A DNA stretch of 51,191 nucleotides from an uncultured bacterium. GTDB lineage: Bacteria > Cyanobacteriota > Vampirovibrionia > Gastranaerophilales > Gastranaerophilaceae. Numbering within the stretch: the stretch's first letter is position 1; every line of letters starts with the position of its first letter. The translations under genes were made by a program, and so were the position numbers. This document shows, one piece after another, positions 1-51,191 of this stretch. The notes beneath the pieces are model-generated. The model made no database searches. It was not told where the DNA came from and saw only the letters and a program-made list of their open reading frames with translations. The stretch lies in the NCBI GenBank assembly GCA_902763805.1, contig CACWTN010000007.1:8124-59314 (forward strand), in the 5' to 3' direction.

Positions 1-105
1 CTCTTGCTGCGCTCGCGGTGAACGTGTCTGCGGCTCTTTCCTTTTTGCCTCGCCTGCACGAGCCAAACGGAATCGCCTCCGCACTCCGCTCGCTTGCGCA
101 ATAAA
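1..105. other. GC-rich edge segment, no gene assigned
   Basis: 63 of the first 100 bases are G or C, while the neighbouring sequence is strongly AT-rich. Two short frames are open from the left edge (to about 104 and 121), but their composition is Ala/Arg/Leu/Ser-rich and looks like a repeat rather than a gene. It could be a dispersed intergenic repeat or the end of something outside the window. I see no recognisable RNA or protein in it. Confidence 0.3.
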
Positions 106-128
106 AAGCCTGATTTTTTGAATCAGGC
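103..128 (-). terminator. Rho-independent terminator, minus strand
   Basis: An 8-bp perfect stem, GCCTGATT (108-115) with AATCAGGC (121-128) and a 5-base loop, is followed on the minus strand by a T run (complement of 103-107). It lies about 70 bp downstream of the 56-residue minus-strand gene ending at 199 and probably terminates it. Confidence 0.65.
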
Positions 129-198
129 GCAAATTAGATAAGTAAGTTTGGGGGAATTAAATTAGTTAAGTAAGATTAAGATTGGTATTAATGAAAAC

Positions 199-369
199 TT
201 ATTTTTTGACTCGGGAGATAAATGTTACTCTCGATTTCATATCAACTGCAAACAAACGCATCTCGTCAACAAGAATATGCGATTGATCACCGTTGTCACC
301 ATCTATATAAAACTCTTTTGAAATTTGTGTTGCCATTGCATTAATGTTGTACGTGTTTAATACTGCCAT
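199..369 (-). CDS. Small hypothetical protein (56 aa)
   Basis: Not recognised. The start is set at the ATG at 369 because GAGAGG sits about 7 bases upstream. The longer frame back to 471 adds a Lys/Arg-rich stretch with no better ribosome site. The 56-residue product is mixed in composition, begins MAVLNTYNINAM, and has no membrane segment or cysteine cluster. A minus-strand terminator lies just downstream and a non-coding stretch just upstream, consistent with a single-gene transcript. Function unknown; coding status rests on the ribosome site and terminator. Confidence 0.5.
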   Translation of the reverse strand: MAVLNTYNINAMATQISKEFYIDGDNGDQSHILVDEMRLFAVDMKSRVTFISRVKK

Positions 370-581
370 TTTGACACCTCTCTCAGGCTGTTGATTTCTC
401 AACAGTCTTTTCTTACTTTTAATTTTTTTTGAGCATATCAAGCTAAGACGCCTGAATACACCCTGACTCATCCGAGTCGTTTTTACTCTTTTTTGTCTTT
501 TACTCTCTTATAAAGTATTTTGTTTTGACTTACATATATATAAAGTGTATATAATTTTCCAAATTTCAGCACTCGCTGTTT

Positions 582-600
582 TTGTTACAAAACTTAACAA
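582..600. promoter_or_regulatory. Inverted repeat TTGTTA-N7-TAACAA
   Basis: A perfect 6-bp dyad with a 7-base spacer. The same architecture, with nearly the same spacer, occurs at 25798-25816 upstream of ppdK. It lies in the roughly 385-bp gene-free interval 370-755, which otherwise holds only AT-rich sequence, a tandem GTAAACATTT motif near 670-685 and TATA-like stretches near 725-742. It could be an operator for a dimeric regulator; the regulator is not identifiable. Confidence 0.35.
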
Positions 601-755
601 TACCCTTTTGCGCAGAATAAAAATCAAACCAGTAAAACTCAATAAATACGGGGTTATTACGTATTATTGTAAACATTTGTAAACATTTTTCAAAAAATCC
701 TAAAGTTTTCTGATTTTATGCCGATATATATTATATATATAATCGAGGTGTGTTT

Positions 756-1226
756 ATGTCAAATTTCACTGTTAACGGAGTTTATTCTTACACAAGTGCA
801 AATATATATTCATATCTGGGCAGAGTTCCTACTAGTAATGCTGCGCTTAAAGAAGCATTCAGAGAATTCGGCATAACACCTACCGGAAATGATTATGACC
901 TTAAAAGGCTCAAAAATGCTATGTACGAAGAATATTCGGCACAGGTTAAAGAGCAAATAGATAATCAGAATTCCGAAAATAATAATGTTCCGTGGGCAGG
1001 ACTCCTGACTCAAATCGGAATTCAGCCGACTGGCGATTATGAAACAGACTACTCCGCTTTCAATAATGCAATACAATTATTAAGCCAGAGTGCAATTGAC
1101 GGACAGGCTATGGCATATTTTGCCGGTTTGAGAAGCGAAGCTCAAAGAGTTTTTGCTCAGGCTAATCCGAATAGTCAGCAACAGCCGATGTCCTTCTATG
1201 ATTTTGAAACACAGCACCTTTCATAA
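756..1226 (+). CDS. Hypothetical protein with two internal repeats (156 aa)
   Basis: The start is the ATG at 756, preceded by GAGG about 7 bases upstream; a GTG at 750 lies inside that ribosome site and is less likely. The product is soluble, with no signal peptide or membrane segment. Residues about 33-56 and 82-105 form two copies of one motif: a short helix, then FGITPTGNDYD in the first and IGIQPTGDYETD in the second, each followed by another amphipathic helix. The linker between them is Asn/Gln/Glu-rich and the tail is Gln-rich. I do not recognise the family. The repeat suggests two copies of a small helical module around a G-I-x-P-T-G turn. It stands alone between an AT-rich promoter region and a small hairpin, convergent with proS. 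Confidence 0.75.
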   Translation: MSNFTVNGVYSYTSANIYSYLGRVPTSNAALKEAFREFGITPTGNDYDLKRLKNAMYEEYSAQVKEQIDNQNSENNNVPWAGLLTQIGIQPTGDYETDYSAFNNAIQLLSQSAIDGQAMAYFAGLRSEAQRVFAQANPNSQQQPMSFYDFETQHLS

Positions 1227-1256
1227 AATAATATGAAATGCTGAAAACAAATTGGG

Positions 1257-1281
1257 TGCCGCTATAGAGGTTATAGCGGCA
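1257..1281. terminator. Hairpin between convergent genes
   Basis: A perfect 10-bp stem, TGCCGCTATA (1257-1266) with TATAGCGGCA (1272-1281) and a 5-base loop, lies between the 156-residue gene and the end of proS. No long T run follows on either strand, so it may be a weak terminator or 3' stabiliser for either transcript. Confidence 0.45.
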
Positions 1282-1303
1282 TCACTGCGTTTATATTAAA
1301 CAA

Positions 1304-3046
1304 TTATTTTAAAGCATGCACTGCAGTTACAACAATTTCTGCGGCATCTTCAGGTGTAATATTGGAAAGTTCTTCTCTTGCTCTTTCTTTAAATTCAACC
1401 AGTCCGTTTTCAATACCTTTACCTACGGTTATTCTGAACGGGAACCCGATTAAATCGGCATCTTTAAATTTAACACCTGCACGTTCGTCACGATCATCAA
1501 GAACCGCCTCAACACCATGTTTATTAAGGGTTTTATAAATATCCTCAGCCACTCTCATCTGTTTTTCATCTTTAATGTTTACAGGTATTACAACTGCATG
1601 ATAAGGTGCTATTGAAAGCGGCCAGATAATTCCGTGGTCATCATGGTGTGCTTCAATTGCAGCTGCCGCAGTTCTTGTAACACCGATACCGTAACATCCC
1701 ATTACATACGGCTGTGTTTTACCGTTCTTATCCAAAAATACCGCATTCATCGGTTTGGAATACTTTGTACCAAGCTGGAAAATATTACCGACTTCAATAC
1801 CTCTTGTAACTTTTAACGGTTTACCGCAAACAGGGCAGATATCGCCTGCTTCAACAAGACGGATATCGGTAACTGTTTCGGGAAGCTCAACATCAACGCC
1901 CCAATTAGCACCTACAAGGTGAACATCCTTCTTATTAGCGCCGATAACAAAGTTTTTCATATCTTTAACCGTTTCATCTGCTATAACTTTGATTTTATAT
2001 CCGTTGTATTCCTTTAACCCTTTAGGACCAATAAAGCCTTTTTCACTGTCAAAACCGTTTACTGCCATCATCTCTTCGATTTCGCCTGCTGTTGCAATTC
2101 TGATTTCAGTTCCGCCAACTGCATTCAAAAGTTTTGTTTCTTCAACAGCTCTGTCAGCTCTGATTAAAGCCAAAACAGGAGCTTTATCAATTATATAAAC
2201 AAGTGTTTTTACAATAACAGTTGCAGGAATTTTCAGGAATTCAGTCAGTTCTTCTATTGAGTGAGTATTCGGTGTATCAACGATTTTTGCTTCTGTCCAA
2301 TCTCCTGTAATCTTTGCTTCAGGAAGTTTTGATACTGCGTGGTTTGAGTTTGCAGCATAATCGCATTCACAATAGAATACATCGTTTTCACCCGAATCCT
2401 GATCAGTAATTACCATAAATTCATGGCTTACATTTCCGCCGATAGCACCTGAATCAGACTGAACCGCCTTTGTTTCAAGTCCGCATCTTTTGAATATTCT
2501 TGTATAAGCATCCCACATATTTTTGTATTCTTTTTCAAGACCTTCCTGGTCAACATCAAAAGAGTAAGCATCCTTCATGATGAACTCTCTGCCTCTTAAA
2601 AGTCCGAAACGGGGACGTCTTTCATCACGGAATTTAGACTGTATCTGATAAAGATTTACAGGTAATTGTTTGTATGATTTAAGTCCGTCACGTGCAATTG
2701 CGGTAATAATCTCCTCGTGAGTCGGTCCAAGACACATTTCTCGTCCGTGTCTGTCCTTTAATCTCATAAGTTCACCGCCGTATGCACCCCATCTGCCTGA
2801 TTCTTCCCAAAGTTCTTTTGGCTGAACAAATGGCATCAAAAGTTCCTGAGCGCCTGCTCTGTCCATTTCTTCACGAATAATATTTTCAACTTTTTTAATT
2901 ACTCTCCACATAAGCGGTAAATAGTTATATACGCCCATCGCAAGTTTTCTTATATAACCGGCTCTTACAAGTAATTTATGAGAAATAACTTCAGCATCGG
3001 AAGGATACTCTCTCAAAGTCTGTACAAACAATTTTGACATTTTCAT
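1304..3046 (-). CDS. proS: Prolyl-tRNA synthetase
   Basis: Charges tRNA-Pro with proline in the cytoplasm using ATP. At 580 residues it matches the bacterial-type (ProS type 1) architecture: a class II core at the N-terminus, including the GPTHEE motif and the RDERRPRFGLLRGREF motif 2 region; an inserted editing domain at roughly residues 225-400, which deacylates Ala-tRNA-Pro; a return to the core with the GCYGIGVTRT motif 3; and a C-terminal anticodon-binding domain. The start ATG at 3046 has AGAGGG about 10 bases upstream; an ATG two codons later is possible. It is convergent with the 156-residue gene and divergent from the Fe-S protein gene. No truncation or missing motif is seen. Confidence 0.97.
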   Translation of the reverse strand: MKMSKLFVQTLREYPSDAEVISHKLLVRAGYIRKLAMGVYNYLPLMWRVIKKVENIIREEMDRAGAQELLMPFVQPKELWEESGRWGAYGGELMRLKDRHGREMCLGPTHEEIITAIARDGLKSYKQLPVNLYQIQSKFRDERRPRFGLLRGREFIMKDAYSFDVDQEGLEKEYKNMWDAYTRIFKRCGLETKAVQSDSGAIGGNVSHEFMVITDQDSGENDVFYCECDYAANSNHAVSKLPEAKITGDWTEAKIVDTPNTHSIEELTEFLKIPATVIVKTLVYIIDKAPVLALIRADRAVEETKLLNAVGGTEIRIATAGEIEEMMAVNGFDSEKGFIGPKGLKEYNGYKIKVIADETVKDMKNFVIGANKKDVHLVGANWGVDVELPETVTDIRLVEAGDICPVCGKPLKVTRGIEVGNIFQLGTKYSKPMNAVFLDKNGKTQPYVMGCYGIGVTRTAAAAIEAHHDDHGIIWPLSIAPYHAVVIPVNIKDEKQMRVAEDIYKTLNKHGVEAVLDDRDERAGVKFKDADLIGFPFRITVGKGIENGLVEFKERAREELSNITPEDAAEIVVTAVHALK

Positions 3047-3117
3047 AATATATATTCCCTCTAAATTTCCGTTTTATGATAGTACAAAACTATTCTAGCA
3101 CAAAGGAGAAAAGAAAT

Positions 3118-3146
3118 TTGTTTTTGGTTTATATTCACTCTAAAAT
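3118..3146 (+). promoter_or_regulatory. Sigma70-like promoter, possibly leaderless
   Basis: TTGTTT (3118-3123), a 17-base spacer and TAAAAT (3141-3146). The -10 box ends only six bases before the ATG at 3153 and no Shine-Dalgarno sequence is present, so the transcript may start at or next to the start codon. Confidence 0.4.
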
Positions 3147-3152
3147 ATTTAT

Positions 3153-4184
3153 ATGAAAACACTGCAGGATTGCAAAAGCGAAATACATTCATGCTCAAAA
3201 TGCGGACTTTGCCAGTCGGTCTGCCCGATTTATAAAATCACGGGAAACGACTGCACCGTTTCTCGCGGGCATTTTATTATGCTTAAAGGTCTGATAAAAG
3301 GCGAGCTTAAAATGTCTAAAACAATTAACAAATATCTGGACCTCTGCCTCAAATGCGGTGCCTGTTCAAAGTTCTGTCCGAGCGGAATAGATGTTGTGGA
3401 TATTGTTGCTCTCGCAAAAGCCGAATATTTTAAGCTTCACAAAACTGAAAAACTAAAATCGGCTATACTTAATTTTATTCTCGGCTTCGTCAAAAAAATC
3501 AATTTATTAAAAAACACAAAACAAAAAAAGTTTGAAAAAAAAGTCATATATTTTGCCGGCTGCGGAGGAGCAAATAAAAGTGTTATAAAAATTCTGAACT
3601 CCATGAATATCGAAGTAATTACTCCAAACTTCGGCTGCTGCGGTTTTCCGCTTTTTGTCAGAGGAGATATGGAAAGCTTCCAAAAATACATGGACAGCTT
3701 TTACAAAATTATCGGACAGTACGAAGATTACGATATCGTTGTAAACTGTGCAACCTGTGAAAAAACGCTTAAATCATACTCAAAATGGGGCGGAAAAGAA
3801 ATAAAAATAAAAAACGTTTTTGAATACATAAAAGAAAATAATCTTTCCCTTGAACTCAAAAAATATCAAAAAGTAACCTTCCACAAACCCTGTAATTTAG
3901 ATAACTTTGAAGATATAAAACAAGTGTTAGAAAATACAAAAAATCTTGAATACGTTGAGATGAAAGACTTTGACATCTGCTGCGGACTTGAAGGTCTTAC
4001 AAACCTGAAGGAACGAAAAATTATGTCGGAGCTCTTTAAGAGCAAGCATAAAAACATTGTTGAAAGCGGAGCAAAAACGGTTCTGACTTCCTGTCTTGCG
4101 TGCAAAATAACACTCGCTCTGTTCTCTTTGGGCAAATACAAAGTTCAGGATTTTATAGAATTTTTAGCAAAAAACGTTAAATAA
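3153..4184 (+). CDS. GlcF/LutA-like (Fe-S)-binding oxidoreductase subunit
   Basis: 343 residues. The N-terminal ferredoxin domain has two 4Fe-4S motifs, CSKCGLCQSVCP (about residues 14-25) and CLKCGACSKFCP (about 64-75). Two CCG (cysteine-rich) domains follow, with GCCGFP in the first and CCGLEG in the second, plus NCATCE and SCLACK cysteines. This layout is that of the iron-sulfur subunit of glycolate oxidase, lactate utilisation protein A and the heterodisulfide reductase family; it passes electrons from an FAD-linked partner to a quinone or other acceptor. No GlcD/LutB-type partner is encoded nearby, so the substrate is unknown. Its last 8 bases overlap the convergent radical SAM gene. The region is Lys/Asn-rich with no membrane segment. 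Confidence 0.85.
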   Translation: MKTLQDCKSEIHSCSKCGLCQSVCPIYKITGNDCTVSRGHFIMLKGLIKGELKMSKTINKYLDLCLKCGACSKFCPSGIDVVDIVALAKAEYFKLHKTEKLKSAILNFILGFVKKINLLKNTKQKKFEKKVIYFAGCGGANKSVIKILNSMNIEVITPNFGCCGFPLFVRGDMESFQKYMDSFYKIIGQYEDYDIVVNCATCEKTLKSYSKWGGKEIKIKNVFEYIKENNLSLELKKYQKVTFHKPCNLDNFEDIKQVLENTKNLEYVEMKDFDICCGLEGLTNLKERKIMSELFKSKHKNIVESGAKTVLTSCLACKITLALFSLGKYKVQDFIEFLAKNVK

Positions 4185-5100
4185 ACTTTTTCCCCTGCCA
4201 GCTATCTCTGCGCAGAAATTCTCTGTCAATTCTGTTCAGAGTATCGAGTTTTCTTCCTATCCACCTCGGTGCGACAAGCTCTGTCCTCAGCCCATTCCCT
4301 GCAAGGCGGTGAATAGTTGTCTTAGGAGGCAAGTATTCAAGAAAATCACATACAGTTGAAACATACTCATCTTCTGTCATAAAATCAATTTCACCGTTTC
4401 TGTACATATCAGCTAGCCTTGTTCCTTCAAGAGCGCACAACATGTGAATTTTTACTCCGTCAGGTTCCAGTTTTGATATGGTTTTAGCGGTTTCCATCAT
4501 CTCATCATAGGTTTCAAACAGGTTCAAAATAACGTGCAGACAAACATTAATACCTTTTTCCTTAGTCTTGTTGTACGCCTCCAAAAAGCATTTATAATCG
4601 TGTCCGCGGTTAATTTTTTGGAGTGTCTTATCGTGAACGGACTGCAAACCGTACTCGACCCACGTATAATAATCGGGAGTAAACGAAGATATCAAATCAA
4701 GTTTTTCTTCATCAATACAGTCAGGTCTTGTTCCTATTGATAAACCGACAATATCATCTCTGCATAATGATGCCGTATATATTTTTTCAAGCTCATCTAC
4801 AGGTTTATAAGTGTTTGAAAAAGCCTGAAAATATGACATAAATTTTTGAGCTTTAAATCTTGTTTTCAGAGTTTCTGCGCCCGTATTAACCTGTTCTTCA
4901 ATGCTCAGACAATTTGAATGAGCCTGAGAAAAGCTTCCTCCGTCATCACAAAAAATACAACCCTCTCTTGATATTGTTCCGTCACGGTTCGGACACGAAA
5001 ACCCCGCATCAAGCGTAATCTTATAAACTTTTGCAGAAAATTTGTTTTTAAGATGCTCGCTGAATTGGTTATATCGTTTATCCGTTCCGTTAAATTCCAT
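4177..5100 (-). CDS. TIGR01212/YhcC-type radical SAM protein
   Basis: 307 residues. The radical SAM cluster motif is the family-specific form CPNRDGTISREGCIFC (C-X11-C-X2-C), followed by DDGGSFS, with GLSIGTRPDCI and the WVEYGLQS strand further on, as in E. coli YhcC. Members bind a 4Fe-4S cluster and S-adenosylmethionine; the physiological substrate of YhcC is not established. The gene starts 5 bp after the glmU stop codon, so the two are probably co-transcribed. Its 3' end overlaps the convergent Fe-S gene by 8 bp. The Cys and Gly motifs are intact and the length is normal for the family. Confidence 0.88.
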   Translation of the reverse strand: MEFNGTDKRYNQFSEHLKNKFSAKVYKITLDAGFSCPNRDGTISREGCIFCDDGGSFSQAHSNCLSIEEQVNTGAETLKTRFKAQKFMSYFQAFSNTYKPVDELEKIYTASLCRDDIVGLSIGTRPDCIDEEKLDLISSFTPDYYTWVEYGLQSVHDKTLQKINRGHDYKCFLEAYNKTKEKGINVCLHVILNLFETYDEMMETAKTISKLEPDGVKIHMLCALEGTRLADMYRNGEIDFMTEDEYVSTVCDFLEYLPPKTTIHRLAGNGLRTELVAPRWIGRKLDTLNRIDREFLRRDSWQGKKFI

Positions 5101-5105
5101 TTACG

Positions 5106-6389
5106 CTATTTGCCTAATTGTTTTTTAACCCAGCCTTCAATTACTCTGAGCGGAGCTCTTGTAATCGCAAGCGCCCATGCCGGTAAGTCTTTTGTAATTA
5201 CACTCAACGCCCCGACGTTTGCACCTTCTTCAATTTTTACGGGTGCAACAAGAACTGAGTTAGAGCCGATTTTAACATTATCGCCGACTATTGTTTTACT
5301 CTTTTCTTTTGTGAGCGGGTTGTAGTTAGCTGTTATTGTTCCAGCGCCTACGTTTACGTTCGCGCCTATCTCTGCATCACCGATATAAGTCAGGTGGCAG
5401 GCGTTTGTATGTGATTTAATATGAGCTTTTTTAACCTCGACAAAGTTACCTATTTTAACCTCATCATCCAGTATAACTCCGCCTCTTAGGTGAGCAAACG
5501 GACCTATTTTACAGTTTTTACCGATTTTATTCTCCCCTTCAATATAGGTAGAAGGGTAAATAATTGTATCAGCTTCGATTTCCGTTTCGGGGCTAATCCA
5601 GGTTGTATCCGGGTCAATAATTGTAACTCCGTTTGTGAGGTGTTTATTTATTACCCTTTTGTTCAAAAACTTAGCCGCTTCCGCAAGGTTAGCTTTTGAG
5701 TTAATGCCATATATTTCTTCATTGTTTTTAAGAGTATATGCATTAACTGATAAACCGTTTTCATTTCCCCATTTAATAATATCCGTAAGATAATATTCGC
5801 CCTGAGCATTGTTTGTTTTAAGCTCGGAAAAAGCGGGTTTTACTTTTTTCCAGTCCAGACAATAAATACCGGCATTAATTTCTTTTACCGCTTTTTGTTC
5901 GGGAGTTGCATCTTTTTCTTCAACGATACCTTCAACATGTCCGTTTCCGTTACGGATTATTCTTCCGTAATTTGTCGGATTATCGAAAATTGCGCTCATT
6001 ACCGTTAAATCGGATTTATTATTTTTGTGGTATTCAACAAATTCTTTCAGTGTTTCAGCAGTTATAAGAGGAGTGTCCCCGCAAAGAATAACAACTTCAC
6101 CGTCAAAATCCTGAAGATAAGGAAGAACCATGCTGACCGCATGTCCCGTTCCTAATTGTGGTGACTGAAGCACTGTTCTTGCATTTGAATAATTGTTTTT
6201 AATATATTCTTCAACTCTTTCAGCCTGATGACCGACGATAACAAAGTTTTCGTCAGCCAGACCCGTTCCGTTAACGGCTTCTATAACATATCCGACAAGA
6301 GTTTTTTCAAAAATCGTATGCAGAACTTTCGGGGTTTCCGATTTCATTCTTGTGCCTTTTCCTGCCGCCAAAATAACTGATTTTAACAT
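5106..6389 (-). CDS. glmU: Bifunctional GlmU (N-acetylglucosamine-1-P uridyltransferase / glucosamine-1-P acetyltransferase)
   Basis: Makes UDP-GlcNAc for peptidoglycan (and lipopolysaccharide, if present) in the cytoplasm: it acetylates glucosamine-1-phosphate with acetyl-CoA, then couples the product to UTP. The N-terminal half is a nucleotidyltransferase fold opening with LAAGKGTRMKS, with QLGTGHA and LCGDTPLI motifs. The C-terminal half is a left-handed beta helix of hexapeptide repeats with the conserved THLTYIGDAEIG-type region (here CHLTYIGDAEIG) and GTITANYNP. At 427 residues it is slightly shorter than the usual 450-460, mainly at the C-terminus. First gene of a probable two-gene transcript with the radical SAM gene downstream. 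Confidence 0.96.
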   Translation of the reverse strand: MLKSVILAAGKGTRMKSETPKVLHTIFEKTLVGYVIEAVNGTGLADENFVIVGHQAERVEEYIKNNYSNARTVLQSPQLGTGHAVSMVLPYLQDFDGEVVILCGDTPLITAETLKEFVEYHKNNKSDLTVMSAIFDNPTNYGRIIRNGNGHVEGIVEEKDATPEQKAVKEINAGIYCLDWKKVKPAFSELKTNNAQGEYYLTDIIKWGNENGLSVNAYTLKNNEEIYGINSKANLAEAAKFLNKRVINKHLTNGVTIIDPDTTWISPETEIEADTIIYPSTYIEGENKIGKNCKIGPFAHLRGGVILDDEVKIGNFVEVKKAHIKSHTNACHLTYIGDAEIGANVNVGAGTITANYNPLTKEKSKTIVGDNVKIGSNSVLVAPVKIEEGANVGALSVITKDLPAWALAITRAPLRVIEGWVKKQLGK

Positions 6390-6513
6390 ATCAAATACCT
6401 CTCTTTATAAACAAATTATACCACACACCAAAATGTACGAAGAACCTCTAATCTTTTTTATATCTTCCTAAAAACATACAATTTGTTGTATAATCGTTAT
6501 CGGAGGGAGCAAA

Positions 6514-7359
6514 ATGTATAAACTCGGAATAATCGGATATCCTTTGGGACACTCAATATCTGCGGTAATACAAAAAGCAGGTCTGGAAAGCATCGGAGAA
6601 GAAGTTCAGTACGATGTCATGGAAACTCCTGCAGAAAATCTCGTTGACAGAATAAAATACATTAAAACAAACGGATATCAGGGGTTTAATGTTACTATTC
6701 CACTAAAAGTTCCGATGTCATTGTTTCTCACAGATATTGATGATTATGCGAATATTGCAGGCTGTGTTAATACGGTTAAAGTAAGCGAAAACAAAGAACT
6801 TTTCGGATACAACACAGATATTTACGGGTTCAAAAAAGCCATCCCTGCCGATGTTGACCTGAAAGGTAAAACCGCAGGTATCTTAGGTACAGGCGGTGCA
6901 GCACGTGCAGCAGTCGTAGGACTTGCTGAAAAAGGAGTTAAAAATATTGATTTCTACACAAGAAATATAATTAACTCACACCAAACCGTTAATTACGTGC
7001 GTGCAAAATTTCCCGATGTAACCTTCAATGTTTATCAAATCCAAAACATGAGAAGTCTTGCAGATACCGACATTTTGGTTAACGCAACACCCATCGGAAT
7101 GAAGGGTTATATAGCCGACCAGATGGCACTTGAACCAAAAGACTTTGACACGCTTAAACCGTCTGCACCGGTGTATGACATAGTTTATAACCCGACAAAA
7201 ACAGTACTTCTTAAAGAAGCTGAAAAAAGAGGGTTCAGGATAATCGGCGGTCTGGACATGCTTATCTATCAGGCAGAAAGAGCCATAGAAATCTGGACAG
7301 GCAAAACTCCCGATACAAAGCTGATGAAAATAGCCGCCCTTGAAGCTTTACAAGGATAA
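6514..7359 (+). CDS. aroE: Shikimate dehydrogenase
   Basis: Reduces 3-dehydroshikimate to shikimate with NADPH in aromatic amino acid synthesis. 281 residues, normal for AroE. The substrate-binding N-domain shows IGYPLGHSIS and NVTIPLK (the catalytic lysine), with GYNTD further on. The Rossmann domain has LGTGGAARA, and LVNATPIGM and GGLDMLIYQ follow near the C-terminus. The start ATG is preceded by a strong GGAGGG (6502-6507), and an extended TATAAT-like -10 lies just upstream near 6490. It is divergent from glmU and single in its direction before speH. Confidence 0.95.
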   Translation: MYKLGIIGYPLGHSISAVIQKAGLESIGEEVQYDVMETPAENLVDRIKYIKTNGYQGFNVTIPLKVPMSLFLTDIDDYANIAGCVNTVKVSENKELFGYNTDIYGFKKAIPADVDLKGKTAGILGTGGAARAAVVGLAEKGVKNIDFYTRNIINSHQTVNYVRAKFPDVTFNVYQIQNMRSLADTDILVNATPIGMKGYIADQMALEPKDFDTLKPSAPVYDIVYNPTKTVLLKEAEKRGFRIIGGLDMLIYQAERAIEIWTGKTPDTKLMKIAALEALQG

Positions 7360-7504
7360 TCCATACAAGTTTTGTAACAAAATGTTAATATCTCATATAA
7401 AAAGTGTGAAATTTACAAATTTTTTGTTTTTTGTAGTAATATATAAAATGTTACAAATTTAATTGATGAGATTTTTATCATCGGTAGAAATGGAGGCACA
7501 TGAA

Positions 7505-7966
7505 TTGACAATTGTATCATCATCACTCAAAGAGCTTGAAACTCATTCTAATTTAGACACAGTAAATTTAGGTCAACACGTTCTTGCAGAATTTTTTGAA
7601 TGTGATTCTAATATTTTAAATAATATAGATAAAGTAGAAAAGTACATGATAGATGCAGCTCTGGAGTGCGGTGCAACAATTGTTCAAAAGTGTTTTCATA
7701 TGTTTAACCCCTATGGTGTTTCAGGTGTTGTAATTATCTCTGAAAGCCATCTTGCAATTCATACATGGCCTGAACTCGGCTACGCAGCAGTTGACTTGTT
7801 CACATGCGGTACAAAATGCGACCCGAAAGTTGCTTACGAGTTCTTAAAGAAAATGTTTAACTCTAAAAAAGCATCATTTACCGAACTTAAACGCGGTATC
7901 ATAGACCGTGAAACTCTTAAACTTTCCGAACAGCCGTTCGAAGTTGCCGAACAGTTTGAAGAATAG
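7505..7966 (+). CDS. speH: S-adenosylmethionine decarboxylase proenzyme (SpeH type)
   Basis: Removes the carboxyl group of AdoMet to give the aminopropyl donor for spermidine. The short prokaryotic class is recognisable: LGQHVLAEFFECD near the N-terminus, then NPYGVSGVVIISESHLAIH, TWPE and DLFTCG. The enzyme is made as a proenzyme that self-cleaves between Glu and Ser in ISE|SHL, leaving a pyruvoyl cofactor; that serine is residue 81 with the start used here. Start choice: the TTG at 7505 has GGAGG 8 bases upstream. Upstream in-frame starts (TTG 7463, ATG 7466, ATG 7490) lack a ribosome site and would add 5-14 residues not needed by the family. The interval before it (7360-7504) is AT-rich. 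No spermidine synthase gene is adjacent. Confidence 0.9.
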   Translation: MTIVSSSLKELETHSNLDTVNLGQHVLAEFFECDSNILNNIDKVEKYMIDAALECGATIVQKCFHMFNPYGVSGVVIISESHLAIHTWPELGYAAVDLFTCGTKCDPKVAYEFLKKMFNSKKASFTELKRGIIDRETLKLSEQPFEVAEQFEE

Positions 7967-8027
7967 CGGTAAATATAACAACAAAGAGTATTCTGCTAAA
8001 GTATATGAAGGTTATTTTTAGCTCTTT

Positions 8028-8056
8028 TTGCTCAAAAATAACTTTGATATTATAAT
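8028..8056 (+). promoter_or_regulatory. uvrA promoter, probably leaderless
   Basis: TTGCTC (8028-8033), a 17-base spacer and a consensus TATAAT (8051-8056). The uvrA ATG begins at 8066, so transcription would start within about 0-4 bases of it, and no Shine-Dalgarno sequence is present. No LexA-like operator is seen. Confidence 0.5.
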
Positions 8057-8065
8057 ATTATTGTT

Positions 8066-10891
8066 ATGTCAGATAAAATTGTAATAAAGGGAGCGAGGGA
8101 ACATAACCTCAAGAACGTATCATTAGAGATTCCGAAAAACGAGCTGGTTGTTTTTACGGGCGTTTCAGGTTCGGGAAAAAGTTCGCTTGCTTTTGATACC
8201 ATATTTGCGGAAGGTCAGAGAAGGTATATTGAAAGCCTTTCGACTTATGCACGCCAGTTTTTAGGGCAGATGGACAAGCCTGATGTCGATTATATTGACG
8301 GGCTCACACCTGCAATCTCCATTGATCAGAAATCAACCAGCAACAACCCCCGTTCAACCGTAGGTACCGTTACGGAAATTTACGATTATTTAAGACTTTT
8401 GTTTGCAAGAATAGGAACTCCTTATTGCCCCAAGTGCGGAAAACCTATTAAACCGCAGACTATAGATGAAATTGTAGACAGTATTTTAAGGCTTGAAACA
8501 GGTACAAAAATTCAGATACTTGCACCCATTATAAAAGGTAAAAAAGGCGAGTATCAGTCGCTTTTTGAAGAACTCAGACAGGAAGGGTTTGTAAGGGTAA
8601 AGGTTGACGGAGAAATTTACAACCTTGACGAAGACGAAATTAAGCTTGCCAAAACAAAAGCTCATACGATATCTGTTGTGATAGACAGGGTTGTGGTTAA
8701 ACCCGAAGCCCGTTCAAGAATAGCTGATTCAGTACAAATTGCGCTCAAAAAAGCTGACGGGGTTACAAATATTGATGTTGTTGGGCAGGAAGAAATTATA
8801 TACAGCGAAAAGCTTGCCTGTCCTGACTGTAATTTGAGTTTTGAAGAACTTACCCCCAGAATATTTTCATTCAATGCTCCTTATGGCGCATGTCCGAAAT
8901 GTGACGGGTTAGGTGTTGATTTCAAAATTGATCCCGATTTGGTTGTTCCCGACAAAGCAAAGTCCGTTAATGATGGTGCAATTTACCCATGGAGCAAATC
9001 TGCAACATCATATTACGATGACGTCTTAACTGCGGTTAAACTCGCTTACAACATGGATTACGACATTCCGTTTAAGGATATGCCGCAAGAGCATCAAAAC
9101 ATTATTCTGTACGGTTCTGAGGACAGAATACCGATGAGAATAAGAGAGTTCGGCTCTCACAGATACAGGAATACTCTCCAGAAATTTATCGGCGTAATTC
9201 CGTTTTTGATGAAACATTACAACATTGAAAGCGAATACTGGAAGGCAGAAATAGAAAAATACATGGTAACAACCCCGTGTGAAGCCTGCGGCGGAGCAAG
9301 GCTTAAACCATTTCCTCTTGCAGTAAAAATAAACGGAGTAAACATACACGAATTCTGTATGATGCCTATTGATAAAGCCTTAGAGTTCACGACAGATTTA
9401 TACGTAACTCTGACTGATTTTCAGATGAAAATCGGAAAACAGATTCTTGATGAACTTCGTGCAAGACTGAAATTCTTATGCGATGTAGGGTTAAACTACC
9501 TTAACCTTGCCCGTACATCTGGAACTTTGTCAGGCGGAGAAGCTCAGAGAATAAGGCTTGCCACACAAATCGGAAGCGGTCTTTCAGGCGTACTCTATGT
9601 ACTTGATGAACCGTCTATCGGACTTCACCAGAGAGATAATGACAGGCTTATAAAAACTCTGCTTAAATTAAGGAATATGGGCAATTCGCTTATTGTGGTA
9701 GAGCACGATGAAGATACAATAAGAAATGCTGATTATATAGTGGATATCGGACCAAAAGCCGGTATAAACGGCGGTAACGTAATTTCAAAAGGCAGTGTGA
9801 ACGATATTATTGCCTGTCCTGACTCAATCACAGGCAAATATCTGAGCGGAGAGATGAGCATACCTCTGCCCCCAAAAACAAGAGAAGGCAACGGTTCATT
9901 CCTTAAAATAAGAAATGCTTTCAGAAACAATTTAAAGAATATTGATTTGGACATCCCGCTCGGGAAAATTGTCGTATTAACAGGCGTTTCAGGTTCGGGA
10001 AAATCAACTCTGATGCAGGATTTAATCTATGAATACGCTGTTCACAAGCTCAGAAAAAATAAACCGAAACCACAGGGAGTTGATGAGATTTTAGGGTTTG
10101 AAAACCTTGATAAAATTATCGACATTGACCAGTCGCCCATAGGCAGAACTCCGCGTTCAAATCCCGCTACTTATACTGACGTATTCACCCCGATAAGAGA
10201 ACTTTACGCAAAAACAAACGAAGCAAAAATGAGAGGATACAAACCCGGACGGTTCAGCTTTAACGTTAAAGGCGGAAGATGTGAAGCCTGTCAGGGTGAC
10301 GGTCTTTTAAAAATTGAGATGAACTTCCTTTCTGATGTTTATGTAAAATGCGATGTCTGCAAAGGCAAACGTTACAACAACGAAACATTAGAAGTCAAAT
10401 ACAAAGGAAAAACCATATCCGATGTTCTTGATATGAGCGTGAAAGAGGCTTATGAGTTTTTCGAAAACATACCTCAGATTGCAAACAAGCTTAAAACATT
10501 AAACGATGTCGGACTTGATTATATTAAACTCGGTCAGAGCGCTACAACTCTCTCGGGCGGTGAAGCTCAAAGAATTAAGCTCGCATCGGAACTTAACAAA
10601 CGTGCAACGGGAAAAACTCTTTATCTTCTTGATGAACCGACAACAGGCCTGCACTGGTACGATTTGGATAAGCTGATTAAAATTATTCAGCAGCTTGCCG
10701 ATAACGGTAATACAATTTTGATAATCGAACACAATCTTGATTTAATCAAAATTGCGGATTACGTAATTGACCTCGGACCGGAAGGCGGAGATGAAGGCGG
10801 GGAAATTGTTGCCTGCGGAACACCGGAAGAAGTTTCAAAAAATCCTAAATCGTACACGGGACAGTACCTGAAACAGTATTTCAAGGAATAA
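8066..10891 (+). CDS. uvrA: Excinuclease ABC subunit A
   Basis: DNA damage-recognition ATPase of nucleotide excision repair; a UvrA dimer scans DNA and loads UvrB. 941 residues, full length. Two ABC modules are present: Walker [11 protein letters not shown] near residue 32 and [10 protein letters not shown] in the second half, with signatures LSGGEAQRI twice, and Walker B regions [12 protein letters not shown] and [12 protein letters not shown]. Zinc-finger cysteine pairs CPKCGKP, CPDC/CPKC, and [15 protein letters not shown] are intact. It stands alone, transcribed from its own promoter directly abutting the start codon; nothing at the promoter suggests SOS control. Confidence 0.98.
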
Positions 10892-10938
10892 ATGTGTAAT
10901 GATGTAAATACAGGACTAAACAACAAACCCTGCAACTA

Positions 10939-11202
10939 TTAAGAATAAAATAAATCTGCTATTTTCTTTTTTGTTTGTTCTATATATTCTTGTTCTGATT
11001 CCATTTTTAAATCCATGTTAAACATATATTGTGATATTTTTTCTGTTATGGTAATCATTTCCAATATATATTTGTTTCTGTCATCATTCTCTAATATATA
11101 GTCAGCAAGTGTTTCAACATTCTTTATACATGCTCTTGTATAACTCAGTGAAGCATTGAGTGAATCAAGCTCATTTTCCAATAATTTAAACATTTTTGTC
11201 AT
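10939..11202 (-). CDS. Small helical hypothetical protein (87 aa)
   Basis: Not recognised. The sequence is almost entirely predicted-helix-like, Glu/Lys/Ile-rich, with heptad-like spacing and no Gly or Pro in the body, suggesting a short helical hairpin or coiled coil. It has no signal peptide. The start ATG is preceded by AGGGA at moderate spacing. It is divergent from the AbrB-like gene at 11305, and the two share the interval 11203-11304 with an inverted repeat. That arrangement would let the AbrB-like protein regulate both, but toxin-antitoxin pairs are normally co-directional, so I do not call one. Confidence 0.55.
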   Translation of the reverse strand: MTKMFKLLENELDSLNASLSYTRACIKNVETLADYILENDDRNKYILEMITITEKISQYMFNMDLKMESEQEYIEQTKKKIADLFYS

Positions 11203-11250
11203 AATGTAGTCCCTAATACATACATTTAACCATATTTTGTAAGATTAGAA

Positions 11251-11277
11251 AATATCATATACAATAAGTATGATATT
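11251..11277. promoter_or_regulatory. Inverted repeat, possible AbrB-like operator
   Basis: A perfect 9-bp dyad, AATATCATA (11251-11259) and TATGATATT (11269-11277), with a 9-base spacer, centred about 40 bp upstream of the AbrB-like start codon and between the two divergent genes. It could be an autoregulatory operator. A hairpin in RNA is an alternative. Confidence 0.4.
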
Positions 11278-11304
11278 GTCAATGACAAGGTAGGGTTAAA
11301 AGTT

Positions 11305-11478
11305 ATGGCAATAGATAGAAAACTTATGAGAAATGGGAACGGCTGGGCATTGAGCGTTAACGCAACAATGCTTGGTTTTCTTGATGTAAACCCCGAAACA
11401 GATATGGTTAAATACACTATGGATAACGATAAGTTAATCATTACTAAAAGTGAAAAGAAAATAGAGAAAAAGCCGTAA
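11305..11478 (+). CDS. AbrB/MazE-like small DNA-binding protein (57 aa)
   Basis: 57 residues. The sequence reads as a swapped-hairpin AbrB-type domain: a KLMRNGNGWALSVNATML-like first half (compare the family pattern of basic residue, hydrophobic, G-N/S-x-x-x-x-P/V), a LGFLDVNPETDMV middle like the 'L-G-x-x-x-G-D-x-V' strand, and a closing DKLIITKSEKK strand with a Lys/Glu tail. Members bind DNA as dimers, often as antitoxins or transition-state regulators. AGGTAGGG lies upstream of the ATG. No toxin gene follows: the next gene, gmk, is convergent and only 27 bp away. Family assignment is by pattern and moderately secure. Confidence 0.6.
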   Translation: MAIDRKLMRNGNGWALSVNATMLGFLDVNPETDMVKYTMDNDKLIITKSEKKIEKKP

Positions 11479-11505
11479 AGTGCATATAAACGCACCTGAA
11501 AATAT

Positions 11506-12048
11506 TTACCCTGTTATTTCTTCAATCTTTTTAACCGCATTTTCTACGGTATCGTTTACAACAACATAATCGTATTGTTTTGAGTTTTCAATCTCGGATT
11601 TAATAGATGCAAGACGTTTTTGAATAGCTTCTTCCGTTTCGGTATGTCTGCCTCTAAGGCGAGCCTCAAGCTCCTCCACAGACGGCGGTGCAATGAAAAT
11701 CAGAGTTGCTTCGGGCATTATTTTCTTCACATTTAATGCACCTTTTGTATCTATTTCAAGAATAAGGTTTTCACCCTTCGACAAGCAGTTTTCAACAAAT
11801 TCCTTCTTTGTTCCGTAACAGTTACCCGAAAACTCTGCCCATTCAAGAAATTCATTATTCTCTACACATTTTTTAAACTCTTCCTGAGAAAGAAAGAAGT
11901 AGTTAACCCCGTGTTCTTCTCCTTCTCGTTTTCCCCTTGTCGTGCAGGAAATCGAAAGCTTAAAATCGGAATGTCTGCGTAAAAACTCGTTTATTACAGT
12001 ACCTTTTCCGACACCTGAAGAACCTGAAATTACAAATAATCTTCCCAT
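11506..12048 (-). CDS. gmk: Guanylate kinase
   Basis: Phosphorylates GMP to GDP with ATP in purine salvage and supply. The P-loop GSSGVGKGT opens the protein, followed by the GMP-binding region with TTRGKREGE and GVNYFFLS, then LEWAEFSGNCYGT, and the lid region RLRGRHTETEEAIQKRL. At 180 residues it is somewhat shorter than typical (about 200) but all core motifs are present; the missing part is the C-terminal tail. GAGGAG precedes the ATG. The gene starts 6 bp after the ThDP enzyme stop codon, so the two are likely one transcript. Confidence 0.95.
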   Translation of the reverse strand: MGRLFVISGSSGVGKGTVINEFLRRHSDFKLSISCTTRGKREGEEHGVNYFFLSQEEFKKCVENNEFLEWAEFSGNCYGTKKEFVENCLSKGENLILEIDTKGALNVKKIMPEATLIFIAPPSVEELEARLRGRHTETEEAIQKRLASIKSEIENSKQYDYVVVNDTVENAVKKIEEITG

Positions 12049-12054
12049 AAGCTT

Positions 12055-13824
12055 TTACTCCTCTTCCTGCGTGACTTCTTCGTCAAACGCTTTATGTACG
12101 ACCGTTTCATATTCACAATTTTCATCAGCCTGAGTTAATTTTACATCGTTTATACTGCCATAAACGTTATTAACGCTTGTTTTTGGTACTTTAACATCAT
12201 GAATATTTGATTTTAAAATCTTTACAAGTTCTTTTGCCAATGACGGCATATCCAATGTTTCGACACAGGCCTCTATATAACAGAGTTTATTCATAATCTG
12301 AGTTACTCTTAAAGCCTTGTCAAAGTCCTCGGCTGAGGTAACTTTTGTTGCCCATACGTCACCGTCAAAGATTCGGGCAAATTTTGCATAATTTACCTGC
12401 ATAACATCATTAAATTTTTCATTCAGATTTCTTGAAAAAAGTCTGCCTGTTGTATATCCGTTATTGTTAATAACAATAATTACCGGCTTTACGCCATATT
12501 TCAGCATATTACCGACTTCCATTGCCGTACGCTGATGCGCGCCGTCACCAGTAATCAGAATTACTCTTGATTGAGGTTTGGCAAGACATGCGCCTAAAGA
12601 AGCAGAGGTTGCCCAGCCGGTAGAACTCCAGAGAGCCTGCGTCTGATAATCAACGCTTTCAGGCAATTTCATCTGAACACTGCCGAACAGAGAAGAACCT
12701 GTTTCAGCAAAGATAATATCATTTTCCTTAACAAAGTCCTGAAGTCTTGAGTACAAATACTGAGATGTTAATATTTCACCTTCTGTCTCAAGAGATTTAA
12801 GACCAATGTTCGGCTTATTAAACTCAAAGTCTCTTGATTCAATAAGTTCCGTTACCTTTTCAAGAACTTCCGGCATTTTGATATTATCATAGCGTTGTCC
12901 CTCTATATAAACGCAACTTCCGTAAATTGCAATATGATTGTTAATATCATACGGTAAACTATGCCCAAAAGAATTTATATCACTGTAAATCGGACCAACA
13001 GCAATTAAACAATCCGTTTCCTCAATATATTTTTGAGCCAGCAGATTTCCTGACTTTCCAAAATATCCGCCGATATAGTTAGGTAAATCCATATTTACAA
13101 GGTTTGTACCCATAAGAAAATTTGAAACAGGAATACCTGACTTTTCCACAAATTCTTTATATTCAAGAAGCGCATCAAAACGCTTCACTAAAATATCACC
13201 TATAATAACAGGCTTTTGCGCATTTTTTATCTTTTCTGCTATCCTTTGAGAAACTTCTTCCAATACCGCTTTGTCACTCATTGTGTCATAAGAAACCACT
13301 CTGTCGGATATTTCCATCAGAGCAATATCTTCCGGTATTGCAGCATAAACAGGCTGTTTTTCGTTTATCATTGTTTTTAACAGTCTGTCTATTTCAAGTT
13401 TTGCATTATCTCTTGTCAAAAAAGCTGCTGCGCCCGTTACAGATTTATAAGCATTCATAAAATTGTCATAGTTAACATTCTGAAAATTGTGATGTATTAA
13501 TGCCTTACCGTCAATCTTTTCAGTTGACGGAAGTCCGACTATATGAAATATCGGAACATTTTCAGCCATACACCCTGCAACGGCATTTATTGCCGAAAGT
13601 TCGCCCGAACCGTATGAAGTTATCAGAGCTCCGTATCCTCTTACCCTTGCATATCCGTCCGCTGCATATCCTGCGCTTAGCGCATCCATACAGCCTATCC
13701 AATTCGTATTGGAATTATTTTCAACCGCATATATTAAATCTAAATTATAGTCTTCGGGGAGTCCGAAAAACTCGTTTACACCAAGTTCTTCAAGTCTTTT
13801 TACAATGTATTCGGCAGTATTCAT
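12055..13824 (-). CDS. Pyruvate/indolepyruvate decarboxylase-like ThDP enzyme lacking the catalytic Glu
   Basis: 589 residues with the three-domain layout of 2-oxoacid decarboxylases: FGLPEDYNL (matching G-D-Y-N-L of the family), ADGYARVRGYGALI, SYGSGELSAINAVAG, a central HH pair (LIHHNF), and the C-terminal ThDP motif GDGAHQ...NNNGYTTG. Family knowledge: pyruvate decarboxylases carry N-E-L-N, whose Glu activates ThDP, and a second Glu in G-Y-T-x-E. Here the first reads M-D-A-L-S, so Glu is replaced by Ala, and the second reads G-Y-T-T-G, so Glu is replaced by Gly. The cofactor motif is intact, so ThDP is probably bound, but the usual decarboxylation is doubtful. Carboligation (as in glyoxylate carboligase, which also lacks the Glu) is one option. 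It lies directly upstream of gmk. Confidence 0.75.
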   Translation of the reverse strand: MNTAEYIVKRLEELGVNEFFGLPEDYNLDLIYAVENNSNTNWIGCMDALSAGYAADGYARVRGYGALITSYGSGELSAINAVAGCMAENVPIFHIVGLPSTEKIDGKALIHHNFQNVNYDNFMNAYKSVTGAAAFLTRDNAKLEIDRLLKTMINEKQPVYAAIPEDIALMEISDRVVSYDTMSDKAVLEEVSQRIAEKIKNAQKPVIIGDILVKRFDALLEYKEFVEKSGIPVSNFLMGTNLVNMDLPNYIGGYFGKSGNLLAQKYIEETDCLIAVGPIYSDINSFGHSLPYDINNHIAIYGSCVYIEGQRYDNIKMPEVLEKVTELIESRDFEFNKPNIGLKSLETEGEILTSQYLYSRLQDFVKENDIIFAETGSSLFGSVQMKLPESVDYQTQALWSSTGWATSASLGACLAKPQSRVILITGDGAHQRTAMEVGNMLKYGVKPVIIVINNNGYTTGRLFSRNLNEKFNDVMQVNYAKFARIFDGDVWATKVTSAEDFDKALRVTQIMNKLCYIEACVETLDMPSLAKELVKILKSNIHDVKVPKTSVNNVYGSINDVKLTQADENCEYETVVHKAFDEEVTQEEE

Positions 13825-14058
13825 TCTTTACCTCTTAAAATATTTTTAAATATATTAACACGTGAAAAAGCAAAAGTAAAATACAAAAATAGTGAATTTT
13901 GGCGAAAAATTATAAATTACAAATATATTAAGCATAATTAATTTTAACTAATCCGAAAGTATTATTTTGTAATAAAAATTTACATTTATGAAACACCGCC
14001 ATAATGCATATTTCAAGAAAACATCCCATATTTTTGGACTATATTTTTTATATGAAAG

Positions 14059-14087
14059 TTGATAAATGTATATATTATTGATAGAAT
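14059..14087 (+). promoter_or_regulatory. Sigma70-like promoter of the GT35 gene
   Basis: TTGATA (14059-14064), a 17-base spacer and TAGAAT (14082-14087), about 60 bp before the ATG at 14148, which has GAAGG 9 bases upstream. It lies in the gene-free 13825-14147 interval, which is otherwise AT-rich with no other structure I could support. Confidence 0.5.
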
Positions 14088-14147
14088 GTAGAATAGACTT
14101 TTATAGTCCTTTAGTAGTACACAGTTAAAATAAGAAGGTTTAGAATT

Positions 14148-15842
14148 ATGACATTACCTAATGTAGCTTATTTCTCAATGGAAATTGCAATGGATCAATC
14201 CTTAAGCACATATTCAGGCGGTTTGGGTTTCTTAGCCGGTTCTCATATGTTGTCTGCAGGATATTTACAAATGCCTATGGTCGGTGTAACAATGCTTTGG
14301 TCTTACGGTTATTATGACCAGCGAATCGACCACTCAGGAAATGTAGAAGTAGCATATATAAGAAAGTATTATGACTATCTTGAAGATACAGGTATCACGG
14401 TTGAAGTCGGTACTTTCGGCGAAAATGTTAAGGTTAAAGCGTATAAGGTAAATCCGGAATTATTCGGAACATGTCCTGTATACTTATTAACAACCGATAT
14501 CGACGGAAACAGCGATTGGGCTAAGAGCATTTCTCACAGATTGTATGACGGAAATGAAAGAATCAGAATCGCTCAGGAAACTATTTTAGGTATTGCAGGT
14601 GTAAGAGTTCTTCAGGCAGCAGGATACAAATTTGACGTTATCCACATGAATGAAGGTCACGCACTTCCTGCAGCATTTGAACTTTTAAGACAATATGACG
14701 GTAACCTTGAAGAAGTAAGAAAGAAAACAGTATTCACAACTCACACTCCTGTTGCTGCAGGTAACGAAGTTCACTGGGTTGATACACTTCTTGAAGGCGG
14801 TTTCTTCGCAGGTGCAAGCAGAGAAAAAGCTATTCAGTTAGGCGGCGAAAACTTCTCACTTACGGTTGCAGCACTCAGAATGTCAAGAATTGCTAACGCA
14901 GTTTCTCAGCTTCACGGTTTAGTTGCTAACAAAATGTGGGAATGGGTTGAAGACAGATGCCCGATAAGAGCTATTACCAACGCTGTTAACCTCCATTACT
15001 GGCAGGATAAGAGAGTTGCTGCAGCTCAGAACGATGCTCAAAAACTGCTTGAAGTTAAGCGCGAAATGAAAGCTGAACTCTTTAAATACATCGCAAACGT
15101 TGCAGGTAAGAGATTTAATCCTGACGTTTTAACCATCACCTGGGCAAGAAGATTTGCAGACTACAAACGTGCCTGGTTAATCCTTATGGATAAAGACAGA
15201 ATCGAAAAATTATTAAATGCTGATAAAATTCAAATTATCTTTGCAGGTAAATTCCATCCGGATGATGTTATGGGTAAAGAAATGTTCAACAAACTGCTGA
15301 ACCGTTCTCACTCATTGAAGAATGTTGTTGTTCTTCCGGGATACGAACTTCAGTTATCAGGTATGTTAAAAAGAGGTTCTGATATTTGGCTGAACACTCC
15401 GTTAAGACCTTTCGAAGCATCAGGTACTTCAGGTATGTCAGCTAACATGAACGGTGCTGTCCACTTATCAATCTTTGACGGCTGGACAGTAGAAGGTACG
15501 TTCAACGGAATAAACGGTTACACCGTTGAATATCCGGGACTTGATGATGATATGCCTTGGGAAGAAAGACATTGGCAGGATCATAAGTGTGTAATGGATA
15601 TTATTGAAAAACAAATTATTCCTACATACTACAAAAACAAAGAAGAATGGGCCAGATTGATGCGTCAGGCTATCAGAACTTCAGAAGCTTACTTCAACTC
15701 TGACAGAATGGTTATCGAATACTATAACAGATTGTATGCTCCAATTGCACACGATGACACTTCTGCAGGAGAAAAGAAAAAAGAACTGAATATTTCCGAA
15801 ACACCGACATTCGATGCATGGACTTATTCAAACATTAAATAA
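14148..15842 (+). CDS. GT35 alpha-glucan phosphorylase-like protein without the PLP lysine
   Basis: 564 residues, the short (TIGR02094-like) branch of the phosphorylase superfamily. Recognisable parts are YFSMEIAMDQSLSTYSGGLG at the N-terminus, DVIHMNEGHA, FTTHTPVAAGNE, TITWARRFADYKR and RPFEASGTSGM. Phosphorylases of this branch carry SGTSGMK, whose Lys holds pyridoxal phosphate. Here the sequence is SGTSGMSANMNGA, with Ser431 at the Lys position, read directly from TCA at 15438-15440. Without PLP a phosphorolytic reaction is unlikely, while the GT-B fold and sugar-binding motifs remain. It may act as a glucosyltransferase or glucan-binding protein. It has its own promoter and a strong terminator; a GH57 branching enzyme lies 1.3 kb downstream, pointing to glucan storage. 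Confidence 0.8.
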   Translation: MTLPNVAYFSMEIAMDQSLSTYSGGLGFLAGSHMLSAGYLQMPMVGVTMLWSYGYYDQRIDHSGNVEVAYIRKYYDYLEDTGITVEVGTFGENVKVKAYKVNPELFGTCPVYLLTTDIDGNSDWAKSISHRLYDGNERIRIAQETILGIAGVRVLQAAGYKFDVIHMNEGHALPAAFELLRQYDGNLEEVRKKTVFTTHTPVAAGNEVHWVDTLLEGGFFAGASREKAIQLGGENFSLTVAALRMSRIANAVSQLHGLVANKMWEWVEDRCPIRAITNAVNLHYWQDKRVAAAQNDAQKLLEVKREMKAELFKYIANVAGKRFNPDVLTITWARRFADYKRAWLILMDKDRIEKLLNADKIQIIFAGKFHPDDVMGKEMFNKLLNRSHSLKNVVVLPGYELQLSGMLKRGSDIWLNTPLRPFEASGTSGMSANMNGAVHLSIFDGWTVEGTFNGINGYTVEYPGLDDDMPWEERHWQDHKCVMDIIEKQIIPTYYKNKEEWARLMRQAIRTSEAYFNSDRMVIEYYNRLYAPIAHDDTSAGEKKKELNISETPTFDAWTYSNIK

Positions 15843-15863
15843 CAGAATAGTTTAATAACAAAA

Positions 15864-15894
15864 AAGTACCGCATTAATAATGCGGTACTTTTTT
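15864..15894 (+). terminator. Rho-independent terminator after the GT35 gene
   Basis: An 11-bp stem, AAGTACCGCAT (15864-15874) with ATGCGGTACTT (15880-15890) and a 5-base loop, followed by TTTT. It starts about 20 bp after the stop codon. Confidence 0.9.
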
Positions 15895-16031
15895 GTTCCG
15901 TATACTACCCTCATGTGTATAAAATTCTAATCAACATGATGATTTTTTTTGAAATATTTTTAATTACAATTTGCTTATAAAACAAATGTTTTATTCCGTT
16001 AAAATCACAAACAATATAGGAGAGAATGTTG

Positions 16032-16871
16032 ATGAGTATTTACACTGCGCCTGTTTACAAATTGGACAAATTACAAAATCTATTTATTGAACTTACGGCA
16101 AAAAATTGCAACCAAAGATGTTCAAGCTGTTACATAAATTTTCCGATATCAAAAAATGTAAAAGATTTTATTTCTGTTGACAAGATAAAAGAAGCACTTG
16201 CGGATACGGACAATAAAGATTTGGAATGTATCTATCTAACAGGCGGAGAACCTATGACGCATCCTGATTTTAATTCCATACTGAGATTATGTCTGAAAAA
16301 ATGCAACGTCTGCATCTGCACGAACTCCGTTTTTTTAAACGAAAAGAAAATCAGATTTTTAAAAAAAGTTGAAGACGAAGGCGGAGTAGATACGGTACAT
16401 AATCAGATATTTTTCAGACTTTCACTTGCGCATTTTGAAGAACAGGAAAGCGATAAAGTTAAGTACAGAGGAAACTACAGGCAAACAATATCGGCTCTTA
16501 AAATTTTAGGCAGGTACAATTTTACTTCAGTTCTATCCGTTCAGAATTTTTACGGGCTTAGTGAACTTGTTCTGAAAGAAAATTTTTCAAGAATATTTGA
16601 ACAAAACAACATTACAAACACGGATTTGCAAATCAGCAAATCCTATCCTGCGCATGACTGCGAAAACAGCGTTGAGCAGGCAGAAAAAACAGACTGCATG
16701 TTCGGACGAGTTCTTACTAAAAACGGGGTTTATGCGTGTCCGTTCCTTTCTGACGATTACAGAGGCAGAATGGGCGCATCTTTAAAAGATTATTCAAAAA
16801 CCGTTACCGCCGAAACCGATTTTTGTTCCGTTTGTTCTGCAAACAATAATTGGATTTTTACAATCGGATAA
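16032..16871 (+). CDS. Radical SAM protein with SPASM-like C-terminal cysteines
   Basis: 279 residues. The cluster motif CNQRCSSC (C26, C30, C33; CX3CX2C) and LTGGEP identify a radical SAM (AdoMet-cleaving) enzyme. The C-terminal part has DCMFGRVLTKNG, CPF and FCSVC cysteines, resembling a reduced SPASM/twitch auxiliary-cluster region. The start is uncertain: AGGAG (16018-16022) is 3 bases from an ATG at 16026, 6 from a TTG at 16029 and 9 from the ATG at 16032 used here. The substrate is unknown. No small precursor-peptide gene is visible beside it, and its position between the GT35-like and GH57 genes may be chance because each neighbour has its own promoter. Confidence 0.75.
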   Translation: MSIYTAPVYKLDKLQNLFIELTAKNCNQRCSSCYINFPISKNVKDFISVDKIKEALADTDNKDLECIYLTGGEPMTHPDFNSILRLCLKKCNVCICTNSVFLNEKKIRFLKKVEDEGGVDTVHNQIFFRLSLAHFEEQESDKVKYRGNYRQTISALKILGRYNFTSVLSVQNFYGLSELVLKENFSRIFEQNNITNTDLQISKSYPAHDCENSVEQAEKTDCMFGRVLTKNGVYACPFLSDDYRGRMGASLKDYSKTVTAETDFCSVCSANNNWIFTIG

Positions 16872-16990
16872 TTGTATTTTTTACAATCATCTGTTCTTAT
16901 ATAAAACATATATCACTGTATTTCAGACAAAATCAGTGCAAAAGATAGTAAACATTTGTAACATTATTCCGTTGCATTAATACTAAAGAG

Positions 16991-17019
16991 TTACTTTTTT
17001 AGCAAAATCATGGTATAAA
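16991..17019 (+). promoter_or_regulatory. Promoter of the GH57 gene
   Basis: TTACTT (16991-16996), a 17-base spacer and TATAAA (17014-17019), 80 bp before the start codon. The leader has no obvious stable fold. Confidence 0.4.
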
Positions 17020-17099
17020 TAGTAATGTAAAAATATATATTGGTACAATTGTAAAAACTATAATTGTTTCAAACACGAGAGAAACGAACGGAGGCAAAA

Positions 17100-18818
17100 A
17101 TGTCAGTAGGACAATTCGTATTCATGTTACACAGCCACCTGCCATATTACAGAAAAGCAGGAATGTGGCCATTCGGAGAAGAAAACCTTTACGAATGTAT
17201 GGCTGAAACATACGTACCACTTTTAAATGCAATCTCCGAATTGTATGATGAAGGAATAAAAGCGAAATTAACGGTTGGTATCACACCTATTCTTGCGGAA
17301 CAGCTTAATGATGAGCACTTACAAAACGGTTTCGTAAAATATATTGATGCTCAGATTACAGCAGTTTCAAAGGATTTGGAAAGATATCCCGATCCGAAGG
17401 TTGCTCACTCACAGCACCTTAAATATTTGGCAAAATACTATTTTGATTTATGGAATAAGTTAAGAGATGATTTCGTAAATAAATACGAAAAAAATCTTAT
17501 CAAATACTTTAAAAAATACCAGGACTTAGGTTGTATTGAAATCACAACATCAGGTGCAACTCACGGTTTTTCACCGCTTCTTGCAACTGACAGCAACCTG
17601 AACGCTCAATTCAAAATCGGTCAGGATACAACCGAAAGACTGTTCGGCAAGAAGGCAATGGGAGCTTGGTTACCTGAATGTGCATACAGACAGGGTTACG
17701 AATACATTGGAAAAGACGGTAAAAAACACTGGAGACCGGCTATTGAAGTTACTCTTCAAAACAACGACATTCATTACTTCTTTACTGAATCTCACGTTAT
17801 TGAAGGCGGAAACTCTATCGGTAACAGACGTGTAATCGGTGTTTACGGTAATATCGAATACATTCCGCTTCCTGAAAGACCTGCAACAGGATATGACACA
17901 TATTCTGCTTACTGGTTACCGGATGCACAGGTTGCAGTAATGGGAAGAAATGACAGAGCAGGTTATCAGGTTTGGTCAGCTGCTGACGGATATCCCGGAG
18001 ACGGCTGCTTCAGAGAATTCCACAAACGTGATGACAAGTCAGGTATGCATTACTGGAGAATTACATCACCTACAACCGATTTAGGTGACAAAATGCTTTA
18101 TGATCCTGTATTAGCATTCAACAAAATTAATGAAAACTCAGACCACTATACAACTTTGATTTACCACTTATTAAATGATTACAAAAAAGCAAACAACAAA
18201 GAAGGTCTTGTAATGGTATCATTTGATACGGAATTATTCGGACACTGGTGGTTTGAAGGTGTTGAATTCATTAAACAGGTTATCAAGAAATTCAATACAT
18301 ACCTTCCTGAAGTTGAAAGAATGACAGCCGGCGAATACGTAACTAAGTATCCTCCGAAAGAAGCTATTCAAATTCCTGAATCTTCATGGGGTCAGGGCGG
18401 ACACTTCTATGTATGGCAAAACCACTTAACAGAATGGATGTGGCCTATTATTCACTCTTGTGAAAAACGTATGTGTGAAATTGTTGACGCTCACGCTGAA
18501 ATTCCGGAAGACAAGCTTCTCCACAGAGCTCTTAACCAGCTTGCAAGAGAAAACTTACTGCTTCAATCTTCAGACTGGCCATTCCTGATTACAACTTGGC
18601 AGGCTAAAGATTATGCAACTGACAGATTCAACGAACACGTTGACAGATTCAGCACTATCGCTGATATGATTGAAAGCGGTAACATTGACGATGCTAAACT
18701 TAAAGAGATTGAAAGCATTGATAACTGCTTCCCTGTAATTGATTACAGAGTATATCAGTCAATTACGGAAGGCATTATACCGCAGCAGGAGAAAAAATTA
18801 GCTCCGCTTTATACATAA
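17100..18818 (+). CDS. GH57 1,4-alpha-glucan branching enzyme
   Basis: Transfers a glucan segment to make alpha-1,6 branches in glycogen-like polymer in the cytoplasm. 572 residues, starting at the ATG at 17100, which has GGAGG 5 bases upstream; in-frame sequence further upstream (from 17064) is not needed. Motifs are MLHSHLPYYRK at the N-terminus (the catalytic-barrel HxH region), GAWLPECAY with the nucleophile Glu193, and SFDTELFGHWWFEG with the acid Asp376. The C-terminal helical region ends LLLQSSDWPFLITTWQAKDY, the signature of the branching-enzyme (DUF1957) subfamily. Paired with the GT35-like gene it suggests a glucan store. No glgA or glgC gene is in the window. Confidence 0.9.
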   Translation: MSVGQFVFMLHSHLPYYRKAGMWPFGEENLYECMAETYVPLLNAISELYDEGIKAKLTVGITPILAEQLNDEHLQNGFVKYIDAQITAVSKDLERYPDPKVAHSQHLKYLAKYYFDLWNKLRDDFVNKYEKNLIKYFKKYQDLGCIEITTSGATHGFSPLLATDSNLNAQFKIGQDTTERLFGKKAMGAWLPECAYRQGYEYIGKDGKKHWRPAIEVTLQNNDIHYFFTESHVIEGGNSIGNRRVIGVYGNIEYIPLPERPATGYDTYSAYWLPDAQVAVMGRNDRAGYQVWSAADGYPGDGCFREFHKRDDKSGMHYWRITSPTTDLGDKMLYDPVLAFNKINENSDHYTTLIYHLLNDYKKANNKEGLVMVSFDTELFGHWWFEGVEFIKQVIKKFNTYLPEVERMTAGEYVTKYPPKEAIQIPESSWGQGGHFYVWQNHLTEWMWPIIHSCEKRMCEIVDAHAEIPEDKLLHRALNQLARENLLLQSSDWPFLITTWQAKDYATDRFNEHVDRFSTIADMIESGNIDDAKLKEIESIDNCFPVIDYRVYQSITEGIIPQQEKKLAPLYT

Positions 18819-18832
18819 TATAAGCTTAAGTA

Positions 18833-19099
18833 TTAATAAAAAGAAGCTTGCGGTTTAACCAGCAAGCTTCTTTTTATTTGCAAATAATATCTTTCACCAT
18901 CCTTATGACATACATAATAAGAATCAAGCCCTACATCAAGATGATAAAAAGTTGTATCTTCAAGTTTTTTGGCAATGTCATCTAACTTATCGGCAACCTT
19001 TTTAGGCATAGTTGATATATAATGCTGTGAGCCCTTTTTGAATCTTAATGCATAGAATGCCGGCTTAGTATTGTAATTTTGAATACTGTTAACCTTCAT
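18833..19099 (-). CDS. Small hypothetical protein with lineage-type N-terminus (88 aa)
   Basis: Not recognised. The ATG at 19099 is chosen because it gives the N-terminus MKVNSIQNYNTKPAFYALRF, which resembles the Asn-rich segment plus aromatic motif found on other proteins of this window. The frame extends 10 codons further upstream, as far as the preceding stop codon. The body is Lys/Asp-rich with a Tyr-rich C-terminal half (YHLDVGLDSYYVCHKDGERY). No membrane segment. The last 14 codons are also the stem of a bidirectional terminator. It lies 29 bp downstream of the two 5'-nucleotidase genes and is probably co-transcribed with them. Confidence 0.65.
   Translation of the reverse strand: MKVNSIQNYNTKPAFYALRFKKGSQHYISTMPKKVADKLDDIAKKLEDTTFYHLDVGLDSYYVCHKDGERYYLQIKRSLLVKPQASFY
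18838..18875. terminator. Bidirectional terminator, overlapping a coding end
   Basis: A perfect 14-bp stem, AAAAAGAAGCTTGC (18838-18851) with GCAAGCTTCTTTTT (18862-18875) and a 10-base loop. It ends the GH57 transcript on the plus strand. On the minus strand it forms the last codons of the convergent 88-residue gene, whose stop codon lies within it at 18833-18835. Confidence 0.85.
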
Positions 19100-19128
19100 T
19101 TCTAAAACCTGCTGTATTATATTATACA

Positions 19129-20709
19129 CTAATCAGCATATTTTATTCTTCCGGTTTGGTTAATCACAATTGGTTTATTAAGATGCTTAATGTACTCACA
19201 GGTTAAGAATGCTTTATTAAACGGGAACTCTTCACATTTATCCTTTGGAGATAATATCTCATAATCAGCGCCCCAGGACATTATAAACGAATCTGCAACA
19301 ACTTTATACGTTTTATCTTCTCTCGGGTTATCAATGTCTATCGGATGTTCTGCTCCGTTTTTATCAACAAAATTCATTCCGACGAGTTTTTTTGTTACAG
19401 GATTAACCGTATAATTCAAGCCTGAAACAGCAAGAAGTCCGGGCTTGTTACCAATTGAGTTGTATGACACCTCAACAGACTTTTTAAACGCTTTAACCAG
19501 AGTTGCTTCGGAAACATCTGCAACAGAAATATTATCCGCAAAAGGAGCAATCTCTTTTATATCGCTTGAATCAATGTTTCCCTTTTTAAAATAATTTCTT
19601 GTTGCGGCATTATTCCAAATACCTATATCCGCACCCATTTCATTTTTCATTGCATCACACATAAAGTTAGCGTGCGGATTCTCCTCAAGCAAAGAGTTAG
19701 GCGCAGGCGGTGCGTATTCAATATAACCTACAGGTTCAGGCTTGCCCAAAATCTCATTAAACATATATTGGTGTACAAGGTTTCTGTGATAAAGTCCGCT
19801 TTCGCCGAGATTATTCTGCGCCTTTGTAATAACACCATCTTTTGAGAAGGTTAAATTAAGCTCTCCAAAGTGCTTGCCGTCTTTTCCTGCCTCGGTTATA
19901 ATTACAGGTTCGCCTGTTTTTGAATACACAAGGTTCTCGCCTTCCTCTATTCCCTTGAGCAGTTCGTGTGTATGTCCGCCTATTATTACATCAATTCCGT
20001 CCGTCTTCTTCGCAACTTCTTTATCTCTTTCTAATCCCAAATGAGATAATAGAATTATTTTGTTTATTCCCTGTTTTTTCAGTTCGTTTATTTCATGCTG
20101 AATAAGTTTTGTCGTTGTGTCCAAATCGTGAGCAGTACAGTCCTTGTGATAATCAGGATGCGTTGCTCTTTGGGTTAAGTCAACAGGAGTTGTTCCTATT
20201 AAACCGACTTTTTCACCTTTAATATCAACTATTGCAGAAGGTCTTACAAAATCCCTTATATTTGCTTTATTGTAATTTTCTATTTCTTGCTTATCCTGAG
20301 TTTCCAAAGGTTTTTGCTGAATATTAATCGCAAGGATTTCACCGTTAAACTTGGAAGCTGTTTCTTTCAAATCTGCCTGCTGAGTATCCATTTCGTGATT
20401 ACCGAGCGCCGTTGCTCTGACTGAGGCAAGATTTAAAAATTTAGCTGTTGCGTCATGCACGGGTCTGTTTTTTTCATCGCCAATATCGTTATCGCCGCCG
20501 GATAAAATAATATCGCCTTTTATTCCCGAAAGAATTCGCATCATATTGTTTGTCTGACCATGCAAATCGTTAACGTATCCTATTTTTATCTCAAAAGTAT
20601 CTTTGTCGGGAGTACGTTCAAGTTTATCCGCCCCCCTGAACAATGTATTTGAAATCGGGGATTTTTTATTATGTATATTATTTGTGATAGTAATGCCTTG
20701 GATGTTCAT
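19129..20709 (-). CDS. UshA-like 5'-nucleotidase/metallophosphatase, copy 2
   Basis: 526 residues. The metallophosphatase domain has the full metal-site series: YVNDLHGQ, GGDNDIGD, ALGNHEMD, LLSHLGL and GGHTHE. The C-terminal 5'-nucleotidase domain follows, with the GLLAVSGLNYTVNP region. UshA-family enzymes hydrolyse nucleotides or UDP-sugars, usually in the periplasm. Here there is no signal peptide; instead the first 30 residues are Asn/Ser-rich and end LFRGADK. It lies 6 bp downstream of a closely similar gene and is clearly its tandem duplicate. Either the protein is cytoplasmic, or the N-terminus is an unrecognised export or targeting signal. Confidence 0.88.
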   Translation of the reverse strand: MNIQGITITNNIHNKKSPISNTLFRGADKLERTPDKDTFEIKIGYVNDLHGQTNNMMRILSGIKGDIILSGGDNDIGDEKNRPVHDATAKFLNLASVRATALGNHEMDTQQADLKETASKFNGEILAINIQQKPLETQDKQEIENYNKANIRDFVRPSAIVDIKGEKVGLIGTTPVDLTQRATHPDYHKDCTAHDLDTTTKLIQHEINELKKQGINKIILLSHLGLERDKEVAKKTDGIDVIIGGHTHELLKGIEEGENLVYSKTGEPVIITEAGKDGKHFGELNLTFSKDGVITKAQNNLGESGLYHRNLVHQYMFNEILGKPEPVGYIEYAPPAPNSLLEENPHANFMCDAMKNEMGADIGIWNNAATRNYFKKGNIDSSDIKEIAPFADNISVADVSEATLVKAFKKSVEVSYNSIGNKPGLLAVSGLNYTVNPVTKKLVGMNFVDKNGAEHPIDIDNPREDKTYKVVADSFIMSWGADYEILSPKDKCEEFPFNKAFLTCEYIKHLNKPIVINQTGRIKYAD

Positions 20710-20715
20710 ATTGTC

Positions 20716-22311
20716 CTACTTTTTGTCGGTAAATTTTATTCTTCCGAGCTGATTGATAACTATGGGTTCATTTTTACGTTTTATATAATCACAGACCATA
20801 ACGTCTTTATCATAATTATACTTTTTGAGATAATCTTCTTCCTTTGCAAGAATATTGAAATCTGCTCCGGCAGACATCAGAAACTCGTCTGTTACAACTT
20901 TGTATTTCTTTGTTTCGCTTGGATTATTTATATCAATTTTGTGGGTTTTGCCTTTTTTATCTATAAAATTGAGTTCTTCAAGCGTTCCGTTTTTCGGATT
21001 AACAGTATAGTTTAATCCTGCAACTGCAAATAAACCCGGCTTGCGGCTGCTTGATGAATAAGTATCTTTTATTGCTTTCTTAAATAAATCAACAATAACA
21101 TTTTCAGGAACTTCCGCTACCGCAACGAAATCCAAAAACGGAGAAATGTCTTTGATGTCACGTGAATCTATTTCACCTTCGTGGAAAAAGTTTCTTACAC
21201 CGCAGTTGTGCCAGATAGCGATATCCGAATCCGTTTCAGCTTTCATAACATCACAGACAAAGTTTGCATGCGGATTTTCTTCTGTTAATGACTTTGGAGG
21301 AGGCGGTGCAGACTTTATATACCCGATTTTTTCAGGTTTTCCCAGCACTTCATTGAAAATATACTTATTAACTATGTTTCTGCGAAACAGCCCCGTTTCA
21401 CCCAAATTATTCTGTGCTTTTGTTATTATACCGTCTTTATCAAAAGTTAAGTTTAATTTACCGAAATAATTACCGTCACGTCCTGCTTCTGTCAAAATTA
21501 CAGGTTCTCCTGATGCAGAATAAAGAAGGTTTTCTCCCTCTTTAATCCCTTCAACCAGTTCGTGAGAATGTCCGCTTATAATAACATCAATTCCGTTTGT
21601 TTTTTCCGCAACCTGTTTGTCTGTCTTTAAACCTAAGTGAGAAAGCAGAACAATTTTATTTATACCCTGTTTTTTAAGATTATCAACTTCTTTTTGGATA
21701 TCTGCAATTGATTCATCAAGCTTATCTACGTGGCAATCTGTGTGATAAGACGGGTGCGTAAGTCTGTCAAGAAGGTCTATCGGAGCCGTACCCAAAAGTC
21801 CGATTTTTTCACCCTTAACGTCCACTATCTTAGAAGCTTTTAAACTATCCAGTAAATCAGCTCTGCCCAATTCTTCAACTTCTTTTGCATCCTGGTTTTT
21901 TACCGAATCTTTTTTCATATTAATTGTCAGAATGTCGCCGTTATAATCTTTTAATGAATCTATCAAATCAGCCTGAGTCGTATCCATTTCGTGATTACCG
22001 AGAGCAGTCGCAGCAACTTTTCCTATGTTTAAAAACTTGAAAGTTGCTTTATGAACAGATTTATTTTTTTCATCGCCGATATCATTATCCCCTGCAGACA
22101 AAATCAAATCGCCTTCAAGCCCCGAAAGAATTCTCATCATGTTGTTTGTCTGACCGTGCGCATCATTAACATACCCTATTGAGATGTCAAACGTATCCTT
22201 TTCAGGAGTTCTTTCTAACGGACTTGTGACATCTTTTTTTGTTGATTGATTATGTACTGCCGGATTTACTGCTTTAAAAGGAATAAATCCGCGAATGATG
22301 TTGATTTTCAT
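20716..22311 (-). CDS. UshA-like 5'-nucleotidase/metallophosphatase, copy 1
   Basis: 531 residues, first gene of the tandem pair. Motifs are YVNDAHGQ, SAGDNDIGD, ALGNHEMD, LLSHLGL and SGHSHE, with FAVAGLNYTVNP in the C-terminal domain, so the metal and substrate sites look intact. The N-terminus begins MKINIIRGFIPFKAVNPAV: no signal peptide, but an FKA motif within 15 residues. Sequence shared with the downstream copy is high from residue about 30 onward (for example ERTPEKDTFDISIGYVND against ERTPDKDTFEIKIGYVND), so the duplication is fairly recent. A TTGGTTTATAAAG promoter-like stretch lies upstream at about 22337-22349. Confidence 0.88.
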   Translation of the reverse strand: MKINIIRGFIPFKAVNPAVHNQSTKKDVTSPLERTPEKDTFDISIGYVNDAHGQTNNMMRILSGLEGDLILSAGDNDIGDEKNKSVHKATFKFLNIGKVAATALGNHEMDTTQADLIDSLKDYNGDILTINMKKDSVKNQDAKEVEELGRADLLDSLKASKIVDVKGEKIGLLGTAPIDLLDRLTHPSYHTDCHVDKLDESIADIQKEVDNLKKQGINKIVLLSHLGLKTDKQVAEKTNGIDVIISGHSHELVEGIKEGENLLYSASGEPVILTEAGRDGNYFGKLNLTFDKDGIITKAQNNLGETGLFRRNIVNKYIFNEVLGKPEKIGYIKSAPPPPKSLTEENPHANFVCDVMKAETDSDIAIWHNCGVRNFFHEGEIDSRDIKDISPFLDFVAVAEVPENVIVDLFKKAIKDTYSSSSRKPGLFAVAGLNYTVNPKNGTLEELNFIDKKGKTHKIDINNPSETKKYKVVTDEFLMSAGADFNILAKEEDYLKKYNYDKDVMVCDYIKRKNEPIVINQLGRIKFTDKK

Positions 22312-22388
22312 GTTTAACCTTCTTCTGCTCTTTATAAACCAACTGAAGAAATATTTTTGCCATATTTTTCAAAATTAGTTACATTTGT

Positions 22389-23000
22389 TTACATAGAGAG
22401 AGCAGCCAGAGCTTTCCTCAAAACTTCCTCTGAGTTTGACTCCTCGGCGACTGTCGGCATAACCTTTTTAATCGCATCTTCTATTTCATCTTTTTCATAT
22501 CCGAGAGATAACAATACCGACTGAGTATCAGATATCGCCTGAGTTTGCGGAACTGATGACGACGACAGCCTTGGAAGCTCTGTTTTAATCAGCTTGTCTT
22601 TCAGCTCCAGTATAATTTTTTGAGCAAGTTTTGGTCCGACCCCTTTGGCACGGGTTAACTCTTTGAAGTTGCCATCTATAACAAGAGAAATTACATCGCA
22701 TGCATCAAACTCGTTAAGCAGAGCTATTGCCATTTTTGCACCGACACCCGATACAGACAAAAGTATCTGGAAAATATCACGGGTTTCTTTGTTAACAAAA
22801 CCGTACAAAGACATCGCATCTTCTCTGTGTGCCAGATAAGAATAAATTTTTTGCGGTTTATCTTCATCAACCGTCAGAGCATTAAAATCCCTGTCTGTGA
22901 TTTCTAATGAATAACCGATACCCGAAACTTCTATAGTAAGATATGTACCTTTAGAGCTCTGCCTCTTGTCTGTGATAAATCCTTTAAAGTAGTCGAACAT
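22389..23000 (-). CDS. ruvA: Holliday junction branch migration protein RuvA
   Basis: Binds four-way DNA junctions as a tetramer and couples them to the RuvB motor. 203 residues from the ATG at 23000, which has GGGGAG 9 bases upstream; a GTG two codons earlier sits too close to that site. The N-terminal OB fold begins MFDYFKGFIT, the helix-hairpin-helix region follows with GVGAKMAIALL and AKGVGPKLAQKIILELK, and the C-terminal UBA-like domain with ALLSLGYEKDEIEDAI-type sequence (here VLLSLGYEKDEI) binds RuvB. Single gene, downstream of tRNA-Ser on the opposite strand. Confidence 0.96.
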   Translation of the reverse strand: MFDYFKGFITDKRQSSKGTYLTIEVSGIGYSLEITDRDFNALTVDEDKPQKIYSYLAHREDAMSLYGFVNKETRDIFQILLSVSGVGAKMAIALLNEFDACDVISLVIDGNFKELTRAKGVGPKLAQKIILELKDKLIKTELPRLSSSSVPQTQAISDTQSVLLSLGYEKDEIEDAIKKVMPTVAEESNSEEVLRKALAALSM

Positions 23001-23122
23001 GTTCACATACTCCCCACAAGAATTATAACATGAATTTTTGTCATGCCTAAAATTCAGAATAAAAATGCTTTACAATAAAATATGTTTACGATAATATGAA
23101 CAAGTAAACCAATCAAATATTC

Positions 23123-23212
23123 GGAGGAATGCCAGAGTGGTTGATTGGAGCGGTCTTGAAAACCGTCGTGCGTGCGAGCGTACCTAGGGTTCGAATCCCT
23201 ATTCCTCCTCCA
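23123..23212 (+). tRNA. tRNA-Ser (anticodon TGA)
   Basis: A 90-base tRNA with encoded CCA. The acceptor stem is GGAGGAA (23123-23129) with TTCCTCC (23202-23208). The anticodon stem GCGGT/ACCGT closes a CTTGAAA loop with anticodon TGA. A long variable arm (CGTGCGTGCGAGCGTAC region) and the T arm TAGGG-TTCGAAT-CCCTA complete the class II fold. It decodes UCN serine codons. The discriminator reads T (23209), whereas bacterial tRNA-Ser usually has G. Confidence 0.93.
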
Positions 23213-23310
23213 TTTAAAAGTCTTATTTTTTGATTTTTATTACTTTCCACGGAAAACGTGACGTTTAGTCACCTTTTCCTGCTCGCCAACGGAGTCCTTC
23301 TATTCCTCCT
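23199..23310. repeat. 11-bp direct repeat, att-like scar at tRNA-Ser
   Basis: CTATTCCTCCT occurs at the tRNA 3' end (23199-23209) and again at 23300-23310. A duplicated tRNA 3' end is the classic mark left by a tyrosine-recombinase element. The 90 bp between the copies hold no gene, and the integrase remnant lies outside them. Confidence 0.5.
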
Positions 23311-23349
23311 AATAAAAACGAGCAAACATATGTTTGACTCGTTTTTATT
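23311..23349. terminator. Bidirectional terminator-like hairpin
   Basis: A 12-bp stem, AATAAAAACGAG (23311-23322) with CTCGTTTTTATT (23338-23349), encloses a further palindrome CAAACATATGTTTG (23323-23336). T-rich flanks exist on both strands. It starts directly after the second att-like repeat and could end the tRNA-Ser transcript. Confidence 0.6.
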
Positions 23350-23404
23350 TTGGATATAAAGGTGTATTTTTTTGAGCAGTTTGCCTTGAAGAAAATAAGC
23401 GTGC

Positions 23405-23490
23405 CGTCACCCTGAATTTATTTCAGGGTCTTGCCGGAATGTAGTAAACACGCCAAATTGGTAAGATGCTGAAACAAGTTCAGCATGACA
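23405..23490. repeat. REP-like palindromic element
   Basis: Two hairpins face each other: CCCTGAATTTATTTCAGGG (23410-23428) and GATGCTGAAACAAGTTCAGCAT region (about 23465-23487), flanked by GTCA and TGAC. Elements of this type (CCTGAA...TTCAGG with GTCAT ends) are widespread dispersed intergenic repeats in bacteria. Only one copy is in the window. Confidence 0.5.
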
Positions 23491-23645
23491 AAATCGGTCG
23501 GAAGTTCTGTGAAAAAGAAAAATCAAACTGGACGAAAAGTGACTTTTTCTACTCTTTTTGTTTCGCATTGAATTTGCATAATCGCCAAAATGGCTATTGT
23601 ATTTACACTACAACCATTCCGAAAAGTCACTTTTGAAAATTATTG

Positions 23646-23662
23646 TTGGGTTGAAAACCCAA
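23646..23662. repeat. Short hairpin repeat at the integrase break point
   Basis: TTGGGTT (23646-23652), GAA, AACCCAA (23656-23662), followed by CCTACTAG. The integrase-like reading frame begins immediately after it, so this repeat marks where the gene was broken. Two nearly matching AAAAGTGAC/AAAAGTCAC stretches lie upstream (near 23533 and 23620). Confidence 0.4.
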
Positions 23663-23670
23663 CCTACTAG

Positions 23671-23856
23671 CTTTTAGCAAACGGTGCCCCGATGAAATAT
23701 GTTCAACACCAACTCGGACATTCATCAATAACAATGACAATGGATTTATACACACACTTATTGCCGGAAGTTAATGACAAATGCGTAAACTTGTTGAATA
23801 GCATTGTAAATCAAACCATTGAGTCACAAGAAGAAGTTAGAAGATTCGGAACATAG
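23671..23856 (+). pseudogene. Tyrosine recombinase (integrase) C-terminal remnant
   Basis: Sixty-one codons open in one frame, from just after a TAG at 23668-23670 to the TAG at 23854-23856. They read LLANGAPMKYVQHQLGHSSI, then TMTMDLYTHLLPE and a polar tail. This is the end of a phage-type integrase: the LGHSS histidine block and the catalytic Tyr in D-L-Y-T-H are present. The arm, core-binding and most of the catalytic domain, including the Arg and first His of R-H-R-Y, are missing. The break falls where family members have HTHASLLLANG. It lies downstream of tRNA-Ser, the usual target of such elements, so it is a decayed integrated element. Confidence 0.8.
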
Positions 23857-23910
23857 GTTAATACAAGTTGTATCTTAATTAAATGTGTAGCAATTGTTTT
23901 ATTATATTTT

Positions 23911-24177
23911 TTACCCTAAATGATTTTTAATTTCTTGAAATACCCATGGTACTATTTTATTATCGATTAAAAAACCCTCTGTATATAAATCTCGATTATA
24001 TTGGTCTTTGACTTGTAATTTAATACCACCTTGTTCAGGAATTTGCGAATTTTTAAATTCTATACGATAACTTATATTATCAGTAGAATTATCAAGAATA
24101 ATAATTGCAAATTCTGATTTTTCCATTAATTCTTTAGATAATAATGTGTATTCAGGCATATAACACTCGTCTATCAT
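23911..24177 (-). CDS. Hypothetical protein in the integration scar (88 aa)
   Basis: Not recognised. 88 residues, acidic N-terminal half, with beta-strand-like alternation (FAIIILDNSTDNISYRIEF, KLQVKDQYNRDLYT) and a helical end; no membrane segment. AAAGGTAGG stands just upstream of the ATG, which supports translation. It sits between the integrase remnant and initiator tRNA and is probably cargo left by the mobile element. The interval 24178-24324 upstream is AT-rich with no gene. Confidence 0.55.
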   Translation of the reverse strand: MIDECYMPEYTLLSKELMEKSEFAIIILDNSTDNISYRIEFKNSQIPEQGGIKLQVKDQYNRDLYTEGFLIDNKIVPWVFQEIKNHLG

Positions 24178-24324
24178 ATTCCTACCTTTCTATTGTTTTC
24201 TAAACTAACAATATGATTATATATAAAACTCTTGGATATCTTAGAAAAATAAACAAAAAATTAATGTTTAAGGATGTTAGAAAAATAAAAATGCAACTTT
24301 TTTGCAACTTTTGCTCATTTTAGC

Positions 24325-24362
24325 ATAAAAAAAAAAGACTTTCAGAAATTTCTAAAAGCCTT
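24325..24362 (-). terminator. Terminator downstream of tRNA-fMet
   Basis: An imperfect stem, AGACTTTCAGAAA with TTTCTAAAAGCCT, is followed on the minus strand by a run of ten T residues. It lies about 10 bp beyond the tRNA 3' end. Confidence 0.7.
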
Positions 24363-24371
24363 TATTTTAAT

Positions 24372-24448
<77 letters not shown>

Positions 24449-24568
24449 TTATTTGTATCTCTGATACCTGAACGCTATCAACACTCTTATTATTGAACGC
24501 TAAAAATGAAAAATCAAGGGGTAAATATATTTTTACACCTAGTTTGACCATAATATTTGGTTTTTGTA

Positions 24569-25303
24569 TCAAATAAGTTCATCCAGCTTACAGACCGAAA
24601 CCTGTCTGAACTGGCTTCTTAAAAAATCTCCTGTTTTGCCTTCTCTGCGCGTTCTTTTATATGTAAAAGTTCCGTCACTGTAATACTCTTTTTTATACGT
24701 ATTATATTCTATAGAATTTTCTTTTACATCTATCTCAGGTTTCTTTCTTCCTGTTATCTGTTTATCTGCAAGGCTGTTTGAAATATAAACGGTATCATTT
24801 TTTGTTGAACAAAACATTGAATATTTACCGAAGTAATGCACATTTTTTCTTGCACCGAAAATTGTATACGGGATACTTATATCGTCAAAAAATTTAGTAA
24901 TTTTGTTTAAGTGTACATAATTGTCTTTTTTAAGAGGATTCAGATGAAAACCGCCAAGGATTACGGCGTGAAGGTTTTCACTGTCTAAATTAACCCCCTC
25001 CAGCAATCTCCGTTTCACATTCTCTATATTAAAACCTTTTTGCTTAGTCTTTTTTGCTTCTCCGTGTTTAAATATTGCAAAATGTCCCAGTTTAACTTTT
25101 CCGCCGTCAATAAGCGCGACAGTGATACAGTCCATAACCCCGGTCGTAAAAAGATTTTTACCCGTTTTCATCGTATCAGCAGTCCAGGGCCAGCCAACTT
25201 CATGCTTTTTGGGGTTAAGATGGGCGGTCATATCTTTAAATGTTTTATAATCAACAAATTTTATTTTTGACTGAAATGATATGTTATTATTTTCGATTTT
25301 CAT
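24569..25303 (-). CDS. CheD-like putative Cys deamidase with FQS-type N-terminus
   Basis: 244 residues, not an annotated family that I can name with certainty. The segment TTGVMDCITVALIDGGK aligns by eye with the CheD active site pattern (T-x-G-L-G-S-C-V-A-V-x-L-Y-D), giving Cys59 and Thr53. LGHFAI, 15 residues on, supplies His74, close to the 17-residue Cys-His spacing of Thermotoga CheD. HAVILGGF and, later, FGKYSMFCSTKNDTVYIS resemble the GGA and G-R-x-x-F...TGxVxV strands of CheD. CheD deamidates glutamines of chemoreceptors, but no chemotaxis gene is nearby. The N-terminus, MKIENNNISFQSKIKF, carries the recurrent window motif; the C-terminus is Lys/Arg/Tyr-rich and extra to CheD. A deamidase or fold-only relative is the best guess. 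Confidence 0.6.
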   Translation of the reverse strand: MKIENNNISFQSKIKFVDYKTFKDMTAHLNPKKHEVGWPWTADTMKTGKNLFTTGVMDCITVALIDGGKVKLGHFAIFKHGEAKKTKQKGFNIENVKRRLLEGVNLDSENLHAVILGGFHLNPLKKDNYVHLNKITKFFDDISIPYTIFGARKNVHYFGKYSMFCSTKNDTVYISNSLADKQITGRKKPEIDVKENSIEYNTYKKEYYSDGTFTYKRTRREGKTGDFLRSQFRQVSVCKLDELI

Positions 25304-25332
25304 AGGGATAAATATTTACAAACGTTCCCATT

Positions 25333-25719
25333 TTACTTATTTGCTTTTGTAACACCATTGTTTACAAAATTATTAATTTGTTCTTCATATTTTGCCATTT
25401 TTTTCATCCTAGCATTTCTTATAAACGGAATTTTATTAAGAACTTTATCACATTTACCTAAAAATTTTCCTAATCCTATGGCTGTTTTTGTCATAAAAAC
25501 ATCAAAACTTACTTTTACTATATTTCTAGGAGACATAATGTCTTTAACACCTTCTGAAATATTTGTTTTTATATTATCAAGCATTAATTGTTTTGCAGCC
25601 TGTTTTTTTGCCGCTTCTTTCATAAATTCATGAATTTGTTTTCTGTTCGGTTTTTTAGCCTTAAAAGCCAATTGTGAATTATCAGTTGGATTTACTCCAA
25701 GCCCTGTTACGTTCATCAT
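25333..25719 (-). CDS. Basic hypothetical protein with FKA motif (128 aa)
   Basis: Not recognised. The ATG at 25719 is chosen because AAGG lies 7 bases upstream; a longer frame to 25737 adds six residues. The N-terminus MMNVTGLGVNPTDNSQLAFK continues with AKKP, the recurrent F-K-A motif at about residue 20. The rest is a strongly basic, helical sequence with a moderately hydrophobic centre (VFMTKTAIGLGKFLGK) that is too short and charged to call a membrane span. It lies 29 bp upstream of the CheD-like gene on the same strand and may share its transcript. Confidence 0.6.
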   Translation of the reverse strand: MMNVTGLGVNPTDNSQLAFKAKKPNRKQIHEFMKEAAKKQAAKQLMLDNIKTNISEGVKDIMSPRNIVKVSFDVFMTKTAIGLGKFLGKCDKVLNKIPFIRNARMKKMAKYEEQINNFVNNGVTKANK

Positions 25720-25797
25720 ACACTTACCTTCTTTCATTTCTTATTCTATACCGATATAAAACGCATAAAACCCGAAAATTGATTAAATAAATTTTAT

Positions 25798-25816
25798 TTG
25801 TTACAAAAATTAACAA
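25798..25816. promoter_or_regulatory. Inverted repeat TTGTTA-N7-TAACAA upstream of ppdK
   Basis: A perfect 6-bp dyad with spacer CAAAAAT; the copy at 582-600 has spacer CAAAACT. It sits between the divergent FKA-protein gene and ppdK, about 170 bp before the ppdK start, and is a candidate operator. Confidence 0.35.
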
Positions 25817-25892
25817 ATGACCAAAACGCCGTAATATTTACCTCCTTACCCCTTTACTATCAAATATGTTCATGATACGCTCTTGTTGTTAT

Positions 25893-25958
25893 GGTGCTGA
25901 TAATTTGCACCACTCACAAATCAGAGAAAACAATGTAGGTCGGGCTAAATACCCCGAC
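25893..25958 (+). promoter_or_regulatory. Two short hairpins in the ppdK leader
   Basis: GGTGC (25893-25897) pairs with GCACC (25907-25911), and GTCGGG (25939-25944) pairs with CCCGAC (25953-25958). They precede the ribosome site AAGGAG of ppdK by about 10 bases. They could be mRNA stabilisers or a small regulatory leader; no known riboswitch is recognised. Confidence 0.25.
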
Positions 25959-25984
25959 AAAGATAAAGAAGGAGAAAAAACAAA

Positions 25985-28651
25985 ATGGCTGAAAAAAGAG
26001 TATGGCTATTCAGAGAAGGTAACGCAAATATGCGTGCGCTCCTCGGCGGTAAAGGTGCTAACCTTGCAGAAATGACTAATTTAGGTCTTCCTGTTCCTCC
26101 GGGACTTACAATCACAACTGAAACTTGTATGGACTACATCAACCACGGAAACAAAATGCCTGCAGGCTTAATGGACGAAGTTAAATTCGCTCTTAAAACT
26201 GTTGAAGAACAAGCAGGGAAGAAATTTGGCGATTTAAATAATCCGCTTTTGGTTTCTGTTCGTTCAGGTGCAAGAATTTCCATGCCCGGTATGATGGAAA
26301 CTATATTAAACTTAGGTTTAAACGATGAAACTGTAGAAGCTATGGTTAAATTAACAAACAACCCCCGTTTCTGCTACGATTCATACAGAAGATTTTTAAC
26401 AATGTTCGGTTCTGTTGCTTGGGAAATGGACAGACAAAAATATTTCGAATCTGAAGTTGAAAAAGTTAAAGCAAGAGAAGGCGTAACTTCTGACACAGAA
26501 ATCTCGGCAGAAGGCTGGAAATCTTTGATTCCTATCTACAAAGCAAAGATTAAAGAAGTTACAGGTAAAGAATTCCCGCAAGACCCTTATGTACAACTTC
26601 AGGAAGCTATTGAAGCAGTATTCCGTTCTTGGAATATTCCTCGTGCTGTTGCTTACAGAAACATGAACAAAATCGACCACAACTTCGGTACTGCTGTTAA
26701 CGTTCAGACAATGGTATTCGGTAACATGGGTAACGATTGTGCTACAGGTGTTTCATTCACTCGTAACCCTGCAACCGGTGAAAACAAATTCTACGGTGAA
26801 TACCTTGTTAACGCTCAGGGCGAAGACGTTGTTGCAGGTATCAGAACTCCTAAGCAAATCGCTGAACTTGAAACAGATATGCCTGACATCTACCGCCAAT
26901 ACGTAGAAATCGCTAAACAGTTAGAAAAAGGCTACCACGACGTTCAGGATATGGAATTTACCGTTGAAAGAGGTAAATTATGGATTCTTCAGACAAGAAA
27001 CGGTAAGAGAACAGCTAAGGCTGCTATCAAAATCGCTGTTGATATGTACAGAGAAGGTATCATTACTAAGGAAGAAGCTATCAACCAGGTTGATCCTTAT
27101 TCAGTTTACCAGGTATTGTTACCTTGCTTCAACCCTGATAAGGTTAAACACTCTCACAAAGTTTCAAAAGGTGTTAACGCATCTCCCGGTGCTGCAGTAG
27201 GTAAAATCGTATTCGATACTGAAGAAGCTGCAAGACGCGGTGAAGCAGGCGAAAAAGTTATCTTAGTTCGTATAGAAACTTGTCCTGATGATATTCACGG
27301 TATGGCTGTTTCTCAGGGTGTTCTTACACTCAGAGGCGGCGCAACTTCTCACGCAGCAGTTGTTGCTAAAGGTATGGGTAAACCTTGCGTTTCAGGTTGT
27401 GAAGATTTAATCATCGACTTGGCTAAAGAAACAATTACTTGTGCTGACGGAACTGTATTCCACAAAGACGATATCATCTCTCTTGACGGTGGTACAGGTG
27501 AAGTTATGGAAGGCGCTATCGAACTTGTTCAGGCAGGTCTTGATGAAGACTTTGAAACATTCTTCTCTTGGGTTGATGAAATCAAAGAACTTCACGTTGA
27601 AGCTAACGCTGATACTCCTAAAGATATCGAAAACGCTAAGAAATTCGGTGCTGAAGGTGTTGGTCTTTGCCGTACAGAACACATGTTCATGGATCCGGAC
27701 AGACTTCCTTGGGTTCAGAAAATGATTATTGCATCTACTACAGAAGCAAGAAAAGAAGCTCTTTCTCACTTACTTCCGATGCAGTATGCAGACTTCTACT
27801 CAATGTTCAAGGCATTAGGCGACAAACCGTTAACAGTTCGTTTACTTGACCCGCCGCTTCACGAATTCTTACCTTCTAAGATAGAATTGATTGAAAAAGT
27901 TGCTACAAAACGTGCTTTAAATCAAGACTACTCAGAAGACGAAAAAATGTTAGAAATCGTTGAAAACTTGTCAGAATCTAACCCTATGATGGGCTTGAGA
28001 GGCTGCCGTTTAGGTCTTACTTATCCTGAAATCAACGAAATGCAGGTTAGAGCTATCTTCGAAGCTTGCTGTGATTTGGCTAAGGAAGGCGCTAAAATCC
28101 AACCTTGGATTATGATTCCGCTTATCGGCCACGTCAACGAACTTAAGACAGCTAAAGCTACATTAGTTGCTGTTGCTGAACAGGTTATGAATGAAAAAGG
28201 TATCAGAGTAGATTACAAATTCGGTACTATGATTGAGATTCCTCGTGCAGCATTAACTGCAGGTGAAGTCGCAACAGAAGCTGAATTCTTCTCCTATGGT
28301 ACAAACGACCTTACTCAGATGACATTCGGTTACTCACGTGACGACGCAGAAGGTAAGTTCTTAAAGAACTACGTTGAACAAAAGATTTTACCTTCTAACC
28401 CGTTCATCACTCTTGACCAGAAAGGTGTAGGCAGATTAATCGAAATGTCTATCAACGAAGGTAAAGCTGTTAACAGCTCACTCGTTGGCGGTATCTGCGG
28501 CGAACACGGCGGAGATCCTGATTCTGTTAAGTACGCTCACAAAATCGGACTTAACTATGTATCTTGCTCACCATTCCGTATTCCGCAAGCAAAACTTGCT
28601 GCAGCTCAGGCAGCAATCGCTTGCCCACGCAAAAAACCGGCAATGGTATAA
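25985..28651 (+). CDS. ppdK: Pyruvate, phosphate dikinase
   Basis: Interconverts pyruvate + ATP + Pi and phosphoenolpyruvate + AMP + PPi; in anaerobes it often serves glycolysis with PPi or gluconeogenesis. 888 residues, full length. The N-terminal ATP-grasp domain begins with WLFREGNANMRALLGGKGANLAEM. The swivelling phosphohistidine domain has LRGGATSHAAVVAKGMGKPC, whose His carries phosphate. The C-terminal PEP/pyruvate barrel has EGVGLCRTEHMF, MGLRGCRLG and GGICGEHGGDP, with the catalytic Cys. The start ATG has AAGGAG about 11 bases upstream. Codon use is unusually uniform (TTCGGT, GAAGCT and similar), suggesting high expression. It ends at a strong terminator. Confidence 0.98.
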   Translation: MAEKRVWLFREGNANMRALLGGKGANLAEMTNLGLPVPPGLTITTETCMDYINHGNKMPAGLMDEVKFALKTVEEQAGKKFGDLNNPLLVSVRSGARISMPGMMETILNLGLNDETVEAMVKLTNNPRFCYDSYRRFLTMFGSVAWEMDRQKYFESEVEKVKAREGVTSDTEISAEGWKSLIPIYKAKIKEVTGKEFPQDPYVQLQEAIEAVFRSWNIPRAVAYRNMNKIDHNFGTAVNVQTMVFGNMGNDCATGVSFTRNPATGENKFYGEYLVNAQGEDVVAGIRTPKQIAELETDMPDIYRQYVEIAKQLEKGYHDVQDMEFTVERGKLWILQTRNGKRTAKAAIKIAVDMYREGIITKEEAINQVDPYSVYQVLLPCFNPDKVKHSHKVSKGVNASPGAAVGKIVFDTEEAARRGEAGEKVILVRIETCPDDIHGMAVSQGVLTLRGGATSHAAVVAKGMGKPCVSGCEDLIIDLAKETITCADGTVFHKDDIISLDGGTGEVMEGAIELVQAGLDEDFETFFSWVDEIKELHVEANADTPKDIENAKKFGAEGVGLCRTEHMFMDPDRLPWVQKMIIASTTEARKEALSHLLPMQYADFYSMFKALGDKPLTVRLLDPPLHEFLPSKIELIEKVATKRALNQDYSEDEKMLEIVENLSESNPMMGLRGCRLGLTYPEINEMQVRAIFEACCDLAKEGAKIQPWIMIPLIGHVNELKTAKATLVAVAEQVMNEKGIRVDYKFGTMIEIPRAALTAGEVATEAEFFSYGTNDLTQMTFGYSRDDAEGKFLKNYVEQKILPSNPFITLDQKGVGRLIEMSINEGKAVNSSLVGGICGEHGGDPDSVKYAHKIGLNYVSCSPFRIPQAKLAAAQAAIACPRKKPAMV

Positions 28652-28674
28652 ACGTTTACGGTTAATAAAAAATC

Positions 28675-28710
28675 AGGCGGTTTTGGGAAAATTCCCAAAA
28701 CCGCCTTTTT
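28675..28710 (+). terminator. Rho-independent terminator of ppdK
   Basis: A 15-bp perfect stem, AGGCGGTTTTGGGAA (28675-28689) with TTCCCAAAACCGCCT (28692-28706), followed by TTTT. It starts 24 bp after the stop codon. Confidence 0.95.
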
Positions 28711-28777
28711 ATGTTTATTTTACTTAAAGCGGATAATATAAATAAATGTATATAGTTACCCCTTTACCGCTTTACCG

Positions 28778-30244
28778 CTAAACTTTGCCGATAAACTTAA
28801 TATTGCACTCACTAACAAGTTCTTCGTGCGCAAGAACAGTTAAATTAGGTACAAACTCACTTAAAATTACAAAAATCATATGTCTGATATCCATTGGTAC
28901 AACAATTACAGGGTTTGTTATCTTCTTTGATTTTGCAAACTTAATCAGTTTGTTTCCGATTTCTTCTACATCTTTTGCTTCTATACGAACAATACCTTCA
29001 TCTTCATCTTCGCCAAAGAACGCATATATTTTTTCCAGAACTTCATCTGAAAATTCTATAACTCTGAGTTCACCATCAACCGCCAAATCTTTAATTATAT
29101 GCTTTGAAAGAGCCAGACGAACTTTGTCGAGCAAATCTTCTTTTGTTGGTTCGCCGGCATAATCATTAATTTTTTCAAAGATATAAACAATATTTTTAAC
29201 GGAAACGTGTTCTCTGATTAAGCAGGTCAGCAAATATTTTAGATCAGATGCAGCCATAAAATCAGGCAGAATATTATCTACAAGGAATGAGTTCGTTTCA
29301 AGGACTTTTTCAACGTATTTATTAACATCGCTGTAGTCCATAATATCCGAAACTTCCTCAACTGCAACAGTTTCAATTGCCTTACCTATGTATTCAACTG
29401 CTGTCATACCGTGTACCCAGAAATCTTTAACTTTTTCCTGAGGTATCCAAATCATCTTTTTATTTGTTATCTCATCAGTCAGAACAATGTCATCTTCCGT
29501 AACTTTGTATCCTTTGAGTTCATCTCTGTAATAAGCTACGTAACCCGGAAAAACTACGGTTCTCAAAAGCTCAATATCGTGGATTTTTATGCTGAACTCA
29601 TTCTGATTAAGTTCATCGCTGTTATGGAAGAAAATATGCGGAATAACATATCCCAAAGAATCCGCAAGTTTTTGTCTGATTTTAACGGTTTCCGCAAGCA
29701 GATTATCGTTAGCCTCCATCGAAATAACTTCCAGTATTTCTTCGGAAAGATTAACAACAAATTTTTCTTCCTTAATTGTTGCAAACATTGCATCAGGTGA
29801 AATCTCGCTTACAAGAGATTGTTTAAGATTATCCAGCTGCTTAAGTTCATCAGACATCTGAGTATTAAGCTGATTTTTCTCATTCGGAGATAAACTGTCA
29901 CTCTCCAGCTGAGATTTAATCTTCTTAATTCTCTCTTTCTGGTTAGAAATCTTCAGCTGAATTTCTTTGCAGGAAGCATAAGGACTTGAAGGAGCCGCAA
30001 GCATTTTTTCCATACGGTATTTAAAGCTTGTGATATTAACAATATCATCAAGGTCTTCCTGTTCTTCTTCCTGTTTTTGACGCATAAAAATACAGTTGAA
30101 ATCGTATGAGTTTTCTGTTTCAACTTCGTGCATCGTATATAAATCCCAGCCCTCATCAGACATCTGGTTAAGCAGGTCTTCAAGAGCCTGTTTATCGTCT
30201 GTCGGAACTGACTTTATTACATACTGCATTTTTTTGTTGTACAT
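28778..30244 (-). CDS. Soluble FlhA-C/type III export-gate domain protein
   Basis: 488 residues with no transmembrane segment. Residues about 6-55 form a small domain (MQYVIKSVPTDDKQALEDLL, then EGWDLYTMHEVE) that resembles DUF4177. Residues 90-145 are a charged coiled coil. Residues about 160-488 read as the cytoplasmic domain of FlhA/EscV-type export gates: IRQKLADSLGYVIPHIFFHN, NEFSIKIHDIELLR, FPGYVAYY, MIWIP, the TAVEYIGKAIE helix, LLTCLIREHVSVKNIVYIFE, VRLALSKHII, VIVVPMDIRHMI and a final VLAHEEL. In FlhA this domain forms the nonameric cytoplasmic ring that receives chaperone-substrate complexes. Here the eight-helix membrane part is replaced by the N-terminal module, and no flagellar or secretion gene is visible. 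It lies 40 bp after the ompH stop in the bamA-ompH transcript. Confidence 0.85.
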   Translation of the reverse strand: MYNKKMQYVIKSVPTDDKQALEDLLNQMSDEGWDLYTMHEVETENSYDFNCIFMRQKQEEEQEDLDDIVNITSFKYRMEKMLAAPSSPYASCKEIQLKISNQKERIKKIKSQLESDSLSPNEKNQLNTQMSDELKQLDNLKQSLVSEISPDAMFATIKEEKFVVNLSEEILEVISMEANDNLLAETVKIRQKLADSLGYVIPHIFFHNSDELNQNEFSIKIHDIELLRTVVFPGYVAYYRDELKGYKVTEDDIVLTDEITNKKMIWIPQEKVKDFWVHGMTAVEYIGKAIETVAVEEVSDIMDYSDVNKYVEKVLETNSFLVDNILPDFMAASDLKYLLTCLIREHVSVKNIVYIFEKINDYAGEPTKEDLLDKVRLALSKHIIKDLAVDGELRVIEFSDEVLEKIYAFFGEDEDEGIVRIEAKDVEEIGNKLIKFAKSKKITNPVIVVPMDIRHMIFVILSEFVPNLTVLAHEELVSECNIKFIGKV

Positions 30245-30284
30245 ATTTACTCATCCTTTTTAAAAAACTGTCTTGAATATTTAA

Positions 30285-30731
30285 CTATTTTGCAAATTTA
30301 AGTTTTTGAATTACGTTCGGAGTAATATCAACACCACCCGTAAATACGCCTGCAGAACTCATAATTACATCGAGTTTCTGTTCTACCATAACTGATTTAG
30401 CAGCGTCATGTATTCTGTCATATACTTCTTTTTCTCTTTTTTCTCTCAGTGCAACGTAAGCTGCTTCTTTTGCTTTAAACTCCTGAGAAACTCTGTCTTC
30501 AAAAGACTGTTTTTTTAGAGGTGTATCAAGATTTTTGTATTCTTTTTCTTTATCAACAAGGAATTGCTGCATTTCTAAACCCTTGGCATCAATTTCCTTT
30601 GTTGCCTGTTTTGCATAATCATAATTTTCAATAACCTTGGTGTAATCTATATACCCGACACCGCCGGCATTAGCAATACCTGTCATCGCAATAATTGCAA
30701 GTGCAGCCAAACCTAATTTCAATCCCTTCAT
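30285..30731 (-). CDS. OmpH/Skp family periplasmic chaperone
   Basis: 148 residues with a clear signal peptide (MKGLKLGLAALAIIAMTGIA, cleavage probably after NA near residue 22). The mature protein opens with VGYIDYTKVIENY, the OmpH start strand, followed by a long charged helical arm (roughly residues 40-110) and a returning C-terminal strand (KLDVIMSSAGVFTGGVDITP). Skp-like trimers hold unfolded outer membrane proteins on their way to BamA, whose gene is directly upstream. The 58-bp spacing from bamA is consistent with co-transcription. Confidence 0.92.
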   Translation of the reverse strand: MKGLKLGLAALAIIAMTGIANAGGVGYIDYTKVIENYDYAKQATKEIDAKGLEMQQFLVDKEKEYKNLDTPLKKQSFEDRVSQEFKAKEAAYVALREKREKEVYDRIHDAAKSVMVEQKLDVIMSSAGVFTGGVDITPNVIQKLKFAK

Positions 30732-30789
30732 ATATTTACTCCTTTCATTGTTTTGTTTTTATTAACAGATTTGTTATACTACATTACCC

Positions 30790-32700
30790 TTAGTACATCA
30801 TATCTCCTACACCAAAAGTGAAGTATCCGTTTTTGTTGCCGTTCGGACCCGGATTTGTAAGCGGGAAGCCATAATCAACAGACAGAGGACCAACACCCGG
30901 CATATTAAGTTTCAAACCGACACCGGCCGTAATTGCGTGAAGCGGTCTGTCATATAATATACTTGTTGTTGTAGGATTAAACACCGTACCTGCATCAACC
31001 CAGAAGGTTACTCTCAGGTTTTGCAGAAAAGCAAGTTTTAACTTGTCAACAAAAGGTATCGGAGTAGCAAGTTCAGCCGAACCCATTATAAATGATGTAC
31101 CCGTACCTACACCGTTAACCTTGTACCCTCTGACCGTATAAGGTCCGCCCAAACGATAAGCCATAAATTCAGGCATATTTGTACCGTGAACCTTTAAACC
31201 GCCTCTGCCGGTAAAGGTCAAAGAAGATTTTTTGGCAACCGGAATGTATTTCTTTGCCATACCTGTCAAACGTCCGTTCGTTTTGTTAAATTCGTCCAAA
31301 CCGAACGCTTCTTCATATCTCACCGATGCAATTACGCCGTGACGGGGATTAATTGCCGAATCTCTTGAATCATAAGATAATCCCGGAGCAATTTTTAAGA
31401 AGAACCCGCCTTCCAGCTCTTTTGCACGGTCTGCAATATTGAGTCCGTGAGCGTTATACAACGAAGTTATCTTTGCTCTGTCACCTTCAGTAAAGTCAAC
31501 ATATTCGCCGCCAAGAGTTAATGTTGATGATATACGCTTGTTAGTTTTCAGACGATGAGCTATCGTACCCTCAAGCCCGATACGTCTTTCAGTTGCAAGC
31601 GGTATCTGATAACTGCCTAAATCTCTGTAATATATTTTGCTCATCAGAGAGTTGTCAGCATTGAGGAAATGCGGTTCAAAGAAACTGATTTCGCCCTGGT
31701 AGTTAACTCTGTTCAGTATTGATGAATCACTCATCAGTACACCTGAACCAACCATACCCGAAACAGAAACTCTCTGGTTTCTGCCCCTGAAGTTGTTATC
31801 AGTTATACCCAGAGAACCGAATACACCGGTTGCGGAATCAAGACCGCCGCCTACTGATACGGATGCTGTTCTTTGTTCTTTCAGTTCAATCGTAATATCA
31901 TATTTATCAGGATCTTCAGGAGATGCCTCAATAGAACGGTTAACATCTTTAAACGCCTGCGTTGAATACAATCTTACCAAATCCTGTTTCATCTGGTTTT
32001 CATTGTATACACTGCCGGGTTCCGTCATAATATTACGTTCAATAACGTATTCCTTCGTTTTTTCATTACCTGAAATAGAAATAGAGTTGATTTTTCCTTC
32101 GGTAATACTGAGGTTTAAAGTTCCGTCAGGGTCATCATAAACGGAATCTATTTTTGACAATATGTAACCTTTGTCATAATAACACTGGTTAATTTGCTCC
32201 ATTGCCTGATTAATTGCTGCTATGTTTTGGGGTTTGCCTTTGAGCGGAAGAAGGTATTTCATAATTTCCTCAGATGAAACTACCGTATTACCTTCTATGG
32301 TGAAATCTGTTATAGGTATATTTTCTTCTACAATAATTTTCAAAGAAATAGTACCATTTGAATTTTTAACAGGAACAGCCTTCATTTTTTCAGTGAAATA
32401 TCCCAGTTTATATATGGTTTTAAGGTCCTGCTGCATTACATCTTTATCATATAAATCGCCCTTCTTAAGCTTCATTTTGGATAAAATGTAATCTGATTTG
32501 ATAATATTCGAACCTAAAATTTCTATATCGCTGATATAAGCCGTATTTGAATCATAGGTTGATTCTTCAATATAATCCGTTTCATTTATTGCTGCATCGT
32601 CAACACTTTCTGCAGAGCAAGTCAAAACAGGTATTGTTAGGGCAGACAACACCAAGGATAATGTTATTAAATTTTTATATAACAACGATGATTTTTTCAC
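30790..32700 (-). CDS. bamA: BamA/Omp85 outer membrane assembly factor
   Basis: 636 residues. GTG start at 32700 with GGAG 7 bases upstream. A signal peptide (LYKNLITLSLVLSALTIPVL) precedes three POTRA domains: ISDIEILGSNIIKSDYI, then ITDFTIEGNTVVSSEEI, then INSISISGNEKTKEYVI. The Omp85 barrel begins at VSVGGGLDSATGVFGSLG and contains the conserved GYKVNG loop (RLGGPYTVRGYKVNG) and a final YGFPLT strand ending in GVGDMMY. It inserts beta-barrel proteins into the outer membrane. Three POTRAs, not five, is the cyanobacterial Omp85 layout. An 84-bp gap separates it from the upstream PurH-like gene; ompH and the FlhA-C-like gene follow. Confidence 0.94.
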   Translation of the reverse strand: MKKSSLLYKNLITLSLVLSALTIPVLTCSAESVDDAAINETDYIEESTYDSNTAYISDIEILGSNIIKSDYILSKMKLKKGDLYDKDVMQQDLKTIYKLGYFTEKMKAVPVKNSNGTISLKIIVEENIPITDFTIEGNTVVSSEEIMKYLLPLKGKPQNIAAINQAMEQINQCYYDKGYILSKIDSVYDDPDGTLNLSITEGKINSISISGNEKTKEYVIERNIMTEPGSVYNENQMKQDLVRLYSTQAFKDVNRSIEASPEDPDKYDITIELKEQRTASVSVGGGLDSATGVFGSLGITDNNFRGRNQRVSVSGMVGSGVLMSDSSILNRVNYQGEISFFEPHFLNADNSLMSKIYYRDLGSYQIPLATERRIGLEGTIAHRLKTNKRISSTLTLGGEYVDFTEGDRAKITSLYNAHGLNIADRAKELEGGFFLKIAPGLSYDSRDSAINPRHGVIASVRYEEAFGLDEFNKTNGRLTGMAKKYIPVAKKSSLTFTGRGGLKVHGTNMPEFMAYRLGGPYTVRGYKVNGVGTGTSFIMGSAELATPIPFVDKLKLAFLQNLRVTFWVDAGTVFNPTTTSILYDRPLHAITAGVGLKLNMPGVGPLSVDYGFPLTNPGPNGNKNGYFTFGVGDMMY

Positions 32701-32784
32701 CTAATGGCTCCACAGCAATTGTATATGAATATTTTACCACAAATATATAAATAAAAAAAACTGTGATAAAATACTTAACTTGTC

Positions 32785-33672
32785 TTAATATAGCAGATTT
32801 GTAAAACCTGTTGATATAACCGCAATGTTGAGTTTATCGGCATTTTCGACAATCTCTTTTGACGCTGACGGGACAATTACCAAAGAAATTCTTCCCTGTG
32901 CTGCAACATTCAAATCGTGAAGCGTAATATTAGTATCACAGGCAAGAATTGCCTCCTTTGAACGGTCGCATGAATAATCCAGCGCATATTCTACGGAAGC
33001 GGATTGCAACCCCTGTGAAATAGCTGTTGTTTTCAAATCCTTTGCAACAACGATTGCTCTTGAAGATACGTGCTTTGCAACCTTCCACGCAAATACGGCA
33101 TCTTCAATCTGCTCAACAGTCGGTTTTAATTTGGTAACAACCTTAAACGAATCTTTTTCCAGCTCGCTGAGATTCGGAGTTTGCGTTAATGTTCCGAGCG
33201 GTGTCACGGTAACTTCATTCGACAGATATTTTTTGTAATCCTTTAACGGGGTTTTTATCGTAACAAAGCATACATCATGAGTTTCAAAATACTCAACTGC
33301 ATTCTTTGTAAATTTTGGTGATACAACAATGTGCGCTTCTTTTAGCATCTTTGCCAAATCACCGTCAACTTCTTTTGTCAAAATTATTGTTGACTGCATA
33401 AAGTCTATCGGATTTGAATCCATAACATTTGTAACGGCTTCCTCAAGATTTTTACCCAAAGATACCGCACATATTCCGACGGTAGTTACGGTTGCAGCAC
33501 CATTAACATCATAAAACTCACTTATTACATTCAACCCTTTATAAAGACTTATTATATCCGCATAGGACAAGTTTTTTGATGTTTCATAATCAATCATTTT
33601 ATCATTTGGTTCAAAACCTGCATTTTGGGAGTAATTTTGTCCCGTCATTATTTGTATTTCATCTGATAGCAT
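32785..33672 (-). CDS. PurH (AICAR transformylase)-like pseudoenzyme
   Basis: 295 residues from the ATG at 33672 (AAGGAAA upstream); a longer frame into the PBP gene is unlikely. The fold matches the transformylase half of PurH without the IMP cyclohydrolase domain: NLSYADIISLYKGLNVISEF (family L-S-Y-N-N-x-x-D), KLKPTVEQIEDAVFAWKVAK, then HVSSRAIVVAKDLKT, and a closing ISLVIVPSASKEIVENADK, IAVISTGF. The catalytic K-H-x-N-P-C-G is here T63-T64-V-G-I-C-A, and the closing T-G-x-R-H-F is TGFTNLL. With Lys, both His and the Asn region gone, formyl transfer is very unlikely. The product may bind a nucleotide or be a structural relic. It sits between PBP1A and BamA genes on one strand. Confidence 0.8.
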   Translation of the reverse strand: MLSDEIQIMTGQNYSQNAGFEPNDKMIDYETSKNLSYADIISLYKGLNVISEFYDVNGAATVTTVGICAVSLGKNLEEAVTNVMDSNPIDFMQSTIILTKEVDGDLAKMLKEAHIVVSPKFTKNAVEYFETHDVCFVTIKTPLKDYKKYLSNEVTVTPLGTLTQTPNLSELEKDSFKVVTKLKPTVEQIEDAVFAWKVAKHVSSRAIVVAKDLKTTAISQGLQSASVEYALDYSCDRSKEAILACDTNITLHDLNVAAQGRISLVIVPSASKEIVENADKLNIAVISTGFTNLLY

Positions 33673-33697
33673 TTTAATCGTTTCCTTTTCTGTATTA

Positions 33698-35854
33698 TTA
33701 CTGGCCGACCGGTGCTGTCTGAACAGGTATCGGCGCAAAATTATTTACCGGGGGCTCAACTCTTTCTATCGGAACTTCAATAGTCGGAACTTCCTTTTTT
33801 ACTGAGCTTTCTGTCTTAAGAGGGAACGGTTTTATTACCGTTACAGGAACGGGCGGTGCTGTTTTTTCAGCAGGAGCATCTGTTGATTTTTTATCATTAT
33901 CACCGGCTTTGTCATCACTCTCCGTTTTTACTTCTCCTCCCTGAGGAATAACAGAAACGCTTGATGCTTTAAACGGATTTAAAACAATTTCAGGATATTC
34001 AAAATCAGATTTTCCGTACTGCTGAGTTGCAACCAGCATTACGTCATGCCAAATCTTTGCAGGGATTGTACCGCCTGTAATTCCGCCCATCTGAGAGTTG
34101 TCGTCGTTACCAACCCAGACACCTGTTGCAACATCAGGAGTAAAACCTATAAAATAAGCATCTTTACTGTCATCTGTTGTACCTGTTTTTCCGGCTGCCG
34201 GTTTCCCGATATCTGCTGCGCGTCCGGTACCGTTCGTAATTACCGTTTTCATAATCGCAGTCATTGTTGCTGCGGTATTTATGTTCAAAACTCTGCTTGT
34301 GCGGGTTTTTCTTGATTCATAAAGTATTGTACCTCTTGAAGATTCAACTCTTTCAATTGCGAATGGTTCTACTTTATACCCTCCGTTTGCAAATACTCCA
34401 AATGCTCTTGTCATCTCAAACAACTTAACACTGTTTGAACCAAGTGCAATAGTATAATCGTAAGGGATAGGAGTTGTAATTCCCATTACTCTTGCAAGCT
34501 GTATAACAGGTCTTACGCCAATCATATCCATAATTCTTGCGGCACATACGTTAGAAGATACCATTAAAGCTGTGTAAACAGGTATTTTTCCTCTGTATTT
34601 ATTTCCGTAGTTTCTCGGTGTCCAATTCCCGATTTTAACAGGCAAATCGTCTATCATATCATTAGGAGATAATCCCTTTTCGATAGCTGCCGTATAGATA
34701 AACGGTTTAAATGCGGAGCCGGAAGGTCTTTGTGATTGAGAAACCCTGTCATACTGGCTCTTTGTATAATCTTTTCCGCCCGCATAAACAAGAATTCTTC
34801 CGTCTACGGGACTGAACGAGAATACAGCAGCCTGATTCTTATCCTTTGTCATACCCCAGGCTTTAAGGTTAGCAAGAATTGCTTCATTAGCCTTTATCTG
34901 TGCATTATAATCCAGAGTTGTTATAACTTTCAGACCGCCGTTAACAATTTCATCTTCAGAGAAGCCTAGTTTCTGGAGTTCTTTCATTACATAATCACAG
35001 AAATAAGGAGCTTTGTTTGTAGCGTACATAATTGGCATTGTTGAAAGAACTATAGGCGCCTCTTTTGCCTTTTCATATGTTGCTTTATCAATGTATTTCA
35101 TTTTGTACATTCTGAGAAGCACCTGATTTCTCCGCTTCATCGCAAGCTCCTTGTTATTGTACGGTGAATAAACCGAAGGTGCCTGCGGCAAGCCTGCAAT
35201 AAGCGCCATCTCAGGTAATGTCAGCTGATTAAGATTTTTGTTAAAGTATATTTTTGCCGCACCTTTTACGCCATAAGCACCTGAACCTAAATAAACATTG
35301 TTCAGATACATTTCCAATATTTTGTCTTTTGAAATTGTTTTTTCTATCTGAGATGCAACCTGTAATTCCTTTATCTTTCTTGTGAAAGTCTTTTCGTTTG
35401 AGAGGAACAGAATTCTTGAAAGCTGTTGGGTTATTGTACTTGCACCCTGAACAACATGCCCGGCAAGAACGTTTGCAACCATTGAACGGGCAAGACCGAA
35501 TAAATCATAACCTTCGTGTTTATAAAAGTTTTTATCCTCTGTTGCAATAAGAGCTTTTACCAACTGTTCCGGGACTTCTTTAAGTTCAACATTTGAATAT
35601 GTAAATGCTGCAAATGTCTTTATTACCTGACCGTCACCGGCACAGAATGTTGTTACTATATTGGGTTTCAGCGTGTTAAGATTTTTTATCGGCGGCAGAG
35701 AAACAAGATAAAGCTTCAGCGCAAGAAATCCTGCCAAAATTATTCCGACACAAAAAACGCCTGCATAAAGCAAAAAGCTTGCAAGAGGATTATCTATTGA
35801 AATTCTGCCTTTGTTTCCTCGTTTTCTGTTTTTGGGGACATTATAATTACCCAT
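33698..35854 (-). CDS. Class A penicillin-binding protein (PBP1A type)
   Basis: 718 residues. One N-terminal membrane span (SFLLYAGVFCVGIILAGFLA, about residues 26-50) anchors it. The GT51 glycosyltransferase domain has ALIATEDKNFYKHEGYD and QGASTITQQLSR; the transpeptidase domain has RPSGSAFKPFIYTA with the active-site Ser (SAFK), SSN in MVSSNVCA, and KTGTTDDSKDAYF. The C-terminal 90 residues are Pro/Lys/Thr-rich and low complexity (VPVTVIKPFPLKTESS, IEVPIERVEPPV). It polymerises glycan strands and cross-links peptidoglycan outside the inner membrane. It starts a minus-strand block with the PurH-like, bamA and ompH genes. The start shares a divergent intergenic region with the YkgJ gene. Confidence 0.95.
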   Translation of the reverse strand: MGNYNVPKNRKRGNKGRISIDNPLASFLLYAGVFCVGIILAGFLALKLYLVSLPPIKNLNTLKPNIVTTFCAGDGQVIKTFAAFTYSNVELKEVPEQLVKALIATEDKNFYKHEGYDLFGLARSMVANVLAGHVVQGASTITQQLSRILFLSNEKTFTRKIKELQVASQIEKTISKDKILEMYLNNVYLGSGAYGVKGAAKIYFNKNLNQLTLPEMALIAGLPQAPSVYSPYNNKELAMKRRNQVLLRMYKMKYIDKATYEKAKEAPIVLSTMPIMYATNKAPYFCDYVMKELQKLGFSEDEIVNGGLKVITTLDYNAQIKANEAILANLKAWGMTKDKNQAAVFSFSPVDGRILVYAGGKDYTKSQYDRVSQSQRPSGSAFKPFIYTAAIEKGLSPNDMIDDLPVKIGNWTPRNYGNKYRGKIPVYTALMVSSNVCAARIMDMIGVRPVIQLARVMGITTPIPYDYTIALGSNSVKLFEMTRAFGVFANGGYKVEPFAIERVESSRGTILYESRKTRTSRVLNINTAATMTAIMKTVITNGTGRAADIGKPAAGKTGTTDDSKDAYFIGFTPDVATGVWVGNDDNSQMGGITGGTIPAKIWHDVMLVATQQYGKSDFEYPEIVLNPFKASSVSVIPQGGEVKTESDDKAGDNDKKSTDAPAEKTAPPVPVTVIKPFPLKTESSVKKEVPTIEVPIERVEPPVNNFAPIPVQTAPVGQ

Positions 35855-35894
35855 ATCTGACTCCTGTATATATTGATTTTCAACTCTTTTCTTA

Positions 35895-35924
35895 TTGACT
35901 ACTGTTGGAACGGTGTAGTATATT
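35895..35924 (+). promoter_or_regulatory. Sigma70-like promoter for the YkgJ gene
   Basis: TTGACT (35895-35900), an 18-base spacer and TATATT (35919-35924), 51 bp before the start codon, in the interval shared with the divergent PBP gene. Confidence 0.45.
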
Positions 35925-35975
35925 ATTAACTATATTTTACCAAATAAATATTATTGGGGATATTATAAAAACGGA

Positions 35976-36368
35976 ATGTTAAGTTTTTTGACAATATTAA
36001 AAAATGAATTTTTATCATATTTTGTTCCCGAAAAAATGGAATACAAAATCACGGGAAAATGTCTGAAATGCGGGAAATGCTGCAGGTATATGTATGCTTT
36101 TGACACATATACAACGACCGATTTCAAAATAATGCAGTTTTTGTTTCCCAAATACAAACGATTTTACATAAGAGGAAAAGACGAAGAAGGAAATTTGATT
36201 TTTGCATGCAAATACGTAACAGATGAAGGTTTATGTTCTGTATACGATAAAAGGCTGAAAATGTGCAGAAATTATCCGGCTAAAAAAATTAACTATCCCG
36301 GAAAATTACACGAAGGATGCGGATACAAAGTCGAGGACAAAAGTTTTGAAAGCTATTTAAAAAAGTAA
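35976..36368 (+). CDS. YkgJ-family cysteine cluster protein
   Basis: 130 residues. The N-terminal cluster ITGKCLKCGKCCRYM and later CKYVTDEGLCSVYDKRLKMC, with an RNYPA turn after the last Cys, are the pattern of the YkgJ/UPF0153 zinc- or iron-binding domain. Eight cysteines are visible in total. The function of the family is not established. The ribosome site is weak (GGA next to the ATG). It is divergent from the PBP gene and precedes the AAA+ gene by 85 bp. Confidence 0.85.
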   Translation: MLSFLTILKNEFLSYFVPEKMEYKITGKCLKCGKCCRYMYAFDTYTTTDFKIMQFLFPKYKRFYIRGKDEEGNLIFACKYVTDEGLCSVYDKRLKMCRNYPAKKINYPGKLHEGCGYKVEDKSFESYLKK

Positions 36369-36453
36369 ATAATTGTAAACACTGCACTTTATAATAGCAA
36401 ATTTATTTTTTTTTGGTTTTATACTAATCTGTAGGGGTACACAAGGAGTAGTA

Positions 36454-37962
36454 ATGAGAATAAATCCAATCAACGGTATAATGCCGGGTTGTCAGGCAAT
36501 AATTAATCACAAAGCAGACAGACAGATACAAACTTCAAACAGAATTACAGACTTAAATGCACTAAATAAAAATTATAATCAGCTAAACTTCAGGGGAGTA
36601 TCCTCAAAAGAATCTCTTGATTATGTACTTAAAATACCGCTTGAAGACAGGCTTGCTTCAATGTTCGAAAAAGTTGAAAAAGGCGACTTAATTCTTGTCG
36701 GAGAAAAATTAAGCAATGCAAAAACCAAAATGCTTGAAAGCATCTCAAGTATTGATGAAACCATAAAACGTGTATTTTTTCTTCCCGAAAAAAAATACAA
36801 AGGCTATGTCGGATTTTTCATAAACAAAGACTGGGACAAAGAAGTTATTAACCTGAACAATTCAGAGATTAAGCTTATTGATGCCGAAACTCTTAAATCG
36901 GATATATTAACTCCGCATGACAGCTATTACGTTTACGAAAACGATTTAATGCTCATTCCTGGGAATTACGATACGCTTCAAATCAAAGAAAAACCGAAAG
37001 TTGATTTATCGGGATTCAGAAAAAATTTCTGCAAAGCTGTTGATTTTTCTTCTCTTGAAAAAGCTGAAGTAGAAAAATTTAACAGAAAAATTGTATCTCA
37101 GCTTTCAAGAGAAGCAAAAGAAGTTTCAAATAAAGTTACATTCAAAGACGTAGGCGGTCAGGATGCTCTCATTACAGAGCTTAAAAGAAGTATTCTTTAT
37201 CCGATAAAATATCCTGAAATGTACGATACTTTTGATGTAAACAAAGGTTTTATTCTCTACGGTCCCGCCGGAACAGGTAAAACGCATATTGCAAGAGCTC
37301 TTGCAAACGAAGCAGATGCAAACTTTATCAGTCTTAACGGCTTGGAAATGGAATCAAAATGGGTTGGCGAATCAGAAGAAAACTGGAGAAACCTTTTTGA
37401 TGAAGCACGTCAAAAGCAGCCTTCAATAATGTTCATTGATGAAATTGACGCCATAGGTAAATCAAGAGGCGGTTCAGATACATACGGTGACAAAGTTCTG
37501 AACCAGATGCTGACTTTGATAAGCGACCTTGACAGCAGCCGTGATAATATTTTTATCATCGGTGCAACAAACAACTTCAAAGCTTTAGATAAAGCTTTAA
37601 TCCGTTCGGGAAGACTGAGCAAACATCTGGAAGTTAAACTGCCTGACCGTGACGGCGTTAAACAGATATTTGAAATACATTCAGGAAAGAAACCGCTCGA
37701 CAAAAAAATCGACAAAGAAGCTCTCATAGACAGGCTCTATGACCTCAAAGCAAGCGGTGCCGACATAAGATACGTTATAAATGAAGCTCACGTTATGGGT
37801 TATGACAGAGCAGGTATCCATGAAAAAATGGAAAACGGCACAATTACCGCAAGGGATAAACATAACTTCAGAATAACTCAGGAAGACTTTGACAAAGCAA
37901 TTGATAAATTTGTTGAAACCCGTAACGGCACAGACAGAAAACCTATCGGTTTCAAGGGATAA
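36454..37962 (+). CDS. AAA+ ATPase with tagged N-terminus, p97/spastin-like core
   Basis: 502 residues. The N-terminal 40 residues are Asn-rich and end QLNFRGVSS, the recurrent motif; residues about 60-220 form a globular region I do not recognise. The AAA+ core begins [20 protein letters not shown] and has Walker A GPAGTGKT (residues 270-277), a pore loop KWVGESEEN, Walker B FIDEID with Glu330, sensor NNF and an arginine pair [12 protein letters not shown]. The C-terminal helical lid follows, and the protein ends KPIGFKG. The core is closest to Cdc48/p97-spastin-type unfoldases (KYVGESE-like pore) with one ATPase ring. AAGGAG precedes the ATG. The client and cofactor are unknown. It starts a run with rsmE, the CCA enzyme and the phosphatase. 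Confidence 0.88.
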
Positions 37963-38023
37963 AAGTAAAACTAATTTATATAAAACAATCCTTTATTGTA
38001 TAATGCAATAGAGGATTATTTTT

Positions 38024-38755
38024 ATGCCGCACTTTTTTATAACCAAAGAAAACGTACAAAATAACACTATTGTGATTAACGATAAGGAAAATTACCGCCA
38101 TATCGCAAGAGCTTTGCGTGCAAGAGTAGGCGAAAAACTTTTGCTTATTGATGAAAATCAAATGCAATATGAAACGGTAATTAAAGAAATTACAAACAAT
38201 GAAATAATTTGTGAAGCAGAAAATATTTACGCCTCAAAAAGAGATTTGGAGTTTGATTTATACCTGGCGCAATCTCCGCTCAGAAGCGATTCACAGTTAA
38301 CAATAATGGAAAAAGCAACAGAGCTGGGAATCAGAGGAGTTTATCCCTGTATAACCGATAACTGTGCCGTAAAAGAAAATGTTGCAAAATCAAAAGTTGA
38401 AAAATGGCAAAAAGTTATGTACGAAGCTTCAAAACAATGCGAAAGAGCAAAAGTTCCGACCTGTTTTGAGGTAAATAGTTTAGAAAATGTTCTTGATTTG
38501 GATTTTAACAGAGTTATTGTTTTCGGCGAACGTTCAACAGAACAGAACTTAAAACAGTATTTAAGCAAAAATCCGATAAAAAAAGGCGAAAAAATCCTTG
38601 TTGTAATAGGTCCTGAAGGCGGTTTCTCAAAAAGAGAATTTGATTTTTTCAAAGAAAGAAATCTGCCCATTATATCACTTGGCGACTTGATACTAAAAGC
38701 AGACACAGCCGTAACGGTTGCATTAGGAGATATGGTTTATGAGTATCAGGGCTGA
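38024..38755 (+). CDS. rsmE: 16S rRNA (uracil1498-N3)-methyltransferase
   Basis: Methylates N3 of U1498 in 16S rRNA using AdoMet. 243 residues. An N-terminal PUA-like part (NDKENYRHIARALRARVGEK) precedes the SPOUT/trefoil-knot domain with YLAQSPLRSDSQLTIMEKAT (here the usual K-x-x-r-x-x-x-i-x-K-a-T-E-L-G), VVIGPEGGFSKREFDFF and SLGDLILKADTAVTVAL, which form the AdoMet knot. GAGG stands 9 bases before the ATG. Its last 17 bases overlap the start of the CCA enzyme gene, so the two are translationally coupled. Confidence 0.95.
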   Translation: MPHFFITKENVQNNTIVINDKENYRHIARALRARVGEKLLLIDENQMQYETVIKEITNNEIICEAENIYASKRDLEFDLYLAQSPLRSDSQLTIMEKATELGIRGVYPCITDNCAVKENVAKSKVEKWQKVMYEASKQCERAKVPTCFEVNSLENVLDLDFNRVIVFGERSTEQNLKQYLSKNPIKKGEKILVVIGPEGGFSKREFDFFKERNLPIISLGDLILKADTAVTVALGDMVYEYQG

Positions 38756-40172
38756 TTTTATTTTAAAAGACATCCATGAAGGATACCTTGTCGGCGGTTA
38801 TATCCGTGATTTTCTTATCGGAAAAACAGGGGATAATACGTTTACCCCTGACAGGGATATTGCAATAAAAGGTGCGGAAAAATTTGCAAAAAAACTTGCG
38901 GAACAATTTGATGCAACATTTATTACTCTGGACAGCGAAAACAAAATTTACCGTCTTGTTCTGAAGGATAAAACAAACTATCTTGATATTTGCGAACTTC
39001 AGGGAAATACCATTGAAGATGATTTGTTAAGACGTGATTTTACGGTTAATGCAATTGCTTATGATTTAAAAGAAGACAAATTTATTGATATAACAGGCGG
39101 AATAGAGGATATTAAAAACAAATATCTGCGTGCGGTAAGAACAGAAAATCTGAAAGATGACCCTCTCAGAATACTGCGTGCATACAGATTTATAGCAACG
39201 CTAGGTTTTAACCCCGATGATGAGCTGATTTCTGCCGTAAAAGAATATTTACCGTTGTTAAAAAATCCCGCAAAAGAACGTATTCATGACGAAATTATGA
39301 AATTATTCGGGGGCAGATATACTTCTGAAACACTGTTAAAAATGCTTGAAACCGGGGTTCTTGAACTCATATTTCCGTGCGTAAAAGATATAAAGAAAAT
39401 TCCATCAAACACTCATCATCATCTTGATTTAATTCATCACGTAATTGAAACAGTAAGACAGATAGAGCTTATGTATGAAGGTTCAGAAAACGAAATTCGT
39501 GAACACCTTGATAAAACAGATTTTGGCGGATACCCGAGAATTAACCACCTCAAGCTTGCAGGGTTTTTACATGATATCGGCAAACCTTCCACATGGACGC
39601 TTGAAGATAATGGAGAAACCATTTGGACGGTAAATGACGGAACTGATTATCCAAAAGACAAACCCTATCGTCACAGATTTATAAAACACGATTTAGAGGG
39701 TGAAAAATTAGTTAAAACTCTGTTGAAAGATTTGAAATTTTCCAACAAACAGATTGAATACATATCATCTATGGTTCGATACCATATTTACCCATCAAAT
39801 GTAATCTCATCACCAAATTTGGACAAAAAAACAATGATGCGGTACATAAGAAGGATGGGAAATAATGTTATAGACAATATAATCCTTGCAAAAGCCGACA
39901 GATTCTCGGCACAGGGACCTGCGGTTACAAAAGAAATGACAGATGCAAATATAAACGGCTTAACCAGACTTCTGAATTTTTACCTTGAAGTCAAACCGAC
40001 ATTAAAACCGCTTCCGAAACTTATTGACGGAAAAGAGATTATGCAGATACTCGGGCTTAACCAATCTCCCGCTCTGGGTAAAATTATTAATGAACTCCAA
40101 GAAGCACAGCTAAACGGAGATGTCATCACAAAAGATGATGCCGTAAATTTTATTAAAAATATCAGCAAATAA
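38739..40172 (+). CDS. CCA-adding enzyme/poly(A) polymerase-type nucleotidyltransferase with HD domain
   Basis: 477 residues. The class II nucleotidyltransferase head has VGGYIRDFLIG and DRDIAIKG, followed by RRDFTVNAIAYDL and the RRD/GG region (DDPLRILRAYRF), as in CCA-adding enzymes and PcnB. The middle has the RNA-binding arm. The C-terminal HD domain has HHLDLIHHVIETV and FLHDIGKPSTW, then YRHRFIKHD, giving a metal-dependent phosphohydrolase pocket. It repairs or adds the tRNA 3' end; both tRNAs here already encode CCA, so repair or polyadenylation is plausible. Translation is probably coupled to rsmE (17-bp overlap). Confidence 0.92.
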   Translation: MSIRADFILKDIHEGYLVGGYIRDFLIGKTGDNTFTPDRDIAIKGAEKFAKKLAEQFDATFITLDSENKIYRLVLKDKTNYLDICELQGNTIEDDLLRRDFTVNAIAYDLKEDKFIDITGGIEDIKNKYLRAVRTENLKDDPLRILRAYRFIATLGFNPDDELISAVKEYLPLLKNPAKERIHDEIMKLFGGRYTSETLLKMLETGVLELIFPCVKDIKKIPSNTHHHLDLIHHVIETVRQIELMYEGSENEIREHLDKTDFGGYPRINHLKLAGFLHDIGKPSTWTLEDNGETIWTVNDGTDYPKDKPYRHRFIKHDLEGEKLVKTLLKDLKFSNKQIEYISSMVRYHIYPSNVISSPNLDKKTMMRYIRRMGNNVIDNIILAKADRFSAQGPAVTKEMTDANINGLTRLLNFYLEVKPTLKPLPKLIDGKEIMQILGLNQSPALGKIINELQEAQLNGDVITKDDAVNFIKNISK

Positions 40173-40209
40173 TTTTTTTAGCTGGTTTTATACTTATAAA
40201 GGTCAAATT

Positions 40210-40701
40210 ATGTACATATCATTTTCAAATATAAATTTTTTGGGTAAACCCTCAAATTACGCAAAAATAGATGAATACGTTTCACGCTCCGCACAGCCTC
40301 AGAAAGAAGATTTTGCATGGCTAAAAGAACAGGGTGTTACGGATGTAATCAACTTCCGTACTATGCATGCGCCGGAGATTAATTTTAACGAAGAAGCAGA
40401 AGTAAAAAAAGCCGGAATGAAATATCATAATATTCCTTCCGTAACAACAGACCCAAAAGAAGAAAATATTGACTTATTTTTAAAAAAGATAGAAGACATA
40501 AAAGCAAAAGGAGGAAAAGCACATATTCACTGTAAAGCAGGCGCAGACAGAACCGGCATGTACTCTTTTATCTACAAAATAAAAAACAAACTTGACAGTA
40601 TTACCCAATGTGAAGCTGAATGGTTTAAATTCGGTTATCACTACAAACGATATCCTGAGCTAATGGACTGGACAGTTAAGTTTGTATCAAAATACAAATA
40701 A
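40210..40701 (+). CDS. Dual-specificity/tyrosine phosphatase with tagged N-terminus
   Basis: 163 residues. The signature HCKAGADRTGM holds the nucleophile Cys108 and Arg114 of a cysteine-dependent phosphatase. DVINFR (the D-L-R-type strand) precedes it, and VSRSAQPQKEDFAWLKEQGV gives the usual 'R-S-x-Q-P' opening of bacterial small DSP-like enzymes. The N-terminus begins MYISFSNINFLGKPSNY, carrying the recurrent F-x-G motif. The substrate is unknown; phosphoproteins, inositol phosphates and RNA caps are all targets of this superfamily. AAAGG precedes the ATG. A TGGTTTTATACT promoter-like box, also found before the AAA+ gene, lies 15 bp upstream. Confidence 0.9.
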   Translation: MYISFSNINFLGKPSNYAKIDEYVSRSAQPQKEDFAWLKEQGVTDVINFRTMHAPEINFNEEAEVKKAGMKYHNIPSVTTDPKEENIDLFLKKIEDIKAKGGKAHIHCKAGADRTGMYSFIYKIKNKLDSITQCEAEWFKFGYHYKRYPELMDWTVKFVSKYK

Positions 40702-40734
40702 AAAAAACGACCGGTGTTTTGCCGGTCGTTTTTT
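40702..40734. terminator. Bidirectional terminator between phosphatase and rpsP
   Basis: Stem AAAAAACGACCGG (40702-40714) with CCGGTCGTTTTTT (40722-40734) and a 7-base loop. It is T-rich on both strands and serves the convergent genes on either side. Confidence 0.9.
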
Positions 40735-40749
40735 ATAACTTTTGAAAAA

Positions 40750-41178
40750 CTATGCTTCAGGAGCTGCTTCTTCCTTTGCTTCTTCTGCAGGAGCTTCAGC
40801 TTCTGCTGCTTCTGCTGCTTTTGCTGCTTCTGCTTCTGCTTTAGCTGCTTCTTCTGCAGCCTTTTTAGCTTCTTCTTCAGCTGCTTTCTTAGCCTGAGCT
40901 TTCTTAGAAAGTTTTACAGTTTCTGATTTTTTGTAGTTAAGAGAACCGTCTTCGTTGCAGTTAGCAATTAAGTACTTAACTGTATCTGTAGGTTGAGCAC
41001 CTTTAGAAATCCAAGCTTCAGCAGATGCCTTGTTCAACTTCATATCTTTTGTCTTAGGATTGTAATAACCTAATTCTTCGATAGGACGACCTTCTCTTTT
41101 TGTAGTTGAGTTAATAACGATAACTCTGTATGTAGGAGCTTTCTTTGCGCCTAATCTTTTTAATCTGATTTTTAACAT
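40750..41178 (-). CDS. rpsP: 30S ribosomal protein S16 with long acidic-alanine tail
   Basis: 142 residues. The first 80 are a normal S16: [37 protein letters not shown] and [10 protein letters not shown]. The remaining 60 residues are an Ala/Glu/Lys-only extension (for example [20 protein letters not shown]) with no counterpart in E. coli S16. S16 binds 16S rRNA early in 30S assembly. AAGGA precedes the ATG by 8 bases. The tail could be a helical arm on the ribosome surface. Low-complexity tails on ribosomal proteins are seen in other phyla, but this one is long. Confidence 0.95.
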
Positions 41179-41213
41179 GTTAATTTTCCTTCTTTTTAAT
41201 GGTCCAGTGTAAA

Positions 41214-41264
41214 TGAGGTTCAGCCGTTACCTCAAACTTGACACGGGTTGAAAGAGGATACCCG
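41214..41264 (-). promoter_or_regulatory. Two hairpins in the rpsP leader
   Basis: On the minus strand upstream of rpsP, TGAGGT/ACCTCA (41214-41219 with 41229-41234) and CGGGT/ACCCG (41244-41248 with 41260-41264) can pair. They lie 35-90 bp before the start codon, where ribosomal protein leaders often bind their product. No published leader motif is recognised. Confidence 0.3.
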
Positions 41265-41340
41265 CTCAATAATAAATAACCATAAAAAATACAATAAATC
41301 AATACATTGGGACAAAATTGTTAAGATTTTTTATAGCGAA

Positions 41341-41985
41341 CTATATATTAAAACTTTTTCTCTTGCCTTCTTCGTGCAAAATACCGCCGCCGCATACAGT
41401 TTCAATTATTTTCAGAACGAATTCTCTTGATGCGTCGGTACTGTTGAGGAAAAATTCTCTGTTTGGCATATGCGACAGTTTAAATATTGAATTTTGCGAC
41501 TTATCCGCAGGAACATACAATGACGCAATTTCTTTTTCCAGAAGAACTTCCATTATGTCACTTCTGTTTTTAAGACCATCTGTTAGTTCATTAAAATTAC
41601 CTTTTATCGCCATTATACGACCTGAGAACATGGGAGCAGCACCTTCCCTGTGCAAAGCCTGCGGCTCAAAGTTACATCTTGTTGTGAGGCTTATTGTATG
41701 CCAGAGGATATTAATAATAACAACACTCTTATCTTTGTCGTGCTCAACATATATATTCTGAGTGGTTATCCCTCTTGCCGCGAACGATTGTTTCAGCGTA
41801 TCCGCAATCGCTTTAAGATTGTCAATCATCTCTGAAAATATCTCAGTTGTATTTAAAGTCGCATGCTGAAAATCCAAAAACTGCTTATACATATGCGTTG
41901 AAACAAGTCCGACTCTCTCCTGTATAAGCGATGATTTTCTGAAGGAAGTTTCCGTATTATTAAAGTTTTCGTAACCTTGGCTCAA
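41341..41985 (-). CDS. Hypothetical protein (214 aa)
   Basis: Not recognised. The N-terminal third is a long helical stretch (TSFRKSSLIQERVGLVSTHM to ADTLKQSFAARG) and the middle a mixed domain beginning TQNIYVEHDKDKSVVIINIL, then GAAPMFSGRIMAIKGN. The C-terminus ends in a Gly-rich segment (VCGGGILHEEG). It has no membrane span or signal. An ATTGAGCC start context gives no clear ribosome site, but the frame is long and uninterrupted. It lies downstream, on the minus strand, of a gene-free stretch with an AAATTGT-A-ACAATTT palindrome near 42048-42062. Confidence 0.7.
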   Translation of the reverse strand: MSQGYENFNNTETSFRKSSLIQERVGLVSTHMYKQFLDFQHATLNTTEIFSEMIDNLKAIADTLKQSFAARGITTQNIYVEHDKDKSVVIINILWHTISLTTRCNFEPQALHREGAAPMFSGRIMAIKGNFNELTDGLKNRSDIMEVLLEKEIASLYVPADKSQNSIFKLSHMPNREFFLNSTDASREFVLKIIETVCGGGILHEEGKRKSFNI

Positions 41986-42173
41986 TTAACGCCTCCTAAC
42001 ATGATAATACACTAAATTTTCGCTAAAGTTAACATGAAATATTAAAAATTGTAACAATTTCTGCGGCAGACGTTATGAGGTTCTTCTAATGTGGAACAGA
42101 AAAAGTGTAGGGGGTTGTTCGTGCATGCGAATTATCCGACAGACGGCAAATGTCAAAGAAAGGAGTATTAAAA

Positions 42174-42263
42174 ATGGAAATTTTAAATCTGGTATTATTC
42201 GGCTGTGTATTCTACCTTGCTCTTATCGGCATTCCTACTCTTTGTGAAAAACACGGTAAATAG
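42174..42263 (+). CDS. 29-residue single-span membrane peptide
   Basis: Reads MEILNLVLFGCVFYLALIGI, then PTLCEKHGK and a TAG stop. Residues 4-22 form one hydrophobic helix; the end is charged. A strong AAAGGAG stands 9 bases upstream of the ATG and a terminator follows 44 bp after the stop codon, so a dedicated small transcript is likely. Not a known KdpF, CydX or photosystem peptide by sequence. It may be a small membrane regulator or an accessory subunit of a complex encoded elsewhere. The gene-free stretch 41986-42173 before it has the palindrome noted above and no other feature. Confidence 0.6.
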   Translation: MEILNLVLFGCVFYLALIGIPTLCEKHGK

Positions 42264-42306
42264 AGCATCAGCATTTAGGACTGATAAAGACTAATAAAAA
42301 AGCTGT

Positions 42307-42340
42307 AATGTGAACCAAGGTTTTTGGTTCACATTTTGTT
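42307..42340. terminator. Terminator after the 29-residue peptide gene
   Basis: A 12-bp stem, AATGTGAACCAA (42307-42318) with TTGGTTCACATT (42324-42335) and a 5-base loop, followed by TTGTTGTT on the plus strand. On the minus strand an A-run upstream gives a T-run, so it may also end the large minus-strand gene. Confidence 0.7.
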
Positions 42341-42348
42341 GTTATAAA

Positions 42349-45300
42349 TTATTCATGCTGCTCTGTGGAAAAAGAATCTTCGTCTGAGCCTTCCGCCATC
42401 CCGGAAAGGTCATCTTTTTCAACTTGAGTAAATTCGGCAGACTTTTTAACAACATTTCCGTATATTCTCGATAATTCGCCGTTTGGCGCAGTAATCAGTA
42501 ATTTTTGCCGTTCAACATCTTCATCAAACCTCTGACCGCACTGTTTCATAGTATCTATATACAGTTTTTCAAACATCGCAAAGAAAACTTTTGACTGATT
42601 ACCGTGCTTTTGTATCTCATCAAGCATGTTATTTATTATTACCAGTGCATCGCTAAGCTCGTTACTGTCAATTTTTGTTATTGCGGTGAAATAATTTGCA
42701 AGAACCGTTGTATTAAATATTGCAGACTGTTCGGAAGTTTCCTGAACATCGTTATAAATATGATAAGCTTTACTTATAATACCTATTTTTGCATACGCTA
42801 AAGCAATCAGCAGGTCGCAAATGTATTCGAGCTGGGTCTGATGGATATCTTCTGCAAGAAGTTTTGCCTGATAAACATTTAGCGCAAATGCTTTGTAATC
42901 CGTTTTCCTGCTTGACAATTCCTGAAGAAGTAAACAAATTATCTTTGAAAACGGAGTTTCTTCCTCAATATTTGAAGGTGCATAATCTTTTCCGGCTAGA
43001 AAATCTCTCAGCGCCAGCAGACAATTTTTCTCAGGAAGATCTTCATCAAATGCTGTTTTAACCAAATCAAAGAATTCATCAATATTTTTATCAACGGTAA
43101 GAACCTTTGCCAAACCGACCAGCTTGAATGTATCCAGCAAATGAGATACAAATAATCCCAAAGAAAAGCTTTCAGGCTTAATTTCTTCAAGGATATCCGG
43201 CTTAATTACGCCCAGAAGCTTTTCGCCAACTTCTATACAATCGTTGTATTCGCCTATATTAAACAAAATTTCTATATTAACAAGCGATAACAACAAAAAT
43301 TTTGTATTGATTTTGCCGTCAACAATCAGCTCAGGATGTTCAAGACGTTCCAGAATATTGTGAAGCAAATTTAATGCGTCCGTGTAATTTGAGGATAATA
43401 AAGCACCCTGGAGCATTAAATTAGAAAGCTTAACTATTTTTGCATCATCATTGGCATTTATGGCATCCATCAATAAAATATTTTCTATTGAGTATATCTT
43501 TGCCGGAGAGTAATTATAAAGGCTCATCAAAATATTTTGGAATACTTCTTTTTTATTGCTCTCTATATCTGACGAATTAATATTGTCCTTTATCTTATCT
43601 ATTATCGATAAAAATCCGAGACAGTTTTTCAGGTATGAATCATAATCTCCCGTAGATATAGCCCTCTGGGAATTTTTCCACAACAGAAGGTATTCTTCTT
43701 TGTAAGTTTCAATAACATCCATTAATTTAATTAATGTCGTATTATCAAGCAACTTGCCCAGTTTTGCCATAACATTTTTTGCCAGCGTTTCTAAAATTTC
43801 TTTTTTTAGTGATGAATACAATATCGGACGAACGAAAGAATAGTTATTGATATAAACAGACCCGTTTGCCGTATGGGTAAAACCGCTTGCATCCAAAAGT
43901 TTCGTATTTTCGGGAATATTTTTTATACCTGCTGCCTCCAGCGTCTCAAAATCAATTCTTTCCCCGAGGAATACCGAATAAGCAAGAATCATTGATGCAT
44001 CCTGATGCTTCCCGAAGGTTTTTAAACGTGCTTTTATTAATTTTTCCGCATTTATCGGCATAAGGACAGAACTGCTGTCACGGACTACCAATTTGCCTTC
44101 CATATTAACAAGCACATCTTTGTCCGTAAGATATTTTAAAGCATGCTCAAAATATAATTTGGAACCGTCAAAATTATCCTTTATTTTTTCATAATAGAAA
44201 GATTCTATAAAATCTGCTGCATCTTCTTTAAGCTCCGATAAAAGAGTTGATATATTGCTTTTCATCAGGCTTATTTCCGTATAAATCGGGGTTCTCAGCA
44301 AGCCTTTTATTTTAGTATGAACCGAGCATCCTGCATCTGTTATAAACACAAAATTCGTATTTACGTTCCTGAATTTATCAAAATACAATTCAAGAGTCTG
44401 CAGAGAAGTGTCATCAAGCTTTTCAAATCCGTCAACAATAATTACGCACCGCCGTAACGAAGCCAGAAAATTAACGAACATTTCCATTACGGCAAATCTT
44501 GCATCCTCCGGGGTCATTGCCTTAACGGGAGCTCCGAGTATAAAATCACGGATATTATTAAACCGTCCGCAATCACAATCAGGTTTTATTAAACCGTTTA
44601 TTACGGGAAGTCCGAAGTACTGCTTAAACACCTTTTCGAAAAATCCCCACGGACTGTAGCATAAATCACCATTACAGGATACATATACCGGTGTTAATCC
44701 CTGTTCTTTGTAGAACCTGAGTATGTCTGAAGTTTTTATCTGATATTCTTTTTTCTCTGTTTTTATTGCTACAATTTTATTTTCAGGTTTTAATTTTGAT
44801 TCCAGCTCGCCCGCATAACACTTTTCAAAATTACACCTTGCCTTTATATCAAATACTTTAAAGCTGAAAATATCATTGTTCTCTTTTTCTGTTTTTTTGT
44901 CTATTTGCTGCTGCTGAACGGTCATAGCTTCGTCCTCAACCGTACTCGGCGGCAAAACATAATTATCAATTAGTACCTCATAATACATTACGGTTTTGCC
45001 GTCATACTCAAGAGAATACAGCGAATCTGTTTTATAATCATTTGATACACAGTCTTGCGAATATTGGTCAAGTATAATTTCCATACCTCTGATGTACTTT
45101 TTATCATCTTTTTTAAACGTCAGAGGCTTTACATTATTTTCCAATGACTTATTAACCAGTAAATTTTCAGCATCTTTTTTTTGGATAACAATACTTATTT
45201 TTAAGGGACAGCCAAGCTGTTCCTGCAAACGTAAATTCAGACCTGCAAATGTATTGAGTATTTTAAGCGACAATCTGACAGCCCGATTTACGGAAGATAC

Positions 45301-45741
45301 AAAAGAAAGCTCTTTATTAAAATTAATTACATAAGAATCTCCGTACCTAACCACAAGACCTTCAAAGCCTTTAAGCTGAGTCAGCATGAGATTTTTCAGT
45401 TTCACCTTAAATTTTGAATAAAGTTCTTTTGACGCCAGCAAATTTCTGATTGCTTTTAAAGAACCGAAATTTATGGTTACGGAAGCAAACTCATCCGTTT
45501 CACATTCATTACATGCAATACTTTTTGTTACACTTAAACCGCATTTACACTGCTCAACATTTGTCGGAACAAGTCTTCCGCATTTTGCACACTTTTCCAG
45601 AATAATATATCCGCAGCTTTCACACACACTGCTTTTACTTTTGGAAAGACAATTCGGACATATCAGTGAAATTACCTTGCGGCAATGCGGACAGGTTGTT
45701 GAATTATCACTTATTATTCTATGACATTTGGGACATTCCAT
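42349..45741 (-). CDS. Zinc-ribbon, cyclase-like, degenerate ATPase and helical-repeat protein (1130 aa)
   Basis: Residues 1-95 hold four zinc-ribbon cysteine pairs (CPKCHR, CPHCRK; CPNCLS, CESCGY; CAKCGR, CKCG; CNEC). Residues about 85-290 resemble a degenerate class III nucleotide-cyclase fold (SVTINFGSLKAIRNL, LKGFEGLVVRYGDSYVINF, NRAVRLSLKIL) without the catalytic Asp pair I would expect. An AAA/STAND-like ATPase region follows: where a Walker A G-x-x-x-x-G-K-S/T should be, the sequence is NKIVAIKTEKKEYQIKTS, but a Walker B-like CVIIVDGFEKLDD remains. The C-terminal 500 residues are helical repeats, TPR-like. The layout resembles large signal-integrating regulators. It is divergent from the ZorA-like gene by 57 bp, with a TATAAT only 8 bp before its ATG and no ribosome site. 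Confidence 0.75.
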   Translation of the reverse strand: MECPKCHRIISDNSTTCPHCRKVISLICPNCLSKSKSSVCESCGYIILEKCAKCGRLVPTNVEQCKCGLSVTKSIACNECETDEFASVTINFGSLKAIRNLLASKELYSKFKVKLKNLMLTQLKGFEGLVVRYGDSYVINFNKELSFVSSVNRAVRLSLKILNTFAGLNLRLQEQLGCPLKISIVIQKKDAENLLVNKSLENNVKPLTFKKDDKKYIRGMEIILDQYSQDCVSNDYKTDSLYSLEYDGKTVMYYEVLIDNYVLPPSTVEDEAMTVQQQQIDKKTEKENNDIFSFKVFDIKARCNFEKCYAGELESKLKPENKIVAIKTEKKEYQIKTSDILRFYKEQGLTPVYVSCNGDLCYSPWGFFEKVFKQYFGLPVINGLIKPDCDCGRFNNIRDFILGAPVKAMTPEDARFAVMEMFVNFLASLRRCVIIVDGFEKLDDTSLQTLELYFDKFRNVNTNFVFITDAGCSVHTKIKGLLRTPIYTEISLMKSNISTLLSELKEDAADFIESFYYEKIKDNFDGSKLYFEHALKYLTDKDVLVNMEGKLVVRDSSSVLMPINAEKLIKARLKTFGKHQDASMILAYSVFLGERIDFETLEAAGIKNIPENTKLLDASGFTHTANGSVYINNYSFVRPILYSSLKKEILETLAKNVMAKLGKLLDNTTLIKLMDVIETYKEEYLLLWKNSQRAISTGDYDSYLKNCLGFLSIIDKIKDNINSSDIESNKKEVFQNILMSLYNYSPAKIYSIENILLMDAINANDDAKIVKLSNLMLQGALLSSNYTDALNLLHNILERLEHPELIVDGKINTKFLLLSLVNIEILFNIGEYNDCIEVGEKLLGVIKPDILEEIKPESFSLGLFVSHLLDTFKLVGLAKVLTVDKNIDEFFDLVKTAFDEDLPEKNCLLALRDFLAGKDYAPSNIEEETPFSKIICLLLQELSSRKTDYKAFALNVYQAKLLAEDIHQTQLEYICDLLIALAYAKIGIISKAYHIYNDVQETSEQSAIFNTTVLANYFTAITKIDSNELSDALVIINNMLDEIQKHGNQSKVFFAMFEKLYIDTMKQCGQRFDEDVERQKLLITAPNGELSRIYGNVVKKSAEFTQVEKDDLSGMAEGSDEDSFSTEQHE

Positions 45742-45772
45742 ATTGAAAATTATAGTCTAATATTAAACATTA

Positions 45773-45781
45773 TGCTATACT
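45773..45781 (+). promoter_or_regulatory. Extended -10 promoter of the motor pair
   Basis: TGCTATACT (45773-45781) is an extended -10 box (TG-n-TATACT). It ends 17 bp before the ATG at 45799, leaving a leader that holds the GGAGGG ribosome site. A reverse TATAAT (45749-45754) faces the large zinc-ribbon gene. Confidence 0.45.
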
Positions 45782-45798
45782 TTATAAGGAGGGTAATT

Positions 45799-46683
45799 AT
45801 GAGCTTTATTACAATTCTTACGGAACCTGCAATCCTGATAATTATAGCAGTGTTTGTTTGTTTCTTATTTATAACGGTAACTAACTACGCAAGAGTAAAA
45901 ACTAACTTAAAAAATATTTACAAAACATTAAAAGATATCGACAAGAAAGAAATGTCATACAGATTTAAACAGCTCGATTCTTTTATGGCTTCAAACTCTT
46001 ATACGTCAACTGTTTGGGAAGATTTTAAAAAAGCATTAATATTCCCCGACAAATTTTATATTGCGGCGCAAAATATGAAAAATCCGCAGGAAGTACAGAC
46101 CGACATCTTTTTGACAATTGATGCTCCGTACTTTTTCAACGAAGAAACTCTTGTTTCTTCAAAAATTAACCATAAATTCATTCAGACAATGCCGACGATT
46201 TTAACAGGGTTTGGTCCGTTTTTCACATTCCTGAAAATGGCTGTAGCATTTAAAGAAGTAAGCTTTATGGAAAATACGGACGTATCCGCATCGCTGAACG
46301 GTTTGATAGGAAACATTCAAATAGCGGCGCTGTGCTCCGTTTTTGCAGTCGGTTTTTCTCTGTTATTTATGTTCATTGAAAAAATACTTTATAACAAAAT
46401 GTGCAAAAAATATTACTTATTGATTCAGCAGGAATTTGTAAGATTATTTGATGTTGTAACGAGCGAAAGATTTCTTATTGATTTGGTTAAAGAATATAAA
46501 CTTCAGGGAAAATCAAGCGAAAAAATTCTGAAAGAACTTCCCGAAAACTTTGCTAAAGCAGTAACAAACAGTATTAACGAAACAACAACTCCGTATCTTG
46601 AAAATATCTTGTACAGTTTAAACAAACTAAATGAAAATTTTGGCAAGAATAACGGCGGAGATGTCGTAGATAAACTTTTCTAA
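45799..46683 (+). CDS. MotA/ZorA-like proton-channel subunit
   Basis: 294 residues from the ATG at 45799, which has GGAGGG 5 bases upstream; a frame back to 45721 has no ribosome site. Three membrane segments are visible: ILTEPAILIIIAVFVCFLFI at the N-terminus, MPTILTGFGPFFTFLKMAVA, and GLIGNIQIAALCSVFAVGFS. The second-third block matches the MotA/TolQ/ExbB channel pattern (L-T-G-x-G-x-F-F-T-F) as seen in ZorA of Zorya. The C-terminal cytoplasmic tail is about 80 residues, much shorter than the long tails of classical ZorA. It is paired with the OmpA-domain gene 14 bp downstream. It would form a pentamer around two MotB-like subunits and use a proton gradient. Confidence 0.8.
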   Translation: MSFITILTEPAILIIIAVFVCFLFITVTNYARVKTNLKNIYKTLKDIDKKEMSYRFKQLDSFMASNSYTSTVWEDFKKALIFPDKFYIAAQNMKNPQEVQTDIFLTIDAPYFFNEETLVSSKINHKFIQTMPTILTGFGPFFTFLKMAVAFKEVSFMENTDVSASLNGLIGNIQIAALCSVFAVGFSLLFMFIEKILYNKMCKKYYLLIQQEFVRLFDVVTSERFLIDLVKEYKLQGKSSEKILKELPENFAKAVTNSINETTTPYLENILYSLNKLNENFGKNNGGDVVDKLF

Positions 46684-46697
46684 AAAGAGGGTCATAA

Positions 46698-47357
46698 ATG
46701 CGCATAACTTTAAAAAAAGAAGAAAATTCCGAAAATAATATTTTCTGGGTTACAATGACAGACCTGATGACGGCTCTTGTACTGGTTTTCATTATTTTAT
46801 TCTTCTACGCATACATGACAAACTTCGCTGATAAAATTGAAAGCGTAACAGAACAGCAAAAAGCTGCGGAAGCGTTACAGGAAACTCTGAAAAAACAGAA
46901 TATTCAGGCTTCCATTAACGGCATAACCGGTGTCGTAAAAATATCAGATTTAGAATTGTTTGAGCTAAGCAGCTATGAGCTATCTCCAAAAGGAAAAGAA
47001 TATTTATCCAAATTTGCACCCGCTTACCTTAACTCTCTGTTTTCTAACGCATATCTTAAAGAAAATCTGGATAAAATCATTATTCAGGGGCATACGGATT
47101 CTCAAACTTTTGCAGGTAAATATTCAAAAGACGAACAATATATGAAGAATATGGATTTAAGCCTAAAGCGTGCTTATGCCGTTGCAAATTACATGATAAA
47201 CACCCCATACAACAAGGCGAACGGTGACAAACTTCATAAAATGATAATTGTAGAGGGTGCAAGCTACTCAAACCCCGTACTTACCAATGGTAAAGAAGAC
47301 TTTGCAAAAAGCAGACGTGTTGAACTTAAACTTGTTATGAAAGAGAAAAAGAAATAA
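46698..47357 (+). CDS. MotB/ZorB-like OmpA-domain stator subunit
   Basis: 219 residues. AGAGGG precedes the ATG. The N-terminus NNIFWVTMTDLMTALVLVFI is the ZorB-type single helix with the proton-carrying Asp (W-x-x-M-x-D-L-M). A helical plug and an OmpA-like peptidoglycan-binding domain follow, with IIIQGHTDSQ, LSLKRAYAVANYMI and KSRRVELKLVMK (the R-x-x-R-V-E-L end). Together with the upstream gene it makes a complete two-subunit motor. No helicase, nuclease or EH-signature (ZorC/D/E) gene lies within the following 4 kb, so a complete Zorya system is not present here. Confidence 0.82.
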   Translation: MRITLKKEENSENNIFWVTMTDLMTALVLVFIILFFYAYMTNFADKIESVTEQQKAAEALQETLKKQNIQASINGITGVVKISDLELFELSSYELSPKGKEYLSKFAPAYLNSLFSNAYLKENLDKIIIQGHTDSQTFAGKYSKDEQYMKNMDLSLKRAYAVANYMINTPYNKANGDKLHKMIIVEGASYSNPVLTNGKEDFAKSRRVELKLVMKEKKK

Positions 47358-47358
47358 A

Positions 47359-47886
47359 TTATATTCCGGCAAGTTTCAGAATAACACCTGTAACTCCTGC
47401 TATTACAAGATAAAACAGAGGGTCTTTTTTTGATTTCCAGCTTATTAAAATAAGTACGGCAAGCAGTATTAAAGCTTTTATATCTGCTATATGAGATTTT
47501 AAAAGTCCTGCTGATACAAAAAGGAGTAATGCACAGCTTATCGGTTTTAATGTTTCTATCGCTGATTTTACAAAAAAGTTTTCACTGAACTTCTTTAATA
47601 TTTTTGAAACAATAATTACAAGGATAAACGAAGGCAGCATCTCAGATGTTGTTGCAAGAGCTGAGCCTAAAATGCCGGCTGTTTTCAGTCCCGCAAAAGT
47701 TGCGGCATTTATACCTACCGGCCCTGGGGTAATTGATGCTATTGCCACCATATTTGTCAAATCATTCAATGTATACCAGTGATAAACTTCTGATATATGG
47801 TACAAAAACGGTATTGTTGCATACCCTCCGCCAAAAGAAAACAAGCCTATTTTGAAAAATTCATATATTAAAAGAAGATAAATCAC
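47359..47886 (-). CDS. Chromate-type transporter, second half-size subunit
   Basis: 175 residues, five or six hydrophobic segments. The CHR family signature GLFSFGGGYATIPFLYHI and the later TPGPVGINAATFAG are present. Short CHR proteins occur as two adjacent genes whose products form one transporter, as here: its start overlaps the upstream half by 4 bp (ATGA). Substrate is uncertain; many CHR proteins outside chromate resistance have unknown anions. It ends one base from the ZorB-like stop codon and is convergent with it. Confidence 0.88.
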   Translation of the reverse strand: MIYLLLIYEFFKIGLFSFGGGYATIPFLYHISEVYHWYTLNDLTNMVAIASITPGPVGINAATFAGLKTAGILGSALATTSEMLPSFILVIIVSKILKKFSENFFVKSAIETLKPISCALLLFVSAGLLKSHIADIKALILLAVLILISWKSKKDPLFYLVIAGVTGVILKLAGI

Positions 47887-48431
47887 TTATTTACCTCCTT
47901 TTTTTTCTGCAAAAATTTTATTAAAACACCCAAAACAGAAAATATCAAAATAGTCTGTATCGGTGTCAGCTTAAATATCATAAGTGCAGTGAAAGATACA
48001 AGAAAAATAAAATAAAAGAACAGATTTCTCTCAGACCTTTGCCACATTTCTCTTACGGTAAGCAGAATAAGCGCAAGTACGGCAACACCTACACCCCACA
48101 ACGCACCTGTAACGTATGTATTATTTACAAAAATATTCAGAACAGAAGCAAGAAGAACAATACACCAGAACGGAACAAAAATTACTCCGAACATTGCTGC
48201 CAAAGCACCTGTTTTTCCTTTGAGTTTATATCCGATAAACATAGTCATATTAGCGGCAACTATTCCGGGAAGAGATTGTGCAAGCGCAAAATAATTTACA
48301 AGTTCATCTTTTGACACAAGTTCACGTTTTTCAGCAAATTCACTCTGCATAATCGGAAGAATTACATATCCGCCTCCAAGCAGAATTGCACCTATTTTTA
48401 CAAATATTAAAAACAGCCTGAATAAAGACAC
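47883..48431 (-). CDS. Chromate-type transporter, first half-size subunit
   Basis: 182 residues with about six membrane segments. Signature IGAILLGGGYVILPIMQSEF, then SLPGIVAANMTMFIGYKL. It is the other half of the CHR pair, upstream in the same transcript, with a 4-bp overlap into its partner. The 10-bp gap to the SDR gene upstream implies that the three genes are co-transcribed. Confidence 0.88.
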   Translation of the reverse strand: MSLFRLFLIFVKIGAILLGGGYVILPIMQSEFAEKRELVSKDELVNYFALAQSLPGIVAANMTMFIGYKLKGKTGALAAMFGVIFVPFWCIVLLASVLNIFVNNTYVTGALWGVGVAVLALILLTVREMWQRSERNLFFYFIFLVSFTALMIFKLTPIQTILIFSVLGVLIKFLQKKKEVNK

Positions 48432-48441
48432 TTTCTACCTC

Positions 48442-49137
48442 TTAAAATCCGACACTTAAGCCTGCACAGAGATTAATTGACTGACCTGTTACACCTTTTG
48501 CCTCATCTGAAATCAGATACTTAACCATGCCTGCTATCTCATCAGGTGATACAAAACGTTTTTGCGGAATACATTCAACAACTTCTTCTTTAGTCCACTC
48601 ACCGTCGTTTGCGGATGAATTGCCCATATCAGTATCAACCCAGCCGGGGTTAATCGTATTAACGGTTATGCCGTACTCTGCAAGTTCAAGTGCCAAAGCC
48701 TTTGTTCCGCCAATCAAACCCGATTTTGATGCCGAATACAAACTTGCACAGGCTTCGCCCATTACTCCGCTTATTGAACCTATATTGACTATTCTGCCCC
48801 ACTTATTTGATTTCATATAAGGGACTGCTCTTGATATCAGATAAAGCGGCGCCTCAAGATTAACTCTCATAATATGTTCAAGCTTTTCATAATCCGTATT
48901 TTCTATCGGGGAATAAATATATTCGCCTGCATTATTAACAAGTACATCAATTTTGTTTTCTTCAATATATCTGCCAAGCTTCTCCAAATCATCTTTTTTT
49001 GCTAAATCACATACAAGATAATTTTCATAACTTTTAAGCAAATCTACACATCTTCCGACCGCAAAAATATTTCCGCTCAAGCCTGAAGCAATTGCTTTTC
49101 CTATTCCTCTTGTTGCACCTGTTACCAAAATATTCAT
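48442..49137 (-). CDS. Short-chain dehydrogenase/reductase (FabG-like)
   Basis: 231 residues. The Rossmann motif TGATRGIGKA opens the protein; NNAGEY, then the catalytic series with SISGVMGEACASLYSASKSG gives Ser, Tyr and Lys (S-x12-Y-x3-K), and PGWVDTDMGN follows. These are the classical SDR features; 3-oxoacyl-ACP reductases and sugar epimerase-like reductases share them. It heads the transcript with the two CHR genes. The ATG is preceded by a weak site. Substrate is not deducible. Confidence 0.85.
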   Translation of the reverse strand: MNILVTGATRGIGKAIASGLSGNIFAVGRCVDLLKSYENYLVCDLAKKDDLEKLGRYIEENKIDVLVNNAGEYIYSPIENTDYEKLEHIMRVNLEAPLYLISRAVPYMKSNKWGRIVNIGSISGVMGEACASLYSASKSGLIGGTKALALELAEYGITVNTINPGWVDTDMGNSSANDGEWTKEEVVECIPQKRFVSPDEIAGMVKYLISDEAKGVTGQSINLCAGLSVGF

Positions 49138-49209
49138 AACTAAATTATATCATGCCCGAAAACAAAAATTTTTACAAAAATTTATTAACTCCTTGTAATA
49201 AATTGTTGA

Positions 49210-49239
49210 TTGAACCAAATGTTACTGTTAATCTAAAAT
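49210..49239 (+). promoter_or_regulatory. Possible dnaB promoter
   Basis: TTGAAC (49210-49215), an 18-base spacer and TAAAAT (49234-49239), 30 bp before the ATG at 49270. The -35 match is moderate. Confidence 0.3.
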
Positions 49240-49269
49240 TATTGTAATAAAGCCGAGATTGGGGAACTA

Positions 49270-50667
49270 ATGTCAACATCATATACAACAAAGAAAAAAC
49301 AAACAGTAGAAGATTTATCACAGCTTATGCCTCAGAATATTGAAGCTGAAGAAGCTATTTTGGGTGCTATTCTGGTTAATCCTTCCTGTATGAACAAAAT
49401 TGTAGAGCATCTGAAGCCGGAATCATTCTATAAGCCGGCTCACAGATATGTTTATGAAGCGATGGTTCAGCTTTATAACAGCGGTGAAGACAAAATCGAT
49501 ATAGTTTCCGTTTCCGACCTGCTTAATGTTAACCAGAAATTGGAACTTGTAGGCGGTCGTGCATTTATTAATGACTTAAGCTACAACACAATTACAACGG
49601 CTAACGTCGAATACTACGCAAAAATTGTTCAGGAAAAAGCAATTAAACGTTCGCTTATTAACGCAGGTTCTGAAATTGTTTCTGCAGGGTATGACGTTAA
49701 CCCGATAGAAGAATCTCTCGAACAGGCTGAAAAACTTATTTTTGATATCGCATCACAAAAAGATTCAAAATCAGTTATATCAATAAAAGACATTGTAAAT
49801 GACGTTTACGCAAAAATTGAAGAACGTGCTAACAACAAAGGTCAGTTAACGGGTGTAGCCACAGGGTATTACGATTTGGATACCTACACAAACGGACTTC
49901 AGAAATCAGACCTGATTATCCTTGCAGCACGTCCTGCAATGGGTAAAACCGCATTTGCGCTTAACATAGCTCAAAATGTTGCCCTGAGAGCAAAAGTTCC
50001 TGTTGCAATATTCTCTTTAGAAATGTCAAAAGACCAGCTTGCTCAGCGCCTTATGTGTTCTGAAGCGGAAGTTGACACACAAAGACTTAAAACAGGCAAC
50101 GTTCAGGCAAAAGATTGGGAAAAACTTGCAAAAGCTATGGCAGAACTTTATGATTCAAAGATTTATATTGATGATACTGCCGGTTGTACAATAACGGATT
50201 TAAGAGCAAAATGCAGACGTCTTGCCATGGCTGAAAAAGATTTGGGCTTAATCGTAATCGACTACCTCCAGCTTATTGAAGGCACAGGCAGAGAAGACCG
50301 TATGCAGCAGATTTCAAGCATTTCAAGAGGTTTGAAAATTCTTGCAAAAGAACTTAATGTTCCTATATTGGCACTTTCACAATTGTCACGTGCCGTTGAA
50401 GGCAGAAACGATAAACGTCCGATGCTTTCAGACCTAAGAGAATCCGGTTCTATCGAACAAGATGCCGACATTGTAATGTTTATTTACCGTGATGAATACT
50501 ATAAAAATGCAAACGAAGATGAGGACGATGCAGAAAAAGCCGCAAACAAAGGTGAAGCTGAAATTATTATCGCAAAACACAGAAACGGACCTGTAGGAAC
50601 AGTTAAACTTCTATTCCAGGGTTCAATTACGAAGTTTAAAAACCCGATTAAAACAGACGTATTCTAG
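49270..50667 (+). CDS. dnaB: Replicative DNA helicase DnaB
   Basis: Hexameric 5'-3' helicase that opens the replication fork and binds primase. 465 residues. N-terminal domain with LMPQNIEAEEAILGAILVNP; linker; RecA-like domain with Walker A ARPAMGKTAFALNIA, then SLEMSKDQLAQRLM, LIVIDYLQLI (Walker B) and DLRESGSIEQDADIV with the arginine finger region, and a final KHRNGPVGTVKLLF. No intein is present. TTGGGGAACTA leads to the ATG, a weak ribosome site. It lies 25 bp upstream of an MntP-like gene, which may share the transcript. Confidence 0.97.
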   Translation: MSTSYTTKKKQTVEDLSQLMPQNIEAEEAILGAILVNPSCMNKIVEHLKPESFYKPAHRYVYEAMVQLYNSGEDKIDIVSVSDLLNVNQKLELVGGRAFINDLSYNTITTANVEYYAKIVQEKAIKRSLINAGSEIVSAGYDVNPIEESLEQAEKLIFDIASQKDSKSVISIKDIVNDVYAKIEERANNKGQLTGVATGYYDLDTYTNGLQKSDLIILAARPAMGKTAFALNIAQNVALRAKVPVAIFSLEMSKDQLAQRLMCSEAEVDTQRLKTGNVQAKDWEKLAKAMAELYDSKIYIDDTAGCTITDLRAKCRRLAMAEKDLGLIVIDYLQLIEGTGREDRMQQISSISRGLKILAKELNVPILALSQLSRAVEGRNDKRPMLSDLRESGSIEQDADIVMFIYRDEYYKNANEDEDDAEKAANKGEAEIIIAKHRNGPVGTVKLLFQGSITKFKNPIKTDVF

Positions 50668-50692
50668 GGGTAAATATAGTTAAGGAAGCAAA

Positions 50693-51191
50693 ATGTCATA
50701 TTTTTCAATAATAATACTTGCAATTGCACTATCTATTGATGCCTGCGTAGTATCTTTCTCATACGGACTTAAATATGACAAAGAACGTTTAAAAAACGCC
50801 CTGCTTTTATCGTCTTTTACAGGCGCATTTCAGGGACTAATGCCTGTTATCGGATACTTTTTAACCGGCTTTGTAAGAGAGTACATTTACCCCTACGCCG
50901 ATTTAATCGTATTTTTGATATTCTCATATTTAGGATTAAAATTTATTGTCGAAGCTTTTCAGCCAAAAGAAGAAAAGAGTTTATGCATAGACCTGAAATG
51001 TCTTTTGCTCATTGGTATTGCAACTTCAATAGATGCATTTTCGGCTGGGATTTCTCTTTCTTTGTACGGGAATTTAATACTGAAGCCTGCGTTTTTAATC
51101 GCAGTGGTTACTTTTATAAACTCTAATATCGGATTTTTTACGGGCGGAAAGTTAAAAAACATGCCCTCAAGAAATCTGGAAATTACTGCCG
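50693..51191 (+). CDS. mntP: MntP-type manganese efflux pump, partial (runs off the right edge)
   Basis: 166 codons are visible; the gene continues beyond the window. The ATG at 50693 has AAGGAAG 4 bases upstream. The two internal repeats of the DUF204/MntP fold are visible: IIILAIALSIDACVVSFSYG and, later, IGIATSIDAFSAGISLSLYG, each with the conserved S-I-D-A. Members export Mn2+ from the cytoplasm. Four or five membrane segments are present so far. The pattern is clear although the C-terminus cannot be seen. Confidence 0.88.
   Translation, partial: MSYFSIIILAIALSIDACVVSFSYGLKYDKERLKNALLLSSFTGAFQGLMPVIGYFLTGFVREYIYPYADLIVFLIFSYLGLKFIVEAFQPKEEKSLCIDLKCLLLIGIATSIDAFSAGISLSLYGNLILKPAFLIAVVTFINSNIGFFTGGKLKNMPSRNLEITA

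Follow-up and report, generated by a model that had tools for sequence, protein, structure and literature searches.

A membrane-free FlhA cytoplasmic domain next to bamA and ompH

The window, i.e., the whole stretch of 51,191 nucleotides that was analyzed, comes from an uncultured member of the Gastranaerophilaceae (order Gastranaerophilales) whose genome assembly (G000) comprises 1.96 Mb in 20 contigs and is 99.7% complete. ORF calling and translation revealed one intact ORF of 488 amino acids on the minus strand at positions 28778 to 30244, here referred to as the stand-alone FlhA-C protein. The features of the locus are as follows:

28675 to 28706, no strand assigned: terminator-like inverted repeat with a 14-bp stem, between the stand-alone gene and the convergent ppdK gene (consensus scan only)
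28778 to 30244, minus strand: stand-alone FlhA-C protein, 488 amino acids (ORF; FHIPEP E value of 2.9e-45, profile positions 321 to 655 only; orthologues order-wide)
28781 to 29746, minus strand: residues 167 to 488, FlhA cytoplasmic domains D1 to D4 (Pfam and structure; equivalents of F459, T490, and G368 lost)
29747 to 29800, minus strand: residues 149 to 166, FlhA linker segment SPDAMF, compare NPNKMY in FlhA2 (alignment; P150 invariant, M153 nearly invariant)
29801 to 30070, minus strand: residues 59 to 148, low-confidence segment followed by a predicted coiled coil (helices 71 to 82, 88 to 113, and 120 to 148; AlphaFold2 model)
30071 to 30244, minus strand: residues 1 to 58, small β-α-β-β domain, DUF4177-like (AlphaFold2; weak DUF4177 match; W33, C51, I52, and F53 invariant)
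30285 to 30731, minus strand: ompH, encoding a periplasmic chaperone of the Skp type, 5' of the stand-alone gene and presumed to be cotranscribed with it (PF03938, E value of 3.3e-14)
30790 to 32700, minus strand: bamA, encoding an Omp85 protein with POTRA domains, 5' of ompH and likewise presumed to be cotranscribed (PF01103, E value of 2.7e-44)

The initial annotation had placed the gene last in a bamA-ompH transcript. This order is correct, with gaps of 58 and 40 bp along the three genes and the terminator-like repeat on the 3' side, and cotranscription is presumed.

The Pfam family FHIPEP (PF00771) matched residues 133 to 479 of the stand-alone protein, and the match covers positions 321 to 655 of the 657 profile positions, that is, the linker and the cytoplasmic domain. 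The eight-helix export channel with the FHIPEP motif is absent, as judged from the start of the match at profile position 321 and from hydropathy: the highest mean Kyte-Doolittle value in 19-residue windows was 1.63, with no transmembrane-like segment, compared with maxima of 2.9 to 3.0 for the full-length FlhA proteins of the same genome. The protein scored 131.9 bits against the curated NCBI FlhA equivalog (TIGR01398; cutoff, 772.1) and 87.2 bits against the curated SctV model, far below its cutoff of 692.25.

An AlphaFold2 model of the 488-amino-acid protein (mean pLDDT, 75; pTM, 0.59) consists of an N-terminal β-α-β-β domain at residues 6 to 56 (strand 6 to 14, helix 18 to 30, strands 34 to 42 and 47 to 56), a weakly predicted stretch at residues 59 to 86, long helices at residues 88 to 148, and then the FlhA-C fold. 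The top PDB matches of the model were FlhA cytoplasmic domains, with 6ch2 at a Foldseek E value of 3.6e-20 (TM score of 0.84 by target), and VIA aligned 339 residues of nonameric FlhA-C (7amy) with a Z score of 28.9 at 4.0 Å, covering model residues 142 to 488. The initial reading of this gene as a membrane-free FlhA cytoplasmic domain is thus borne out by the profile range, the hydropathy, and the fold, and the small N-terminal domain and coiled coil that it proposed both appear in the model, with residues 59 to 86 weakly predicted. For the fold of the N-terminal domain, no convincing match was obtained with Foldseek (best E value, 0.034) or VIA (best Z score, 5.6, to a KCTD5 region). The name DUF4177-like is reasonable in that 9 of 17 orthologues weakly match this family (PF13783; best E value, 3.2e-4), although the window protein itself, with 13.5 bits (E value of 0.087), does not reach the gathering cutoff of 25 bits.

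Two sets of export genes in Gastranaerophilales

As initially annotated, no recognizable flagellar or type III export gene lies within the window. One such gene, fliP2, is found on the same contig 55 kb past the window end (G000:C7:114839-115411). The genome as a whole is not free of flagellar genes and encodes two intact FlhA proteins, FlhA1 (863 bits; gene order fliP-fliQ-fliR-flhB-flhA) and FlhA2 (724 bits; gene order fliE-fliF-[346 aa]-fliH-flhA). FlhA1, FliP1, FlhB1, and 11 flagellin-domain matches make up a flagellar set, and FlhA2, FliF2, FliP2, FliQ2, FliR2, and FlhB2 make up a second export set, here referred to as system 2.

All 287 Gastranaerophilales genomes that are at least 90% complete contain an FHIPEP match. 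By table count, a match of FlhA1 strength is missing in about 160 of them, nearly all from other genera of the window's family, and most of these have two FHIPEP matches, FlhA2 and the stand-alone protein. In selected genomes, FliP and FliF each fall into two classes, FlhB is encoded at two sets of loci, and FliF1 and Flagellin_N co-occur in 12 of 12 genomes. Flagellin, FliF1, and FliP1 were absent from all 23 checked genomes without FlhA1, and these genomes encode FliP2 (23 genomes), FlhB2 (23 genomes), FliF2 (20 genomes), FlhA2 (20 genomes), and the stand-alone protein (22 genomes). The stand-alone protein is therefore independent of the flagellum, and the idea that it is a purely flagellar part was rejected on the basis of these aflagellate genomes.

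When curated NCBI cutoffs were applied, FlhA1 and FliP1 passed as flagellar proteins. FlhA2 (704.5 bits; cutoff, 772.1), FliF2 (111.9 bits; cutoff, 129.75), and FliR2 (151 bits; cutoff, 168.6) fell below the flagellar cutoffs, FliP2 did so narrowly (216.6 bits; cutoff, 217.45), and FlhA2 was also below the curated SctV cutoff. Loci with genes of system 2 are as follows:

L007:5486-11494, L232:8147-12174, L110:6960-9379, and G000:C14:19174-20199: system 2 genes (FliE, FliF2, FliH2, and FlhA2; FliM/N, FliO, FliP2, FliQ2, and FliR2; FliJb; FlhB2), a system kept in genomes without flagellin

For genomes of the window's family that lack flagella, the gene orders at the loci read are fliE-fliF2-(FliG position)-fliH2-flhA2 and FliM/N-FliO-FliP2-FliQ2-FliR2. 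At five other loci (L112, L114, L116, L124, and L243), system 2 forms a single long cluster with rod-like genes, holding two flgG-like genes, flgB, flgC, fliE, fliF2, fliH2, flhA2, and fliI and in some cases fliJb, a fliK-like gene, and a flgE-like gene. The stand-alone gene lies outside the system 2 operons in every locus read.

Conservation and origin of the stand-alone family

A protein of about 490 amino acids matching only profile positions of about 321 to 655 is encoded in nearly every genome of the order (relatives of 17 genera), and since the family occurs across the order, chance similarity is excluded. A profile of the first 132 residues, a region lacking in FlhA, detected the stand-alone protein in 35 of 40 selected genomes; the remaining five had been included on account of their low FHIPEP match counts. 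The nearest records are metagenome-assembled genomes from rumen and gut, many of them named Candidatus Gastranaerophilales or Melainabacteria. An alignment of 17 stand-alone sequences (A1) had a mean column identity of 53%, and W33, C51, P150, R190, W266, W276, IFE355-357, and R376 are among its invariant residues. Comparison with a 93%-identical relative gave a dN/dS ratio of about 0.025, with synonymous sites near saturation, indicating strong purifying selection, and the gene was accordingly rejected as a pseudogene.

In a sample of the order, the mean identity was 87.9% for the FlhA2 cytoplasmic region (sample weighted to one family), 69.2% for FlhA1, and 40.3% for the stand-alone family. 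The high value for FlhA2 makes it unlikely that system 2 is a decaying remnant. The stand-alone protein is 28.4% identical to FlhA2 and 22.0% identical to FlhA1. In an IQ-TREE phylogeny of the FlhA-C region, the stand-alone proteins formed a single clade (support, 100/100), and a branch with support of 100/99 separated this clade, together with two fusions of a FliG-position module to FlhA-C, from FlhA2, FlhA1, and the reference FlhA proteins. FlhA1 grouped with FlhA of Salmonella, Bacillus, and Helicobacter (100/100), leaving FlhA2 nearest to the stand-alone clade. The exact attachment of the clade is uncertain because its branch is long; judged from these sequences, the family most likely stems from the FlhA2 side. 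Sister orders carry FlhA2, and the stand-alone protein of about 490 amino acids was not seen there.

Docking and hinge residues are lost

In Salmonella FlhA, F459 and T490 are part of the chaperone-docking site (PMC8166844, PMC9431611), G368 of the GYXLI motif is the hinge of the open-close motion (PMC9431611), and the nonameric ring is stabilized by the FlhA linker (PMC8166844). In our alignment, the F459 position is Phe in 16/16 FlhA1 and Tyr or Phe in 14/14 FlhA2 sequences and is aromatic in 0/16 stand-alone proteins; Thr at the T490 position is found in 16/16 FlhA1, 14/14 FlhA2, and 0/16 stand-alone sequences; and Gly at the G368 position, present in all 16 FlhA1 and all 14 FlhA2 sequences, is replaced by Ser in all 16 stand-alone proteins. 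The equivalent of D456 is Asp in 15 of the 16, and the stand-alone linker, SPxxMY/F, is similar to that of FlhA2 (NPNKMYERLGVD). Thus, the fold and the ring-linker segment have been retained but the docking pocket and the switch have not. A substrate-docking function, as put forward in the initial annotation, is unsupported because the F459 and T490 equivalents are absent in every orthologue aligned.

Gene neighborhood

In 79 of 80 near relatives (47 to 93% identity), the bamA-ompH pair lies 5' of the stand-alone gene, either directly or via a pyrimidine nucleoside phosphorylase gene, and the order bamA-ompH-Udp-stand-alone gene recurs in G060, G094, and G057, three genomes from other genera that lack flagella. 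Six other families do not show the linkage, nor do G170 and G181, which represent two flagellated genera of the window's family; it is old, yet confined to part of one family, and was rejected as order-wide evidence. Outside the genomes with this linkage, the stand-alone gene is mostly found among unrelated genes. In one genus (G039 and G044), rplT is followed by the stand-alone gene and, after 147 bp, by fliJ-fliK-flgD-flgE, and in a related genus (G047), rplT is present beside the stand-alone gene and fliJ is not. Adjacency to fliJ, being limited to one genus, was likewise rejected as general evidence.

A putative cytoplasmic subunit of system 2

The reading that we favor, at a little short of an even chance, is that the stand-alone protein belongs to system 2 as a cytoplasmic subunit, either a ring or an adaptor. 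Derived from FlhA2, it would sit at the cytoplasmic face of this flagellar-descended export machine, where it would act as an adaptor that is fixed in place or as a regulator. Assembly would rely on the FlhA linker and on D3 contacts, both retained, and would yield a ring of its own or one shared with the C-terminal domains of FlhA2. The N-terminal β-α-β-β domain and the coiled coil may substitute for the membrane anchor and offer a new binding face for the FliH/FliI/FliJ side or for cargo, and chaperone docking and the open-close function would be left to FlhA2. Ring formation, physical contact with FlhA2, and the adaptor role are the parts of this proposal that we infer; the fold, the missing membrane part, the phylogenetic placement, the conservation and distribution of the family, the occurrence of system 2 in aflagellate genomes, and the residue losses are computational results. 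It is conceivable, and we put this more tentatively, that members of the Gastranaerophilales assemble a further type III export machine, one that lacks a filament, descends from flagellar parts, and is neither a flagellum nor an injectisome and whose gate combines the membrane protein FlhA2 with an order-specific cytoplasmic ring protein.

A link to system 2 is favored by the other FlhA-C paralogues without a full channel, which match FlhA2 best and one of which is fused to a FliI-type ATPase. Further points in its favor are the two complete export-gate sets, the occurrence of the gene in aflagellate genomes, the tree position and higher identity on the FlhA2 side, the FlhA2-like linker, and the low dN/dS ratio. 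Points against it are the location of the gene outside system 2 operons and the sister orders that have FlhA2 and in which the stand-alone protein was not seen. Co-occurrence of the stand-alone gene and system 2 says little, since each is found in nearly all genomes of the order. In three genomes (G079, G154, and G263), the stand-alone gene is present and FlhA2 and FliF2 were not detected, and in one genome (G167), system 2 is present and the stand-alone gene was not detected. The former three were rejected as decisive proof of independence from system 2 because FliF2 and FlhA2 share one cluster, so that a single assembly gap could explain their absence.

The main rival, which we regard as unlikely, is that the ring domain has left export altogether and now acts as a cytoplasmic scaffold or regulator of envelope biogenesis, coexpressed with BamA and OmpH/Skp. 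The conserved bamA-ompH neighborhood in near relatives and in the three aflagellate genomes, the lost docking and hinge residues, and the three genomes with a stand-alone gene and no detected FlhA2 or FliF2 are all consistent with it. However, the sites of action of BamA and OmpH lie beyond the cytoplasm and the stand-alone protein has neither signal nor anchor to get there, the phosphorylases next door point to a housekeeping operon and not to an envelope module, and the linkage is absent elsewhere, so that the envelope role suggested initially is possible but is not reflected order-wide in gene order. A distinctly less probable alternative is a soluble decoy that controls export by titrating type III chaperones, substrates, or FliJ off FlhA1 or FlhA2; while the domain is homologous, soluble, and nearly always retains the D456 equivalent, the two residues central to chaperone docking and the hinge glycine are lost in 16/16 proteins. 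An accessory role in the flagellum (system 1), for instance, in hook-to-filament switching, is suggested by the position of the gene upstream of fliJ-fliK-flgD-flgE in G039 and G044 but is very improbable. Of the 23 genomes that lack flagellin, FlhA1, FliP1, and FliF1, 22 encode the protein, which largely refutes such a role unless system 2 inherited it, and the fliJ adjacency is restricted to one genus. Finally, a split, truncated, or decaying FlhA has a negligible probability and was rejected: the protein spans only the C-terminal half of FlhA, but two intact full-length FlhA genes reside in the same genome, and the family forms a single old clade that has N-terminal domains not shared with FlhA and a very low dN/dS ratio, in agreement with the initial view of a repurposed domain.

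Relation to known systems

Compared with FlhA (FHIPEP, TIGR01398), the proposed system 2 subunit shares the linker and D1 to D4 but lacks the membrane channel and the F459, T490, and G368 equivalents and has a new N-terminal domain and a coiled coil. The injectisome gate proteins (SctV/CdsV/MxiA/EscV) have the same C-terminal fold, whereas the stand-alone protein lacks the membrane part and is closer to FlhA in sequence. With DUF4177 it shares a short β-α-β-β unit, here fused to a coiled coil and FlhA-C. The cytoplasmic half of an export gate protein is also found alone in C-terminal-only paralogues of FlhB (FlhX and Bacillus subtilis YlqH). By description these are set apart, being single-domain forms of a different gate protein, whereas the stand-alone FlhA-C has gained two parts.

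Flagellar export genes (FT3SS) are kept and used in the nonflagellated Lysobacter enzymogenes OH11 (PMC7277350); there, one remnant set is linked to twitching, whereas in Gastranaerophilales the set is a second, paralogous one, which flagellated relatives have in addition to their flagellar genes. Di Rienzi et al. (2013) listed two flhA genes common to four Melainabacteria genomes, and a second export system is not described in the accessible part of that paper (PMC3787301). Soo et al. (2014) interpreted partial gene sets as nonfunctional flagella (PMC4040986), and where gut Melainabacteria have incomplete sets of flagellar genes, the published view is that flagella were lost (PMC4040986; for MEL.A1, PMC3787301). 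The accessible portion of the literature on Gastranaerophilales or Melainabacteria and type III secretion describes no second set. Likewise, no report of the stand-alone family was found in the open-licence literature, an absence that is weak evidence. Our data indicate that many of the flagellar "remnants" of gut Melainabacteria are a second, strongly conserved export system, also present beside a true flagellum in flagellated relatives. With this, the structure, cargo, and role of system 2 become a testable question in common gut bacteria, which outweighs the finding of the stand-alone protein itself.

To our knowledge, FlhA-C has been regarded as a part that does not occur apart from the export channel. 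The conservation of a stand-alone FlhA-C shows that the ring domain can exist alone and which functions are dispensable there.

Other FlhA-C paralogues and minor observations

The initial statement that FlhA-C is always tethered to the channel was too strong, as other FlhA-C pieces without a full channel occur in the class. A 217-amino-acid mini FlhA-C adjoins gyrB in the window's own genome (L008:9301-9954), and 12 of the 33 further genomes from this genus encode relatives. A 598-amino-acid fusion (L126:6085-7881; G001) joins an N-terminal FliG-position-like module to FlhA-C (E value of 5.3e-47), and a 995-amino-acid triple fusion (L125:7697-10684; G011) joins the same module to FlhA-C (8.5e-56) and a FliI-type ATPase (1.9e-38; T3SS_ATPase_C, 7.4e-14). 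The triple fusion retains hydrophobic stretches, and the notion that all FlhA-C paralogues are soluble was rejected for the FliG-position fusions (hydropathy maximum, 2.92). In a sister order, a 289-amino-acid FlhA-C piece lies directly downstream of FlhA2 (L258:8998-12114), possibly a snapshot of how such paralogues arise.

A polar start followed by an xxFxG/A/S motif was noticed in unrelated proteins of the window (24569 to 25303, 36454 to 37962, 19129 to 22311, and 40210 to 40701) and at L110:879-1370. It could be a lineage-specific signal, perhaps for export by system 2; in a crude test of 133 proteins, xxFxG/A was merely 1.7-fold enriched in the first 50 residues. The stretch from 19129 to 22311 encodes tandem related proteins of about 530 amino acids that are 5'-nucleotidase-like by eye. 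A 1,130-amino-acid protein (42349 to 45741) has a weak N-terminal double zinc ribbon, no other Pfam family, and a distant relative at L055:3138-6677. Positions 45721 to 47357 encode a ZorA/ZorB-like pair related to MotA/MotB (ZorB1 E value, 9.9e-50; ZorA1 E value, 1.6e-29).
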